From assembly GCA_945905835.1 (NCBI GenBank), contig CAMDQJ010000010.1, positions 1 to 53,244 on the forward strand: DNA of 53,244 nt, written 5' to 3'. A program made the translations under genes and the position numbers. Below, in pieces: positions 1 to 53,244 of this stretch. A model generated the notes under the pieces. That model did no database searches, had not been told where the DNA came from, and saw only the letters and a list, made by a program, of their open reading frames with translations. Origin of the DNA: Asaia bogorensis (lineage in GTDB: Bacteria > Pseudomonadota > Alphaproteobacteria > Reyranellales > Reyranellaceae). Positions within the stretch are counted from its first letter, which is position 1; every line of letters starts with the position of its first letter.

Positions 1-462
1 GATCTCGCCGGCCGACAGGTTGCGCACCAGCGGCTGCGTGCCGGTGTGGCAGAAGCTGCAGGTCAACGTGCAGCCGACCTGGCTCGAGACGCAGACCGAG
101 CCGCGATCCTCCTCCGGGATGTTGACCGTCTCGGCCTCGTTGCCGTCGCGGAACCGCAGCAGCCATTTGCGCGTGCCGTCGGTCGAGCGCTGCTCGGTGA
201 CGATGCCCGGCCGCTCGACGACGAACAGTTCGGCGAGCTTTCCGCGCGTCTTCTTGGCGATATTGCTCATAGCTGCGAAGTCGGTGAGGCCGTGCCAGTA
301 GATCCAGTGCCAGACCTGCTGGGCACGGAAGGGCTCGAGGCCCGCCTCGTGCAGCACGCGCTTGAGTTCATCGCGTCCCAGGCCGACCAGATTGCGGCGC
401 GTGTCGTTGCGGCCGTGGAACGGCTCGACGATCTGCAGGGGCTCTGTTGGCAAAGTGGGCAT
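1..462 (-). CDS. rlmN: 23S rRNA (adenine(2503)-C(2))-methyltransferase RlmN, C-terminal part beyond window edge
   Basis: Radical-SAM methylase that modifies A2503 of 23S rRNA (and, in the family, A37 of some tRNAs). The visible N-terminal 154 residues start MPTLPTEPLQIVEPFHGRND and contain the helical N-terminal domain (PFRAQQVWHWIYWHG), the RWLLRF-like KWLLRF strand and the CTLTCSFC cluster motif (CxxxCxxC) that binds the [4Fe-4S]/SAM centre, close to the edge. The ATG at 462 is chosen because homologues begin near here; no better start lies upstream. It is the second gene after the IalB-like gene on the same strand, 50 nt downstream, an arrangement seen in many alphaproteobacteria. The rest of the gene lies before base 1, so completeness cannot be judged. 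Confidence 0.93.
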   Translation of the reverse strand, partial: MPTLPTEPLQIVEPFHGRNDTRRNLVGLGRDELKRVLHEAGLEPFRAQQVWHWIYWHGLTDFAAMSNIAKKTRGKLAELFVVERPGIVTEQRSTDGTRKWLLRFRDGNEAETVNIPEEDRGSVCVSSQVGCTLTCSFCHTGTQPLVRNLSAGEI

Positions 463-512
463 GGTCGCGGCTGAGATAGGCTTCGCGGTGGGCCGGCGCA
501 ACCACCGCGAAC

Positions 513-1094
513 TCAGCGCTTTATGGGTGCTCCCGGCCGCCGGCACTCGCTGGAAGCGCGCTGGAACGCGGTGGCAAAGCCGGAAAGACCGAAATTGTCG
601 TCACGCAGCAGGCCGTCGGCACCAAGGCCGGTCACCGTGATCGATCCGCCTTCGGCCATCGCCCTCACGATACGGCGATCGATCGCCTCGTCGCCCGCCC
701 AGGCGAAGGTGCCATCAGTGAACAGCCGGTAGCTCGGCCCGCCGCCCAAGGATACGCGGGCCATGCTGTCGGCACGGAAGGCGTAGCTCGCGGCAAAGGC
801 CACGACATCGTAGCTCTGCCGCGACGGCCGGTGCGTGACGTAGAGCAGCGGTCGGACGTCGCGCTGGCTGAGGACCGAACGGGCGCGCGCGACACGGGTG
901 ACGTAGCAGATCCGGTCGGACCCGCTGCCCGCGGCAAGGGCCTGCCAGTCCTCGGCGGCCAGCAGCAGGTCGGGTTCGTTAGCGGCGGGGCCATCAGACG
1001 TCTGGGGCGTGGCGGCGAACGCCGGGGTCTGCGCCCAGCCCGGTATGGGCAGCGCTACCCACAAAACAATCCACAAGCCAATTCTGACGGACAC
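513..1094 (-). CDS. Invasion-associated locus B (IalB) family secreted protein
   Basis: Predicted periplasmic or outer-surface protein of the IalB family; its biochemical role is not settled in most bacteria. The N-terminus has a signal peptide (hydrophobic run IGLWIVLWVALPIPGWAQ, cleavage probably after AQ). The mature part has the family pattern: a Cys in RICYVTR, LLYVTHRP, VVAFAASYAF, a LFTDGTFAWA strand and the closing GLSGFATAFQ with a later Cys. Length (about 193 aa) fits the family. No ATG is available: candidate starts are TTG at 1106 and GTG at 1094. I prefer GTG 1094 because it gives a compact signal peptide (VSVRIGLW...) and follows a purine-rich GAGGAC. A near-consensus sigma-70 promoter lies just upstream, so it and rlmN are probably one transcript. 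Confidence 0.82.
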   Translation of the reverse strand: MSVRIGLWIVLWVALPIPGWAQTPAFAATPQTSDGPAANEPDLLLAAEDWQALAAGSGSDRICYVTRVARARSVLSQRDVRPLLYVTHRPSRQSYDVVAFAASYAFRADSMARVSLGGGPSYRLFTDGTFAWAGDEAIDRRIVRAMAEGGSITVTGLGADGLLRDDNFGLSGFATAFQRASSECRRPGAPIKR

Positions 1095-1123
1095 GTCCTC
1101 GTCCAATGCAACGGATATAAAAA

Positions 1124-1152
1124 AGTATAATAGCCAACCTATTGTTTTTCAA
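1124..1152 (-). promoter_or_regulatory. Sigma-70 type promoter for the IalB-like gene and rlmN
   Basis: Read on the minus strand: TTGAAA (1152-1147), a 17-nt spacer, then TATACT (1129-1124). Both hexamers are one base off consensus and the spacing is ideal. The -35 box lies at the 3' end of the upstream RNA methylase gene. A start about 7 nt below the -10 box would leave a short leader before GTG 1094. Confidence 0.6.
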
Positions 1153-1699
1153 CAGACTTTTGGCGGCGAAGGCGTTTGCGCCTGTAAATTGGGTCGCCGA
1201 ACACCGGCAGAGGGGCGGCTTCGGTCGGCGCACCCTCGCCTACCGCCCGGGGGGCATGGCGGCCGAGGCTGATCAGCCGGTCGTAGAGGATCAGGGCGCC
1301 GGCGACGCCGAGATTGATCGAAAAGCGCGTCGGGATCTTCACCACGTAATCGCAATGGGACTGCATCTCGGCCGACAGGCCCTCGCGCTCGGAGCCGAGG
1401 ATGTAGGCGGCCTGGCGGGGATGGCGGAAGCTCGGCAGCTCGATGGCGTCGTCGGTGATCTCCACACCGACCAGCCGGCAGCCCAGCGGCAGGCGGAAGG
1501 CCTGCAGGTCGGCGAAGTGATAGGTCGGCACCGAGCGCGGCGTGTCGGAGGTGTCGCTGGCGCCGCCGTCCCGGCGATTGTACTGGGCACGCACAGTGAA
1601 CACGAAACTCGCCCCGAAGGCGTGTGCGGTGCGAAACAAGCTGCCGACATTCACAGCCTTGCTCGCGCCTTCGATACCGATGCCGAAATAGCCTTTCAT
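1139..1699 (-). CDS. TrmH/SpoU-family RNA 2'-O-methyltransferase
   Basis: SPOUT-class (alpha/beta-knot) SAM-dependent RNA methyltransferase, 186 aa, probably acting on tRNA or rRNA ribose. All three family motifs are present: motif 1 NVGSLFRTAHAFGA (residues about 17-30, with the Asn and Arg), motif 2 ILGSEREGL (about 100-108) and motif 3 IPTRFSINLGVAGALILYDR (about 122-141, the knot). The C-terminus is short and basic (YRRKRLRRQKSVEKQ). The target cannot be told from sequence. It starts at ATG 1699, divergent from the SAM methyltransferase at 1784. The coding 3' end holds the -35 box of the IalB-like gene. Confidence 0.88.
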   Translation of the reverse strand: MKGYFGIGIEGASKAVNVGSLFRTAHAFGASFVFTVRAQYNRRDGGASDTSDTPRSVPTYHFADLQAFRLPLGCRLVGVEITDDAIELPSFRHPRQAAYILGSEREGLSAEMQSHCDYVVKIPTRFSINLGVAGALILYDRLISLGRHAPRAVGEGAPTEAAPLPVFGDPIYRRKRLRRQKSVEKQ

Positions 1700-1730
1700 G
1701 GCAGAGAGAATTGTTGCACTAATCTGTTGT

Positions 1731-1759
1731 GGGCGTTGCGATTATTCCGCGTAACGCCC
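1731..1759. promoter_or_regulatory. Inverted repeat in a divergent promoter region
   Basis: GGGCGTT at 1731-1737 and AACGCCC at 1753-1759 form a 7-bp inverted repeat with a 15-nt spacer between the divergently transcribed RNA methylase (start 1699) and SAM methyltransferase (start 1784). It could be an operator or a hairpin in the leader of the plus-strand gene. No regulator can be named. Confidence 0.25.
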
Positions 1760-1783
1760 CGGTCGTCGCTAAACAAGGCCATA

Positions 1784-3034
1784 ATGACCGTTACAACGCC
1801 GCTGGACGACGTACGTGCGCAGTATGAAGCGTTGCCCTACCCGCAAAGGGATCCGCGCGACGAGGCGATCCGCCTGATCACCGGCACGCCGAGCCACATT
1901 CTCGAAATCAATCACTACCTCTTCTCCGGCCGACTGAACTTCAAGCGCCCGTTCCGCGCCCTGATCGCCGGCGGCGGCACCGGCGATGCCTGCATCATGT
2001 TGGCCCAGCAGCTCGTCGAACAGAACTGTCCGGCGGAAATCGTCTACCTCGACATCTCGACCGCTTCGCGCGCGATCTGCGAGGCCCGCGCCAGGCAGCG
2101 CGCACTGCGCAACATCCGCTTCGAAACCGGCTCGCTGCTCGATCTGCCGAGCATGGGCCTCGGTCAGTTCGACTACATCGACTGCACCGGCGTGCTGCAT
2201 CACCTGCCCGACCCCGCCGCCGGCATGCGTGCGCTGGCCGACGCGCTGCAGCCCGACGGCGGCATGGGCGTGATGCTCTACGGCGAATATGGCCGCAGCG
2301 GCGTCTATCCGCTGCAGGAGATCCTGCGCACGCTGGCGCCGTCGTCGATGGCGCTGGAAGACCGCATCGCCATGACCAAGCGGCTGATCCGCTTCCTGCC
2401 GACGACCAACCTGTTCCGCCGCAATCCTTACCTCAACGACCACGTCACCGGCGGCGATGCCGGCCTCTACGATTTGCTGCTGCACAGTTGCGACCGCGCC
2501 TTCACGGTGCCCGACATCGGAGCGCTTGCGGCACAGGCAAACCTGCGTGTCGTCGCCTTCCTCGAGCCGGTGCGCTACGAGCCCGCGACCTACATTAGCG
2601 ACCCGGTGATCGCGCGCCAGGCAAGCTCGCTGCCGCTGCTCGAACGCGCCGCCTTCGCCGAGCGCCTGTCGAGCAATCTGCGCACCCATGTTTTCTACGC
2701 CACGCGCGCGGGCTTCGACACCGTGGCGCGGCCGGAGGACACTTCCGCCATTCCCCTGTTGCGCGAGATGGATGCCCAGAAGCTTGCCGCCGGACTACAG
2801 CCCGGCGCACCGCTGGTCGCCAATCTCGACGGCTTCCCATGGCGCGCGCAGCTGCCGGAGCTGGCGCCGCGCATCATCGGCCAGATCGACGGACGCAAAT
2901 CGGTGGCCGAGATCTACACGGCACTGGGCGCGCTGGGCGGCCTGCCGCGCTGGGAGGATTTCTATCAGCAGTTCGAAGACCTCTACGTGAAACTGAACGG
3001 CGTCAATCACCTGCTGCTGCGCTTCCGCACCTGA
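1784..3034 (+). CDS. Class I SAM-dependent methyltransferase with C-terminal extension
   Basis: Predicted methyltransferase, 416 aa, substrate unknown. The Rossmann core lies near residues 50-190: motif I RALIAGGGTGDAC, the acidic end of strand 2 (EIVYLDIS), ETGSLLDLP, and the post-II stretch DYIDCTGVLHHLPDP. The C-terminal part (about 330-416) contains DGFPWRAQLPELA and IDGRKSVAEIYTAL, resembling the small helix-rich tail domain found on some methyltransferases. The long open frame continues upstream to 1142, but that part is antisense to the RNA methylase, so I place the start at ATG 1784 (MTVTTPLDDVRAQYEALPYP). It has no obvious Shine-Dalgarno. The EamA transporter gene follows 6 nt downstream, suggesting one transcript. 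Confidence 0.82.
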   Translation: MTVTTPLDDVRAQYEALPYPQRDPRDEAIRLITGTPSHILEINHYLFSGRLNFKRPFRALIAGGGTGDACIMLAQQLVEQNCPAEIVYLDISTASRAICEARARQRALRNIRFETGSLLDLPSMGLGQFDYIDCTGVLHHLPDPAAGMRALADALQPDGGMGVMLYGEYGRSGVYPLQEILRTLAPSSMALEDRIAMTKRLIRFLPTTNLFRRNPYLNDHVTGGDAGLYDLLLHSCDRAFTVPDIGALAAQANLRVVAFLEPVRYEPATYISDPVIARQASSLPLLERAAFAERLSSNLRTHVFYATRAGFDTVARPEDTSAIPLLREMDAQKLAAGLQPGAPLVANLDGFPWRAQLPELAPRIIGQIDGRKSVAEIYTALGALGGLPRWEDFYQQFEDLYVKLNGVNHLLLRFRT

Positions 3035-3040
3035 GGCCAA

Positions 3041-3985
3041 ATGAGCTGGCGTATACTGGCGCTCGCGCTGGTCAATTCGCTGATCTGGGCAGTCTATATG
3101 CTGCTGACGCGCCACGTCGTGAGCGGCGCCCATCTCGATCCCTGGGCCTACACGCTGGTGCAGCTGCTCTCCGCCGGCCTCATCATGCTGTGGGTTGGAC
3201 GGCGCACGCCGGGAAGCTGGTCCGACCTCTTGGCGCCGTGGACCATCGGCTACGCCTTCCTGCGTGTCGCCATCAACGGCTGCACGTCAGCAGCGATCGT
3301 CTGGCTGGCGGTGACGCAAAGCACGCTGCTTGCCACTGCGAGCGTGCTGATCGGCGCGCTCTCCGGCTGGTTCCTCACACGCATCGCGCCGACGCGGCGC
3401 GAATGGCCGGGCCTGCTGCTGCTCGCGGTCGGGGTCGCGGCCTTTGCCTTCGCCGCCGTGTCCGACACGACCTGGCGGGGCCTGCTCTGGCTTTGCCTGT
3501 CCGAGAGCCTTGCCGTCGCCGGCTCGTGGATGATCGCCTATCACCCGCGCAACAGGGCGACCGACATGATGGCGCGCTGTCGCTTCACCGGCGAGATCCT
3601 GGTGGCTGCTTCCGTGGCACTCATTCTCACCTGGTCGCTGGCGGGCCTCGGCGGGCTCGTCATCTCGCCTTGGGCCGGCGGCGGCGACGCCTTCGGCCGG
3701 ATCGAGTTGTGGATTTATGCGGCACTTGCCGGGATTCTGTTCCGTGCGCCGGGAACCTGGCTCGGCTTCTGGACGATCAACCACGTCGGCGTTCAGGCCT
3801 ATCTGATCGCGCTCACCGCCATGCCGTTCTTCGCCATCGCGCTGGAAGAGGCTGCAGCACGTCTCGGCCTGCTCGCGCCAGCCGGCCTGTCGACGGGCGA
3901 ATGGCTGGCCTCAGCGATCATCCTGGGCGCTTCGATCTGGCTTATTTCCGTTCGGATGAAAGGCTCTCCAGCCGGCGCTGCATGA
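3041..3985 (+). CDS. EamA/DMT-family inner-membrane transporter
   Basis: Drug/metabolite transporter superfamily permease of 314 aa, with about ten hydrophobic segments in two internally repeated halves (for example ILALALVNSLIWAVYMLL, GLLLLAVGVAAFAFAAV, LWIYAALAGILF, WLASAIILGASIWLISV). The substrate cannot be predicted. It follows the SAM methyltransferase by 6 nt. Its last 44 nt overlap the 3' end of the sigma factor gene on the other strand, so the two transcripts converge. Confidence 0.85.
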   Translation: MSWRILALALVNSLIWAVYMLLTRHVVSGAHLDPWAYTLVQLLSAGLIMLWVGRRTPGSWSDLLAPWTIGYAFLRVAINGCTSAAIVWLAVTQSTLLATASVLIGALSGWFLTRIAPTRREWPGLLLLAVGVAAFAFAAVSDTTWRGLLWLCLSESLAVAGSWMIAYHPRNRATDMMARCRFTGEILVAASVALILTWSLAGLGGLVISPWAGGGDAFGRIELWIYAALAGILFRAPGTWLGFWTINHVGVQAYLIALTAMPFFAIALEEAAARLGLLAPAGLSTGEWLASAIILGASIWLISVRMKGSPAGAA

Positions 3986-5126
3986 GCAGGCGCTCGGGCG
4001 TCGCGCGCGCGAAGGTGAGCGCACGCTCGAAATGCCGGCGTGCCTCGCTCGCGCGGCCAAGCTCCGCCAGGAAGGCCGCCGCGGCGGCATGGCCATAGGG
4101 GCTATCGGCAAGCAGCGGCAGGCAGGCATTCACCGCCTCGAGGCCGGCGGCAGCACCTTTGGCATGTCCCAGCGCCACGGCCCGGGCAAGCGCCAGCATC
4201 GCCGATGAATCGATCTCGGCGAGGTGATCGTAGATCTGCACGATCCGCCGCCAATCCGTCTCGTCGGTGCTTTGCGCCGTAGCATGAATCGACGCGATCT
4301 CGGCGCGCAAATGCCAGACGGTCAGGTTCTCGCCCACTGCGGACCGCGCCAGATGATCGAGCCCGAGCGCGATCAGGCTCGCGTCCCACTGCTCGCGCGG
4401 CTGATCTTCCAGCAATTGCGCCACGCCATCGGGCCCGACACGCGTGGCGAGACGAGCCGCCGTCAGCGCCAGCAGGCCAGCCAGCGCATCGCTTGCCGGA
4501 CCGCACGTCATGGGATGCGCCGCCAGGGCGCGCGCCAGACGCACGGCCTCGACACAAAGCTCCGCCTGCACCAACTCTTCGCCCGATGAGGCGGAGTAGC
4601 CCTCGTTGAACATGAGATAGAGAGCCGTTCGCACCGACTCGGCGCGCTCCGGCAAGGCATCGGGAGTCGGTGCCTCGATTGGCACATCCGCCGCCTCAAG
4701 CTGGCGGCGCGCCCGCACCAGCTGTTGGGCGATGGTCGTCGGTTCGCTCAACAAGCCCGAGGCGATCTGCGGCACGGTGAGGCCGCAGACGGTCTTCAGC
4801 GCAAAGGTCACGCGCATCTCAGGCGACAGGAGCGGATGGCACACCGCGAACAACAGCGCGAGTTCGTCGTCGTTCAGCTCGCGGTCGAAGCGGCCCTCGC
4901 TCTCGGCCGACGGTGGTACCAGTGGCACCAGCTCCTCCGCCAGCACGGCGCCGCGCGCCTCGTTGCGCAACAGATCGAGCGCCCGGTTGCGCGCGACGAC
5001 GGCCAGCCAGGCATCCGGACGCTCCGGCACGCCCTTGAACGGCCACGACGAGAGGGCCTGCAACAGTGCGTGCTGGACGGCATCCTCGGCGACGGCGATA
5101 CGGCCCGCACCCAACCGCCTCGCCAA
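3942..5126 (-). CDS. ECF42-type RNA polymerase sigma factor with long C-terminal extension
   Basis: ECF sigma factor: region 2 (AEDAVQHALLQALSSWPFKGVPERPDAWLAVVARNRALDLLRNE), region 4 (FALKTVCGLTVPQIASGLLSEPTTIAQQLVRARRQL), then a roughly 230-residue helical, TPR-like extension (YLMFNEGYSASSGEELVQAELCVEAVRL...). This architecture, next to a YCII/DGPF protein, is typical of ECF42. The only normal start codon is TTG at 5126, but sequence resembling region 2.1 (HVHDLVGSLARDSASRLVAAL) continues in the same frame up to the TGA of the YCII gene at 5205-5207, with no ATG, GTG or TTG. The true start may be non-canonical (a CTG at 5195 is one option) or involve readthrough. No anti-sigma gene is nearby; regulation through the extension is known for the group. 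Confidence 0.88.
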   Translation of the reverse strand: MARRLGAGRIAVAEDAVQHALLQALSSWPFKGVPERPDAWLAVVARNRALDLLRNEARGAVLAEELVPLVPPSAESEGRFDRELNDDELALLFAVCHPLLSPEMRVTFALKTVCGLTVPQIASGLLSEPTTIAQQLVRARRQLEAADVPIEAPTPDALPERAESVRTALYLMFNEGYSASSGEELVQAELCVEAVRLARALAAHPMTCGPASDALAGLLALTAARLATRVGPDGVAQLLEDQPREQWDASLIALGLDHLARSAVGENLTVWHLRAEIASIHATAQSTDETDWRRIVQIYDHLAEIDSSAMLALARAVALGHAKGAAAGLEAVNACLPLLADSPYGHAAAAAFLAELGRASEARRHFERALTFARATPERLLMQRRLESLSSERK

Positions 5127-5204
5127 TGCGGCGACGAGGCGGCTGGCGGAATCGCGGGCCAGGGAACCTACGAGGTCGTGAACATGCGCACTCAGGTCGA
5201 GCGC

Positions 5205-5582
5205 TCAGGCGGTCTGGGCTTCGGCGACCGTCATGGTGTCGACGGGCCGCAGCTCGATCCAGTTGGTGCCGTTCCACAGATGCGGGCATTCCTTGGCGAT
5301 CCCCTCGGCTTCGGCATCGTCCTTGGCCTCGATGGTGAAATAACCGCCGACCACGTCCTTGGCCTCGGCGTAGGGACCGTCACTGGCGACCGGCTTGCCG
5401 TCCTTGACGCCGATGTGACGCACCCGCCCGGCGGCCAGCTTCTCGCCGCCGACCAGCTTGCCCTTCTGACGCATCGTGTCGGACCAGGTGTAGTAGCGCC
5501 GGACCACTTCCATCATCTTCTCGCGCGGCAGATCTGCCATGTTGCCGGGACCCTGGTGCAGCAACAGCATGTATTGAGCCAT
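5205..5582 (-). CDS. YCII/DGPF-domain protein, partner of the ECF42 sigma factor
   Basis: Small (125 aa) cytoplasmic YCII-related protein. It has the ferredoxin-like YCII fold signature (MLLLHQGPGN near the start; GPYAEAKDVVGGYFTIEAKD in place of the family's DG(P)F box; a closing PHLWNGTNWIELRPV strand). Genes of this family sit beside ECF42 sigma factors in many bacteria, though their role in signalling is unclear. It starts at ATG 5582. Its TGA stop is in the same frame as the sigma factor reading frame that follows, so the two are tightly linked on one transcript. Confidence 0.88.
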   Translation of the reverse strand: MAQYMLLLHQGPGNMADLPREKMMEVVRRYYTWSDTMRQKGKLVGGEKLAAGRVRHIGVKDGKPVASDGPYAEAKDVVGGYFTIEAKDDAEAEGIAKECPHLWNGTNWIELRPVDTMTVAEAQTA

Positions 5583-5653
5583 GTCGATCTCCTAAAAAGC
5601 CGGACGGATGATCCCGTCTCTCCATAGACGTTCGGGCCGGCCCAAAATCGACA

Positions 5654-6646
5654 TTACTTTTTCAGTGCTTCCGGATTGATAACGTTGATCGGCTTGCCGT
5701 CGAGCCAGGCCTCGATGTTGGCGATCGTGGCGTCGTGGAAGTGGCGATAGCTCTCCTCGACGACGTAGCCCAGGTGCGGGATCAGCGTGATGTTGTCGAG
5801 CTTGGTCAGCGGATGGCCGGCCGGCAGCGGCTCGCGGTCGTAAACATCGAGGCCGGCATGGGCGATGGTGCCGCTTTTCAGCGCGGCGATCAGCGCCGCC
5901 TCGTCGACGATCGGCCCGCGCGACGTGTTGATCAGCATGGCGGTCTTTTTCATCTTGCCTAGATCGTCGGCCTTCAGCAGCCCGCGCGTGCGCTCCGACA
6001 GCACGAGATGGATGCTGATGAAGTCGGAAGTCTTGAGCAGCTCGTCCTTGCTCACGAGCTTCGCGCCGCCCGCCTTGGCCTTTTCTTCGGTGAGGTTCTG
6101 GCTCCACGCCACCACGTCCATACCGAACGCCTTGGCATAGCCCGCGACGCGGCTGCCGAGCTTGCCGAGTCCGATGACGCCGAGCCGCTTGCCCTCCAGC
6201 ACGACCATTCCCTTGACGCCTTCGTGCCAGCCGCCGCCGCGGATAACCCGCTCGGCCTTGCCGAGGTCGCGCGCGCACATCATCAGCAGCGCCCAGCAGA
6301 GTTCGCCCGTCGGCGCATTGGAGCCGCCGCCCGGCGTGTTGCTGATCGGGATACCGCGCGCCGTCGCTGCCTTGTCGTCGAGGCTGGTGGCGCGCGCACC
6401 GGTCAGCGCGATGAATTTGAGATTGGGCAGCTTGTCGATCAGCGCCTTGGGAAAGGCGGTGCGTTCGCGCAGCATCTGAAACGCATCGAAGGGTGCGAGC
6501 TTCGCCGCGGCGTCCTCGACCGAGCTGAACGGCTCGTGGAACACGGTGATCTCGACCCCGCGTTTCCTCAGGCGATCCCAGTCGCCGATCTTCTTGGTCA
6601 TATGCTGGTAATCGTCAAGCAGGGCGAGCTTGATGGTTTGCGGCAT
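5654..6646 (-). CDS. D-2-hydroxyacid dehydrogenase (NAD-dependent)
   Basis: NAD(P)-dependent D-isomer-specific 2-hydroxyacid dehydrogenase, 330 aa, interconverting a 2-oxoacid and a D-2-hydroxyacid. The Rossmann motif GVIGLGKLGSRVAGYAKAFG lies near residues 155-174. The catalytic triad is visible as Arg in LINTSRGPIVDE, Glu in DVYDREPLP and His in LIPHLGYVVEES. The family includes SerA, GhrA/B and formate dehydrogenase; the exact substrate is not predictable. ATG 6646 is divergent from the TauD-like oxygenase, with about 40 nt between the starts, so both promoters must share or overlap this gap and the neighbouring coding ends. Confidence 0.9.
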   Translation of the reverse strand: MPQTIKLALLDDYQHMTKKIGDWDRLRKRGVEITVFHEPFSSVEDAAAKLAPFDAFQMLRERTAFPKALIDKLPNLKFIALTGARATSLDDKAATARGIPISNTPGGGSNAPTGELCWALLMMCARDLGKAERVIRGGGWHEGVKGMVVLEGKRLGVIGLGKLGSRVAGYAKAFGMDVVAWSQNLTEEKAKAGGAKLVSKDELLKTSDFISIHLVLSERTRGLLKADDLGKMKKTAMLINTSRGPIVDEAALIAALKSGTIAHAGLDVYDREPLPAGHPLTKLDNITLIPHLGYVVEESYRHFHDATIANIEAWLDGKPINVINPEALKK

Positions 6647-6687
6647 GGCGTTTCCTGGGTGATTATGGGAGGACGATGGAGGCGGCC

Positions 6688-7569
6688 ATGATTTCGGTCA
6701 AGCAACTGCACCCCCTGTTCTTCGGCGAGATTTCCGGGGTCGATATCTCGTGCCCCCTCAGCCCGGCCGACCACAAGGCGATCGTCGACGCGATCGACCG
6801 TCATGCCGTCGTGGTCTTCCACGGCCAGAAGCTCGACGACGAGGCGCAGATCGCCTTCGCGCGGCAATTCGGCCCGGTCGAGTCATCGGCGCTGAAGCTG
6901 CGCCACCGCGACATCAAGCACCGCCTGCCCTCCAACGAGATCGCCGACATCTCCAATCTCGACGGCGACGGCAAGGTCATGCAGCCCGAGGCGCAGCGCC
7001 GGCTCGACTGGCTGGGTAATCGCCTCTGGCACACCGACGCCTCGTTCCGCCGCGTGCCCGGTGCGCTCTCCATGCTCTATGCCCACATCATCCCCGAGGA
7101 GGGCGGTGAGACGGAATTCGCCGACCTGCGCGCGGCCTACGACGCGCTGCCGAACAAGACCAAGACCGAACTCGAGGGCCTGGTGGCCGAGCACTCGATC
7201 TGGCGCTCGCGCGAGCAACTCGGTGTGGTGAAATACAGCGAGGAGGAACTGGCCTCCCTGCCGCCGGTGTCGCAGCGCGTCGTGCGCACCCATCCCGGCT
7301 CGCATCGCAAGACGCTCTATGTCGCCAGTCACGCCTCGCACATCCTCGGCCGGCCGATGGCCGACGGCCGCCTGCTGCTGCTCGACCTGATCGAGCACGC
7401 GACGCAGCCGAAATTCGTCCATGCCCACACCTGGAAACAGGGCGACCTGGTGATCTGGGACAATCGCTGCACCATGCATCGCGCGCGGCCGTTCGACACC
7501 ACCGAGGTGCGCGACCTGCGCCGCGTCACGACGCGCGATACAGCCTCGACGCTCGAACAGGCGGCGTGA
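6688..7569 (+). CDS. TauD/TfdA-family Fe(II)/2-oxoglutarate dioxygenase
   Basis: Predicted Fe(II)- and 2-oxoglutarate-dependent hydroxylase, 293 aa. The iron ligands are H115 and D117 (LWHTDASF) and H264 (DNRCTMHRARPF), with Arg residues after it (DLRRVTTRD) for 2-oxoglutarate. N-terminal PLFFGEISGVDIS is the usual opening of the family. Two start codons are possible, ATG 6676 and ATG 6688, each behind its own GGAGG. I prefer 6688 because homologues begin MxSVxxLHPLF. The last codon overlaps the GTG of the thiolase-like gene (GTGA), so translation is probably coupled. Substrate unknown; the acyl-CoA genes downstream suggest an organic-acid pathway. Confidence 0.88.
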   Translation: MISVKQLHPLFFGEISGVDISCPLSPADHKAIVDAIDRHAVVVFHGQKLDDEAQIAFARQFGPVESSALKLRHRDIKHRLPSNEIADISNLDGDGKVMQPEAQRRLDWLGNRLWHTDASFRRVPGALSMLYAHIIPEEGGETEFADLRAAYDALPNKTKTELEGLVAEHSIWRSREQLGVVKYSEEELASLPPVSQRVVRTHPGSHRKTLYVASHASHILGRPMADGRLLLLDLIEHATQPKFVHAHTWKQGDLVIWDNRCTMHRARPFDTTEVRDLRRVTTRDTASTLEQAA

Positions 7570-8555
7570 AGCCGTCGGTTCCGATCTGGCTGGCCTCGGG
7601 AGCCCGCACGCCCTTCGCCAAGGTCGACGGACCCTTGGCCGCCTTCGACGCCATCCAGCTCTCGGTGCCGGTGGTCAGGCACATGATCGGCCAGCTTGGA
7701 GGCAACCGGCCAGACTTCGCGATCTGGGGCAACGTCGTGCCCAGCCTCACCTGGAGCAACATCTCGCGCGAAGTGATGATGGATGCCGGCATCGACGCCA
7801 CAATGCCCGCCTTCTCGACCGTGATGGCCTGCTGCACCAGCATGATGGGCACCTTCGAGGCGGCCGGCATGATCGATGGTGCCACGACCAACCTGGCGTT
7901 GGTCGGCGGCGTCGACAGCGAGAGCCGCATCCCCATTGGCCTTGGCGTGCGGCTGTCGGAATGGCTGCGCAAGCTCCTGCAAGCGAGGTCGCTCGGCGAG
8001 CGGGCGAGCCGGCTTTCCGAGCTTCGGCTGGGCGACATCAAACTCTACGTGCCCACGATCTCCAACCGCACCACGCATATGAGCATGGGCGAGCACACCG
8101 AGATCACCGCCAAGGAATGGGGCATCAGCCGCGAGGACCAGGACCGGCACGCAGTGGAAAGCCATCGCAACTCCACATCAGGCTGGGAGCGCGGTTTCTT
8201 CGACGATCTCGTGATCCCGTTCGGCGGTCTCGTTCGCGACAACATCCCGCGCAAGGATACCTCGCTCGAGAAGCTGGCACGGCTGAAACCGTCGTTCGAC
8301 CAGACCAGCGGCAAGGGTTCGCTCACCGCCGGCAATTCCTCGCCGCTGACCGACGGCGCCGCGGGCCTGTGGGTCGGATCCGGGCAAGCTATGGCGCGAC
8401 TTCCGCCGGAGCTGCCGCGTGTAAAACTCGTGGATTGGGAAGTGGCGGCCGTCGACTTCCGCGTCGAGGGCCCTTTGAACCACGGTGAGAGAGATGCTGC
8501 TGAACGACCAACAAACGGCGATCCGCGACATGGCGCGCGACTTCGCCCGACATGA
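7566..8555 (+). pseudogene. Thiolase-family protein, C-terminus deleted
   Basis: Resembles acetyl-CoA acetyltransferase-like thiolases through residue about 304: SGARTPFAKVDG at the N-terminus, a nucleophile-loop Cys (C90 in STVMACCTSMMG), HMSMGEHTEITAKEWGISRE, and LTAGNSSPLTDGAAGLWVGS. Near base 8477, just after KLVDWEVAAVDFRVEG, the similarity ends. The frame then runs into the start of the acyl-CoA dehydrogenase gene and stops at 8555. About 130 residues are missing, including the catalytic His and second Cys of the GGAxAxGHPxG block, so the product should be inactive as a thiolase. GTG at 7566 overlaps the TGA of the dioxygenase. A 3' deletion is the simplest explanation. Confidence 0.8.
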
Positions 8556-9633
8556 AATCTCTCCCTTCGCGGCCGATTGGGATCGCCGCGAATTCGTGCC
8601 GGTCGACACGCTGGCCAGGATGGGCGCACTCGGGCTGATGGGCGTCTGCGTGCCTGCGGCATGGGACGGCGCCGGCGCCGATTTCGTCTCCTACGCTTCA
8701 GCCATGGAGGAGATCGCCTATGGCGACGCCGGCATCGCCAACATGATGGCGGCGACCAACTTCCCCTACAACGCCGCGGTGCTCGCGCACGGCACCGACG
8801 CGCAGAAGGAAAAATTCCTGCGCCCGGCCGCGGCGGGACGCGAGCTCGCGGCTTTCCTGCTGAGCGAGCCGCAGGTCGGCTCCGATGCCGCCAACCTACA
8901 GACGCGAGCCGTGCGCTCGGGCGACCGCTACATCATCGATGGTGCCAAGAATTTCATCACCTCAGGCCAGACGGCAAAGCTCGCGATGATCTTCGCCGTC
9001 ACCGATCCCGCCGCCGGCAAGAACGGCATCTCCTGCTTCCTCGCGCGCACCGACTCTCCCGGCTATCGTGTGGCCCGCCTCGAGAAGAAGCTCGGTCACC
9101 GGACCTGCGACACCTGTCAGATCGTCTTGGACAAGCTCGAGGTTCCCGCCGCGGACATGCTGGGCGCACCCGGTACGGGCCTCCGGGTCGCTCTGTCCTC
9201 GCTCGACAGCGGACGCATCGGAGTTGCGGCGCAGTCGGTGGGCGTCGCACGGGCCGCCTTCGATGCCGCACTCGCCTATGCGCGCGTGCGCGTGACCTTC
9301 GGCAAGCCGCTGATCGAGCACCAGGCCATCGCCTTCCAGCTCGCCGACATGTCGACAAGGATCGAGGCTGCTCGGCAGCTCTATCTCCATGCCGCCCTTC
9401 TAAAGGATCTCGGCCGCGCCTCGCCCAAGGAGGCGTCGATGGCCAAGCTGTTCGCGTCGGAAATGGCCGAGGAGGTCACATCAGCCGCGATCCAGATCCA
9501 CGGCGGCTACGGCTTCCTCAACGACTATCCGGTCGAGAAATATTATCGCGACATGCGCGTCTTCCAGATCTACGACGGCCCGAGCGAGATCCAAAAAATG
9601 CTCATCGCCCGCGAACTCGCCAAAGGCATTTGA
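8494..9633 (+). CDS. Acyl-CoA dehydrogenase
   Basis: FAD-dependent acyl-CoA dehydrogenase, 379 aa, full family length. Recognisable are the helical N-terminal domain (QTAIRDMARDFARHEISPFA), the beta domain (AFLLSEPQVGSDAANLQTRA and DGAKNFITSGQTAKL) and the C-terminal helical domain (DSGRIGVAAQSVGVARAAFDAAL; YPVEKYYRDMRVFQIYDGPSEIQ). In the usual catalytic-loop motif YEGTxE the first Glu is Asp here (YDGPSE), so the catalytic base may be Asp or lie elsewhere, as in isovaleryl-CoA and long-chain enzymes. ATG 8494 is preferred over GTG 8485 because homologues start MLLNxxQ. The truncated thiolase overlaps its 5' end. Confidence 0.9.
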   Translation: MLLNDQQTAIRDMARDFARHEISPFAADWDRREFVPVDTLARMGALGLMGVCVPAAWDGAGADFVSYASAMEEIAYGDAGIANMMAATNFPYNAAVLAHGTDAQKEKFLRPAAAGRELAAFLLSEPQVGSDAANLQTRAVRSGDRYIIDGAKNFITSGQTAKLAMIFAVTDPAAGKNGISCFLARTDSPGYRVARLEKKLGHRTCDTCQIVLDKLEVPAADMLGAPGTGLRVALSSLDSGRIGVAAQSVGVARAAFDAALAYARVRVTFGKPLIEHQAIAFQLADMSTRIEAARQLYLHAALLKDLGRASPKEASMAKLFASEMAEEVTSAAIQIHGGYGFLNDYPVEKYYRDMRVFQIYDGPSEIQKMLIARELAKGI

Positions 9634-9656
9634 TCGGCATCGAGACGGGAAGAAAT

Positions 9657-9731
<75 letters not shown>

Positions 9732-9806
9732 GCTCCGTTCCGGCCGGGTAGTACGCCGGAAGCCGGGGTTGATAAGGCTTTTCGGCCTTGTTGGCAAGGC
9801 CTCCCA

Positions 9807-9822
9807 AGCCGACGTGTCGGCT
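9807..9822 (-). terminator. Hairpin just after the rfbA stop
   Basis: AGCCGA (9807-9812), loop CGTG, TCGGCT (9817-9822), two bases beyond the rfbA stop codon on the minus strand. There is no strong U-run, so it may be a weak terminator or an mRNA 3' end stabiliser. Confidence 0.35.
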
Positions 9823-9823
9823 C

Positions 9824-10690
9824 TTACCCCCGCGCCAGAAGACGCTGCAAATACTTGCCGTATTCGCTGTCGCCGATCGGCGCGATCAGCTTTTCGAAGG
9901 TGCCGTCGTCGATATAGCCCATGCGCCAGGAGACCTCCTCGGGGCTGCCGATCTGCAGCCCCTGGCGGTCTTCGATGGTCTCGACGAACTGGGCGGCGCG
10001 CAGCAGGCTCGACGGCGTGCCGGTGTCGAGCCAGGCGTAGCCGCGGCCCAGGCGCTCGACGTTCAGCCGGCCCTCCTTGAGGTAGTGGGCGTTGATGTCG
10101 GTGATCTCGAGCTCGCCGCGCGCCGAGCGTGGCATGCCGGAAGCGACCTCGCAGACGTTCGATTCGTAGAAATAGAGTCCGGTAACCGCCCAGTTCGACT
10201 TGGGCTGCTTGGGCTTCTCGACGATGCTGATCGGCTGGTCCTTGTCATCGAACTCGACGACACCGTAGGCCGAGGGATCGGACACCCAGTAGGCGTAGAT
10301 CGTGGCATTGGTCGCCGCGGCGCCGCGCTCGACCATGGCGCGCAGTGAATCGCCGTAGAACAGATTGTCGCCGAGGATCAACCCGACGCGGCTGTTGCCG
10401 ATGAAGGTACGGCCGATCAGGAACACCTCGGCGATGCCGCCGGGCTTGGCCTGCAGGGCATAGTTGATATCGAGGCCCCACTGGTGGCCGTCGCCGAACA
10501 GGCGGTGATAGGACTCTATATCGTGCGGATTGACGACGAGGAGAATGTCGCGGCAGCCCGACAACATCAGCGTGGTCAACGGGTAGTAGACCATCGGCTT
10601 GTTGTAGACCGGGAGCAGCTGCTTGTTCGCCGCCCGGGTCATCGGGTAAAGCCGCGTGCCGCTGCCACCCGCCAGTACGATGCCCTTCAT
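9824..10690 (-). CDS. rfbA: Glucose-1-phosphate thymidylyltransferase
   Basis: Makes dTDP-glucose from dTTP and glucose 1-phosphate, the first step to dTDP-L-rhamnose for surface polysaccharide. The 288-residue protein has the nucleotidyltransferase signature MKGIVLAGGSGTRLYPMT, QLLPVYNKPMVYYPL, GLILGDNLFYG, the sugar-binding EKPKQPKSNWAVTGLYFY and the RfbA-type tail AWLDTGTPSSLLRAAQFVE. ATG 10690 is preferred over an upstream in-frame start at 10714 because it has GGCGGAG in front and matches the family start. No rfbB, rfbC or rfbD is nearby, so the rhamnose genes must lie elsewhere. It is divergent from the ProX-like gene. Confidence 0.95.
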   Translation of the reverse strand: MKGIVLAGGSGTRLYPMTRAANKQLLPVYNKPMVYYPLTTLMLSGCRDILLVVNPHDIESYHRLFGDGHQWGLDINYALQAKPGGIAEVFLIGRTFIGNSRVGLILGDNLFYGDSLRAMVERGAAATNATIYAYWVSDPSAYGVVEFDDKDQPISIVEKPKQPKSNWAVTGLYFYESNVCEVASGMPRSARGELEITDINAHYLKEGRLNVERLGRGYAWLDTGTPSSLLRAAQFVETIEDRQGLQIGSPEEVSWRMGYIDDGTFEKLIAPIGDSEYGKYLQRLLARG

Positions 10691-10747
10691 CACTCCGCCT
10701 TTTGCCAATCTCACTTGCGCTGCAACGGGTTAAGATACACTGGTCCC

Positions 10748-11239
10748 ATGCTCAGTTCCCAACAATTATTCGCCCGCCTCGACTCGCTTAGCATCGCGCA
10801 TCGCACGGTCGAGCATCCGCCTGTGTTCACGGTCGATGAAGCAAAGGCGTTACGCGGCGAATTGCCGGGCGCACACATCAAGAATCTTTTCTTACGCAAC
10901 AAGAAGGAAGAGATGTGGCTTGTCGTAGCGCTTGAAGACCGCGCGATCGATCTCAAGCGTCTGGGCGAGGTTCTGGGCGCCGGCCGACTCTCCTTCGGCA
11001 GCGCCGAACGACTGAAGCGCCACCTCGACGTCGAGCCGGGCTCGGTGACGCCGCTGGCGCTCGCCAACGATGAAGCGCACGTCGTGCGGCTGGCGCTCGA
11101 TCGCGACGTTGCGGGCGAAGGTCCCGTGAACGCCCATCCCCTGGTCAACACCATGACCACAGCGCTTTCGGGCCCCGATCTGCTGCGCTTCTTCGCCGCC
11201 ACCGGCCACCAACCGCGCTGGCTGGACTTTCCTCTGTAG
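10748..11239 (+). CDS. ProX/YbaK-type aminoacyl-tRNA deacylase
   Basis: Free-standing trans-editing enzyme of the INS/YbaK-ProX superfamily, which hydrolyses mischarged tRNA (typically Ala-tRNA-Pro). 163 aa. Visible motifs: FTVDEAKALRGELPGAHIKNLFLRNKKEE with the substrate-loop lysine, LVVALEDRAIDLKRLGEVLGAGRLSFGS, PGSVTPLAL and NAHPLVNTMTTALS. Length and motif order fit ProX rather than the shorter YbaK. The stop codon at 11237-11239 abuts the Zur-box-like palindrome that controls the next gene, so that promoter must lie inside this coding region. Confidence 0.88.
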   Translation: MLSSQQLFARLDSLSIAHRTVEHPPVFTVDEAKALRGELPGAHIKNLFLRNKKEEMWLVVALEDRAIDLKRLGEVLGAGRLSFGSAERLKRHLDVEPGSVTPLALANDEAHVVRLALDRDVAGEGPVNAHPLVNTMTTALSGPDLLRFFAATGHQPRWLDFPL

Positions 11240-11254
11240 TGTTATATTATAACA
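11240..11254 (+). promoter_or_regulatory. Zur-box-like operator
   Basis: TGTTATATTATAACA is a perfect 7-1-7 inverted repeat. It matches the core of the published Zur operator consensus in proteobacteria (TGTTATAnTATAACA). It lies three bases before the ATG of a zinc-type substrate-binding protein gene, so a Zn-loaded Zur bound here would block initiation. Confidence 0.75.
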
Positions 11255-11257
11255 ATT

Positions 11258-12142
11258 ATGCGAAGGACATTTCTGACGCTGCTGGCGATGCTGGCCATCG
11301 TCGGCCCGGCGTCAGCCGAAGGCCGCATCAAGGTCGTCGCGACCTTCTCGATTCTCGGCGACCTCGTTGCCCAGGTCGGCGGCGATCGCATCGATCTCAC
11401 GACTCTGGTCGGGCCGGACGCCGATGCACACACCTACCAGGCCAAGCCGTCGGATGCGCGCGCGGTCGCCGCCGCGCAGGCGATGGTGAGCAACGGTCTC
11501 GGCTACGAAGGTTGGGCCGACCGGCTCGCTGCGGCGGCGCCGTTGAAAGGCCGCCACATCGTAGCCTCGACCGGCGTCACGCCGCTCGACAGCACCCGGG
11601 ACAGACAGGCGCATGCCGATCCGCATTGCTGGCAGGATGTCGCGTGCGTGCGCCGCTACGTCGCCAACATCGCGAGCGCGCTGATCGACATCGATGCGGC
11701 GAACGCCGCGCACTATCGCGCCCGCGCCGCCGACTACGACAAGCGTCTCGGCGTGCTCGACGACTGGATCAAGGCGGAAGTTGCCAGGGTCCCTGCGGAC
11801 CGGCGCAAGGTCATCTCGGGCCACGACGCCTTCGGCTATTTTGGCCGGGCCTATGGTGTGCAGTTCCTCTCGCCGCGCGGCTACAACACCGAGAACGAAC
11901 CGACGGCGCGCGACATGGCGGTGCTGATCCGGCTGGTGCGCGAACAGAAGATCAAGGCACTGTTCGTCGAGAACATGACCAACCCCGGCCTGGTCGAGCA
12001 GGTCGCCCGCGATTCCGGCGGCGTGGTCGGCCCGCAGCTCTACAGCGACGCCTTGTCGAACGCTGGCGGCCCGGCCACGACCTACGAAGCGATGATGCGC
12101 CACAATGTCGGCGCGCTGGTCGCGGGGATGCTGAAGAACTGA
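11258..12142 (+). CDS. Zinc ABC transporter substrate-binding protein (ZnuA/TroA-like)
   Basis: Periplasmic metal-binding lipoprotein-type protein of cluster A-I, 294 aa, with a signal peptide (MRRTFLTLLAMLAIVGPASA). Predicted metal ligands match TroA/ZnuA spacing: H58 (DADAHTYQ), H123 (ADPHCWQD), H189 (SGHDAFGYF) and D264 (LYSDALS). It lacks the His-rich loop of classical ZnuA. The Zur-box-like palindrome directly upstream supports zinc. No permease or ATPase gene is adjacent: folD follows on the opposite strand with the two stop codons touching. It must therefore serve a transporter encoded elsewhere or act alone. Confidence 0.88.
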   Translation: MRRTFLTLLAMLAIVGPASAEGRIKVVATFSILGDLVAQVGGDRIDLTTLVGPDADAHTYQAKPSDARAVAAAQAMVSNGLGYEGWADRLAAAAPLKGRHIVASTGVTPLDSTRDRQAHADPHCWQDVACVRRYVANIASALIDIDAANAAHYRARAADYDKRLGVLDDWIKAEVARVPADRRKVISGHDAFGYFGRAYGVQFLSPRGYNTENEPTARDMAVLIRLVREQKIKALFVENMTNPGLVEQVARDSGGVVGPQLYSDALSNAGGPATTYEAMMRHNVGALVAGMLKN

Positions 12143-13045
12143 CTAGAGCGCGGTGAACGGCAATCCGGCGGTGCGCAACGCCGACTGCAGGGTGTTGTAG
12201 AGCAGACAAGCCACCGTCATCGGCCCGACACCGCCCGGGACCGGCGTGATGCGGCCGGCCACCGCTCGCACCTCGGCGAAGGCCACGTCGCCCACCAGCC
12301 TGGTCTTGCCGTCGGGCAATGGCTGGCGGTTGATGCCGACATCGATCACCGTGGCGCCGGGTTTGATCCAGTCGCCGCGTACGAATTCCGGCCGGCCGAT
12401 CGCCACCACGAGTATGTCCGCTTCCCGGCAGAGGGCGGGCAGATCGCGCGTGCGCGAATGGGCGATCGTGACCGTGCAATCGGCGCGCAGCAGCAGCTGC
12501 GCCACCGGACGGCCGACCAGCGTCGAGCGGCCGATCACCACGGCATGCAGGCCGGCCAGCGAGCCCAGCGCATGCTCGAGCAGCATGGCGACGCCGAGCG
12601 GCGTGCAGGGCACGGGAAAGTCGAGTGGCGCACCGGCGGAGGCCGAGCCCAAACGGCCGACGTTGATGGGATGAAAGCCGTCGACGTCCTTGGCCGGATC
12701 GACGGCGTTGAGCACGCGCGCGGTGTCGATGTGCCGGGGCAATGGCAATTGCACGAGAATGCCGTGCACCGCTGAGTCGGCGTTGAGCTGCGCGATGATC
12801 TGCAGCAGCTCTTCCTGCGTCGTCTCGGCAGGCAGGCGATGATCGAAGCTCGCCATGCCGGCGGCGACCGCCTCGCGGCCCTTGCTGCGGACATAGACTT
12901 CGCTCGCCGGGTCGGCGCCGACCAGCACGGTGGCGAGGCCGGGCTGGAGCCCGCCCTTGCCGACCGAGCCGGCGACACCCGCCGCCACCCGCGCGCGCAG
13001 GATTGCTGCATAGGCCTTGCCGTCGATCAGCTCGGCCTCAGGCAT
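12143..13045 (-). CDS. folD: Bifunctional methylenetetrahydrofolate dehydrogenase/cyclohydrolase
   Basis: Interconverts 5,10-methylene-, 5,10-methenyl- and 10-formyl-tetrahydrofolate in the cytoplasm. 300 aa. Clear FolD features: [14 protein letters not shown] (the YxxxK catalytic motif near residue 50), [39 protein letters not shown], the NADP motif [18 protein letters not shown] and the C-terminal [19 protein letters not shown]. Start ATG 13045 ([12 protein letters not shown]); the open frame continues upstream but that part is out of frame with the DUF167 gene. It overlaps the DUF167 stop by 8 nt and is the last gene of yggT-DUF167-folD. Confidence 0.96.
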
Positions 13046-13352
13046 TGTCGCGTACCCAGTCGGCAATACGGCCGGCGATAACGGTGGTATCGCCAGCGAC
13101 GGCGATGGTCTTGGTCCGCGAAGTCGTGCCCTTGACGATGGCGAAGGCCGACTTGGGCAGGCGCCAGGCTTTGGCCAGCACCGCGAACACCGCGTCGTTG
13201 GCCTTGCCGTCGACCGGCGGTGCCTTGACCGCCACGGTGAGCTGCCCACCGGCGGCGAGTTCGAGCTGCTCGTGTCGCGCCCGCGGCTTGACGCGCAGGT
13301 TCACGGTTACGCCGGTCGAGATGCGTTTCAGATTCGAGACGTGCGCCGCCAT
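13038..13352 (-). CDS. DUF167 (YggU) family protein
   Basis: Small cytoplasmic protein of unknown function, 104 aa, of the DUF167/UPF0235 family. Typical features are [18 protein letters not shown], the conserved [21 protein letters not shown] block and [18 protein letters not shown] 13352 is chosen over an upstream start at 13388, since the latter would overlap yggT. It begins 2 nt after the yggT stop and overlaps folD by 8 nt, so translation is likely coupled along the three genes. The yggT-yggU pairing is widespread in proteobacteria. Confidence 0.9.
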
Positions 13353-13354
13353 TC

Positions 13355-13648
13355 TCAGTGCAGCAGTGCCGGCAAGACATACTCCCAAAGCAGGCTGCGC
13401 AGGAAGAACAGGCCGAGCAGGAGGATCACCGGCGAAATGTCGACGCCGCCAAGATTGGGCATGATCCTGCGGATCGGCCGCAGCGCCGGCTCGGTGACGC
13501 GGACGAGGAAGTCGACCACCATGCGGACGAACTGGTTACGCAGATTGGTGACGCCAAAGGCGACCAGCCAGCTCACGATCGCACTGGCGATCACGATCCA
13601 GGTGTAGATGTCGATCACCTTGTCGATCAGGATTGCAAGCGACTGCAT
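13355..13648 (-). CDS. YggT family integral membrane protein
   Basis: Inner-membrane protein of 97 aa with two YggT-type hydrophobic segments ([21 protein letters not shown] and [21 protein letters not shown]) around a loop containing the family motif [23 protein letters not shown]. Related proteins are linked to osmotic tolerance or to membrane-protein and cell-division complexes, but no role can be assigned here. It is first in the yggT-DUF167-folD operon. Confidence 0.92.
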
Positions 13649-13741
13649 CGGCTCCCCATTCCCGCCGGCTCAAGCTCCGGGCCGCGGGCACCCTACCTGC
13701 GGCCGAATCCCGATCAAAGGGGGATTTCAGGCCCCGTGATT

Positions 13742-14365
13742 TCAAGTTCGCGAGAGGGCGAGGTCGACGGTGCCGAGCCGGATCGTGCGGGCCTGACTGA
13801 TGTCGCGCGGCCCGTGCTCGGGCAGCAGCCGGGCGCCATCGACAAAGGTGCCGCCCGGGCTGCCGAGATCCTCCAGCCCCAGCCGGGTGCCGGCGGTCAA
13901 AAGCCGGGCATGCGGACGGCCGATCGACGGATGGGGCAGGGAAAGCTCGGTCGGCCCGGCGGCAGGCGCGCCCGTGACGATATAGCCGCCGGAGGCGGGA
14001 TCGATGGCGAGCAGGACGCCCGGTCCGCTCAGTTGCCACAGACGGCGGTCGGCCAGCGCGGCTGCAGGGGCGGCCAAGGCAGGGGGCGCCACGGGAGGCG
14101 CGGCGCCGAGGGAAAAGGATATGTCGGCCGGCGCGGGCTCGTCGCGCGGCCAGCGCATGAAGGCGAAGACCCACAGCAGGATGAGCGGCACAAGCGAGCC
14201 GATGCCGGTCAGCGTCAGGAGCATGGAACCCAGTCCGACCCAGCCCGGGAATCCTGCCTTCTCGACGATGCGCCAGGCCATCCAGCCGGCAAAGGCCGCG
14301 CCAATCGTGGCGAAAAAACCGCCCAGCCCGAAGAAGCCCAGCAAGGCCGCGAGCTCGACTCCCAT
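13742..14365 (-). CDS. Membrane-anchored FHA-domain protein
   Basis: 207 aa. The N-terminus carries two membrane segments (LAALLGFFGLGGFFATIGAAF and SMLLTLTGIGSLVPLILLWVF). After a Pro/Ala-rich linker comes a C-terminal FHA-like fold with GRPHARLLTAG, LEDLGSPGGTFVDGARL and IRLGTVDLAL, the GR-(S)-H-N-G pattern that binds phosphothreonine in known FHA domains; the typical S/N positions are partly changed. No Ser/Thr kinase is present in the window. Start ATG 14365 lies 1 nt below the stop of the small membrane protein gene, so both are probably co-translated after ridA. Confidence 0.78.
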   Translation of the reverse strand: MGVELAALLGFFGLGGFFATIGAAFAGWMAWRIVEKAGFPGWVGLGSMLLTLTGIGSLVPLILLWVFAFMRWPRDEPAPADISFSLGAAPPVAPPALAAPAAALADRRLWQLSGPGVLLAIDPASGGYIVTGAPAAGPTELSLPHPSIGRPHARLLTAGTRLGLEDLGSPGGTFVDGARLLPEHGPRDISQARTIRLGTVDLALSRT

Positions 14366-14366
14366 G

Positions 14367-14621
14367 TCAGCCCACGCGCTTCTGGGCTTCGCCGGCCGGC
14401 CAGGAACTGAAGGCCAGCACCGCCATGACAATGAAGCCGCCGATCAGCGGCACGAGCAGGAACAGCGACAACGCGCCGGAAAAGCCGGCGCGGCCGCAGA
14501 TCCGCCAGGTCGGTATGATCATCAGCAGCGACAGCAGCAGGTGGACGGCGAGGAACAGGAACAGCGCCAGCGCGCCCAGCCCGAAGATCCAGCTCATGAC
14601 GAAGCTCGCGGGATCGCTCAT
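14367..14621 (-). CDS. Small membrane protein of unknown function
   Basis: 84 aa, with two or three hydrophobic segments (FVMSWIFGLGALALFLFLAV, LLLSLLMIIPTW, LSLFLLVPLIGGFIVMAVLAF). Its second half resembles the membrane part of the FHA protein that follows (IPTWRICGRAGFSGALSLFLLVPLIGG compared with RIVEKAGFPGWVGLGSMLLTLTGIGSLVPL), which suggests duplication or interaction. ATG 14621 begins 7 nt after the ridA stop. No known family recognised. Confidence 0.7.
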   Translation of the reverse strand: MSDPASFVMSWIFGLGALALFLFLAVHLLLSLLMIIPTWRICGRAGFSGALSLFLLVPLIGGFIVMAVLAFSSWPAGEAQKRVG

Positions 14622-14628
14622 GTCGCGG

Positions 14629-15021
14629 CTAAGCGAGCGCCACGAGCTCGATCTCGACCAGCACGTCGCGCGGCAGGCGCGCCACCTCGACGGTCGAGCG
14701 CGCCGGCGCATCGGCGCCGAAATATTCCGGCCGGCCGTAGACCTCGTTCATGGCCGCGAAGTCGTTCATGTTCTTGACGAACACCGTGGTCTTGACGGCG
14801 CGGCCGAGATCGCTGCCGGCCGCGCGCAGTACGGCGCGCAGGTTCTTCAGCACCTGGTGCGTCTGCTCGGCGACGCCGCCCGGCACGACATTGCCGGTCG
14901 CGGGATCGAGCGGGATCTGGCCGGCGCAAAAGACGAAGCCGTTGGCCACGATGGCCTGCGAATAGGGCCCGAGGGCCTTGGGCGCGTCGGCTGTCTGCAC
15001 CGCGCGTTTGTCGCTCGCCAT
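14629..15021 (-). CDS. RidA family (YjgF/YER057c/UK114) protein
   Basis: Reactive enamine/imine deaminase family, 130 aa, acting on intermediates released by PLP enzymes such as threonine dehydratase. Family features: ALGPYSQAIVANGFVFCAGQIPLDPATG near the N-terminus, QTHQVLKNLRAVLRAAGSDL, VKTTVFVKNMNDF and ARSTVEVARLPRDVLVEIELVA with the conserved Arg. ATG 15021. A Ser/Thr dehydratase gene lies at 33 kb, not adjacent. It leads a short run with the small membrane and FHA proteins. Confidence 0.93.
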   Translation of the reverse strand: MASDKRAVQTADAPKALGPYSQAIVANGFVFCAGQIPLDPATGNVVPGGVAEQTHQVLKNLRAVLRAAGSDLGRAVKTTVFVKNMNDFAAMNEVYGRPEYFGADAPARSTVEVARLPRDVLVEIELVALA

Positions 15022-15030
15022 TCATTCCTC

Positions 15031-15465
15031 CTAGGTACGGTCGCGATTGCCGCGGTTACGCGGCAGCTTGTAGATCTTGGCCGTGGGCTTCTCCGGATCG
15101 GGCGCCGGCAGGCCGGAATCGGCGGGCTCGGTCGGCTGGGCGGTGTCGGCGCCCGGCCAGTTCGTCGGCATCGGCGGCTGGCTGAGCGACGGGTCGAATG
15201 CCGGCGCAGGCGGCGGCGGCTCGCCGCCGGTGCGGACGTAGGTGTGTTCGATCAATCCGGCGTCATCGGGATGCGGCTCGAGCGGCACGTCGGTAACCCG
15301 CGTCGAGGAACCCGCGGTCGCCGTGACCTTGATATCGCGCCAGCGCTCCAGCGCGTTGCCGTAATCCGTATCGAAGGCCTGCTGCGCCACTTCCTTTTCC
15401 TTCTTGCCCTTGCTCGCACCAGATTGCCCCGCGACAGGCGCGTCGACCGCCAGGTCGGCCGCCAT
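15031..15465 (-). CDS. Hypothetical proline-rich protein
   Basis: About 144 aa, not assigned to any family. The N-terminal half is charged and probably folded (KGKKEKEVAQQAFDTDYGNALERWRDIKVTATAG). The middle is Pro-rich (GGEPPPPAPAFDPSLSQPP), and the tail ends in basic residues (KIYKLPRNRGNRDRT). No signal peptide or membrane segment. ATG 15465 is the first ATG; the frame stays open upstream (GSVADNLRR), so a non-ATG start is possible. The ridA gene follows 9 nt downstream, suggesting one transcript. Confidence 0.6.
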   Translation of the reverse strand: MAADLAVDAPVAGQSGASKGKKEKEVAQQAFDTDYGNALERWRDIKVTATAGSSTRVTDVPLEPHPDDAGLIEHTYVRTGGEPPPPAPAFDPSLSQPPMPTNWPGADTAQPTEPADSGLPAPDPEKPTAKIYKLPRNRGNRDRT

Positions 15466-15596
15466 GCGGCGCAGGTTGTCGGCGACAGAGCCTATTTTAA
15501 CACGTTGGTCTAGCCCGCGGCACCCGCGTTTGCTTGACACACCCCGACCCCATAACCACTATCTGCGCCTTCTTGGGGCCTTTGTCGGTGAAAAGT

Positions 15597-15672
15597 GGGG
15601 CTGTAGCTCAGCTGGGAGAGCGCCTCGTTCGCAATGAGGAGGTCAGGGGTTCGATCCCCCTCAGCTCCACCA
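15597..15672 (+). tRNA. tRNA-Ala (anticodon CGC)
   Basis: Acceptor GGGGCTG (15597-15603) pairs with CAGCTCC (15662-15668) with one G-T pair. D arm GCTCAGCTGGGAGAGC; anticodon arm CCTCG-TTCGCAA-TGAGG with anticodon CGC; T arm AGGGGTTCGATCCCCCT; discriminator A and encoded CCA at 15670-15672. No integrase or att-like repeat follows it. Confidence 0.96.
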
Positions 15673-15746
15673 ACCGACCCCTGCCTGGGTTGGGCCCCGA
15701 ACTTCACGTATCCTGCTGGTTCCTCGCCGACAGACACGGCAGGATT

Positions 15747-16415
15747 ATGGCGATGCGCAAAATCAGCAGACCCACCCCAGCCCAGCTCGGCCTGACGGCC
15801 GCCGAAGGCCACGAGCTGCGCGCGCTTAAAACACCGCAGCAGGTTCAGGAGTTCGTGATCGCGCTGCACGCCAACTTCGAGGAGGGCGGCGACTGCCTGC
15901 GCTCGGTCCGCGACGTGCTGAAGCATCGCAAGGCCCATTGCATCGAGGCCGCCTTCACCGCCGCCTGCGCGCTCTGGCTGCAGGGCGAGCCGCCGCTGAT
16001 CATGGACCTCGTGGCCCACAAGGACTCCGACCACGTGGTCGCGCTGTTCAGGCGCGACGGCTGCTGGGGCGCCATCTCCAAGAGCAATCACGTCTGGCTG
16101 CGCTGGCGCGACCCGGTCTATCGCTCGCCGCGCGAACTGGCGATGTCGTACCTGCACGAATACACCAACAAGCAGCGCAAGAGCCTGCGCACCTACTCGG
16201 TGCCGGTCGATCTGCGCCGCTTTCCGACCAATATGTGGATCACCAACGATGAGGATTGCTGGGAAGTCGGCGCGGCGCTTTGCGATGTGCGCCACTACCC
16301 GTTGATCTCGCCGGCGCAGGCGCGACGCCTCATGCCGCGCGATGCCACCGAGTTGCGCGCCGACGATCTCGTCCAATACGAAAGCGCGGACCGTCGTACC
16401 GCGCGGAAATACTGA
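15747..16415 (+). CDS. Transglutaminase-like hypothetical protein
   Basis: 222 aa, cytoplasmic. A Cys in [19 protein letters not shown], a downstream His in [21 protein letters not shown] and an Asp/Asn-containing segment ([26 protein letters not shown]) follow the order of a transglutaminase/papain-like Cys-His-Asp core. I recall similar alphaproteobacterial hypothetical proteins, but no activity is established, so the fold is a suggestion. Start ATG 15747 or ATG 15753; AGGA at 15741 suits the second slightly better. The frame upstream overlaps the tRNA and is not coding. The secreted protein gene starts 2 nt after its stop. Confidence 0.68.
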
Positions 16416-16417
16416 CC

Positions 16418-17074
16418 ATGGTCCGAATAATTCTGATCGCCATGTTGCTCGCTCTCACCGGCGCCCCGGCGCGCGCGCAGATTCCCGCGGAGTGGCAGGG
16501 CGCCGCACAGGCGGTGATCGGCGAAATGGAGCGCGACCGTGCCCTGCCGGACAAACCATGGGGCCCCGAACTGACCCAAGGCTGGCAGCTGGCGCGCGCC
16601 TGGCGCCAGCACAACAACGGCAATATCGAGATCACGCTGGCCGAGTACCTGACCTTCACCGCGCTGTGCCGCCGGCCGGGCTGCGGCGGCAGCACGGTAG
16701 AGGGCCGCGGCTACATCGAGATGGCGCAACAGGTGCGCAACCTGCGCGCCCAGCACGGCACGCCGTACGCGCTGGCCGAGGCGGCGCACCAATGGCTCGC
16801 TGGCCTGGCCGACCCGAGCGGTGCCGCGGCAAAGAACGCCGCGCTGTGGGGCAAGGATCTCGACATGGCGGCGGCCGACTTCGCCCACGGCAATCTCTAT
16901 GCGCTGACGTGGCTGCTCGCCCGGACGCGGCCGACGCCCGCCGAACAGGCCGACACCTTCGCCCGCTTTGCGATCTTCGTGCAGGGCAAGGCGTGGATCG
17001 GCGCCCGCTGTCTCGATATATCCCGAATAGCGGCGGTGCTCGATGCGCCGCCCAAGGTCGAGGTGTGCAAATGA
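16418..17074 (+). CDS. Hypothetical secreted protein
   Basis: 218 aa with a clear Sec signal peptide ([20 protein letters not shown], cleavage after ARA), so probably periplasmic. The mature part is rich in Trp, Ala and His, has Cys pairs ([10 protein letters not shown] and the C-terminal GARCLDIS...VEVCK) that could form disulfides, and looks all-helical ([31 protein letters not shown]). No known family recognised. It starts 2 nt after the transglutaminase-like gene and overlaps the next start by 4 nt (ATGA), which points to a three-gene operon. Confidence 0.7.
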
Positions 17075-17889
17075 CCATCCAGGCCAAGAGGCTAACGCCG
17101 GCGATCGGCGCGGAAATTTCCGGCGTCGATCTCTCGCGGCCATTGTCCAACAGCCAGGTGAGCGAACTGCACGATGCGCTGATGGCGCACCAGGTGATCT
17201 TCTTCCGCGACCAGCACATGAGCGTCGAGCAGCACAAGGCATTCGGCCGGCTGTTCGGTGAGCTTCTGGTCCATCCCGCGGCCAAAGCCGAGATCGACGG
17301 CCATCCCGAAATCCGCGTCGTGCATGCCGACGAAAACAGCAAGACCGTCACCGGCGAGGTCTGGCACTCCGACCTGTCGTGCGCGACGGAGCCGCCGATG
17401 GGCTCGATCCTCTATCTGCACGAGACGCCCGACACCGGCGGCGATACCGCCTTCGCCAACATGTATCTCGCCTATGAAACGCTTTCAGAGCCGATCAAGC
17501 GGCTGTGCGAAGGGCTTTCGGCACTGCATACCAGCGCACACGTCTTTTCGCGCGATGCCTACGGCCGCAGCGACAAGAGCTTTCCCGAAGCGGTGCATCC
17601 AATCGTGCGCACGCATCCGGTAACCGGCCGCAAGAGCCTGTTCGTCAACCGCGGCTTCACCACACGCATCCAGGGCCTCAAAAAGCACGAGAGCGATGCG
17701 CTGCTCGACATGCTGGTGCACCACGCCGAGACGCCGGAATTCCAGTGCCGCTTCCGCTGGAACAGGCACTCGGTGGCGTTCTGGGACAATCGCTGCGCGC
17801 TGCATCGCGCGACGTTCGACTATTTTCCCAACGTCCGGCACGGCCATCGCGTGACAATCAAAGGTGGCGCGCCCTTCTACAAGGCATGA
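17071..17889 (+). CDS. TauD/TfdA-family Fe(II)/2-oxoglutarate dioxygenase
   Basis: 272 aa. Iron ligands H99 and D101 (EVWHSDLSC) and H245 (DNRCALHRATFDY), and the 2-oxoglutarate Arg R260 (GHRVTIKGG). N-terminal PAIGAEISGVDLSRPLS is typical of taurine/alpha-ketoglutarate dioxygenases. The family oxidises taurine, alkylsulfates, herbicide acids and others; the substrate here is open. It differs clearly from the other TauD-like protein at 6.7 kb. Start ATG 17071 overlaps the previous TGA. Confidence 0.9.
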   Translation: MTIQAKRLTPAIGAEISGVDLSRPLSNSQVSELHDALMAHQVIFFRDQHMSVEQHKAFGRLFGELLVHPAAKAEIDGHPEIRVVHADENSKTVTGEVWHSDLSCATEPPMGSILYLHETPDTGGDTAFANMYLAYETLSEPIKRLCEGLSALHTSAHVFSRDAYGRSDKSFPEAVHPIVRTHPVTGRKSLFVNRGFTTRIQGLKKHESDALLDMLVHHAETPEFQCRFRWNRHSVAFWDNRCALHRATFDYFPNVRHGHRVTIKGGAPFYKA

Positions 17890-18009
17890 AAGGCCCCTCG
17901 CTGTGCGCGGGATCTTTAGCCCGCATTACGCAAATGAACTATTGAATTGGCCCGCATTGATTCCGACCGAGCTATAAGATGCTGCATTATATCTCATTGG
18001 ATCGAGGCA

Positions 18010-18265
18010 ATGATGGCGCAGCCGGCGGGTGAAGCCGAGTCCGAGGCTCTCGGGCTCGATTTCGACCACCGCCTCAAGCTGGAGTTCTGCGGATCCAGCG
18101 TCACCTCCGAAGCCAGACTGCTGGCCTGTCGCGAACTCGATGACGCGCTTGGCCTGATGGCCATCGCGCAGCAACACCGGCTGACCGGCGCCCCGACTGG
18201 AACGGTCGCCATGATCTGATCAGCATGCTGCGCCAGTCCGTATTCGGTCGTCTTGCCGGATATGA
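18010..18265 (+). mobile_element. IS1380-family transposase N-terminal remnant
   Basis: Two frames together read like the start of an IS1380-type transposase. Frame one gives LDFDHRLKLEFCGSSVTSEARLLACRELDDALGLMAIA. After a frameshift near 18185, another frame gives GRHDLISMLRQSVFGRLAGYE. The rest of the transposase is absent, and no terminal repeats are recognisable. The 585-base stretch between the TauD gene and the methyltransferase (17890-18474) holds only this scrap and lower-GC sequence that I cannot assign. It marks an old insertion and probable transfer of what follows. Confidence 0.68.
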
Positions 18266-18474
18266 AATCAAGAGTGCCGCTAGGTTTTTGCTCCCAAGCT
18301 TTGATGGTGCATTGTCTTCGTCAGCATGGAGGGATGTAGTCGGGCACAGGGCCGTGCAACCTTGTGCAGACATGCCGCAGAGGATAATCTAATCCTTGAA
18401 TTTCTGCCGTAGCGGAAGAGAACGATTGGCTCGATGAATCCCTGGTTGAAGAAAGTCTATCATTTCGCGTTCCG

Positions 18475-19086
18475 ATGTGGATCAACGGCAGGATTTACAG
18501 GCGCTTTCGGCAACCCAACACTCCAATCCGCGTTCAGCTTGGGCCGGGCGTCAAATACAATCTCGACGGTTGGGTGAACGTAGACGCCAACTTCTTGACC
18601 GCGCGCGTCGATTTATGGGCTAACCTCACCGATCCGCTGCCATTCCGTTCCGACTCGGTGCAGACCTTTTACTCGCATCACGTCGTCGAGCATCTTCCGG
18701 ATTCGTATCTGCGAACCCACTTTCGCGAAATGTATCGCACGCTGGTGCCTGGTGGCGGCATCCGCGTGGGAGGCCCGGACATAGGCAATGCGTGCCGGAA
18801 ATTCGTCGAGGGCGACCTCGACTGGTTTGACACATATCCCACGCCACGCAGCTCGATCGGTGGACGCTTCGCTAATTTAGTATTCTGTGACGGCGATCAC
18901 CTGACCGCTCTGTCCGAGAGCTTCCTGCGCGAACTCGCGACGGACGCCGGGTTTGTCGACATTCGCCGTTGCATGCCGACCAAGGAATCCAGCTTGGTTG
19001 GACCGGAAGTGCTATCCCATGAGTATGAAACGGACTTCGACTGCCCACATACGATTATCATCGAGGCGCGCAAACCAATCCTTTGA
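18475..19086 (+). CDS. Class I SAM-dependent methyltransferase
   Basis: 203 aa. Motif I is IRVQLGPGVKYNLDGWVNVDAN, then ANLTDPLPFRSDSVQTFYSHHVVEHLPDSYL and RTLVPGGGIRVGGPD, typical of small methyltransferases found in polysaccharide or lipid gene clusters. ATG 18475 has no visible ribosome-binding site. A different frame, from ATG 18434, reads MNPWLKKVYHFAFR and would make a natural N-terminus, so a one-base shift near 18470 may separate them. The gene follows an IS remnant and has lower GC than its neighbours, suggesting transfer. Substrate unknown. Confidence 0.72.
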   Translation: MWINGRIYRRFRQPNTPIRVQLGPGVKYNLDGWVNVDANFLTARVDLWANLTDPLPFRSDSVQTFYSHHVVEHLPDSYLRTHFREMYRTLVPGGGIRVGGPDIGNACRKFVEGDLDWFDTYPTPRSSIGGRFANLVFCDGDHLTALSESFLRELATDAGFVDIRRCMPTKESSLVGPEVLSHEYETDFDCPHTIIIEARKPIL

Positions 19087-19166
19087 ATCGCGCTCCCTGA
19101 TGTTTCTCACTTCCCGGATGCCGACCCGGGAATTCTGGATTCGAAAGCCCCTCCACGCATAAATCT

Positions 19167-20234
19167 TCACTCCGCCGCAATGGCGTCCTGGACGAACTTC
19201 TTCTTGTCGAAGTCGTCGGCGACCTTGAGGTCGTTGCCGATCAGCTGCTCGATGTCGATCTTGGCGTATTCCATGACGCCCATGTCGCCCAGCGCCTTCT
19301 GCACCTTGGGCCCGAACAAGCCGATCTCCTTGAGGATCGGCACGATGCGGGTGAACAGGCGCGAGCGGAACGACTGCATGGCGCCGGAGTTGTAGGCGTA
19401 CTCCATCAGCTTATCGACCGGCAGGCCCGAGCGCATCCAGACCTCGGCCTGGTTGAAGCGGTCACGCATGAAGTAGAGCGCCTCGACCACGAACTCCTCG
19501 CGCTCGGCGCGCTCTGAATCGGAGAGGTGCGGATAGTATTCGCGCAGCGCCATGCGGCCGAAGGTGACGTGCCGCGCCTCGTCCTGCATGACGTAGGCGT
19601 TGACCGCGCCGGCGAGGTTGTTCTTGGCGGTGTCGCGGATGCGCTGGAAGGCAGCGAGCGCCAGTCCCTCGATCAGCACCTGCATGCCGAGATAGGTCAT
19701 GTCCCAGCGGCGATCGGTCAGCGTCTGCTCGAGAAGTTGCTTGAGCGACGGCGTGATCGGATAGGCAACCTTGAACTTCTCGTGGATCAGCCGCTTGTAG
19801 CTCTCGACGTGGCGGGCCTCGTCCATGACCTGCGTCGCGGCATAGAACTTGGCGCTTATGTCGGGCACTGTGTTGACGATCTTGGCGGTGGCGATCAGCG
19901 CGCCCTGCTCGCCGTGCATGAACTGGCAGATCGAATGGCACTGCAGGTTGAAGCGCAGCCAGTCTTTCTCCTTGTCGGTCATCTTCTCCCAGAACGGCGA
20001 GCCGTAGATCGGGATGGTCTCGTCGGCCATGCCCATCGGGTTGCCTTCGAACAGCTCCTGGCTCCAGTCGATGCGCGTGGAGGTGTCCCACTGCTGCTGC
20101 TTGCCCTTCTCGTAGAGGTTCAGCAGGTCGGACGAACCGGCGTCGTATTCCCAGTTGAAGGCAATCTCGGTGGCGCCGTCGAATTTCCAGCCGGTGGTTT
20201 CGACCGGCAGAGCGTAGATCTTCTGCGTGCTCAT
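19167..20234 (-). CDS. R2-like diiron oxygenase, paralogue 1
   Basis: Ferritin-like protein of 355 aa with the complete carboxylate-bridged diiron ligand set in R2/monooxygenase spacing: E109, E139xxH142, E189, E219xxH222. Y146 is four residues after the first His, as Tyr122 is after His118 in E. coli ribonucleotide reductase R2. It lacks R2's C-terminal tail, and no large RNR subunit is nearby. A PaaE/KshB-like reductase gene starts divergently 163 nt away, and a close paralogue lies beyond it, so an NAD(P)H-driven oxygenase is more likely than an RNR subunit. Start ATG 20234 (MSTQKIYALP). Substrate unknown. Confidence 0.82.
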   Translation of the reverse strand: MSTQKIYALPVETTGWKFDGATEIAFNWEYDAGSSDLLNLYEKGKQQQWDTSTRIDWSQELFEGNPMGMADETIPIYGSPFWEKMTDKEKDWLRFNLQCHSICQFMHGEQGALIATAKIVNTVPDISAKFYAATQVMDEARHVESYKRLIHEKFKVAYPITPSLKQLLEQTLTDRRWDMTYLGMQVLIEGLALAAFQRIRDTAKNNLAGAVNAYVMQDEARHVTFGRMALREYYPHLSDSERAEREEFVVEALYFMRDRFNQAEVWMRSGLPVDKLMEYAYNSGAMQSFRSRLFTRIVPILKEIGLFGPKVQKALGDMGVMEYAKIDIEQLIGNDLKVADDFDKKKFVQDAIAAE

Positions 20235-20396
20235 GTGCCTCTTGCCTCCTCGCGCGGAACCTTGTCCCATCCCGGAGCGGAGCGATAAAGATGACGCTCC
20301 GTTCAGTTTTTCTGGGCGGAAACTATCACAAGCTGATAGAGGAATCCCGCACAGTTTTAGGGGCCCCTTTCAAGGTACAGGAACGCGAATTTACCA

Positions 20397-21416
20397 ATGG
20401 CTTACCATCAGCTTCGCATCGCCAAGATCGTCCAGGAAACCCCCGATGCGCGGTCTTTCGTGCTCGATGTGCCGGCCGACGCGGTGGATAAATTCCGCTA
20501 CCGGGCGGGCCAGTTCCTGACCTTCCGGGTGCCCCATGTCGAGGGGCCGTTCAACCGCTGCTACTCGCTGTCGAGCGCGCCCGAGACCGACGGCAAGCCC
20601 AAGGTCACGGTCAAGCGCGTCGGCGGTGGCAAGGGCTCGAACTGGTTCCACGACAAGCTGGTCGAGGGCGCCATGCTCGACACCATGCCGCCGGCCGGAC
20701 GCTTCGTTCTGGGCGAGGGCGAGGCGCCGTTGCTGCTGTTCGGCGGCGGCAGCGGCATCACGCCGATGATGTCGCTGATCAAATCGGCGCTCAACACCAC
20801 CAAGCGCCGCCTGCGCCTGTTCTACGCCAACCGCGACAAGCCCTCGATCATCTTCGATACCGAGTTCGAGGCGCTCATACGTGCCCATCCCGGCCGGCTC
20901 GAGGTCATCCATCATCTCGATTCGGAGCAGGGCTTTGCCACGGCCGAGAATGTCGCCGCTGCGCTGAAAGGCTTCGAGATGGCGGAAGCCTATCTCTGCG
21001 GGCCAGGGCCATTCATGAACATGGTCGAGGCAGCGCTGCTGGCCTCCGGCCTGCCGAGCGCGCGGCTGCATATCGAGCGCTTCGAGGCCTCGGGCAACGA
21101 CGCCGTTCCAGTCGAGCCGGTGGAGGGCGAGGTCATCCCCTCGCACATCACGATCCACTTCGAGGGCAAGGCGCACAAGGTGCCCTACAAGAAGGGCCAA
21201 ACTATCCTGGTCGCGGCGCGCGCCGCCGGGCTCAATCCGCTGTCGTCGTGCGAGGAAGGCTTCTGCGCCTCGTGCGCGGCCAAGCGCGTCAAGGGCAAGG
21301 TAGTGTTGGCCAACAACGACATCTATACGGCCGACGATCTCGCCAACAACTGGATCCTGACCTGCCAGGGCCACTGCTTCGGCGAAGAGGTCGAGATCAC
21401 CTACGACGTGGTGTAG
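20397..21416 (+). CDS. PaaE/KshB-type NAD(P)H oxidoreductase (FAD, plant-type [2Fe-2S])
   Basis: 339 aa. Order: FAD-binding barrel (FRYRAGQFLTFRV, NRCYSLSSAPETDG), NAD(P)-binding domain (LLLFGGGSGITPMMSLIKSAL, AYLCGPGPFMNMVEAAL), then a C-terminal ferredoxin domain (SSCEEGFCASCAAKRVKGKVVLANN...LTCQGHC, the Cx4Cx2C...C cluster). This architecture is that of the reductase components of Rieske and diiron monooxygenases (PaaE, KshB, HcaD relatives). It lies between two diiron oxygenase paralogues on the opposite strand, so it is their likely electron donor. ATG 20397. Its stop is followed within a few bases by the DUF1275 reading frame. Confidence 0.92.
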   Translation: MAYHQLRIAKIVQETPDARSFVLDVPADAVDKFRYRAGQFLTFRVPHVEGPFNRCYSLSSAPETDGKPKVTVKRVGGGKGSNWFHDKLVEGAMLDTMPPAGRFVLGEGEAPLLLFGGGSGITPMMSLIKSALNTTKRRLRLFYANRDKPSIIFDTEFEALIRAHPGRLEVIHHLDSEQGFATAENVAAALKGFEMAEAYLCGPGPFMNMVEAALLASGLPSARLHIERFEASGNDAVPVEPVEGEVIPSHITIHFEGKAHKVPYKKGQTILVAARAAGLNPLSSCEEGFCASCAAKRVKGKVVLANNDIYTADDLANNWILTCQGHCFGEEVEITYDVV

Positions 21417-21418
21417 CG

Positions 21419-22031
21419 ATCGCCGGCCTGCCCCATCTCCAGGCGACGGTGCTCACCGTCGTGGCCGGCATCGCCGACGCGGTAGGCTACACCACCATGG
21501 GCGGCGTCTTTAGCCGCCAACATGACCGGCAACACCGTGCTGGCCGGCATCGCGCTGGCACGGCGCCACTACGCCGACACCTGGCATCACGTGGCGCCGC
21601 TGCTGGCGTTCTTCCTCGGCGCCATGCTGTCGCGCCTGCTGCTGCGTCTGCTGAGGACGCCGACTGCCAGCCTGCTGGTCGAGGCGGCGTTGATCGCCGG
21701 CGTCGGATTCTTGGACATCGGCCCCTTCCCCGCCGTGCTGATCGTGGCCTTCCCCATGGGCATTCAGGCTTCCGCCGTCACGCAGTTCGCTGGCAGCGCC
21801 GTCAGTACCGTCGTGGTGACCAGCACGCTCGCACGCACCGCCGACGGCGCGCTCGACCGGCTGTGCCCGGGCGCCAAGACCAGTCCCCCTGCCATCGCCA
21901 ATACCAGGCTGCTGGCGTTGACGTGGGCGGGTTATCTCGGAGGTGCGGTCGTGGGCGCGCTGTTGCTCGGCGTCCTGCCGTGCCGGCTGCTGATGCCGGC
22001 CGCGTTGCTGCTGCTCGTGATCTTCCTCTAG
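21419..22031 (+). pseudogene. DUF1275 (YoaK) family membrane protein, frameshifted
   Basis: Two overlapping frames form one DUF1275 protein. The first gives TVLTVVAGIADAVGYTTMGGVF; near 21513 one extra base (TTT-A-GCC) shifts to the second, AANMTGNTVLAGIALARRHYADTW through to LMPAALLLLVIFL. The joined product, with about six membrane segments, is what the family looks like. As written, only a product from the internal ATG 21522 (about 169 aa, without the first segment) could be made. No clear start codon precedes the first part (GTG 21449 is possible). It is either a real pseudogene or a single-base sequence error. Confidence 0.75.
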
Positions 22032-22038
22032 GCGGCGG

Positions 22039-23106
22039 TCACTCCGCCGCGATCGCCTTTTCGACGAACATCTTCTTGTCGAATTCCTCGGCAACCTTGC
22101 CGTCGTTGGCCAAGACCTCGGTGACGTTGAGGTCGGCGTATTCCATCACGCCCATCTCGGCGAAGGCCTTTTTGACGCGCGGCCCCCACAGCCCGATGTC
22201 CTTGACCGTCGGCACGACGCGGCTGAACAGGCGGCCACGGAAGGAATTCATCTGCTTGGAATTGTAGTGGATCTCGTCGAGCGTCTTGGCCGGCAGGCCG
22301 AGGCGGTTCCACACTTCCGACTGGTTGAAGCGGTCGCGCATGAAATGCAGCGCCTCGACCACGAACTCCTCGCGCTCGTCGCGCTCGGCCTCCGAGAGCT
22401 GCGGGTAGTACTCGCACAGCGCCAGGCGTCCGAACGAGACGTGCCGCGCCTCGTCCTGCATGACATAGGCGTTGACCGCACCTGCGAGCGTGTTGCCCGA
22501 CTTGTCACGGATCGACTGGAAGGCGGCGAGCGCCAGGCCCTCGATCAGCACCTGCATGCCGAGATAGGTCATATCCCAGCGCCGGTCGGTCAGCGTCTGC
22601 TCGAGCAGCGTCTTCAGCGCCGGATTGATCGGGTAGGCGAGCTTGAACTTCTCGTGCAGCAGTCGCTTGTAGGCTTCGACGTGGCGCGCCTCGTCCATGA
22701 CCTGCGTTGCGGCATAGAACTTGGCGTTCATGTCGGGCACGGTGCCGACGATCTTGGCGGTGGCGATCAGCGCACCCTGCTCGCCATGCATGAACTGCGA
22801 GATCGAGTTGGCCTGGAGATGGAGCCGCAACCAGCTCTTCTCCTTGTCGTTCATCTTGTTCCAATGATCGGTGCCATAGATCGAGATCGCCTCGTCCTTG
22901 AGCTCCATCGGATTGTCGGGATTGAGTTCGAGCGACCAGTCGAGGCGCGTCGAGGCGTCCCACTGCTGCTGCTTGCCCTTCTCGTAGAGCTCGAGCAGCG
23001 GCACGGAGCCGTCGTCATATTCCCAGTTGAACTGGATGTCGGTGGCGCCGTCGAACTTCCACTCGGTCTGCTCGACGGGCAGGGCGTAGATGCGCTGCGT
23101 GGACAT
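22039..23106 (-). CDS. R2-like diiron oxygenase, paralogue 2
   Basis: 355 aa, colinear and very similar to the 19.2-kb protein from MSTQRIYALP to the closing FVEKAIAAE. The same ligands sit at the same numbers: E109, E139xxH142, E189, E219xxH222, with Y146 kept. Differences cluster in surface-like stretches (residues 60-85, 200-206, 255-290), as expected for a duplicated enzyme with altered substrate or a heteromeric partner. ATG 23106. It is convergent with the DUF1275 remnant and downstream of the response regulator gene on the same strand by 84 nt. Confidence 0.82.
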   Translation of the reverse strand: MSTQRIYALPVEQTEWKFDGATDIQFNWEYDDGSVPLLELYEKGKQQQWDASTRLDWSLELNPDNPMELKDEAISIYGTDHWNKMNDKEKSWLRLHLQANSISQFMHGEQGALIATAKIVGTVPDMNAKFYAATQVMDEARHVEAYKRLLHEKFKLAYPINPALKTLLEQTLTDRRWDMTYLGMQVLIEGLALAAFQSIRDKSGNTLAGAVNAYVMQDEARHVSFGRLALCEYYPQLSEAERDEREEFVVEALHFMRDRFNQSEVWNRLGLPAKTLDEIHYNSKQMNSFRGRLFSRVVPTVKDIGLWGPRVKKAFAEMGVMEYADLNVTEVLANDGKVAEEFDKKMFVEKAIAAE

Positions 23107-23190
23107 AAACGTCTCCCGAGCCGGGGTGAGCCGGGCTGGAGGCAGAAATGACGGATTGTTCAACTTTTGGCAAGCGCCGCCGGAAGCAGC

Positions 23191-23889
23191 TCAGGGCTGC
23201 AGCCGGTAGCCACCTCGGTCGGTGATCAGGATGGCGGCACTCGTCGGGCCCTTCTCGATCTTCTGGCGCAGTCGATAGATGTGCGTTTCGAGCGTGTGTG
23301 TCGTAACGCCGGCGTTGTAGCCCCAGACCTCGTTCAGCAGGACGTCGCGCGTCACGGGGCGGTCGCCCGCCCTGAACAGGTATTTGAGAATGGAAACTTC
23401 CTTGTCGGTGAGGCGAATCTTCTTCTTGCCGCCCTTCTCCATCAGCATCTTGGCCGCCGGATGGAATTCGTAGGGACCGATGGTCATGACCGCGTCCTCG
23501 CTGCGCTCGTGCTGGCGCAGATGGGCGCGCAGGCGGGCGAGCAGGACGTTGATGCGGAATGGCTTGGTGATGTAGTCGTTGGCGCCGGATTCGAGGCCGA
23601 GAATCGTGTCGGCATCCGAATCGGCAGCTGTCAGCATGATCACCGGCGCGCGTACGCCCTGGCGGCGCATCAGCTTGCAAAGCTCGCGACCGTCCATGTC
23701 GGGCAGGCCGATTTCGAGCAGGACGGCGTCGTAATGCGTGAGCTTGGCCTTCTCCAGACCCTCGGCGGCGGTGCCGACCTGGATGGTGGTGAAACCGTCA
23801 TAGAGGTCGAGTTGCTCGGCAAGCACCGTGCGCAAAGCCTGATCGTCGTCGACCAGGAGGATTTTCTTGCCGCGATTGTTGACTGACAT
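23191..23889 (-). CDS. OmpR-family response regulator with Glu at the phospho-acceptor site
   Basis: 232 aa: receiver domain (residues about 9-125) then an OmpR-type winged-helix DNA-binding domain (RLTDKEVSILKYLFRAGDRPVTRDVLLNEVWG, HTLETHIYRLRQKIE). The acidic pocket D14/D15, the switch Thr (IMLTAAD) and the Lys (YITKPF) are conserved. The phospho-acceptor position, normally Asp in VLLDxGLPDMDG, is Glu59 (VLLEIGLPDMDG; codon GAA). This is a phosphomimetic replacement, so the protein may be constitutively active or controlled otherwise. No kinase gene is adjacent. The diiron oxygenase 2 gene follows on the same strand. Confidence 0.92.
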   Translation of the reverse strand: MSVNNRGKKILLVDDDQALRTVLAEQLDLYDGFTTIQVGTAAEGLEKAKLTHYDAVLLEIGLPDMDGRELCKLMRRQGVRAPVIMLTAADSDADTILGLESGANDYITKPFRINVLLARLRAHLRQHERSEDAVMTIGPYEFHPAAKMLMEKGGKKKIRLTDKEVSILKYLFRAGDRPVTRDVLLNEVWGYNAGVTTHTLETHIYRLRQKIEKGPTSAAILITDRGGYRLQP

Positions 23890-24008
23890 GCGTTATCCTG
23901 AGGCCGTCCCGTCCAGATTAACCGCTACGTTGTACGCGAAAAAGCCGCCTGCAGACGTATCAGATCGCGACTTTGGGATCGACTGCGGGAAATGGTAGAA
24001 AACGGGCC

Positions 24009-25175
24009 ATGAATGCCGGGCAAGTCTACTCGCGTACCGCCGCCTCTCAGGCCGCCGTCGAGCGCGCCATGGCCGAGCTGCGCCGCGGCGGCATCGTCGT
24101 GCTGCGCGACGAGCAGGGCCACGGCGGGCTCGCCATCTCGGCCGAATCCTGCGGCCCGCGTGCCCTACAGCGCCTGCAGGGGCTGGCCCAGGACGCACCG
24201 GTGCTGGTGACCACGCGCCGCCGCGCCGAGGCGATCGGCATGGAGATTCCACCGCACATCGCCGGCGGCATGGGCGAGACCAACAAGCCGATCACGCTCG
24301 ACCTGCCCGAGGGCGTGCCGGTCGACATCATCCTGCGCCCGCACGAAACAGAGCCGGATGCGAGCCGCCATGCCGCACTCCGCCTTCTGTCGCGTCCCAT
24401 CGCCAGTCACGCACCGATGATCGCCCAGACCGCGATCGAGCTCGCCAAGCTTGCCCGCCTGCTGCCCGCCATCGTGCTCGGCCCGCTCACCGCCGATCCC
24501 GGCAACAAGCGCCGCGACTGGGCGCGCGAGCAGGACCTGATCTACGTCGATACCGCCGACGTGCTGGCCTACGAGGACACCGCCTCGCGCAACCTGCAGC
24601 AGGTCGCACAGGCCCACGTGCCGCTCGAGGGCGCCGAGAACGCTCGCATCCTGGCCTGGCGGCCGAGCGACGGCGGCAAGGAGCATCTCGCCATCGTCGT
24701 CGGCGAGATCGATCCCACCGAGCCGGTGCTGATCCGCCTGCACTCCGAATGCTTCACCGGCGACCTTCTGGGTTCGCTACGCTGCGACTGCGGCCTGCAA
24801 TTGCGCGGCGCCATTGCCGAACTTGCGAAGCAAGGCTCGGGCGTGCTGCTCTATCTCGCGCAGGAAGGCCGCGGCATCGGCCTGGTCAACAAGCTGCGCG
24901 CCTACGAATTGCAGGACGACGGCTTCGACACCATCGACGCCAACGAGCAGCTGGGCTTCGACGCCGATGAGCGCATCTACGCCCCGGCCGCGACGATGCT
25001 GTCGCGCATGGGCATCAAGCGCGTGCGGCTGATGACCAACAATCCCGAGAAGATCAGCCAGCTCGAGCGCTACGGCGTCGAGGTGACGGAGCGCGTGCAG
25101 CACTCCTTCCCCGCCAACGGGCACAACGAGAATTACCTGCGGACCAAGGCCGAGCGGGCAGGCCATCTGCTCTGA
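24009..25175 (+). CDS. ribA: GTP cyclohydrolase II with degenerate RibB-like N-terminal domain
   Basis: First step of riboflavin synthesis: GTP to 2,5-diamino-6-ribosylamino-4-pyrimidinone 5'-phosphate. 388 aa. Residues about 1-190 resemble DHBP synthase (RAMAELRRGGIVVLRDEQGHGGLAISAE) but lack a clear active site. The RibA domain (about 200-380) has HSECFTGDLLGSLRCDCGLQL with the zinc Cys residues, LAQEGRGIGLVNKLRAY and RVRLMTNNPEKISQLERYGVEV. This two-part form is common in alphaproteobacteria. ATG 24009 is preferred to an upstream start at 23973 by comparison with the family. Confidence 0.93.
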   Translation: MNAGQVYSRTAASQAAVERAMAELRRGGIVVLRDEQGHGGLAISAESCGPRALQRLQGLAQDAPVLVTTRRRAEAIGMEIPPHIAGGMGETNKPITLDLPEGVPVDIILRPHETEPDASRHAALRLLSRPIASHAPMIAQTAIELAKLARLLPAIVLGPLTADPGNKRRDWAREQDLIYVDTADVLAYEDTASRNLQQVAQAHVPLEGAENARILAWRPSDGGKEHLAIVVGEIDPTEPVLIRLHSECFTGDLLGSLRCDCGLQLRGAIAELAKQGSGVLLYLAQEGRGIGLVNKLRAYELQDDGFDTIDANEQLGFDADERIYAPAATMLSRMGIKRVRLMTNNPEKISQLERYGVEVTERVQHSFPANGHNENYLRTKAERAGHLL

Positions 25176-25199
25176 CTAAACTTTAGGCAGAAAGGCCCT

Positions 25200-25232
25200 G
25201 ATTTCCCGAGGATTTCCCGACGGGTCGGGAAA
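25200..25232. terminator. Inverted repeat between convergent ribA and nthB
   Basis: TTTCCCGA (25213-25220), loop CGGG, TCGGGAAA (25225-25232) is an 8-bp perfect stem. GATTTCCCGA also occurs in tandem at 25200-25209 and 25211-25220, and TTTCCCG recurs twice near 25270. It lies between two convergent genes, so it may terminate transcription from either side; no long U-run follows. Confidence 0.4.
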
Positions 25233-25305
25233 CGTTTAACGCTGCAGCGTAAGGGTTTCAGGCCGTTTTTCCCGATTTCCCGTCCGACCCCACCTTTACG
25301 GGGAG

Positions 25306-25923
25306 TTAGGCCGCCCGTTCCAGATAGCTTTGGAACACACCGACATGGGCGAAGGCCGGGTCGGCCGCGTTCGGCCACAGTTCCTCGGCGTCGAAGCGCA
25401 CGTCGTAGGTCGGCTCATCTGCCGCCTTCACGCCATGGGCATGGGCGTCGGGAAAGGGATAGGCGGGCGACTCGGCCACCACCACGCCGGTCTTGCCGCG
25501 GATATAGCCCGGCATGCGGACATGGCCCGGCACGAAATCGTTCCTCACCCGCACGCGATCGCCCGGCTTGAAGGTCTGGCGGCCCTCGACATTGGGACGT
25601 CCCGGCGCGCTCGGCATCGACAGCGGATAGTGGCCGCCGGCTCGCCGCTCCAGTTCCTCGCGGGTCATCACGCCCTTCTCGACCAGCAGCGTGGCGAGGC
25701 TGGTCAGCGAGCGCTCGTAGTAGCTGGCCGAAAGATAATGCCGCGGCTCCATGCGCTCGATGGCGTGGCGGTACTCGTCCATGTTGAAGATGCCGCGCTT
25801 GACCGCCAGCGAGTAGAGCGCGTTGACGCGCTTCTCCCAGGCGGCGTGAAAGGTCGGCGCCTTCTTCGTGAAGCGGATGCGGCCAAAGCCCTGCTTGCCG
25901 CCGAGATCGTGCATGCCGTCCAT
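25306..25923 (-). CDS. nthB: Nitrile hydratase beta subunit
   Basis: 205 aa. Starts with the family signature MDGMHDLGGKQGFGRI, then FHAAWEKRVNALY and MDEYRHAIERMEPRHYL, with a C-terminal SH3-like barrel (FKPGDRVRVRNDFVPGHVRMPGYIRGKTGVV and YDVRFDAEELWP). The beta subunit supplies Arg residues that hydrogen-bond the alpha-subunit metal claw. It begins 10 nt after the alpha subunit stop; the alpha-beta order is that of many Fe-type and some Co-type operons. No metallochaperone/activator gene (P44K or P14K type) follows. Confidence 0.93.
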   Translation of the reverse strand: MDGMHDLGGKQGFGRIRFTKKAPTFHAAWEKRVNALYSLAVKRGIFNMDEYRHAIERMEPRHYLSASYYERSLTSLATLLVEKGVMTREELERRAGGHYPLSMPSAPGRPNVEGRQTFKPGDRVRVRNDFVPGHVRMPGYIRGKTGVVVAESPAYPFPDAHAHGVKAADEPTYDVRFDAEELWPNAADPAFAHVGVFQSYLERAA

Positions 25924-25933
25924 GGTGTCGCTC

Positions 25934-26542
25934 CTATAGGCGTGCGACGCCGATCATCGCGTCCTTGGTAACGAGGGCCGCGAGCTTTTCCTCCGACCAG
26001 CCCTCGGTCCCCACGGGCCGCACCGGCAGGACCATGTAGCGGGTGTCGGCGGTGGTGTCCCAGACGCGGACCTCCATCTGCGGCGCAAGGTCGAGGCCCA
26101 TCTCCTTCAGCACGGTGCGCGACTGGCGCACGACGCGCGAGCGGTATTCGAGATCCTTGTACCAGTCCGGCGGCAGCCCGATGATGCTGAACGCCGTGCA
26201 CGAGCACAGCGTGCAGCAGATGACGTTGTGCAGGTCGGGCGTGTTCTCCAGCACCACGAGATGGCGGTGATGGACCGGCATGGTGAGGCCGAGCTCAGTC
26301 ACGGCATCGCGGCCGTTGGCGAGCAGGCGCGCCTTGAAGGCAGGATCGCTCCACGCCTTGGCGACGACGCGCGCGCCGTTCTCCGGCACCCACTGTTCCT
26401 CAGCGGTATGCCGGAACTCGTCGATGAATTCCTTGGGCTTGAAGCCGCGTTCGTCCATCGCCGCCTGGATGGCGTCGACGCGCTGCTCGACGGAGGCGGT
26501 CGTGGCGTTGGTGGTGCCGTGGGCGTGGCTGTGCTCGGGCAT
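25934..26542 (-). CDS. nthA: Nitrile hydratase alpha subunit
   Basis: 202 aa. It hydrates nitriles to amides with a non-corrin Co(III) or non-heme Fe(III). The metal claw is C110-T-L-C113-S-C115, followed by T116 (VICCTLCSCTAF). Thr at the second position is the cobalt-type marker, while the Thr after the last Cys is the iron-type residue, and an extra Cys (C109) precedes the claw. Other family parts: MPVHHRHLVVLENTPDLHN, GLPPDWYKDLEYRSRVVR and DTTADTRYMVLPVRPVGTEGW. ATG 26542 (MPEHSHAHG) gives the usual His-rich opening. Metal type and substrate cannot be fixed from sequence. Confidence 0.93.
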   Translation of the reverse strand: MPEHSHAHGTTNATTASVEQRVDAIQAAMDERGFKPKEFIDEFRHTAEEQWVPENGARVVAKAWSDPAFKARLLANGRDAVTELGLTMPVHHRHLVVLENTPDLHNVICCTLCSCTAFSIIGLPPDWYKDLEYRSRVVRQSRTVLKEMGLDLAPQMEVRVWDTTADTRYMVLPVRPVGTEGWSEEKLAALVTKDAMIGVARL

Positions 26543-26645
26543 GACGTGGCTCCCGAAGGTGATTGGAATCTCAGCAAGACATAGCAGCCTCGGCCGACTA
26601 CCTGCAAGGTAGTTGCGTGCTGCCGCCAACAGCCCATGCTGCGCC

Positions 26646-27110
26646 ATGAATGAAAAATCAGGCGTTCTGATCGCCGTGCTGTCGAGCGCACTGGGCGGCG
26701 GCGCCGCCGTGGCGACGCGCTATCTCATCGGCAGCTTCGATCCGATCGTGCTGGCGACCGTGCGATTCGGTGGCGGCGCGCTCTGCCTGCTGCCCATTGT
26801 CCTGTTGCTGCGGCCGAAATGGCCGCCGCGCCAGGACTGGCCGGCGGACACGGCACTGGGCTTCATCTTCTTCGCGGTGTTCCTTGTCTTCTACAATGCG
26901 GCGCTTTCCTACACGACGGTGGGACGCGGCGCGCTCGCCCTCTCGACCCTGCCGCTGATGACCATGGTGGTGGGCGCGGTGCGCGGCCTCGAAGCGCTGA
27001 CGGTGCGCAAGACCACCGGCGTGCTTCTGGCCATGTGCGGCGTGGCGCTGGCGCTCACGACCAGCCTCAAGGCCGCGCCCGACGGCGCCTGGCGGAGCGG
27101 CCTGATCGCC
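26646..27110 (+). pseudogene. EamA/DMT transporter, 3' half lost
   Basis: The first 155 or so residues are a normal EamA half (MNEKSGVLIAVLSSALGGGA, RFGGGALCLLPIVLLL, LGFIFFAVFLVFYNAAL, GVLLAMCGVALALTTSL). After GAWRSGLIA near base 27105 the frame leaves the family. A short continuation in another frame (RPYTQRSSPLG) resembles the next part of an EamA protein, so a small deletion plus loss of the second half is likely. The open frame runs on to 27407 but without membrane character. It is divergent from nthA. Probably non-functional. Confidence 0.65.
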
Positions 27111-27114
27111 GCCC

Positions 27115-27243
27115 CTACACCCAGCGCTCGAGCCCGCTCGGCCCGCCCATCTTCGGTGCAGCGAATACGGCGCGCGACATCGCCGACAAGGTTGATAATC
27201 CGGCCAGGATTGCTCGCCGTGTCACGCGGAGTTTCGTGCTCAT
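27115..27243 (-). CDS. Small putative exported peptide or 5' gene fragment
   Basis: A 42-codon frame, ATG to TAG, reads MSTKLRVTRRAILAGLSTLS then AMSRAVFAAPKMGG and ends LERWV. The first 30 residues look like an export signal with a twin Arg, a hydrophobic core and an AxA-type site (VFAAP). It may be a tiny secreted peptide, or the remaining 5' end of a gene cut where it meets the truncated EamA gene. The remaining bases up to 27480 show nothing I can assign. Confidence 0.35.
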   Translation of the reverse strand: MSTKLRVTRRAILAGLSTLSAMSRAVFAAPKMGGPSGLERWV

Positions 27244-27480
27244 GCTCGGTGCCCCTCTGCGAAACGCCATCCCCGGCGCAGCCTAGCGCGTTGCCGCAGC
27301 GAACAAAGCAATATGCGCGCCATAGGCAGCCTTTGGATGCTGAATCTAGTGGTGGTGTGGTTGAGAGCATTCTTTTTCCTGCGCGAGCCAATCGTCGAGC
27401 GATATAAGAAAACCTTGCGTGTCGCCTGTGCCAAGATGTTGGACGCTGGGGACGCAAGCGACGATCAGGGGGACTTCGAG

Positions 27481-28323
27481 ATGGCATTACCGGTGGCAAC
27501 GCTCGACCACGTGGTCATCAACGCGCGCGACGACATGGATCGCGCCGCCGACATCTATCGCAATATGGGATTCACCCTGACCGAGCGCGGCTATCATTCG
27601 CTGGGCTCGATGAACCACCTCGCCATGTTCGGCACCGACTATCTCGAGCTGATCGCCATTCCCAAGGGCGCCTCGACCGGCCGCATGGACCTGCTGCAAT
27701 TCCCCGCCGGGCTGAACGGCCTGGTGTTCGGGTCGGAGGATTCGACCGTCACCTACAACGAGCTCGCCAAGGCGGGCGTGCCAATCGAGCCGCCGGTGGA
27801 ATTCACTCGGCCCGTGAAGGTCGACGGCAAGGACCATGACGCGCGCTTTCGCACCGTGCGCATGAAGAACGGCGTCGTGCCCTATGGCCGCGTCTATTAC
27901 TGCCATCACTTCACGCGCGATCTGGTGTGGCGCGACGAATGGCGCCACCACGCCAACGGCACCGTCGCCGTGACACGCGCCCTGATCGTCGAGCCCGATC
28001 CCGCCGCCGCCGCCAAGCTCTACGCCAGCATGTTCGGGCCGGACAATGTGCGCGACATCAAGGGCGGCAAGACCGTGATCGTTGGCAATTCGCGCTTCGA
28101 TATAGTGACCGAGGCGACGCTCAAGGCGGAATTCGGTGACTGCGCGCCCGACGCCGAGGGCCGCAAGGCCTACATGGCCGGTCTTACGTTCCGCACCGTG
28201 TCGCTCGCCAAGGCGGCCGCCGCGCTCAAGGCCGGCAAGATCGCGGGCGTCGTGCGGGACAAAAGTCGCGTGGTGGTGCCGGCCAAGCAGGCGTTCAACG
28301 CCGTTCTCGAATTCATCGAATAG
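27481..28323 (+). CDS. VOC/glyoxalase-like domain protein
   Basis: 280 aa, belonging to the glyoxalase-like vicinal-oxygen-chelate group (Glyoxalase_3 type). It contains two beta-alpha-beta-beta-beta modules: LDHVVINARDDMDRAADIYRNMGFTLTERGYH ... DYLELIAIP and, after residue 160, TRALIVEPDPAAAAKLYASMFG. Candidate metal ligands are His and Glu in LDHVV and YLELI. ATG 27481 has a good AGGGGGA 9 nt upstream; the frame extends upstream without support. It is first of a five-gene operon with a metallopeptidase, acyl-CoA ligase, MDR oxidoreductase and thioesterase. Confidence 0.8.
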   Translation: MALPVATLDHVVINARDDMDRAADIYRNMGFTLTERGYHSLGSMNHLAMFGTDYLELIAIPKGASTGRMDLLQFPAGLNGLVFGSEDSTVTYNELAKAGVPIEPPVEFTRPVKVDGKDHDARFRTVRMKNGVVPYGRVYYCHHFTRDLVWRDEWRHHANGTVAVTRALIVEPDPAAAAKLYASMFGPDNVRDIKGGKTVIVGNSRFDIVTEATLKAEFGDCAPDAEGRKAYMAGLTFRTVSLAKAAAALKAGKIAGVVRDKSRVVVPAKQAFNAVLEFIE

Positions 28324-28331
28324 AAGGCCGC

Positions 28332-29420
28332 ATGCAGTATTACGATTGCTATGCCGCCAGCTACACGACGGCGCGGGAGAAATTCCTGACGGCCGCAGCG
28401 GCGGCGAGGGGCGCGGTGCGCTCGTTCATCCATACCGGCTACAGGACGCTGGATGGCGAAGTTCTGGCCATCGACGTCGCCTGCTTCGGCGATCCCAAGG
28501 CTGCGCGTCAGGCGTTGTTCCTGAGCGGCACACACGGCCAGGAGGGTTTCTCCGGCTCGGCGGTACAGATCGGCTGGCTGAAGAGCGGCAGCGCCGCGAA
28601 GCTGCCGGCGGGACTCGGCGTCGTGCTGGTGCACGGCCTCAATCCCTACGGCTTCGCGCATTTCACGCGCACGACGGAAAACAACGTCGACCTCAACCGC
28701 AATTTCGTCGACCGCTCCAGCGTGCTGCCGGAGAACCCGCACTACGAGGCGCTGCACGGCGATCTCAAGATGCGCGACTGGACCGACGAGGAGAATGTGC
28801 GCATCGACAAGGCGATGGCGGCCTTCACCGAAAAGCATGGCCGCGACGCGCTGTTCGACACCCTGGCGCGCGGCCAATACAAACATCAGGATGGGCTGAT
28901 GTTCGGCGGCGCCGACCGCGAATGGTCAAACCGCACACTGGAAACCATCGTCAAGGAAACCCTCGCCGGCGCCGAGAAAGTCGCCTTCATCGACTGGCAC
29001 ACCGGCATCGGCGACTACGGCAAGCCGTTCTTCCTGTGTTTCAACAAGGCCGGCGGGCCGCTGTTCGCCCGCGCCTGCGAGTGGTGGGGCAAGGAGAATG
29101 TCGACGGCGTGCGGCCGCATGGCATGGAGCGGCCCAATTACACCGGCCTCGTCTTCCACGGCGTGCAGCGCTTCCTCGGCAACCGCGAGATGTGCGGCGC
29201 GGTGATCGAGTTCGGCACACGCGGCGTCGGCATGCGCCGCGTGCTGCGCCTCGACCAGTGGCTGCGCCGCCAGACCAACCTCGACGCCGACACGCGCGCG
29301 ACGCTGCAGGCCGACATGATGGACGCCTTCTGCCCGTTCGACGGCACGTGGCGGCAGGATACGCTGCGCAGCGGGTTGAAGCTCACCGATCAGGCAATCG
29401 CAGGACTGGCGGCATGGTAA
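28332..29420 (+). CDS. M14-family metallopeptidase-like protein (DUF2817)
   Basis: 362 aa, cytoplasmic. Zinc-site motifs of the M14 carboxypeptidase fold are visible: HxxE in LSGTHGQEGFSGS (residues about 70-80), ENNVDLNRNFVDR (the NR substrate motif) and a third His in FIDWHTGIGDYG. A Glu for catalysis is likely in CGAVIEFGTRG. DUF2817 proteins are uncharacterised; related enzymes deacylate or hydrolyse small amides. It lies 8 nt after the VOC gene and overlaps the ligase start by 7 nt. Confidence 0.88.
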   Translation: MQYYDCYAASYTTAREKFLTAAAAARGAVRSFIHTGYRTLDGEVLAIDVACFGDPKAARQALFLSGTHGQEGFSGSAVQIGWLKSGSAAKLPAGLGVVLVHGLNPYGFAHFTRTTENNVDLNRNFVDRSSVLPENPHYEALHGDLKMRDWTDEENVRIDKAMAAFTEKHGRDALFDTLARGQYKHQDGLMFGGADREWSNRTLETIVKETLAGAEKVAFIDWHTGIGDYGKPFFLCFNKAGGPLFARACEWWGKENVDGVRPHGMERPNYTGLVFHGVQRFLGNREMCGAVIEFGTRGVGMRRVLRLDQWLRRQTNLDADTRATLQADMMDAFCPFDGTWRQDTLRSGLKLTDQAIAGLAAW

Positions 29421-30916
29421 CGATCAAGTACGACAACCAGGGCGACGCCATCTCGCGCGACGTGCCGCGCGATGCGCTGGCGCTGATCGATGCTGGCGGC
29501 AATGGCAGCGAGCGCACCTATAGCTACGGCGACATCGTTCGCCTGAGCGGCGCCGTGGCGCGCGGCCTGCAGAAGCGTGGGCTGAAGCGCGGCGACCGCG
29601 TCGCCATCCTGTCGGCCAATCGCGCGGAGTTCCTTCTCACCTTCCTCGGCACCATGCAGGCCGGCATGGTTTCGGTCCCGGTGAACTACAAGCTGCCGGC
29701 CGAGACGGTCGCCTACATCGTGGGCGATTGCGACGCCAAGCTGGTGATCGGCGACGATGTGCGCCTGCCGCTCGCGCCCGAGTCAGTGCCGAAGATCTCC
29801 TTCGACAAGGGTTTCACAGCTTTCCTCGACGAGGGCCCGTTCACGCCGCTGAAAATGCGGCCCGAGGAACCTGCGATGTTCCTCTACACCTCGGGCTCGA
29901 CGGGGCGGCCCAAAGGCGTGGTGCTGTCGCACCACTCGCATCTCTGGGCGATCAGCCAGCGAGTGCGCCGGCCGGTGCCGATTGGCCAGCGCTCGCTGAT
30001 CGCGGCGCCGCTCTATCATATGAATGGTCTCGCCATGTCGCAGACCACGCTGAACCAGGGCGACACCATCGTCCTGCTACCGCAGTTCACCACCAAAGGC
30101 TACATCGAGGCCGCAGCGAAGCATCGCGTGGCGTTCCTGACCTCTGTGCCGACCATGATCGCCATGATGCTGCGAGAGACAGAGCTTCTGTCGAAGGCCG
30201 ACCTGTCGGCGGTCGAGGCGGTGCGCATGGGTTCGGCACCTATTACCCAGGCGCTGATCGACCAGGTGCGCGCGGTGTTCCCCAAGGCCGCGATCAGCAA
30301 CGGCTACGGCACCACCGAAGCCGGTCCGGTGGTGTTCGGACCGCACCCCAAGGGCATCCCGCAGCCCGAGCTCTCGACCGGCTATCCGCATCCCGACGTG
30401 CAGCTCCGTCTCATGAAGGACGGCAAGGAAGTGCAGGACGAAGGCGCGCTCGAGATGAAGTGCGGCGCGCTGATGACGCATTATCACAAGCTGCCGGAGG
30501 TCACGGCCAAGGCGATGACGCCGGACGGCTTCTATCGCACCAGTGACGTGTTCCGCCGCGACGACAACGGCTTCTTCTATTTCGTCGGCCGCGTCGACGA
30601 CATGTTCGTGTGCGGCGGCGAGAACATCTATCCCGGCGAGGTCGAGAAGATGCTGGAGAAGCATCCCGGCATCCACCAGGCCGCAGTGATCCCGGTTCCC
30701 GATGAGTTGAAGGGCCACAAGCCCATCGCCTTCATCGTCAAGACGCCGGGCGCTGCCGTCGACGAGCAGGCGATCAAGACCTATGCGCTGGCCAACGCGC
30801 CGGCCTACCAGCATCCGCGCCGCGTCTTCTTCGTCGACGAGATGCCGCTGGCCGGCACCAACAAGATCGACAAGCGCGTGCTTGCCAAACAGATTCCCGC
30901 CGGAATGGAGATCTAA
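29414..30916 (+). CDS. AMP-dependent acyl-CoA synthetase/ligase
   Basis: ANL-superfamily ligase, 500 aa, that activates a carboxylic acid through an acyl-AMP to a CoA thioester. Motifs: A3 phosphate loop FLYTSGSTGRPKGVVLSHH, A5 SNGYGTTEAGP, A7 DGFYRTSDVFRRDDNGFFYFVGRVDD, A8 hinge, and the catalytic Lys in AGTNKIDKRVL. ATG 29414 is chosen since it overlaps the previous stop (ATGGTAA); the frame is open far upstream but only as antisense-free shadow of other genes. Substrate unknown: short acyl or aryl. Confidence 0.9.
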   Translation: MVTIKYDNQGDAISRDVPRDALALIDAGGNGSERTYSYGDIVRLSGAVARGLQKRGLKRGDRVAILSANRAEFLLTFLGTMQAGMVSVPVNYKLPAETVAYIVGDCDAKLVIGDDVRLPLAPESVPKISFDKGFTAFLDEGPFTPLKMRPEEPAMFLYTSGSTGRPKGVVLSHHSHLWAISQRVRRPVPIGQRSLIAAPLYHMNGLAMSQTTLNQGDTIVLLPQFTTKGYIEAAAKHRVAFLTSVPTMIAMMLRETELLSKADLSAVEAVRMGSAPITQALIDQVRAVFPKAAISNGYGTTEAGPVVFGPHPKGIPQPELSTGYPHPDVQLRLMKDGKEVQDEGALEMKCGALMTHYHKLPEVTAKAMTPDGFYRTSDVFRRDDNGFFYFVGRVDDMFVCGGENIYPGEVEKMLEKHPGIHQAAVIPVPDELKGHKPIAFIVKTPGAAVDEQAIKTYALANAPAYQHPRRVFFVDEMPLAGTNKIDKRVLAKQIPAGMEI

Positions 30917-30918
30917 AA

Positions 30919-31932
30919 ATGAAAGCTGCCGTCGTCCGCGAACATGGCGCACCGGACCGCTTGAACTTCGAGCCCAACTTCCCCGACCCCAAGCCCGGCC
31001 CGGGCGACGTGATCGTGGCGGTCAAGGCCTCGTCGCTCAACTACCACGACGTCTTTACTCGCCGTGGCATGCCCGGCATCAAGGTGCCGATGCCCGCCAT
31101 CATGGGCCTCGACGTCGCGGGCGAGATCGCCGAGCTCGGCGAGGGCGTCACCGGCTGGAGGAAGGGCGACCGCGTGCTGGTCGATCCGATCAACCGCGTC
31201 GAGGGCGGGTTGATGGGCGAGACCATCCATGGCGGCCTGGCCGAGCTCTGCCGCGCCAAAGCGCACCAGCTCATTAAAATTCCCGACGGCGTGTCGTTCT
31301 CCGATGCCGCCGCCTTGCCCGTCGCCTACGGCACGGCGATCCGCATGATGCGAACCAACGGCCATGTCTCCAAGGGCGAGAAGGTGCTGATCCTTGGCGC
31401 TTCCGGCGGCGTCGGCGTGTGCTGCCTGCAGCTCGCTAAGCTGGCAGGCGCCGAGGTCATCGCCTGCGCCGGCACCGACGCCAAGGCCAAGCGTCTGGCC
31501 GAACTCGGCGCCGACAAGACCATCAACTACATCGAGAAGGACTTCATGAAGGAAGTCTTTTCGATGTACGGCAAGCCGACGCGGCGCGGCAACGGCACCG
31601 ATCAGGGCGTCGACGTGGTCGTGAACTATACCGGCGGCGACACCTGGGTGAATTCGCTGAAGTGCCTGAAGGTCGGCGGCCGGCTGCTGACCTGCGGCGC
31701 CACCGCGGGCTACGCGCCGACCGAGGACATCCGCTTCATCTGGACGTTCGAGCTGAAGGTGCTGGGCTCCAACGGCTGGGCACGCAGCGATATCGTGACG
31801 CTGCTCGAGCTGGTCCAGCAGGGCAAGCTCAAGGTCCTGGTCGACAAGATCTACAAGCTCGAGGAGGCACGCGAGGCGTTGCGCGTCATCGAGGACCGTG
31901 AAGTGTTCGGCAAGGTCGTGGTGGCACCATGA
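30919..31932 (+). CDS. Zinc-type MDR alcohol dehydrogenase/quinone oxidoreductase
   Basis: Medium-chain dehydrogenase/reductase of 337 aa. N-terminal GroES-like domain (VKASSLNYHDVFTRRGMPG, IMGLDVAGEIAELGEGVTGWRKGDRVLV), then the NAD(P)-binding Rossmann domain (VLILGASGGVGVCCLQLAKLAGAEVIA, SNGWARSDIV). The catalytic-zinc ligands of true alcohol dehydrogenases are not all present, so a quinone/enoyl reductase-like role is possible. It starts 2 nt after the ligase and overlaps the thioesterase by 4 nt (ATGA), so it is part of the same operon. Confidence 0.9.
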   Translation: MKAAVVREHGAPDRLNFEPNFPDPKPGPGDVIVAVKASSLNYHDVFTRRGMPGIKVPMPAIMGLDVAGEIAELGEGVTGWRKGDRVLVDPINRVEGGLMGETIHGGLAELCRAKAHQLIKIPDGVSFSDAAALPVAYGTAIRMMRTNGHVSKGEKVLILGASGGVGVCCLQLAKLAGAEVIACAGTDAKAKRLAELGADKTINYIEKDFMKEVFSMYGKPTRRGNGTDQGVDVVVNYTGGDTWVNSLKCLKVGGRLLTCGATAGYAPTEDIRFIWTFELKVLGSNGWARSDIVTLLELVQQGKLKVLVDKIYKLEEAREALRVIEDREVFGKVVVAP

Positions 31933-32369
31933 GTGGCGAAAAGGCCGAGGCGCCCAAGCCTTTCACCGGTGGCGAGCTGCAGGCGATGCTCGACCATTCA
32001 CCCTTCATCGCGTTCCTCGGCCTCAAGGTCACCGAGGCGGATCCGGCGAAGGAGCTGGTCACCATGACCTGCGCCATGCGGCCGGAGTTCGAGCGCGGCA
32101 AGGGCACTGGGCAATGGCACGGCGGCCCGATCGCGGCGATCATCGACACGGTCGGCGACTATGCCCTGATCATGTCGCTGCGCCGCGGCCTGCCGACCAT
32201 CAATTTCCGCGTCGATTACCTCAGGCCCTCGATCAAGACCTCGCTCACTACGACGGCGCGCGTGCGCCGCGCCGGCAAGAGCGTGGGCATTGTCGATGTC
32301 GATGTCTTCAACGATCAGAAGCAGCTGGTCGCCATCGGCCGGGCGACCTATTCGACGCTGGCCGGCTGA
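31929..32369 (+). CDS. PaaI-type hotdog-fold thioesterase
   Basis: 146 aa hotdog protein. The family motif WHGGPIAAIIDTVGDYAL holds the catalytic Asp of the PaaI/HGG(x)iaaliDta type, followed by TINFRVDYLRPSIKTSLTTTARVRRAGKSVGIVDVDVFN. These enzymes hydrolyse acyl- or aryl-CoA thioesters, fitting a pathway that begins with the ligase two genes upstream. It is the last gene of the five-gene operon that started at 27481. Confidence 0.9.
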   Translation: MSGEKAEAPKPFTGGELQAMLDHSPFIAFLGLKVTEADPAKELVTMTCAMRPEFERGKGTGQWHGGPIAAIIDTVGDYALIMSLRRGLPTINFRVDYLRPSIKTSLTTTARVRRAGKSVGIVDVDVFNDQKQLVAIGRATYSTLAG

Positions 32370-32389
32370 GCAAACGGTATGAACCTTGC

Positions 32390-32434
32390 TTGAGTGAGCA
32401 GGGCTTGAATAAACTGGGCTTGAGTAAGCTGGCC
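32390..32434. repeat. Three imperfect 15-bp tandem repeats
   Basis: TTGAGTGAGCAGGGC (32390-32404), TTGAATAAACTGGGC (32405-32419) and TTGAGTAAGCTGGCC (32420-32434) form a 15-bp period with few differences. They lie 20 nt after the thioesterase stop, in a 144-base gap before the next gene. Confidence 0.75.
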
Positions 32435-32500
32435 GAGAAGCCGGTGCTGCGCCCGGTCGGCAATGGCGCGCAGGCGGCGTGCCATTTTGTCTGATTTGGC

Positions 32501-32506
32501 TATAAT
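32501..32506 (+). promoter_or_regulatory. TATAAT -10 box very close to a start codon
   Basis: TATAAT at 32501-32506 is a perfect -10 element, only 7 bases before ATG 32514. A start 6-8 nt below it would fall at or next to the ATG, giving a leaderless or almost leaderless mRNA. No good -35 box sits at 17 nt; the sequence there is CGTGCC. Confidence 0.45.
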
Positions 32507-32513
32507 GTAAGGC

Positions 32514-33071
32514 ATGCTTTCGCGCCCGCTCCTGACGTTCCTCGCCGCCCTCGGACTCGCCACTCCCGGCATGGCCCAGGGCCTGAAATTGTCCTGCCCG
32601 ACGCCCGGCACGACCATCAGCTTCGACAGCGGCGTCGTGGTCGTGGCGCGCGGCAAGGAAGGCAACGACTGCCTGATGGACACAGTCGGTGGGCCATCGT
32701 TCCGCGCCCACGCGCTGATCATGCAGAACCCCGGACCCGACGGCAGCGACACGTCGGCGCTCATCGCCTCGATCCGGCCGGAGCGGCTGTGGCCATTGCA
32801 AGTCGGCAAGCGCATCGAGGCCAAGCACTCGAGCAGCAAGGGAAGCTGGAACTATGTGCTGACCGTCGCGCGCACCCAGCAGCTCGAAGGACCGGGCGGC
32901 GCGCTGCAGGACACCTACCTGATCGAGATGACCGAACAGGCCACCAACAGCCCCTACCGCTCGGTATCGCGCTGGTGGATCTCGCCCAAGCTCGGCTACC
33001 TGCTGCGCTTCGATTTCAGCGACAGCAACGGCACCAGCAACCGCGCACTGGTAACGAAGGTTTCGAATTAA
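32514..33071 (+). CDS. Hypothetical secreted protein
   Basis: 185 aa. Signal peptide MLSRPLLTFLAALGLATPGMAQ, cleaved after MAQ. The mature part starts LKLSCPTPGTTISFDSGVVVVARG and looks beta-rich, with two Cys (LSCP, NDCLMD) that could pair. The end reads SRWWISPKLGYLLRFDFSDSNGTS. No known family recognised. It is probably transcribed alone from the close TATAAT box and ends just before a strong terminator-like inverted repeat. Confidence 0.75.
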   Translation: MLSRPLLTFLAALGLATPGMAQGLKLSCPTPGTTISFDSGVVVVARGKEGNDCLMDTVGGPSFRAHALIMQNPGPDGSDTSALIASIRPERLWPLQVGKRIEAKHSSSKGSWNYVLTVARTQQLEGPGGALQDTYLIEMTEQATNSPYRSVSRWWISPKLGYLLRFDFSDSNGTSNRALVTKVSN

Positions 33072-33081
33072 CCTCTCCCCG

Positions 33082-33127
33082 CCGTCGTCTCGACCGAGGG
33101 CCGCAGGCCCGAGCGGAGAGACGACGG
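33082..33127. terminator. Bidirectional terminator-like inverted repeat
   Basis: CCGTCGTCTC (33082-33091) pairs with GAGACGACGG (33118-33127), and an inner hairpin GGGCC-GCA-GGCCC lies at 33098-33110. It sits between the convergent secreted-protein gene and the dehydratase gene, four bases before the dehydratase stop, so it may end transcription from both sides. Confidence 0.6.
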
Positions 33128-33131
33128 GAGA

Positions 33132-34055
33132 CTAGGCCACCGACGCCGGTTCCGTATTGGCGCCGCAGATCAGGATGCCAAGGCGCTCGCCCGCGGCCGG
33201 CTTGTAGACGCCCGACATCAGGGCGGCGAGGCTCGTGGCGCCTGACGGTTCAGCGATGATACGCAGTTCATCCCACAAGGCGCGTTGCGCCGCGCGCACC
33301 GCCTCGTCGGTCACCAGGATCGCCTCGCGCACCAGCTTCTGCGCGATCTCGAAATTGGGCGAGCCGATCAGGCTGGCACCCAGTGCGTCGGCGGCGATGC
33401 CGGAGATCGCTACCTCGACCGGCTTGCCGGCCTTGCGTGCCTCGAACAGCGTCGGCGTGCCCTCGGTCTCGACCGCGACGATCCTGGTCGCAGCGCCGAT
33501 CGCCACCGCGCAGCCGGCGATGAGCCCGCCGCCGCCGACCGCAACCAGCAAGGTGTCGAACTTTGCCTGCTCGGCAAACTCCAGCGCCACGGTTCCGGCG
33601 CCCGCGAACACTTCGGGATCTTCGTAAGCATGAACCTTGAGCGCGCCGGTTTCGACCGCGCGCTTTTCCGAGGCCTCGCACGCCTTGACGTAGACCTCGC
33701 CGATCTGGTGCACGGTCGCCCCGTAGCTCTTGAGGCGCGCCACCTTGGTCGGCGAGGCGATGGTCGGCACGAAGATCTCGGCCTTGTGGCCGAGCGCGCG
33801 GGCGGCATAGGCGACGGCGGCACCGTGGTTGCCGCCCGACGCTGCGATCACGCCCGCGGCGGGAATCTGCGAGGACAGCAGCTTGTGAAAGGCGCCGCGG
33901 CCCTTGAACGAGCCGCTGAACTGCAACTGCTCGAGCTTCACGGCCAGCGGCGCCGCAATGCCGAGCGAGCCCGCCTTCAGCTCGATGACCGGCGTGCGCC
34001 GGACATGCGGGCGGATGCGGTCCCAGGCCGCTTCGACATCCTTGCGGGAGATCAT
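33132..34055 (-). CDS. PLP-dependent serine/threonine dehydratase
   Basis: Fold-type II PLP enzyme of 307 aa, removing ammonia from L-Ser/L-Thr (or acting as a related racemase/eliminase). PLP Lys in QFSGSFKGRGAFHKL, then the Asn loop ASGGNHGAAVAYAARALGHKA and the glycine-rich phosphate cup VGGGGLIAGCAVA. It lacks a C-terminal ACT domain, so it is not the allosteric IlvA type. Start ATG 34055 overlaps the stop of the HD protein gene by 4 nt, so it is the last gene of a minus-strand operon. Confidence 0.9.
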   Translation of the reverse strand: MISRKDVEAAWDRIRPHVRRTPVIELKAGSLGIAAPLAVKLEQLQFSGSFKGRGAFHKLLSSQIPAAGVIAASGGNHGAAVAYAARALGHKAEIFVPTIASPTKVARLKSYGATVHQIGEVYVKACEASEKRAVETGALKVHAYEDPEVFAGAGTVALEFAEQAKFDTLLVAVGGGGLIAGCAVAIGAATRIVAVETEGTPTLFEARKAGKPVEVAISGIAADALGASLIGSPNFEIAQKLVREAILVTDEAVRAAQRALWDELRIIAEPSGATSLAALMSGVYKPAAGERLGILICGANTEPASVA

Positions 34056-34603
34056 TTGACGTGAACGGCCGCGACGTGGCGCAGGTAGTAGTCGAAGTCC
34101 GGCGTCTGGGCGCGCGGGTCCTTCGCACCCTCGTCGTAGCGGCGCAGGTGCACCGCCTCGGCATAAAGCGGATTGGCGCGAAAGGCGTCGACCTCGTCGG
34201 CCGACATCGTGCCGCCCTGCAGCTCGAGGCTGCGCACCGAATCGGGCGACAGCTTAACGAAATAATCGGACTCGGTGGTGCAGAGGAAACGCTTGGCCGC
34301 GACATGCAGGCGAACCGGCTCGCAGACATCGGGGCCGAAGCGCTCGGCCAGCCACTTGGCGCCAAGCTCCTCGTGGCGGTCGTCGATGCCGCGCGCGGCG
34401 GGATCCTCACCGAGCTGATGGACCATATGGCCGACATCGTGCAGCAGCGAGGCCAGCACTGTCGCGGGCGGCGCGCCGTCAGCTTCGGCCAGTGCCGCGG
34501 CCTGCAGCGCGTGCTGGAGCTGGTTGATGGCGCTCAATCCGTAGCGGCGCGTGGCGCGGCCGACGAAGATGTCTAAAAGCTCCTGGCGCAGGGTCTCGCT
34601 CAT
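34052..34603 (-). CDS. PhnZ-like HD-domain oxygenase family protein
   Basis: 183 aa. Motifs match the mixed-valent diiron HD oxygenase family that includes PhnZ: H31 (NQLQHALQAAALAE), H55-D56 and H59 (LLHDVGHMV), H77 (DDRHEELGAKWL), H100 and K104 (RLHVAAKRFLC), then LELQGGTM and LRRYDE. PhnZ cleaves 2-amino-1-hydroxyethylphosphonate made by PhnY. Here the lid residue three after Y21 is Ser where relatives I recall have Glu, and no phnY or phosphonate uptake gene is adjacent, so the substrate may differ. ATG 34603; the hydrolase gene ends 7 nt upstream. Confidence 0.82.
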   Translation of the reverse strand: MSETLRQELLDIFVGRATRRYGLSAINQLQHALQAAALAEADGAPPATVLASLLHDVGHMVHQLGEDPAARGIDDRHEELGAKWLAERFGPDVCEPVRLHVAAKRFLCTTESDYFVKLSPDSVRSLELQGGTMSADEVDAFRANPLYAEAVHLRRYDEGAKDPRAQTPDFDYYLRHVAAVHVK

Positions 34604-34609
34604 GGCCCG

Positions 34610-35614
34610 TTATTTACCACGAACCGTGCGCGAGAAACCCGGAATCAGCGAAATCGCCTGCTTCAGCGGATCGGGACCCCAGGCGCGTGTAACAAAATCG
34701 CCATGCATGTCGAGGCCGCCGCAGGCGGTGAACAGGAACGTGCCCGGTGCCAGCGAGGCCGGCAGGTCTTGGGCGTTGGCAATGCGGCGCGCGCTCAAAA
34801 GCTTGCGCAGGGTGGCGTTCTCCTCGCGCGTCGAATCGGTGTAGGCGCTGAGCAGGAACGAGGTCCGCCGGCGTGCGGTCGCCCAGGCGGCGAACTTGTC
34901 CTCGTCGCCATAGAGCGCGTCCATCAGAATCACGCCGCGCACGCGGTGTGCAGCACCACCGCGCGCCAGGGAGTAGGCGGCCGCGAGATAACCGCCGCTA
35001 TAAGCCACGACGACGACGGGTGCGGCGTTGAACATCGGGCCAGCGCGCTTGTCGCCGTGCAGGCGCATCAGCCGCTCGGCCGCCTCGTCGATATAGGTCG
35101 CGAAATGGCCGGGCCGCCAGAAATTGCCGGGACTGGAATCGGCGGCGTCATGGGCCAGCTGCGGCGCGACAAGCGCCACGTTGTGACCGGACTCGGCGAG
35201 CTGCCGCGGCACCGCCTGACGCAGCGCGACGTCGCGCTCCAGCGTGGCGCCCTGGCCATGGAGGAAGAGGACGATCAGCGACGGCCGGTTGGCGTCGAAG
35301 CCTTGGGGCAGATAGAGCAGCGAGCGGCGGTCGCTGTATACAGTGTCCTCCCAATAGATCTCGCCACGGCTGGTGGTGTGGCCGCGCCGGTTGCCCGCGC
35401 GCGCGTCGAGGAAGGGCTTGCCAGTGTCGGGCACGTTGCCGCGATAGGGGAAGGCCGAGGCGTTGAACGCCACGAGCTGCGTCTTGGCCTCTTTCAACGG
35501 CTGCATCGGCTGAGGCGGCGGCGGGGAGGCGGGCTTTTTCACCGGAGGCTTCGTTTGGGCACGCGCGGCCGTTGGCATGAGGATCGCCCCGACCAGCAGC
35601 GTACGCCGCTTCAC
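34610..35614 (-). CDS. Exported alpha/beta-hydrolase-like protein
   Basis: 334 aa with a GTG start at 35614 that overlaps the TGA of the upstream membrane protein gene (GTGA). It opens with a signal peptide (VKRRTLLVGAILMPTAARAQ), a Pro-rich linker and a hydrolase domain: LIVLFLHGQGATLERD (oxyanion region), VVVVAYSGGYLAAAYSL (nucleophile elbow with Ser in AYSGG, not the full GxSxG), then ILMDALYG and the late His in GGLDMHGDF. Probably periplasmic. An ATG further in (35576) would remove the signal. Confidence 0.8.
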   Translation of the reverse strand: MKRRTLLVGAILMPTAARAQTKPPVKKPASPPPPQPMQPLKEAKTQLVAFNASAFPYRGNVPDTGKPFLDARAGNRRGHTTSRGEIYWEDTVYSDRRSLLYLPQGFDANRPSLIVLFLHGQGATLERDVALRQAVPRQLAESGHNVALVAPQLAHDAADSSPGNFWRPGHFATYIDEAAERLMRLHGDKRAGPMFNAAPVVVVAYSGGYLAAAYSLARGGAAHRVRGVILMDALYGDEDKFAAWATARRRTSFLLSAYTDSTREENATLRKLLSARRIANAQDLPASLAPGTFLFTACGGLDMHGDFVTRAWGPDPLKQAISLIPGFSRTVRGK

Positions 35615-38256
35615 GCGGGACTGTGCCGCGCTTTTTCGAGCGGCATCAGCACGGAGTAGAAGGCCGGCAGGGCGATCAGATAGGCGAAGGCGCCGACCAG
35701 CACCACGGCCGGCAGGCCGAAGCTGGTGGCGACGATCGGCGCCAGGGCGGCGCCGATCACCGAGAAGCAGCCGTTGATGCCCCAGGCCCACAGGAACATG
35801 TGGTCCTTGCCGAGGCGCCCGAGCGTGGTCATCGCCGTCGGCATGGGGAAGCCCATGAGGAAGGCCGGCGGCATGATCAGCAGCAGGCAGCACAGGATGC
35901 GCAGCGCATAGGGCAACGTGCCGATCCAGTCGAGCGCGTAGTCGATGGTGAAGGCGTAGAAGGCGAGGATCAGGAAGATCGCGGCGAAGATCTTCGGCAT
36001 GACGTTGCGCGCACGGTCGAGATAGCGCTCCGACACGAAGCTGCCGCAGCCCGAGAACACCAGCATGCCGGTGATCAGCACCGAGGCCGACACCGTGGCG
36101 TTGGAAAGGGCCAGGATGAAATGCGAGATCATGCCGACCTCGACTATGATGTAGCCGAGGCCGAGGCAGAGGAAATAGAGCATCGTGCCGGCCTTGCCGG
36201 GATAGCGGCTGAAGATGGTGCGCCAGCCGAAGACCAGCGGGAACAGCACCAGGGTCAGCGCGAACACCGTGGCGATGCCCAGGGTCGCCCACAGCAGCAG
36301 GTAGCCCCACTCGTCCTGCACTGTTTCAAGCCGGTCGGTGAAGGCCAGCAGGTCCCTCACCTTGATGTAGGCGGCGAAGTACGGCTGGTGGTTGGTCAGC
36401 ACGCGGGTGTCGAAGACGTAGTCGTCGGCGACTTTCTGCCAGCCGCCATGGATGTGGTGATGCCAGGCCAGGCGGCCGAGCACGGTCGCCGGCACGCGCG
36501 CGATCGGCGGGGCACCGTCCTTGGCCTCGACGGCACCGGGAGTAGCCATGCCGGGCGGCGGCTTGTCGTTGGGTTCCTTCTCGTTCGGCCCGGTTGGATC
36601 GGGCGGCTCGCCCTCGAAGAAGAATTGGTCGCGGTAATCCTGCAGGACCTGCGCCAGCTCGCTCGTGTCGACCTTCATGCCGGGCGAATAGATCTCGTCG
36701 AACGACATCGCCTTGGTGTGCGCCTGCAGCTTGGCGATATCGTCGACGCTGAATCCACCGCGCTTGTAGAGCACTGTCGCAGTCGAGAGATACGAGGAGA
36801 CGACGAAGAACTTGTCGGCGATCTTGCCGCCGTCAACTTCTCGCGCCGCGGCGGCCATGGTGGCGTAGAGTTTCAGCACCGACTTGGACGGCTCTTCCTT
36901 GTTCCACAGCGTGACGGAGAGGATGCCGCCGTCCTTCAGCACCCGCATGTAGGCGCTCATGGCCTCGCGCGTGTAGGAATACTTCTCGACGATCGAAAAG
37001 CCGCCGGGGCTCGACAGGCCGGCCGAGTCGGCCAACGACAGGTCGACGATGTCGAAGCGCTTGGCGGTCTGCGCGACGTAGAGGCGGCCGTCGTAGTCGA
37101 TGACGGTGATCTTGGGATTGCGCAGCACGTCGCCGGTGAACTCGCGCAGGCCCTTGTCCTCGCGGAACGCCGTCAGCACGGCGGGATTGCCCTCCGCCAC
37201 CGTGACGTGGCTGGAGCCGGATTTCAGCGCCACCGCGGTCGAGATGCCGCCGCCGAACTGCACCACGAAGGTCTCGGGTGCTGCCTTCAGCACATAGGGA
37301 TAGAACATCGGCAGGTAGCGGAAATAGGGCGTCTGGTCGGCCGGCAGGTCCTTGATGATGCCCGACGGCCCCTCGGAATCGAGGTAGAGGCCGAGATAGG
37401 CGTTGGCCGGCATGTTCTTGAGATTGAACGCAGCGTTGTCGGACTGACCGGGCGCGAAGTGCAGGTAGGAGCTGGAATAGACCTCCATGTAGCCGAACGG
37501 CGAGGCGCGTTCGTAGGTGCGCACGGCGTCGGGGAATTTGCGGGCGTAGGACACGCCCTTGTAGTCCGACACCGCAAGCTTGGGGATGCCGAGCGCGCTT
37601 GGCAGCGCGTAGTGCGCCAATGCCGCCAACAGCGCCACGCCGGCGATCGTCGCGATACCGCGCCGATCGCCCAGCGCCACGAACCACAGCACGCCGCCCG
37701 CCAGCCACAGGGCCAACGGCGCCATGATGAGGTCGTCGGGATTGAAGACGTACATGGCGAGCAGCACACACAGCCCGCACAGGCCCGAGCCCACCAGATC
37801 GGCGAAGTAAACGCGATTGAAGCTCTTCTGCGCCTTGAGGAAGACGACGCCGAGATAGAGCGCGCCCGCGAGGAACGGCAGGAAGTAGAGCACGAAGTTG
37901 GCGAGCAACCGCCACTTCTGCATCGGGTCGGAGATCAGGAAGATGGCGTTGAACGGCACCTGCTGGGCCAGAAGGTTGCACGCCACCATCAGCGGCCCGA
38001 AGGCCAGCAGGGCAAATTTGACCGCGCCCACCCAGTGCCGCTCGAACCAGCCCTTGCCGACGCACATCACCGCCGAGGTCAGGCCGAAGCCGAACATGGC
38101 GAGGCTCACCACCAGCGAGCCGAAATGCGCCCAGCTGCCGACCGAGAAGACGCGCATGATGCCGATCTGCAGCGCGATGATGCTGCCGGCGACCAGGCCC
38201 ACGGACAGGTAGAAGGCAAGCGGCGGACGATTGTCGAGATCGACCGTAATCGCCAA
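35611..38256 (-). CDS. Polytopic membrane spermidine-synthase-like protein
   Basis: 881 aa. An N-terminal block of about seven membrane segments (LAFYLSVGLVAGSIIALQI ... GGVLWFVALGDRRGIATIAGV), a central soluble domain with a degenerate spermidine-synthase fold (FVVQFGGGISTAVALKSGSSHVTVAEGNP and ITVIDYDGRLYVAQTAKRFDIVDLSLAD), then a C-terminal membrane block (WGYLLLWATLGIATVFALTL ... FAYLIALPAFYSVLM). Proteins of this kind occur in many proteobacteria; their role is unknown and the aminopropyl-transfer residues are not obvious. It overlaps the hydrolase start and follows the PCMT-like gene by 58 nt. Confidence 0.82.
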   Translation of the reverse strand: MAITVDLDNRPPLAFYLSVGLVAGSIIALQIGIMRVFSVGSWAHFGSLVVSLAMFGFGLTSAVMCVGKGWFERHWVGAVKFALLAFGPLMVACNLLAQQVPFNAIFLISDPMQKWRLLANFVLYFLPFLAGALYLGVVFLKAQKSFNRVYFADLVGSGLCGLCVLLAMYVFNPDDLIMAPLALWLAGGVLWFVALGDRRGIATIAGVALLAALAHYALPSALGIPKLAVSDYKGVSYARKFPDAVRTYERASPFGYMEVYSSSYLHFAPGQSDNAAFNLKNMPANAYLGLYLDSEGPSGIIKDLPADQTPYFRYLPMFYPYVLKAAPETFVVQFGGGISTAVALKSGSSHVTVAEGNPAVLTAFREDKGLREFTGDVLRNPKITVIDYDGRLYVAQTAKRFDIVDLSLADSAGLSSPGGFSIVEKYSYTREAMSAYMRVLKDGGILSVTLWNKEEPSKSVLKLYATMAAAAREVDGGKIADKFFVVSSYLSTATVLYKRGGFSVDDIAKLQAHTKAMSFDEIYSPGMKVDTSELAQVLQDYRDQFFFEGEPPDPTGPNEKEPNDKPPPGMATPGAVEAKDGAPPIARVPATVLGRLAWHHHIHGGWQKVADDYVFDTRVLTNHQPYFAAYIKVRDLLAFTDRLETVQDEWGYLLLWATLGIATVFALTLVLFPLVFGWRTIFSRYPGKAGTMLYFLCLGLGYIIVEVGMISHFILALSNATVSASVLITGMLVFSGCGSFVSERYLDRARNVMPKIFAAIFLILAFYAFTIDYALDWIGTLPYALRILCCLLLIMPPAFLMGFPMPTAMTTLGRLGKDHMFLWAWGINGCFSVIGAALAPIVATSFGLPAVVLVGAFAYLIALPAFYSVLMPLEKARHSPA

Positions 38257-38314
38257 GCGGGGCTCCGTTCTTGTTGGGCCGCTTGTGCGGCCTTAGAGGG
38301 TCGTCGAGGTCGGG

Positions 38315-39199
38315 CTAGCGGTTGTGCGTGCCGACGATCTTGTCGCCGTCGAGCTTGGTGAACGGCACGAACGGCACGATCTTGCCGCCGTAGATGTCCT
38401 CGCGGCCGGTCGTGATCGAACCGTCGGCGCCCTGGGTCTTGGCGACCTTGAGCACGCGCTGCGCGCCCGGCGGCCCGACTGGAATGACCATGACGCCGCC
38501 CGCCTTGAGCTGCTGCAAGAGCGGCGGCGGCACGTGGTCGATGCCGCAGGTCACGATGATCTTGTCGAACGGGCCGTTCTCTTCCCAGCCGTAGTAGCCG
38601 TCGGCAACCTTGGTCTTGACGTGCTTGAACTCGGTATAGCCCTTGTCGATCAGCCTGTCGTAGAGCCCGCGCGTGCGATCGCCCAGCGGCTTGATGATCT
38701 CGATGGTGTAGGCGTTCTCGGTGAGGTTGGCGATGTAGGCCGACTGCACGCCCGAGCCGGTGCCGATCTCGAGCACCTTCTCGCCGCGCTTGACGTCGAT
38801 GACGTTGGTCATGCGCGCCTGCAGATGCGGGCCCGACATGGTGACGCCCCAGCCGATGTCGAGGAAGGCGTGCTCGTAGGCGCGCTTGTGGATCGCGGAA
38901 TTGACCGAGGCGAATTCCTCGCGCGGCGTCAGGAGGAAGGCGCGGATGGTGGGCGCGCCCCAGATGTCCTTGTTCTTGAGCAGCGCCTGGAAGCGGTCCC
39001 AGCGCTGGCCGAGGAACACCGGATCCTCGCCGCGGCCCTTGCCCCAGGCGATGAAATTGTCGCGCGTGTCGGTCGGCGGATTGAGGTCCCAGCTATAGGG
39101 CTTGATGGTCGCGGCGAAGGCTGGGCGAATAATGGCGGGGCTGGCCAGAACAGCGGCGCCGAGCGCGGCCGTGCCGGAGACGAAATCGCGTCTCTTCAA
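38315..39199 (-). CDS. Tat-exported protein-L-isoaspartate O-methyltransferase-like protein
   Basis: 294 aa from TTG 39199, which has AGGAGGAATATC directly upstream. The N-terminus KRRDFVSGTAALGAAVLASP ending IIRPAFA is a twin-arginine signal. The rest is a PCMT-like methyltransferase: ITMSGPHLQAR-type segment (VTMSGPHLQARMTNVIDV), motif I VLEIGTGSGVQSAYIA, the post-I DRTRGLYDRLIDKGY, FDKIIVTCGIDHVPPPLLQQLKAGGVMVIPVG. Normal PCMT is cytoplasmic and needs SAM, so export is unusual. It leads the minus-strand operon with the membrane spermidine-synthase-like gene. Confidence 0.85.
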   Translation of the reverse strand: MKRRDFVSGTAALGAAVLASPAIIRPAFAATIKPYSWDLNPPTDTRDNFIAWGKGRGEDPVFLGQRWDRFQALLKNKDIWGAPTIRAFLLTPREEFASVNSAIHKRAYEHAFLDIGWGVTMSGPHLQARMTNVIDVKRGEKVLEIGTGSGVQSAYIANLTENAYTIEIIKPLGDRTRGLYDRLIDKGYTEFKHVKTKVADGYYGWEENGPFDKIIVTCGIDHVPPPLLQQLKAGGVMVIPVGPPGAQRVLKVAKTQGADGSITTGREDIYGGKIVPFVPFTKLDGDKIVGTHNR

Positions 39200-39312
39200 G
39201 ATATTCCTCCTAGGCGTGGGCCCCTTTTGCGGGAGGGGGATTGGGGCGACCACACGGCGAGTAAATACGGGAAATGTGGCGGATTTGCCAGTGCGCCCGG
39301 GGTCGCGGAGCA

Positions 39313-39332
39313 TGTTACCTGTTGGGGTAACA
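39313..39332. promoter_or_regulatory. Inverted repeat in front of the TctC gene
   Basis: TGTTACC (39313-39319), spacer TGTTGG, GGTAACA (39326-39332): a perfect 7-bp inverted repeat 20 nt before the TctC start and inside the divergent gap shared with the PCMT-like gene. It could be an operator; the regulator is unknown. Confidence 0.35.
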
Positions 39333-39352
39333 CAAAGGTTTGGGAGGACCTG

Positions 39353-40373
39353 ATGACCAAGCACCTGACCCGGCGCGCCGCGCTGGCCGCCGCCGCCTTG
39401 CCCGCACTCACCATCCTGCCGTCGGGCGCCCCATCATCGGGAGGGTTGGCCCAGGCGTCCTGGCGGCCGACCCAGGGCGTGAAGATCATCGTTCCGGCGG
39501 CGCCCCCCCGGCGGCACAACCGATATCGTGGCCCGGCTGCTCGCCGCCCATCTCCAGGCCGCCTGGGGCCAGACCTGCGTGGTCGACAACAAATCCGGTG
39601 CCGGCGGCGTCATCGGTTCGGCCGAAGTGGCCAAATCGACGCCCGACGGCCATGCGATCCTCATGGGCAATATCGGCCCGCAATCCATCGCCTATTCGCT
39701 CTACCGCAACATGCCCTACAAGCCCGAGGGCCTGATCCCGGTGTCCTGCGTGCTCGCCGCGCCCAACGTGCTGGTGGTGCACCCCTCGGTGCCGGCCAAG
39801 ACCGTGCCGGAGTTCGTCGCCTGGCTGAAAGCCGAGAACGGCAAGGCCTCCTATGCCTCCTCCGGCACGGGCCAGTCGCCGCATCTGTCGGGCGCCTGGT
39901 TCCTCCAGCTCACCGGCACCAAGGCCACCCACGTGCCCTATCGCGGTGCCGCCCCGGCGCTGAACGACCTGCTCGCGGGCGTCACCCAGTATTTCTTCGA
40001 CAACCTGACGACCAGCGTCGAGTTCATGCGCGCGGGCAAGCTGCGCGCACTCGGCCTCACCTCGGCACAGCGCAACCCCATGACGCCGGACCTGGCGCCG
40101 ATCCGCGAGGCCCTGCCTGAGCTCGCGCCGTTCGACGTCTCGACCTGGTTCGGCGTGTTTTTGCCTGCCGGCACGCCCAAGCCGGTGGTCGATACGCTGA
40201 ACGCCGAGATGAAAGTCTGGCTCGATGACGCCAAGACCAAGGAGCGCTTCACCGCCATGGCGGGTTATCCTGCGTGGGGAACGCCGGCGGATTTTGACAA
40301 GTTCGTCAAAGCCCAGATCGCGCTGTGGAAAAGCGTCATCGACAAGGAAGGCCTGAAGCTCGACGTGAACTGA
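39353..40373 (+). pseudogene. TctC/Bug-family substrate-binding protein with a C7 frameshift
   Basis: Periplasmic receptor of the tripartite tricarboxylate transporter family. Frame one starts at ATG 39353 (GGGAGG upstream) with a Tat-like signal MTKHLTRRAALAAAALPA and reaches VKIIVPAAP. At the seven-C run 39503-39509 the frame breaks, and the family sequence resumes in another frame as GTTDIVARLLAAHLQAAWGQ through to EGLKLDVN, for a joined length of about 339 aa. Removing one C restores one frame. It may be a true frameshift, a slippage-switched gene or a sequence error. No tctA or tctB is nearby, as is usual for Bug receptors. Confidence 0.85.
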
Positions 40374-40376
40374 TCC

Positions 40377-40472
40377 GCTGGGGGCGCGTCACTCCAGTGA
40401 CGCGATCATGTCATGAGAAGACGCGCCACTGCGAGCGGAGTAACCTCCGCTTGGGAGTGGCGCGCCCCCAGC
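40377..40472. repeat. 96-bp inverted-repeat element, copy A
   Basis: GCTGGGGGCGCG (40377-40388) and its reverse complement at 40461-40472 are terminal arms, extendable to about 19 bp with one mismatch. Inside the left half is a hairpin CGCGTCAC-TCCA-GTGACGCG (40385-40404). The element starts 3 nt after the TctC stop, and its last base is the first of the SDR stop codon on the other strand. Copy B is at 53196, and the two differ by a compensatory T-A to C-G change in the hairpin stem. Confidence 0.8.
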
Positions 40473-41265
40473 TACATGACCTGATTCACGACGCCACCGT
40501 CGACGCGCATCGCCGCACCCGAGGTGCCCGACGCCGCTTCGCTGCAGAGATAGACGCCGAGTGCCGCCACCTCGTCGGAGGTGGTGAAGCGGCGGATCAG
40601 CGAGGTCGGCCGCATGTCGCGGAAGAACGCCGCCTCGATCTCGGCCACGGTGATGCCGGAAGATTTCGCCCTCTCCGCGCGCATGCGGTCGGTGTTCTCG
40701 GTGTGCGTTGGCCTCGGCAACAACGCGTTCACCGTCACGCCCGTTCCGGCCAGTTCCATGGCGAAGCCGTGGCTGACGCTGAGTTGGGCGGTCTTGGTCA
40801 TGCCGTAGTGGATCATCTCCTTGGGAATGTTGAGCGCCGACTCGCTCGACACGAACAGCACGCGGCCCCAGCCGCGCCTGGCCATGCCCGGCGCGTAGTG
40901 GCGCGTGAAGCGGATGCCGCTCATGACATTGACCTCGAAGAAGCGCTGCCATTCCGCGTCGTCGATCTCGAAGGCGGGCTTGCGGCCATAGATACCGAGA
41001 TTGTTCACCAGCACGTCGAGCTCGGGGACACGATCGAACACAGCCTTGGCACCCGCCGCCGTGGCGCAATCCGCCGCGATGCCGGTCACCTTGGCCTCGG
41101 GCACTGCCTCGCGCAGGCGTTTCAGCGCGGCATCGACATTGGCCTGCGTGCAGCGGTGATGACGACGCTGGCACCTTCGGCCGCGAGGCCCTTGGCCAGC
41201 GCGTAGCCGATGCCGGCGGTCGAGCCTGTGACCAGCGCGTGTTTGCCTGAGAGTCCAAGGTCCAT
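40472..41265 (-). pseudogene. SDR-family oxidoreductase with a frameshift near the N-terminus
   Basis: Classical short-chain dehydrogenase. Start ATG 41265 gives MDLGLSGKHALVTGSTAGIG (cofactor motif TGxxxGIG) up to ASVVIT. Near 41150 one base seems lost, after which the family continues in another frame as TQANVDAALKRLREAVPEAKVTG, LDVLVNNLGIYG, the catalytic Ser in VSSESAL, YGMTK (Tyr and Lys) and the end SGAAMRVDGGVVNQVM. The joined protein would be about 264 aa. The start overlaps the upstream stop by one base (TGATG). Substrate unknown. Confidence 0.85.
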
Positions 41266-42512
41266 CAGGTGTACTTTCTTATGTCGTCGATCACCTTGCC
41301 GTCGTTGGGCAGGCTGCCGGGCTTGGCGAATTCGACCTTGCCGCCGACTTTGCAGACGTTGCGGATGGTGGCTTCGAGCGCCTCGGAGAGCGCCGGCGTT
41401 CCCGCCGCCGTCTCGGCCTTCAGCGTCATCACGTCGGCCTGATTGACCCAGTCGATCACCAGGCGCAGGCGGCCGAGGCCAGGATGCTTCTTGGAAATCT
41501 CGGCGATCTGCTCGGGATCGACGAACATGCCGCGTACCTTAGTGCGCTGGTCGGCGCGACCCATCCAGCCCTTGATACGCATGTTGGTGCGCCCGCACGG
41601 GCTGGGTCCCGCCAGCACCGCCGACATGTCGCCGGTGCCGAAGCGGATCAGCGGGTAGGCGCGGTTGAAACTCGTGACCACGACCTCGCCGACATCGCCC
41701 TCGGGCACTGGATCGCCGGTTCCGGGCCGCACGATCTCGACGATCACGCCCTCATCGACGGTCATGCCCTGGATTGCCCCCCCGATCCCTGGGGACTCGT
41801 AGGCGATGGTGCCGAGATCGGCGGTGCCGTAGCTCTGCAGGCAGGTCATGCCCTTGTCGATGAACATCTGGCGCAACGACGGCGGCAGCGCCTCGGCGCC
41901 GACGAAGGCATGCTTGATCGAGGAGATGTCCTTGCCCAGCTCGGCCGCCTTCTCGATCAGGATCTTGAGGAACGACGGCGTGCCGACATAGCCGCTGGGC
42001 TTGATGGCGGCGATGGCGTCGAGCTGCAGCTCGGTATTGCCGACGCCGCCCGGCACGACGGCGCAACCGAGTGCGCGCAATGCCGATTCCATCATGATGC
42101 CGGCAGGCGTCAGGTGATACGAAAACGTGTTGTAGACGACGTCGCCCGGCCGGAAGCCGCCGGCGAACATGGCGCGTGCGCCGCGGAAATAATCCGGCTC
42201 GTCGGTGTCGATCTCGAAGATCGGACCGGGCGACATGAAGACATGGCGCACCTTGCTCATCGGCACGGTGATCAGCCCGCCCATCGGCGGATGCTTCTTC
42301 TGGACCTCGCCCAGCATCGACTTGCGCAGCACCGGCAGCTTGGCCAGCGCCGCGCGCGAGGTCACCGCCGCCGGATCGACGTCCTTGAGCCACGTCGCGA
42401 AGAACGGCGCATTGGCCTTGGCGTGCGCCACTTGCTGCGGCAGGGCCTGCATCAGCGCCTTCTCGCGCTCGTCGGGCCTGCGGGTTTCCAGGGTGTCGTA
42501 GTGCTTGGCCAT
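41265..42512 (-). CDS. PaaK-like acyl/aryl-CoA ligase family protein
   Basis: 415 aa, of the phenylacetate-CoA ligase (PaaK) branch of adenylate-forming enzymes: HAKANAPFFATWLKDVD at the N-terminus, SYGTADLGTIAYES (A5 Y-G-T region), GEVVVTSFNRAYPLIRFGTGDMS (A7) and the PaaK C-terminal domain with RIKGWMGRADQRTKVRGMFVDPEQIAEI. The A3-type loop (the usual SSGTTG stretch) is not clear: here MSPGPIFEIDTDEPDYF occupies that place, so catalysis should be tested. ATG 42512. Co-transcribed with the SDR gene. Confidence 0.85.
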   Translation of the reverse strand: MAKHYDTLETRRPDEREKALMQALPQQVAHAKANAPFFATWLKDVDPAAVTSRAALAKLPVLRKSMLGEVQKKHPPMGGLITVPMSKVRHVFMSPGPIFEIDTDEPDYFRGARAMFAGGFRPGDVVYNTFSYHLTPAGIMMESALRALGCAVVPGGVGNTELQLDAIAAIKPSGYVGTPSFLKILIEKAAELGKDISSIKHAFVGAEALPPSLRQMFIDKGMTCLQSYGTADLGTIAYESPGIGGAIQGMTVDEGVIVEIVRPGTGDPVPEGDVGEVVVTSFNRAYPLIRFGTGDMSAVLAGPSPCGRTNMRIKGWMGRADQRTKVRGMFVDPEQIAEISKKHPGLGRLRLVIDWVNQADVMTLKAETAAGTPALSEALEATIRNVCKVGGKVEFAKPGSLPNDGKVIDDIRKYT

Positions 42513-42605
42513 GGCGTTTCCTCTGATTTGCCGAACCGTAGCCAGCCCCCTTGGCCCAGGCAACCGCCGGCGCTAGTATCAGAGATCGAACATCATGGAG
42601 CTGAC

Positions 42606-43085
42606 ATGTCGGCAACCCCTCGCATCACCTACGACGCTTTCGCCAAGGCAGCCCCCGCCGCGCAGGCCGCCCTGCTCGCCATTGGCAAGACGGCCGATGA
42701 ATCGGGTATCGACAAGCAAGTGATCGAGCTTGTGAAGCTGCGCGTGTCGCAGATCAACAACTGCGCCTTCTGCCTGCAGATCCACCTCAACGTCTCGCGC
42801 AGGCTGGGCATTGCCGGAGAGAAGCTCGATCTCGTGGCGACCTGGCACGAGGCCGGCATCTTTTCCGACAAGGAGTGTGCCGCACTCGCCTGGGCCGAGA
42901 CGCTGACGAAGCTCGACGGCCGCACGGTCCCGGACGAGGCCTATGACGCCGTGCGCAAGCATTTCAGCGAAAGCGAAGTGGTGTTTCTGAGTGTGGCCGT
43001 CGCCACCATCAACGCCTGGAACCGGCTGGGCGCGGCGCTGCGCTTCGCGCCGCCCATTCCCAAGAAAGTAGCCGCCGCCGCCTAA
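42606..43085 (+). CDS. Carboxymuconolactone decarboxylase/AhpD-family protein
   Basis: 159 aa alpha-helical protein. The redox CxxC with its following His is CAFCLQIH, preceded by KLRVSQINN, and the AhpD-like proton-relay region (ALAWAETLTKL) follows. Such proteins are alkylhydroperoxidases or thioredoxin-like peroxidase partners. It stands alone on the plus strand; its stop overlaps the livF stop by a few bases, so the two genes converge with no gap. Confidence 0.9.
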   Translation: MSATPRITYDAFAKAAPAAQAALLAIGKTADESGIDKQVIELVKLRVSQINNCAFCLQIHLNVSRRLGIAGEKLDLVATWHEAGIFSDKECAALAWAETLTKLDGRTVPDEAYDAVRKHFSESEVVFLSVAVATINAWNRLGAALRFAPPIPKKVAAAA

Positions 43086-43912
43086 AGCCAGCGCTTGCGC
43101 CGGCGGTAGTGCTTGATGTCGCGGAACGAGCGTCGACCCTCGCCGCCGACGCCGAGGTAGAATTCCTTCACGTCCTCGTTTTTGCGCAGGGACGCGGCAT
43201 CGCCGTCGAGCACGACGCGGCCATTCTCCAGGATATAGCCGTAATGGGCGAAGCGCAGCGCCACGTTGGTGTTCTGCTCGGCCAGCAGGATCGAGACCTT
43301 CTCCTGCTCGTTGAGGTTCTTGATGATGCCGAAGATTTCCTCGACCAGCTGAGGCGCCAGGCCCATCGACGGCTCGTCGAGCAGGATGGTTGAAGGCCGG
43401 CTCATCAGCGCGCGGCCGATCGCCGTCATCTGCTGTTCGCCGCCCGAGGTATAGCCAGCCTGGCTGGTGCGCCGGGCCTTGAGACGCGGGAAGTAGTGGT
43501 AGACCTTCTCGAGGTCGTCGGCGATCTGGCGGCGCTTGCCGCCATGGATGAAGGCGCCCGTCAGCAGGTTTTCCTCGACCGTGAGATGGCCGAAGCAGTG
43601 GCGGCCTTCCATCACCTGGATGACGCCGCGCCGCACCAAGTCGTTGGGCGTCAGACCATCGACGCGCTCGCCGCGGCAGCGCACCTGGCCCTTGGTGATC
43701 TCGCCACGCTCGGTGCGCAAAAGATTGGAAATCGACTTCAGCGTCGTCGACTTGCCGGCGCCATTGGCGCCCAGCAAGGCCACGATGCCGCCCTCCGGCA
43801 CCGACAGCGACACGCCTTTCAACACGAGGATGACGTGATTGTAGATCACCTCGATATTGGCAACGTCGATGACGTTGACGGGCGCGGCTGCAGGTGCCGG
43901 TTCGGCGCTCAT
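43082..43912 (-). CDS. livF: Branched-chain amino acid-type ABC transporter ATPase (LivF)
   Basis: 276 aa. Walker A GANGAGKSTTLK, signature TSGGEQQM in place of LSGGQ, Walker B STILLDEPSMGLAP, and the H-loop position occupied within LLAEQNTNVAL. LivF-type features include NLNEQEKVSILLAEQN and the tail VVLDGDAASLRKNEDVKEFYLG. It is the last gene of acs-livGHMJF. Beside an acyl-CoA synthetase, aromatic or dicarboxylic acids are as likely cargo as leucine. Confidence 0.92.
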   Translation of the reverse strand: MSAEPAPAAAPVNVIDVANIEVIYNHVILVLKGVSLSVPEGGIVALLGANGAGKSTTLKSISNLLRTERGEITKGQVRCRGERVDGLTPNDLVRRGVIQVMEGRHCFGHLTVEENLLTGAFIHGGKRRQIADDLEKVYHYFPRLKARRTSQAGYTSGGEQQMTAIGRALMSRPSTILLDEPSMGLAPQLVEEIFGIIKNLNEQEKVSILLAEQNTNVALRFAHYGYILENGRVVLDGDAASLRKNEDVKEFYLGVGGEGRRSFRDIKHYRRRKRWL

Positions 43913-43919
43913 GGACGGC

Positions 43920-45245
43920 TCAGCTTTCCTTGGAGCAGTCGCGGATAACCAGCTTCTTCTCGTCGGCGTACTTCTTCGCCGCCGCGGTCACCATCGGCTT
44001 CAGCACCTTGTCGTCGGACTCATACCAGTCGCTGACGACGGTCCATTTGCCGCCGTCCCACTGCTGGATGCGACCGGCGCGCGTGCCTTCGTGATCGCTG
44101 CAGCTCACCTTGAGGGGCTTCAGCATGCCGTCGAAGCCCAGCTCCTTGAGACGGGCCGCGCTGAGATCGAGATTCTCGATGCCCCAGCGCACCTGCTCGC
44201 CGGTGAGCGGCTTGTTGCCGTATTTCTTCTGGGCCGTGCGGATCGCCTCGATGCCGACCATGGCGTTGACCAGGCCGCGATTGTAGAGAACCTCGCCGGT
44301 CTCCTCCCACTTCGCCACGCCCTTGGTCTTGTCGTAAAGATGCTTCTTGAGGTCGGCATGGATGCCGAACTGGCCGGCGCCGTGCTGCAGCATGGCAGCG
44401 CTGTAGCCCTTGGCACCGCCCTCGGCCGGACGAACGTCGGGTTCGGCGCCCGACCACCAGACGCCAAACATCTTCTCGCGCGGATAGCCGACGGCGGTGG
44501 CTTCCTTGATCGAGGTCGAGTTCATGACACCCCAGCCCCACAGCAGCACGTAGTCGGGCCGGTTCTGGCGGATCTGCAGCCATGTCGCCTTCTGCTCGAC
44601 GCCGGGATGCGTCACCGGCATGGGCGTGAACTCGAAGCCGTGCATCCTGGCGCGTTCCTCGAGCAGGGCGATCGGCTCCTTGCCGTAAGGCGAGTCGTGA
44701 TAGACGAGCACGAACTTCTTGCCCTTGAGCTTGTCGAAGCCGCCTTCCTTTTTGGCGATGTGCTGGACGATGATGTCGGCGGCCGACCAATAGGTGCCGA
44801 GCAGCGGGAAGTTCCAGGCGAAGACGCTGCCGTCGCGCGATTCGGAGCGGCCATAGCCCATCGAAATCACCGGAATCTTGTCGACCGGCGCCTTCTCGGT
44901 CAGCGCGAAGGTGATGCCGGTGCTCAGCGGGTTGACGAAGGCGGCGCCGGTCGGCCCCTTGTTCTTGAGGCGCTCGTAGCACTCCACGCCGCGGTCGGTG
45001 GCATAGCCAGTGTCGCATTCCTCGTAGAGGACCTTCACGCCGTTGATGCCGCCGTCGCGCTCGTTGATCAGCGCATAGTAATCGGCGACGCCATTGGCGA
45101 AGGGAATGCCGTTGGGGGCATAGGCGCCGGTGCGATAGACCAGGCCGGGAATGAACTGCTCGTTCTGGGCCTGAGCCGTGGCGGCGATTGTGAGGCCCGC
45201 CGCCGCGACGGCCGCGCCGACGAGTAATGCGTTACGAAGTCCCAT
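43920..45245 (-). CDS. ABC transporter substrate-binding protein (LivJ/LivK-like)
   Basis: 441 aa type-I periplasmic binding protein with a signal peptide (MGLRNALLVGAAVAAAGLTI ... AQA). Two lobes are recognisable: GIPFANGVADYYALINERDGGINGVKV and, after the hinge, KFVLVYHDSPYGKEPIALLEERARMHGFEF and PREKMFGVWWSGAEPDVRP. It matches the larger binding proteins linked to aromatic-acid or acyl uptake loci rather than classical LivJ. It lies 8 nt upstream of livF. Confidence 0.92.
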   Translation of the reverse strand: MGLRNALLVGAAVAAAGLTIAATAQAQNEQFIPGLVYRTGAYAPNGIPFANGVADYYALINERDGGINGVKVLYEECDTGYATDRGVECYERLKNKGPTGAAFVNPLSTGITFALTEKAPVDKIPVISMGYGRSESRDGSVFAWNFPLLGTYWSAADIIVQHIAKKEGGFDKLKGKKFVLVYHDSPYGKEPIALLEERARMHGFEFTPMPVTHPGVEQKATWLQIRQNRPDYVLLWGWGVMNSTSIKEATAVGYPREKMFGVWWSGAEPDVRPAEGGAKGYSAAMLQHGAGQFGIHADLKKHLYDKTKGVAKWEETGEVLYNRGLVNAMVGIEAIRTAQKKYGNKPLTGEQVRWGIENLDLSAARLKELGFDGMLKPLKVSCSDHEGTRAGRIQQWDGGKWTVVSDWYESDDKVLKPMVTAAAKKYADEKKLVIRDCSKES

Positions 45246-45307
45246 TGTCGTTTCCTCCTGCTGTGACGCGGCCCTTGATGGCCGCTCTTTGCCAAAAGCC
45301 TAGTGGA

Positions 45308-46375
45308 TCAATGCGGGAACGGCCAGAGCCGCAGCTTCTCCTTGGTCACGGCCCAGAGCCGGGCCAGGCCGTGCGGCTCGACGATCAGGAAAAAGACGAT
45401 CATGGCGCCAAACACCATGAATTCGAGATGGCTGATCATAGCCGTCGACATCTTGACGCCCAGCCAGCCCGGCAGCTGGTTGAGCAGGATGGGCGTCAGA
45501 ACGATGAAGGCCGCCCCCATGAAACTGCCAATCAGCGAGCCCAGCCCGCCGATGATCACCATGAACAGGATCTGGAACGACCGGTTGATGTCGAAGGCCA
45601 GCGGCTCCCAGGCACCCAGCCGCAGGAAGGCCCACATGGCGCCGGCGACGCCGATGAAGAACGAGCTGACGGCGAAGGCGGTGAGCTTGGTGCGCAACGG
45701 CCGGAAGCCGATGATCTCGGCGGCGATATCCATGTCGCGGATCGCCATCCACGAGCGCCCGATATGGCCGCGCACCAGGTTCTTGGCCACCAGCGTACCG
45801 ATCACGACGAAGCCCAGGATCAGCAGATAGCGCTCTGCCGGCGTGTCGATGCGCCAGCCGAAGACGTTGAGTTCACCGACCGCGACCGACCCTGAAGGCG
45901 TGTAGTTGGTGAACCACTTCACGCGCGCGAAGGTCCAGTCGAGAAAGAACTGCGACGCCAGCGTGGCGACGGCGAGATAGAAGCCCTTGATGCGCAGCGA
46001 CGGCAACCCGAACAGGATGCCGACGGCGGCCGAGGCGAGGCCGCCGAACAGAAAGACCACGATCAGGTTGTTGAAGTCGGGCAGCCGGAGCCAGAAATTG
46101 TACGAGGCATAGGCGCCCACCGCCATGAAGCCGCCGGTGCCGAGCGATACCTGTCCGCAATAGCCGACCAGGATATTGAGCCCGATCGCCGCCAGCGACA
46201 GGATCAGGAAGGGGATGAGAATTTCCGTGTAGATGTAGGGCGTGGCCAGGGCCGGCACGGCGACCAGCGCCGCCACGACGACGGCGGCCACGAAAATGCG
46301 ATCCTGCAGGATCGGAAAGACCTGCTGGTCGCTGGCATAGTCCGATTTGAACTGGCCGGCCTCGCGGTAAAACAT
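45308..46375 (-). CDS. livM: Branched-chain amino acid-type ABC permease (LivM)
   Basis: 355 aa inner-membrane permease of the LivM branch: about ten hydrophobic segments, LAAIGLNILVGYCGQVSLGTGGFMAVGAYA near residues 80-110, the cytoplasmic coupling region WMAIRDMDIAAEIIGFRPLRTKLTAFAVSSFFIGVAGAM, and GGLGSLIGSFMGAAFIV. It starts at ATG 46375, 17 nt after livH, and precedes the substrate-binding protein by about 60 nt. Confidence 0.93.
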   Translation of the reverse strand: MFYREAGQFKSDYASDQQVFPILQDRIFVAAVVVAALVAVPALATPYIYTEILIPFLILSLAAIGLNILVGYCGQVSLGTGGFMAVGAYASYNFWLRLPDFNNLIVVFLFGGLASAAVGILFGLPSLRIKGFYLAVATLASQFFLDWTFARVKWFTNYTPSGSVAVGELNVFGWRIDTPAERYLLILGFVVIGTLVAKNLVRGHIGRSWMAIRDMDIAAEIIGFRPLRTKLTAFAVSSFFIGVAGAMWAFLRLGAWEPLAFDINRSFQILFMVIIGGLGSLIGSFMGAAFIVLTPILLNQLPGWLGVKMSTAMISHLEFMVFGAMIVFFLIVEPHGLARLWAVTKEKLRLWPFPH

Positions 46376-46391
46376 GCGCCTGCACCCGCTC

Positions 46392-47513
46392 CTAAACGCG
46401 CTCGATCAGTCGTTCGCCGAACAGCCCCTGCGGCCGGAACAGCAGGAAAACCAGCGCCAGCATATAGGCGAACCAGTTCTCGATGCCGCCGCCGGCCAGG
46501 TCGAAGGCCTTGACCAGGATGGGCGCCAGGAAGACTTCGGAAAGCTTCTCGCCGGCGCCGATGATGAGGCCGCCGACGATGGCGCCCGGCACCGAGGTGA
46601 AGCCGCCCAGGATCAGCACCGGCAGCGCCTTGAGGGCAATCAGCGAAATCGAGAACTGCACGCCGAGCTTGGCGCCCCAGATCATGCCGGCGACCAGGGC
46701 GACGAAGCCCGACACCGTCCAGACGATCAGCCAGATGCTGTTGAGCGGAATGCCGACCGACTGGGCCGCCGCGTGATCGTCGGCGACGGCACGCAACGCG
46801 CGACCGATGCGCGTCTTCTGGAAGAAGATGGCCAGCACGATGACCATCGAAATGGCGATGACGGCCGACACCAACTCACCGCCATCGACCAGCAGGCCGC
46901 CGTCGAAGACGCTCTCGAACAGGAAGATTGGCTCCTTGGGCAGACCCAGGTCGATCTTGTAGACGTCGCTGCCCCACACGGTCTGGCCGAATCCTTCGAG
47001 GAAATAGGCGATGCCCAGCGTGGCCATGAACAGGATGATGCCTTCCTGGTTCACGAGATGGCGTAGCACCAGGCGCTCGATGGCATAGGCCAGCAGACTC
47101 ATGATCGAGGCCGTGGCCGCGATCGCCAGCCACAACGGCCAGTCGCCCTTGCCATAAGCCAACGCAACGCCGCCACCGATCAACGCCCCGGCTGCCGCCA
47201 GAAGTAGGAGCTTGCGCCGCTCGCCGGGCCCCGCCCCGCGCGCGACATATTCACGCCACGCCCACCAGCCCACGAGAACGCAAGCCACGCCCAGCAGACC
47301 GGCCGCGACGACGAAATGCGCGAGGTGCAGTTCCTTGCCGTCGATCTTGTCGGTCAGGCGGGCCAGCGTCAGCGCGGCGAACAACACCATCGCACCCTGG
47401 GCGAAATTGAACACGCCCGAGGCCTTGAAGATCAGCACGAAGCCCAGCGCCACCAGCGAATAGAGCATGCCGGTGAGCAACCCGCCGAGCAGGGTTTCAA
47501 GAAACGGACCCAT
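46392..47513 (-). CDS. livH: Branched-chain amino acid-type ABC permease (LivH)
   Basis: 373 aa. LivH features: LLTGMLYSLVALGFVLIFKASGVFNFAQGAMVLF at the N-terminus, RALRAVADDHAAAQSVGIPLNSIWLIVWTVSGFVALVAG (coupling helix) and ALPVLILGGFTSVPGAIVGGLIIG. It is longer than the usual 300 aa because of an extra segment after residue 60 (YVARGAGPGERRKLLLLAAAGAL). Start ATG 47513 shares a base with the livG stop (TAATG). The open frame upstream is antisense to livG and not coding. Confidence 0.93.
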   Translation of the reverse strand: MGPFLETLLGGLLTGMLYSLVALGFVLIFKASGVFNFAQGAMVLFAALTLARLTDKIDGKELHLAHFVVAAGLLGVACVLVGWWAWREYVARGAGPGERRKLLLLAAAGALIGGGVALAYGKGDWPLWLAIAATASIMSLLAYAIERLVLRHLVNQEGIILFMATLGIAYFLEGFGQTVWGSDVYKIDLGLPKEPIFLFESVFDGGLLVDGGELVSAVIAISMVIVLAIFFQKTRIGRALRAVADDHAAAQSVGIPLNSIWLIVWTVSGFVALVAGMIWGAKLGVQFSISLIALKALPVLILGGFTSVPGAIVGGLIIGAGEKLSEVFLAPILVKAFDLAGGGIENWFAYMLALVFLLFRPQGLFGERLIERV

Positions 47514-48304
47514 TAGTGACTCACACCCAGATAGGCGTCGATGACCGCCTGGTTGTTCTTGATCTCGGCCGGCACGCCGTCGCCGATCTTGCGGCCGTAG
47601 TCGAGGACGACGACGCGGTCGGAAATGTCCATGACCACGCCCATGTCGTGCTCGATCAGGCAGATCGTCGTGCCGAATTCGTCGTTGGCGTCGAGGATGA
47701 AGCGGCACATGTCCTGCTTCTCCTCGATGTTCATGCCGGCCATCGGCTCGTCGAGCAGCAACAGGTCGGGCTGCGCCGCCAGCGCCCGGCCCAGTTCGAC
47801 GCGCTTCTGCAGGCCGTAGGCGAGCTGGCCCACGGGCAGCTTGCGGATGTGCTGGATCTCGAGGAAGTCGATGATGCGTTCGACGGCCCGGCGATGCTCG
47901 ATCTCCTCGCGCCGCGCCGGCCCGAGATGCAGCGCCTGCCACAACAGACCGGTCTTCATGCGCAGATTGCGGCCGGTCATGATGTTGTCGAGCGTCGACA
48001 TGCCCTTGAACAGTGCGATGTTCTGGAAGGTGCGCGCGATGCCCTGGCTGGCCGCGTCATAGGGCTTCATCTGGGCGCGCCTGACGCCCTTGTAGGTGAT
48101 CGCCCCCTGCTGCGGATTGTAGAAGCCGTTGATGCAGTTCAGCATCGACGACTTGCCGGCACCGTTGGGGCCGATGATGGCGCGCACTTCGCCCTTGCGG
48201 ATGTCGAAGCTGATATCGGTCAGCGCCTTCACGCCGCCGAAAGACAGGCTGATATTCTCGACCGACAAAAGGACTTCGTCGAAGACGCGCGCGCGTTCGG
48301 CCAT
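47513..48304 (-). CDS. livG: Branched-chain amino acid-type ABC transporter ATPase (LivG)
   Basis: 263 aa. Walker A GPNGAGKSSMLN, the LivG-type FYNPQQGAITYKG, Q-loop ARTFQNIALF, a variant signature LAYGLQKRVEL, Walker B LLLLDEPMAGMN and H-loop CLIEHDMGVVMDI. It starts 5 nt after the acyl-CoA synthetase gene and overlaps livH by one base. Confidence 0.93.
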   Translation of the reverse strand: MAERARVFDEVLLSVENISLSFGGVKALTDISFDIRKGEVRAIIGPNGAGKSSMLNCINGFYNPQQGAITYKGVRRAQMKPYDAASQGIARTFQNIALFKGMSTLDNIMTGRNLRMKTGLLWQALHLGPARREEIEHRRAVERIIDFLEIQHIRKLPVGQLAYGLQKRVELGRALAAQPDLLLLDEPMAGMNIEEKQDMCRFILDANDEFGTTICLIEHDMGVVMDISDRVVVLDYGRKIGDGVPAEIKNNQAVIDAYLGVSH

Positions 48305-48309
48305 GGCGT

Positions 48310-50283
48310 TCAGCTCGCCATCTTGAGCGCGGGGGTCGGAGATACGTCGCGGATCTCGACATCGCCCTCGATCGTGCCCTTGCGGCCGTCCTCGAAGGTG
48401 ACATCGACCTTGATATGGACTTCCGATGCACGCGCATAGAGCGCATCGACCAGCACCTTGTAGCGTTCGCCGATAAAGCTGCGCCGCACCTTGTTGGTGC
48501 GGGTGAGCTCGCCATCGTCGGCGTCGAGCGCCTTGTGCAGGATCAGGAAGCGGCGGATCTGGGCTCCGGCCATGCGCGGATCGGCGGCGAGGTCGCGGTT
48601 GACCTGCTCGATCTCGCCCTGGATCAGGCCGTAGACATCCTTGTGCCGCGCCAGCTCCTGGTAGCTGGCATAGGCGATGTTGCGCCGCTCCGCCCAGTCG
48701 CCCACCGCCACCATGTCGATATTGACGAACACAGCGACGAAATCGCGGCCCTGGCCGAAGGCCACGGCCTCGTTGATATGAGGGAAGAATTTCAGCTTGT
48801 TCTCGATGAACTTGGGCGCGAACAGCGTGCCGTCGTTCAGTTTACCGACATCGGCGGCGCGATCGATGATGCGCAGGTGGCCGCGGTCGTCGAGATAGCC
48901 CGCATCGCCGGTATGCACCCAGCCATCGGCTGTCTTGGCTTTGTGTGTCGCCTCGGGATTCTTGAAGTATTCCTTGAAGACGCCGGGACTGCGATAGAGC
49001 ACCTCGCCGGTATCGGCGATCTTGAGCTCGACCTGCGAGACAGGCTTGCCGACCGTCTCGGAATAGACCTCGCCATTGGGATGGATGGTGACGAAGACCG
49101 AGGATTCGGTCTGGCCGTAGAGCTGCTTCATATTCACGCCGAGCGCGCGATAGAAATTGAAGATCTCCGGTCCCACCGCCTCGCCTGCCGTATAGGCCAC
49201 GCGCACGCGGCTCATGCCCAGCGTGTTCTTGAGCGGGCCATAGACCAGCAGATCGCCCAGCGCATAAAGCAGCCGGTCGAACAGGGACGCCGCCGCGCCA
49301 TCGAGCAGCACGGAGCCGACGCGGCGGGCATGCGTCATGAAAAACTGAAAGAGCTGGCGCTTCAGCCAGCCGGCGTCTTCCATGCGGATCGTCACCTGGG
49401 TGATCAGGTTCTCGAGCACGCGCGGCGGCGCGAAGTAATAGGTGGGACCGATCTCGCGCAGGTCGGTCATCACCGTGGCCGCCGACTCCGGACAATTGAC
49501 CACGAGGCCCAGGACATAACCCTGGGCATAGGAGAAGAGATGGTCGCCGACCCAGGCCATCGGCAGGTACGACAGCAACTCGTCGCCGGCCTTCAGCCCG
49601 TCGTATTCGGCGCCGGCCTTGGCCGCCCAGATCAGATTGTCGTAGCTCAGCACCGCGCCCTTGGGCCGGCCCGTGGTGCCCGAGGTGTAGAGCATGATGG
49701 CGTCGTCGGAGCCCTGGCCTTTGGCCACTTCGGTGACCACCGCGTGAGGCACGGTGTTGAGCACGCCGGCGCCGCGCTTCTGGACCTCGGCATAGGACAG
49801 CAGGCCTTCGTAATGCCGCATGCCGCGCGGGTCGTCGTAGATGATGGTCTGCAGGCAGGGGACCGTCTTCTGGATCTCGATGAGCTTGTCGACCTGTTCC
49901 TGGTTCTCGGCGATGGCAAAGCGCGCGCCGGCATGCTCGACCACATAGGCAAGCTCGACCGCGACCGAATCCTGGTAGACCGGCACCGGCACGCCGCCCA
50001 GCGACTGCGCCGCGCACATCGCCCAATAGAGGCGCGGCCGGTTGTCGCCGACCACGATCAGCCGGTCACCGCGCCTGAAGCCGAGATCGGCGAGGCCCGC
50101 CGCCAGCAGGCCGACATGCTCGCCTACCTGGCGCCACGTATGGGTCTGCCAGATGCCGTACTCTTTTTCGCGGTACGCCGGCCGATCGCGGTGATCGCGA
50201 CCGAGCTCGGTCAAAAGCTTGGGAAACGTGTCCTTTACGTCGGACTCGCGCACTGGCCTCCCTGGCGGCCTCCCCGTGGTCAT
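48310..50283 (-). CDS. Long-chain-type acyl-CoA synthetase (AMP-forming)
   Basis: 657 aa, of the FadD15/ACSL-like group: TWRQVGEHVGLLAAGLADLGFRRGDRL, A3 loop IMLYTSGTTGRPKGAVLSYDN, SYLPMAWVGDHLFSYAQGYV, A5 KQLYGQTESSV, A7 DGWVHTGDAGYLDDRGHLRIIDR and a C-terminal Lys region LTRTNKVRRSFI. Gene order before livGHMJF is a known pattern for uptake of acids that are then activated to CoA esters. ATG 50283 is the first gene; a 14-bp palindrome lies 45 nt upstream. Exact substrate unknown. Confidence 0.92.
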   Translation of the reverse strand: MTTGRPPGRPVRESDVKDTFPKLLTELGRDHRDRPAYREKEYGIWQTHTWRQVGEHVGLLAAGLADLGFRRGDRLIVVGDNRPRLYWAMCAAQSLGGVPVPVYQDSVAVELAYVVEHAGARFAIAENQEQVDKLIEIQKTVPCLQTIIYDDPRGMRHYEGLLSYAEVQKRGAGVLNTVPHAVVTEVAKGQGSDDAIMLYTSGTTGRPKGAVLSYDNLIWAAKAGAEYDGLKAGDELLSYLPMAWVGDHLFSYAQGYVLGLVVNCPESAATVMTDLREIGPTYYFAPPRVLENLITQVTIRMEDAGWLKRQLFQFFMTHARRVGSVLLDGAAASLFDRLLYALGDLLVYGPLKNTLGMSRVRVAYTAGEAVGPEIFNFYRALGVNMKQLYGQTESSVFVTIHPNGEVYSETVGKPVSQVELKIADTGEVLYRSPGVFKEYFKNPEATHKAKTADGWVHTGDAGYLDDRGHLRIIDRAADVGKLNDGTLFAPKFIENKLKFFPHINEAVAFGQGRDFVAVFVNIDMVAVGDWAERRNIAYASYQELARHKDVYGLIQGEIEQVNRDLAADPRMAGAQIRRFLILHKALDADDGELTRTNKVRRSFIGERYKVLVDALYARASEVHIKVDVTFEDGRKGTIEGDVEIRDVSPTPALKMAS

Positions 50284-50327
50284 CCCCTGCCTCGTGCTTC
50301 CCTATGTTCCATAGGGCTTTTTTGCCC

Positions 50328-50341
50328 AAACCGGCCGGTTT
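50328..50341. promoter_or_regulatory. 14-bp palindrome upstream of the acyl-CoA synthetase-liv operon
   Basis: AAACCGGCCGGTTT is a perfect palindrome 45 bases before the operon's first ATG. A second short stem, CCCTAT/ATAGGG (50300-50305 and 50311-50316), lies between it and the start and would be in the mRNA leader. Spacing suits a repressor operator; no regulator gene is adjacent. Confidence 0.4.
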
Positions 50342-50401
50342 CCGGCTCGGATACGCCTATTGGCGCTCTTTTTTGCCAGATTGCCACCCCCGGCAGAGCG
50401 G

Positions 50402-51766
50402 TCAAGCGGGCTGCAGTCGCAGGGTAAAGACCGCCCCGCCGCCGGGGCGGGCGTCGACCGACACACTGCCATCATGGGCGGCGGCGACCCGCGCCACGAT
50501 GGCCAGACCAAGCCCCCTGCTGTCTGCACGCGAGCGGTCGCGCCGCCAGAAGCGGCGGAAGATCGATTCGCGGTCGGCGGCCGGGACGCCCGGCCCATCG
50601 TCGAGCACGCGCACCGCGGCCTGGTCGCCGACCTCGACCTCGATCGAGACCCCTGCCGGGGTGTGGCGGATGGCGTTCTCGATGAGGTTGCGCGCGGCGC
50701 GAAACAGCGCCTCGGCGTTGCCGCGCACCCAGACCGGACCGGAAGCGCCGGTCAGCGACACCGTCTTGCCGAGATCGACGGCGAGCGGCGCCATGAAGCC
50801 CACCGCCTCGGCGCAAAGCTCGTGCAGGTCGGCGCGCGCCTTGTCGTCGACCACGAAGCTTTCGAGCTCGGCGATGTCGAGTACCTGGTTGACGGTGCGC
50901 GTCATGTTGACGAGGTCGGCGCGCAGTGAATTGCGCACCGCGCCCTCTTCCAGCGAATCGACCCGCGCGCGCACGATGGCGAGCGGCGTGCGCAACTCGT
51001 GCGCCATGTCGGCGGTGAAGTCGCGCTGGGCGCGGAAGCCCGTCTCGAGACGGTCGAGCGCCCGGTTGACGGCGTGGACCAGCGGCACGATCTCAGCCGG
51101 CATGCTCTGCTCGGGCAGGCGCACGTCGGTGCGCGTCGGGCCGATGGCGGCCGCCGTGGTCGATGCCTCGCGCACCGGATCGAGGGCGCGGCGGAAGATC
51201 AGGATGTCGATCAGCAGCAGCATCAGGATCGGAAAGGTGATCCAGGCGACGCGCGGGAAGAACGAGGTCACGATGTCGTCGATGATGACGTCGCGGTGCG
51301 CCAGGTCCTGCCCGACCTGGACCCAGTACATGCGATCGCCGATCGGGCGCGCGACGCTCACGCCAAACAGCACCGTGCCGGTGCTGCGCCGGCGCACGAA
51401 CCAGTCGCGCATCGACTGCTCGTCCTGGGTGAACAACGGGCTGTTGTCGGCACGCGACGTGAAGATCACGTGGCCCGCCGCGTCGAGCACGGCGTAGGCG
51501 TAGAGACCGTAGCCACCGGAATAGAGCGGCTGGACCTCGGTCGGGATATCGAGCGTCACGCCGCCATCGGGCTGCGGCCGCAGGAAGCTCGCGATGCTGG
51601 CGGCATGGCCGCGCAGGGCGTCGCGATGAAGATTGTTCGCCGCCTGGTCGAGCAGCCAGTAGAGAGCGAGTGGCATCAGGAGAGACGTGACGCCGATCGC
51701 CACGATGTGCAGCGCCACGATGCGCGAGATGATCGAGCGGAAGCGGACCGAACGAACGCGAATCAC
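50402..51766 (-). CDS. Sensor histidine kinase
   Basis: 454 aa from GTG 51766. Membrane segment 1 near residues 11-39, a periplasmic sensor loop of about 130 residues (LDIPTEVQPLYSGGYGLYAYAV), membrane segment 2 near 174-192, HAMP-like linker, then the dimerisation box with phospho-acceptor H256 (DMAHELRTPLAIV), N box NLIENAIRHTP, G1 DDGPGVP and G2 GLGLAIV. GTG 51766 overlaps a TGA that ends a scrap of response-regulator sequence, so its partner gene seems deleted. The start is therefore supported by the coupling overlap. Confidence 0.88.
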   Translation of the reverse strand: MIRVRSVRFRSIISRIVALHIVAIGVTSLLMPLALYWLLDQAANNLHRDALRGHAASIASFLRPQPDGGVTLDIPTEVQPLYSGGYGLYAYAVLDAAGHVIFTSRADNSPLFTQDEQSMRDWFVRRRSTGTVLFGVSVARPIGDRMYWVQVGQDLAHRDVIIDDIVTSFFPRVAWITFPILMLLLIDILIFRRALDPVREASTTAAAIGPTRTDVRLPEQSMPAEIVPLVHAVNRALDRLETGFRAQRDFTADMAHELRTPLAIVRARVDSLEEGAVRNSLRADLVNMTRTVNQVLDIAELESFVVDDKARADLHELCAEAVGFMAPLAVDLGKTVSLTGASGPVWVRGNAEALFRAARNLIENAIRHTPAGVSIEVEVGDQAAVRVLDDGPGVPAADRESIFRRFWRRDRSRADSRGLGLAIVARVAAAHDGSVSVDARPGGGAVFTLRLQPA

Positions 51767-51792
51767 GCCACCTTGTCCTCGGCCATCAGGTA
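51763..51792 (-). pseudogene. Last codons of a deleted response regulator gene
   Basis: In frame and overlapping the kinase start (GTGA), the ten codons read YLMAEDKVA and stop. OmpR-type regulators commonly end in ...GYLMAE-like sequence, and a regulator-kinase pair with a 4-nt overlap is the normal layout. Immediately beyond, the sequence belongs to an efflux protein on the opposite strand, so a deletion junction lies near 51790. Confidence 0.5.
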
Positions 51793-51988
51793 TCTCACGG
51801 TGCTCACGGCCGAGCTCACCTACCAGACGGCGTTGGTCAACCTCGTCCAGGCTCAGGCCAACCGCTTCGCCGACACCGCCGCACTTTTCCAGGCGCTGGG
51901 CGGCGGCTGGTGGAACCGCGACGAAACAGTGCCCGATGCCAGGACGGTCGCGCCGCGCTGCAAGCCGCCGGCAAAGAAGGCCGGGTAG
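51791..51988 (+). pseudogene. C-terminal fragment of a NodT/TolC-family outer membrane efflux protein
   Basis: Plus-strand frame YLTVLTAELTYQTALVNLVQ followed by AQANRFADTAALFQALGGGWW matches the C-terminal helix pair and LGGGW motif of RND outer-membrane factors. The remaining tail ends in Lys-rich PPAKKAG. No start codon or N-terminal domain exists here; the frame upstream is antisense to the kinase. It is the remnant of the first gene of an efflux operon. Confidence 0.75.
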
Positions 51989-51994
51989 ACCGCC

Positions 51995-52403
51995 ATGCAC
52001 GCCGTCGTCGCCGGAGCCCTCCGCCAGCGCATCCTGGTCGTCATCCTGAGCATCGGGCTGATCGCCGGCGGCCTGCGTCGCCCTGTTCGGCATCGCCGCC
52101 ATGAACGGCATCATGGTGGTCGGCTGCTACAACCGCCTGATCGGCGAGGGCATGGAGTCCGAACCGGCGCTCGCCGAAACCTGCCGGCTGCAGATGCGGC
52201 CGGTGCTGATGACTTGCGTCGCGGCCTGCGTCGGCCTGCTGCCGGCGGCCTTCTCGACCGCCATCGGCAGCCAGGTGCAGCGGCCCCTCGCGATAGTCGT
52301 GGTCGGCGGCATGCTGCTGGCGCCGCTCCTGTTCTTCACCGTATTGCCGGCGGCGATCGGCATCTTTTCGCGGCGGCACGTACCGGCTAAAGCTCTGGTG
52401 TGA
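51995..52403 (+). pseudogene. CzcA/CusA-type RND efflux pump, internally deleted
   Basis: The first 28 codons (MHAVVAGALRQRILVVILSI, GLIAGG) are the amino end of a heavy-metal RND pump. Near 52078, in a new frame, the carboxyl end follows: CVALFGIAAMNGIMVVGCYN then MRPVLMTCVAACVGLLPAAF, QVQRPLAIVVVGGML and the closing FSRRHVPAKALV. Roughly 900 codons between are missing. The stop overlaps the GTG of the hydrolase gene. No function is possible as a pump. Confidence 0.78.
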
Positions 52404-53194
52404 CATCCGATGAGATGATCGACCTCGGCGACCGCCGTTTGCGGCTGCGCCGGCTCGAGCCCAAGCACAGCGACGGGCTGGAACGCACGGTGCTGGTTTT
52501 CCTGCACGAGGGGCTGGGCTGCATCGAGATGTGGCGCGACTTCCCCCAGAAGCTCTGCGACGCCACCATGTGCCGCGGCATCGTCTACGACCGCGCGGCC
52601 TACGGAAAATCGAGCCCGTGGCCCTACGATCCCGGCCTGCGCTACATGGAGATCGAGGCCGACGAGGTCCTGCCCAAACTGCTGGCCGCACTCGGCATCG
52701 AGGATTGCGTGCCGGTCGGCCACAGCGACGGCGGCACGATCGCCTTGAACTACGCCGCGCGCGATCCGGAAATCTTGCGCGCCGTCGTCACCATTGCCGC
52801 TCACGCCATCAATGAACCGGTCTGCGTCGCGGCCATCGTCCGGGCGCGCGAGGCCTTTGCCTCGGGCGATCTCCGCCAGCGCCTGCTGAAATATCACGGC
52901 GACAATGTCGACCGCGCCTTTCATCTGTGGTCGGACGCCTGGGTGGCACCGGGCTTCGAGCCGATGGACGCCAACGGCCGGCTGCCCGGCGTGCAGGTGC
53001 CGGTGCAGGCGATCCAGGGCGAGGACGACGACTACGGCAGCGAGCTGCAGCTCGGCATCATCGCCGGCAAGGTCGGCGGCTATTGCGAGACGCGGCTGGT
53101 GCCCGGCGCCGGCCATTCGCCGCATCTGCAGCAGGCGGCGTATGTGCTGTCCGAGATCGTGCGCTTCGTGGCGCCGCTGGCGGTAATCGACTGA
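52400..53194 (+). CDS. Alpha/beta-fold hydrolase
   Basis: 264 aa. LVFLHEGLGCIEMWRDF (HxG-like oxyanion segment), nucleophile elbow VGHSDGGTIAL (Ser in GHSDGG), a charged turn IQGEDDDYGS in the acid region and the His in PGAGHSPHL. Members include meta-cleavage hydrolases and esterases; substrate unknown. The GTG at 52400 overlaps the stop of the CzcA remnant (GTGTGA); ATG 52415 is an alternative. Copy B of the 96-bp element begins 1 nt after its stop. Confidence 0.85.
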   Translation: MTSDEMIDLGDRRLRLRRLEPKHSDGLERTVLVFLHEGLGCIEMWRDFPQKLCDATMCRGIVYDRAAYGKSSPWPYDPGLRYMEIEADEVLPKLLAALGIEDCVPVGHSDGGTIALNYAARDPEILRAVVTIAAHAINEPVCVAAIVRAREAFASGDLRQRLLKYHGDNVDRAFHLWSDAWVAPGFEPMDANGRLPGVQVPVQAIQGEDDDYGSELQLGIIAGKVGGYCETRLVPGAGHSPHLQQAAYVLSEIVRFVAPLAVID

Positions 53195-53195
53195 C

Positions 53196-53244
53196 GCTGG
53201 GGGCGCGCCACTCCAGTGGCGCGATCATGACTCACGAGAAGACG
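53196..53244. repeat. 96-bp inverted-repeat element, copy B, cut by the window end
   Basis: Begins GCTGGGGGCGCG (53196-53207), then the hairpin CGCGCCAC-TCCA-GTGGCGCG (53204-53223), and continues GATCATGACTCACGAGAAG like copy A with few changes. It lies one base after the hydrolase stop codon. The right arm is beyond the window. Confidence 0.8.

Follow-up and report, generated by a model that had tools for sequence, protein, structure and literature searches.

REPIN-like elements with non-GTAG feet beside stop codons and around RAYT transposase genes in the Reyranella group

Introduction

Two convergent genes on contig CAMDQJ010000010.1 (GenBank assembly GCA_945905835.1, named Asaia bogorensis and placed in the Reyranellaceae by GTDB) are separated by little more than one inverted-repeat element, and a second copy of this element, cut by the contig end, follows the stop codon of a third gene. 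What is this element, how did it spread and why is it found at the ends of genes? The window examined here, meaning the whole stretch of 53,244 nucleotides, had received a first-pass annotation made from its letters, in which the two copies were taken for a REP/MITE-like dispersed family acting as terminator, RNA stabiliser or protein-binding site.

The usual definition of a REP element includes a GT[AG]G tag, which is read by a RAYT transposase (PMC3686654). We consider it very probable that the two copies in the window, here called A and B, are REPINs, that is, non-autonomous elements spread in the Reyranella group by a cognate RAYT, a single-strand transposase of the HUH/Y1 type, and their position on the stop side of genes probably results from the survival of insertions. 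The observations behind this are the dispersed family and its architecture, conserved local hairpins, cognate RAYT genes enclosed by the family's ends, and sites that relatives leave empty or fill with something else.

Copies A and B and their neighbouring genes

The features of the two loci are as follows, with positions in the window.

39528 to 40373, plus strand: TctC-type receptor gene to the left of copy A, start approximate, stop TGA 40371-40373 (gene calling)
40377 to 40472, no strand: copy A, read as a complete REPIN of two inverted REP half-units, the right side extended (sequence, own-genome comparison)
40377 to 40404, plus strand: left REP half-unit, foot GCTGGGGG at 40377-40384, stem 40385-40393/40396-40404, loop CC at 40394-40395 (sequence, covariation)
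40405 to 40421, no strand: linker ATCATGTCATGAGAAGA, with TC[AT]T just inside the hairpin (sequence, flank-motif analysis)
40422 to 40472, minus strand: right REP half-unit in minus-strand reading, foot 40465-40472, stem 40456-40464/40422-40430, loop enlarged by an insert (sequence)
40431 to 40453, minus strand: 23-nt insert in the right loop, hairpin AGCGGAG-TAAC-CTCCGCT (sequence, comparison with other loci)
40472 to 41227, minus strand: short-chain dehydrogenase gene to the right of copy A, start approximate, its stop TAG 40472-40474 using the terminal base of the element (gene calling)
52415 to 53194, plus strand: alpha/beta hydrolase gene ending 1 nt before copy B (gene calling)
53196 to 53244, plus strand: copy B, left half-unit and linker, ended by the contig end where the assembly is broken in the repeat (sequence, own-genome matches)

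Copy A is 96 nt long, and the first part that it was said to have in common with copy B is indeed shared, at about 90% rather than full identity. Both copies start just 3' of a stop codon, as had been noted, A 3 nt after the TGA of the TctC gene and B 1 nt after the TGA of the hydrolase gene (53192-53194). Copy A also fills its convergent gap, apart from 3 nt between the stops that remain outside it, and at C40472, where it ends, it supplies the third base of the TAG of the opposite gene. The hairpin described earlier, with eight pairs and the loop TCCA, is present in the sequence, but this drawing leaves the closing T-A unpaired, and nine pairs with the loop CC describe it better; the compensatory difference between the copies, T-A in A and C-G in B, is real when the two are compared. 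What the earlier description lacked is the 23-nt insert in the right half of copy A, which folds as a second hairpin. Extended halves resembling this one carry the extra hairpin at the own-genome loci L009-L012 and L018, and also occur beside RAYT genes in the relatives G048 and G049. The fold energy of copy A is far below that of shuffled sequences (z -8.6), and the minimum-energy fold of copy A alone is one long hairpin. A search of the window against Rfam at gathering score returned only two tRNAs, the element matching no family. Elsewhere in the window, positions 19167-20234 and 22039-23106 hold direct copies that have diverged, with 72 to 90% identity over three stretches; they lie 2872 bp apart and are perhaps a tandem gene duplication.

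A dispersed family of paired half-units

The reading of the copies as members of a REP/MITE-like dispersed family was borne out by copy number, by stop-codon bias and by covariation. Far from the two copies being alone, BLAST against the own genome gave 39 matches that merge into 31 places, and the 19-nt terminus GCTGGGGGCGCGCSACTCC, with at most 2 mismatches, matched 69 times compared to once for a reversed control. Within the own-genome stretches fetched there are 48 element places, made up of 23 complete pairs (36 to 126 bp) and 25 halves. Seventeen of these 25 halves are at contig ends, and by our count 20 contig ends are within about 135 bp of a copy, copy B being one such break; the frequent breaks in this assembly may be explained by copies at contig ends.

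The family is widespread among relatives. The 19-nt terminus was found in 25 of 25 genomes of the same genus, with 3 to 282 matches each and the lowest counts near those of their controls, and in 16 genomes outside the genus it gave 3 matches against 2 for the control. In an even sampling of a larger group, 61 genus genomes were searched for a 27-nt half-unit; 58 of them had it, and the controls gave no match. The counts at 3 mismatches include some AT[GC]GGAGC feet. Among the public matches listed, the exact half-unit belongs mainly to entries labelled Reyranella or Reyranellaceae, Rhodospirillales, Alphaproteobacteria and Proteobacteria, with a few labelled Asaia, Enhydrobacter, Hyphomicrobiales, Chloroflexi and Rhodospirillaceae, and it was by this exact pattern that the relatives' public loci were picked from the matches listed. 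Since NCBI taxonomy places Enhydrobacter in Hyphomicrobiales incertae sedis, we term the host range the Reyranella group. The bins that hold the exact half-units L064, L098 and L099, under the names Asaia bogorensis, Hyphomicrobiales and Chloroflexi, may be misnamed or contaminated.

In each half-unit the foot, GCTGGGGGC, is followed by a stem with 8 or 9 pairs and the two-base loop CC. A full unit joins two inverted half-units through a linker about 20 nt long; among 66 pairs of 60-90 bp in relatives, 48 have a linker of 23 or 24 nt. The linker mostly starts with G(A)TC[AT]T and finishes with the mirror of the same. Such pairs account for 23 of 48 own elements and 103 of 127 elements in relatives, which is the dispersed, inverted REP pair by which REPINs are recognised. 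Variants include double-foot copies of 35-36 bp (4 own, 6 in relatives) and pairs whose loop is extended or broken, of which there are 6 in the own genome and 10 in relatives; the 'extended' halves of this tally include some that are merely broken. At L021:3151-3276 (G000 contig 14, 23950-24075) a GGACC-type unit is nested within the linker of a GCTGGGGGC-type REPIN, and at L194:1859 and L205:117 (G000 contigs 64 and 130) a shortened unit, GCTGGGGGCGCGCGACTCCAGC, has one-sided flank bases that are identical on both contigs.

What is conserved is the local hairpin

Selection on structure had been suggested from a single compensatory pair, and covariation across the family bears this out for the two local hairpins, the pairing counts giving no such support to a single long hairpin. 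Among 60 distinct half-units, 15 cells were changed on both sides compared to 3.5 in shuffles (0 of 500 as high), with a covariation score of 0.114 against 0.044 for shuffled and at most 0.025 for slid versions; half-units with arms pairing at fewer than 6 of 9 positions (14 of 63 own, 9 of 227 in relatives) had been dropped beforehand, which favours pairing. Twelve of the 15 double changes are in one column pair, from C-G to G-C, so that few events may underlie the covariation. At the variable stem position the local hairpin is paired in 194 of 200 halves (25 of 26 own, 169 of 174 in relatives), whereas the two halves of an element are compatible with pairing to each other in only 59 of 100 elements (6 of 13 own, 53 of 87 in relatives). 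One long hairpin as the conserved fold is therefore rejected: variants break it in 41 of 100 elements, and it is the local hairpins that persist and are conserved. A RAYT would be expected to bind them as folded single-stranded DNA, and this would account for the covariation with no role in RNA.

RAYT genes between the same ends

In the own assembly, whose last-numbered contig is 3.1 kb, neither PF01797 nor a protein query found a RAYT. With a last-numbered contig of that size and so many contig ends near copies, a short RAYT contig could be missing, and loss is indistinguishable from non-assembly. The RAYT protein query matched in 33 of 61 genus genomes. In G024 the RAYT gene is contained in a 612-bp element that bears the two ends of the family (L060:1404-2015). 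Of two RAYT proteins compared with NCBIfam NF047646, both pass its cut-off of 80 (89 and 92 bits), and the one searched against the PDB has TnpArep, 4er8, as its best match (E 2.8e-8).

Across 36 RAYT loci examined, the flanking feet fall into sets. One clade, the cognate one, is flanked by feet beginning GCTGG or GCCGG at 12 of 12 loci, so that a RAYT flanked by the same repeat, as in known REPIN/RAYT systems, was found at every examined member; this count covers examined RAYTs, and G070:C136 and G061:C3:14381, in the same identity range, are outside it. In a second group 3 genes are flanked by AT[GC]GGAGC feet, and in a third 17 have flanking feet that end in GGACC. On the RAYT tree a single branch separates each set from the rest, and 0 of 200 label shuffles were equally good, with 4 rows unlabelled and the mixed-foot cases G065a and G013 labelled with their clade after the identities had been seen. 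When labels are taken from the foot core only and G075 is omitted, the number of changes needed on the tree rises from 1 to 2, and 0 of 500 shuffles were as low.

In the E. coli RAYT the stretch W94-R104 contacts the guide (PMC6006769, PMC8266576). The segment aligned with it reads WQ...WDR in 12 of 12 proteins of the first clade, WQ...WDT in 3 of 3 of the second, and WH (16) or WR (1) followed by FDR in the third. A strict link between residue 95 and the foot core is weakened by two cases with the foot GCTGGGACC, namely G065a, a cognate-clade protein that has Q at 95, and G013 of the third clade. As a tentative idea, less likely than not, the Reyranella group could represent a radiation of RAYT/REP pairs without the GTAG guide, in which foot and W94-R104 segment changed largely together (Q95 with GG[AG]GC, H or R with GGACC, G065a being the exception) and REPIN types compete for slots of a few bases between convergent stops.

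Copy numbers per genome have a median of 47 where a cognate RAYT is intact (n=11) compared to 15 otherwise (n=50; P=0.006). Against this stand several copy-rich genomes without a cognate RAYT match (among them G006 with 183 copies, G062 with 115 and G005 with 108) and three copy-poor genomes with one (G074 with 3, G043 with 10 and G051 with 15).

Orthologous sites are empty or differently filled

Three sites, picked because the own genome has a copy there, were followed in 29 relatives fetched, with both flanks present in 16 (copy A), 28 (L019) and 27 (L023) and the rest left out. None of the 16 relatives with both genes of the copy A site has copy A's element: 7 are empty, with gaps that differ from the element-free length by -2 to 1 nt, 3 have a GGACC foot (GGACC-type elements in G046 and G056, one such foot in G066) and 6 have other sequence. 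At L023, 10 of 27 relatives are empty (gaps of at most 8 nt; in G045 the stops are 3 nt apart), 12 hold REP feet of four types and 5 hold other sequence; the foot patterns give single-foot matches, with at least 2 pattern matches in 6 of the 12 occupied genomes and the others judged from their sequences. The 28 relatives at L019 mostly have other repeats or unrelated sequence, with 4 clear REPINs (G012, G020, G063 and G070), these being the 4 trusted of 6 pattern-positive genomes. The REPINs of L281, L285, L311 and L315 (G012, G020, G070 and G063) are of another type, with the foot GGAGC before a GCGGGCC hairpin, and in several species the gap (L277-L296, the L019 orthologues) holds other intergenic repeats, among them one with GCGGGCTCTCGCGCCTC and GCCGCCCGCC and one with inverted copies of CTGAGCGAAGCGAAGGA.

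A short motif recurs in the bases around the elements. Outside the element, TC[AT]T is present within 8 nt at only 20 of 67 ends in the own genome and 89 of 227 in relatives, though at greater distance its rates are 2 and 4%. Just inside the hairpin it is found in 38 of 60 own cases and 189 of 226 in relatives. Published RAYTs cut at CT, one also at CA, beside the REP (PMC8266576), and TC[AT]T may be the corresponding cleavage site here. The external motif as a one-sided target is unsupported, as it occurs at both ends of 21 of 102 pairs in relatives (17.7 expected) and of 2 of 23 own pairs (2.4 expected).

An ordinary MITE with terminal inverted repeats, moved by a DDE transposase, is highly improbable, for although terminal inverted repeats around a short non-coding body would suit it, and the own copy L023 has GCTAAG on both sides (similar bases being present there already at related empty sites), the family's ends enclose a Y1/HUH transposase, each end is itself a conserved hairpin, and abutting direct repeats of at least 3 bp, the mark of a regular target duplication, occur at only 1 of 23 own pairs and at 6 of 103 in relatives.

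Why the elements are found after stop codons

The bias towards stop codons is not confined to copies A and B. Stop-facing ends are at a median distance of 2 nt from the stop codon in the own genome (n=48 edges, 40 within 10 nt) and 6 nt in relatives (n=152, 99 within 10 nt), and at 19 of 200 such ends the first base of the element is the last base of the stop codon, as is likewise described for GTAG REPs (PMC3733652). With genes called by a home-made caller and background gaps taken from the same element-bearing loci, the 118 element-bearing gaps with both sides known are convergent in 46, co-directional in 67 and divergent in 5 cases, compared to 91, 509 and 140 of 740 element-free gaps. Only 3 of 175 elements are within predicted genes.

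Insertion could be directed to stop codons or nearby bases, beyond any filtering by selection, and we regard this as unlikely. It would be consistent with co-directional gaps, where elements lie closer to the stop than they would under uniform placement (within 3 nt, 5 of 8 own against 1.2 expected and 18 of 59 in relatives against 13.3, P 0.05; within 10 nt in relatives, 36 of 59 against 25.8, P 0.0002), but the same bias would follow from avoiding the promoter of the next gene. In convergent gaps placement is as uniform predicts (8 of 10 against 7.9 own, 22 of 36 against 22.0 in relatives), and the flank motif is TC[AT]T rather than a stop codon. The L023 slot has at least 2 REP feet in 6 of 27 genomes, which could suggest a preferred target, but under this one counting rule the excess over other convergent gaps in the same stretches is small (1 of 10); co-directional gaps are at 2 of 94 and divergent gaps at 0 of 104.

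A second alternative, distinctly unlikely in our view, is that the hairpins are kept at gene ends for an action in RNA, as bidirectional terminators or 3'-end stabilisers, mobility being only their origin. The short stop distances, the avoidance of divergent gaps and the very stable RNA fold computed for copy A would all be consistent with this. However, the proposed terminator did not hold up: a scan of 40300-40550 around copy A found no GC-rich hairpin with a T-tract, and a T-tract follows only 5 of 295 ends in the family, so an intrinsic terminator is rejected on its sequence. The same gap is also empty in several relatives and occupied by other REP types in others, and the long hairpin that would be expected of copy A is the one broken by variants as the local hairpins persist.

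Under the preferred explanation, spread by a cognate RAYT, the transposase would bind the folded hairpin and foot on single-stranded DNA, would cut near TC[AT]T outside and inside each hairpin, comparable to the CT or CA sites of other RAYTs, and would then move the whole unit. The earlier suggestion of a protein-binding site would thus be right in the sense of a transposase substrate. Insertions would survive mainly where neither gene nor promoter is struck, a few bases after stops and above all between convergent genes. Survival mainly at such harmless spots would account for the proximity to stop codons, the first G of the element sometimes being the last base of a TAG stop.

Relation to known systems

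The Reyranella set is a REPIN/RAYT system with non-GTAG feet. With the REPIN/RAYT systems (REPtrons) described for Pseudomonas, Stenotrophomonas and E. coli it shares the inverted REP pair, a RAYT between REPs, many dispersed copies, the RAYT motifs HUH, W and Y---NP, and CT or CA near the hairpin (PMC3116915, PMC3686654, PMC8266576). The REPtron foot described there is GT[AG]G, whereas the Reyranella foot is GG[AG]GC or GGACC, with a CC loop and, in extended copies, a further loop hairpin. The GTAG and CGTC superfamilies are also alike in their dimers, their preference for convergent and unidirectional gaps, their ends giving a TAG stop and, as reported for Bradyrhizobium, their loop variants with self-complementary inserts (PMC3733652), but neither of their tags marks the Reyranella elements, in which GT[AG]G runs across the element start at 11 of 295 ends and is within the foot in 2 of 295, and CGTC is in 0 of 295 feet.

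TIRYTs (TIRtrons) likewise have a RAYT-like gene between inverted repeats and a dispersed family, some self-complementary, but the common motif GGGGWSAS given for them does not, by eye, fit the Reyranella elements (PMC3733652). A later classification (PMC6006769) assigned 20 of 26 TIRYTs to a subclass that has an additional C-terminal domain; the Reyranella proteins, which at about 181 aa end soon after the Y motif, appear to be without that domain. TnpAY1 subclasses 2.4 and 2.7, as described in PMC6006769, have NHVH, WQ and YIxxNP-like motifs in common with the Reyranella proteins and 'double foot' REPs comparable to the copies of 35-36 bp, but their genes are flanked by GT[AG]G REPs, unlike those of Reyranella.

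In the open-access literature searched, with subscription journals mostly outside that scope, we found no earlier account of a Reyranella REPIN/RAYT system. It is a genus-wide system with other tags, in which several foot types are found beside related RAYTs and orthologous empty sites are at hand, so that guide recognition and the choice of insertion site can be compared across natural RAYT/REP pairs. If the proposed radiation without GTAG is true, its pairs would form a natural series from which guide recognition by a single-strand transposase could be read.
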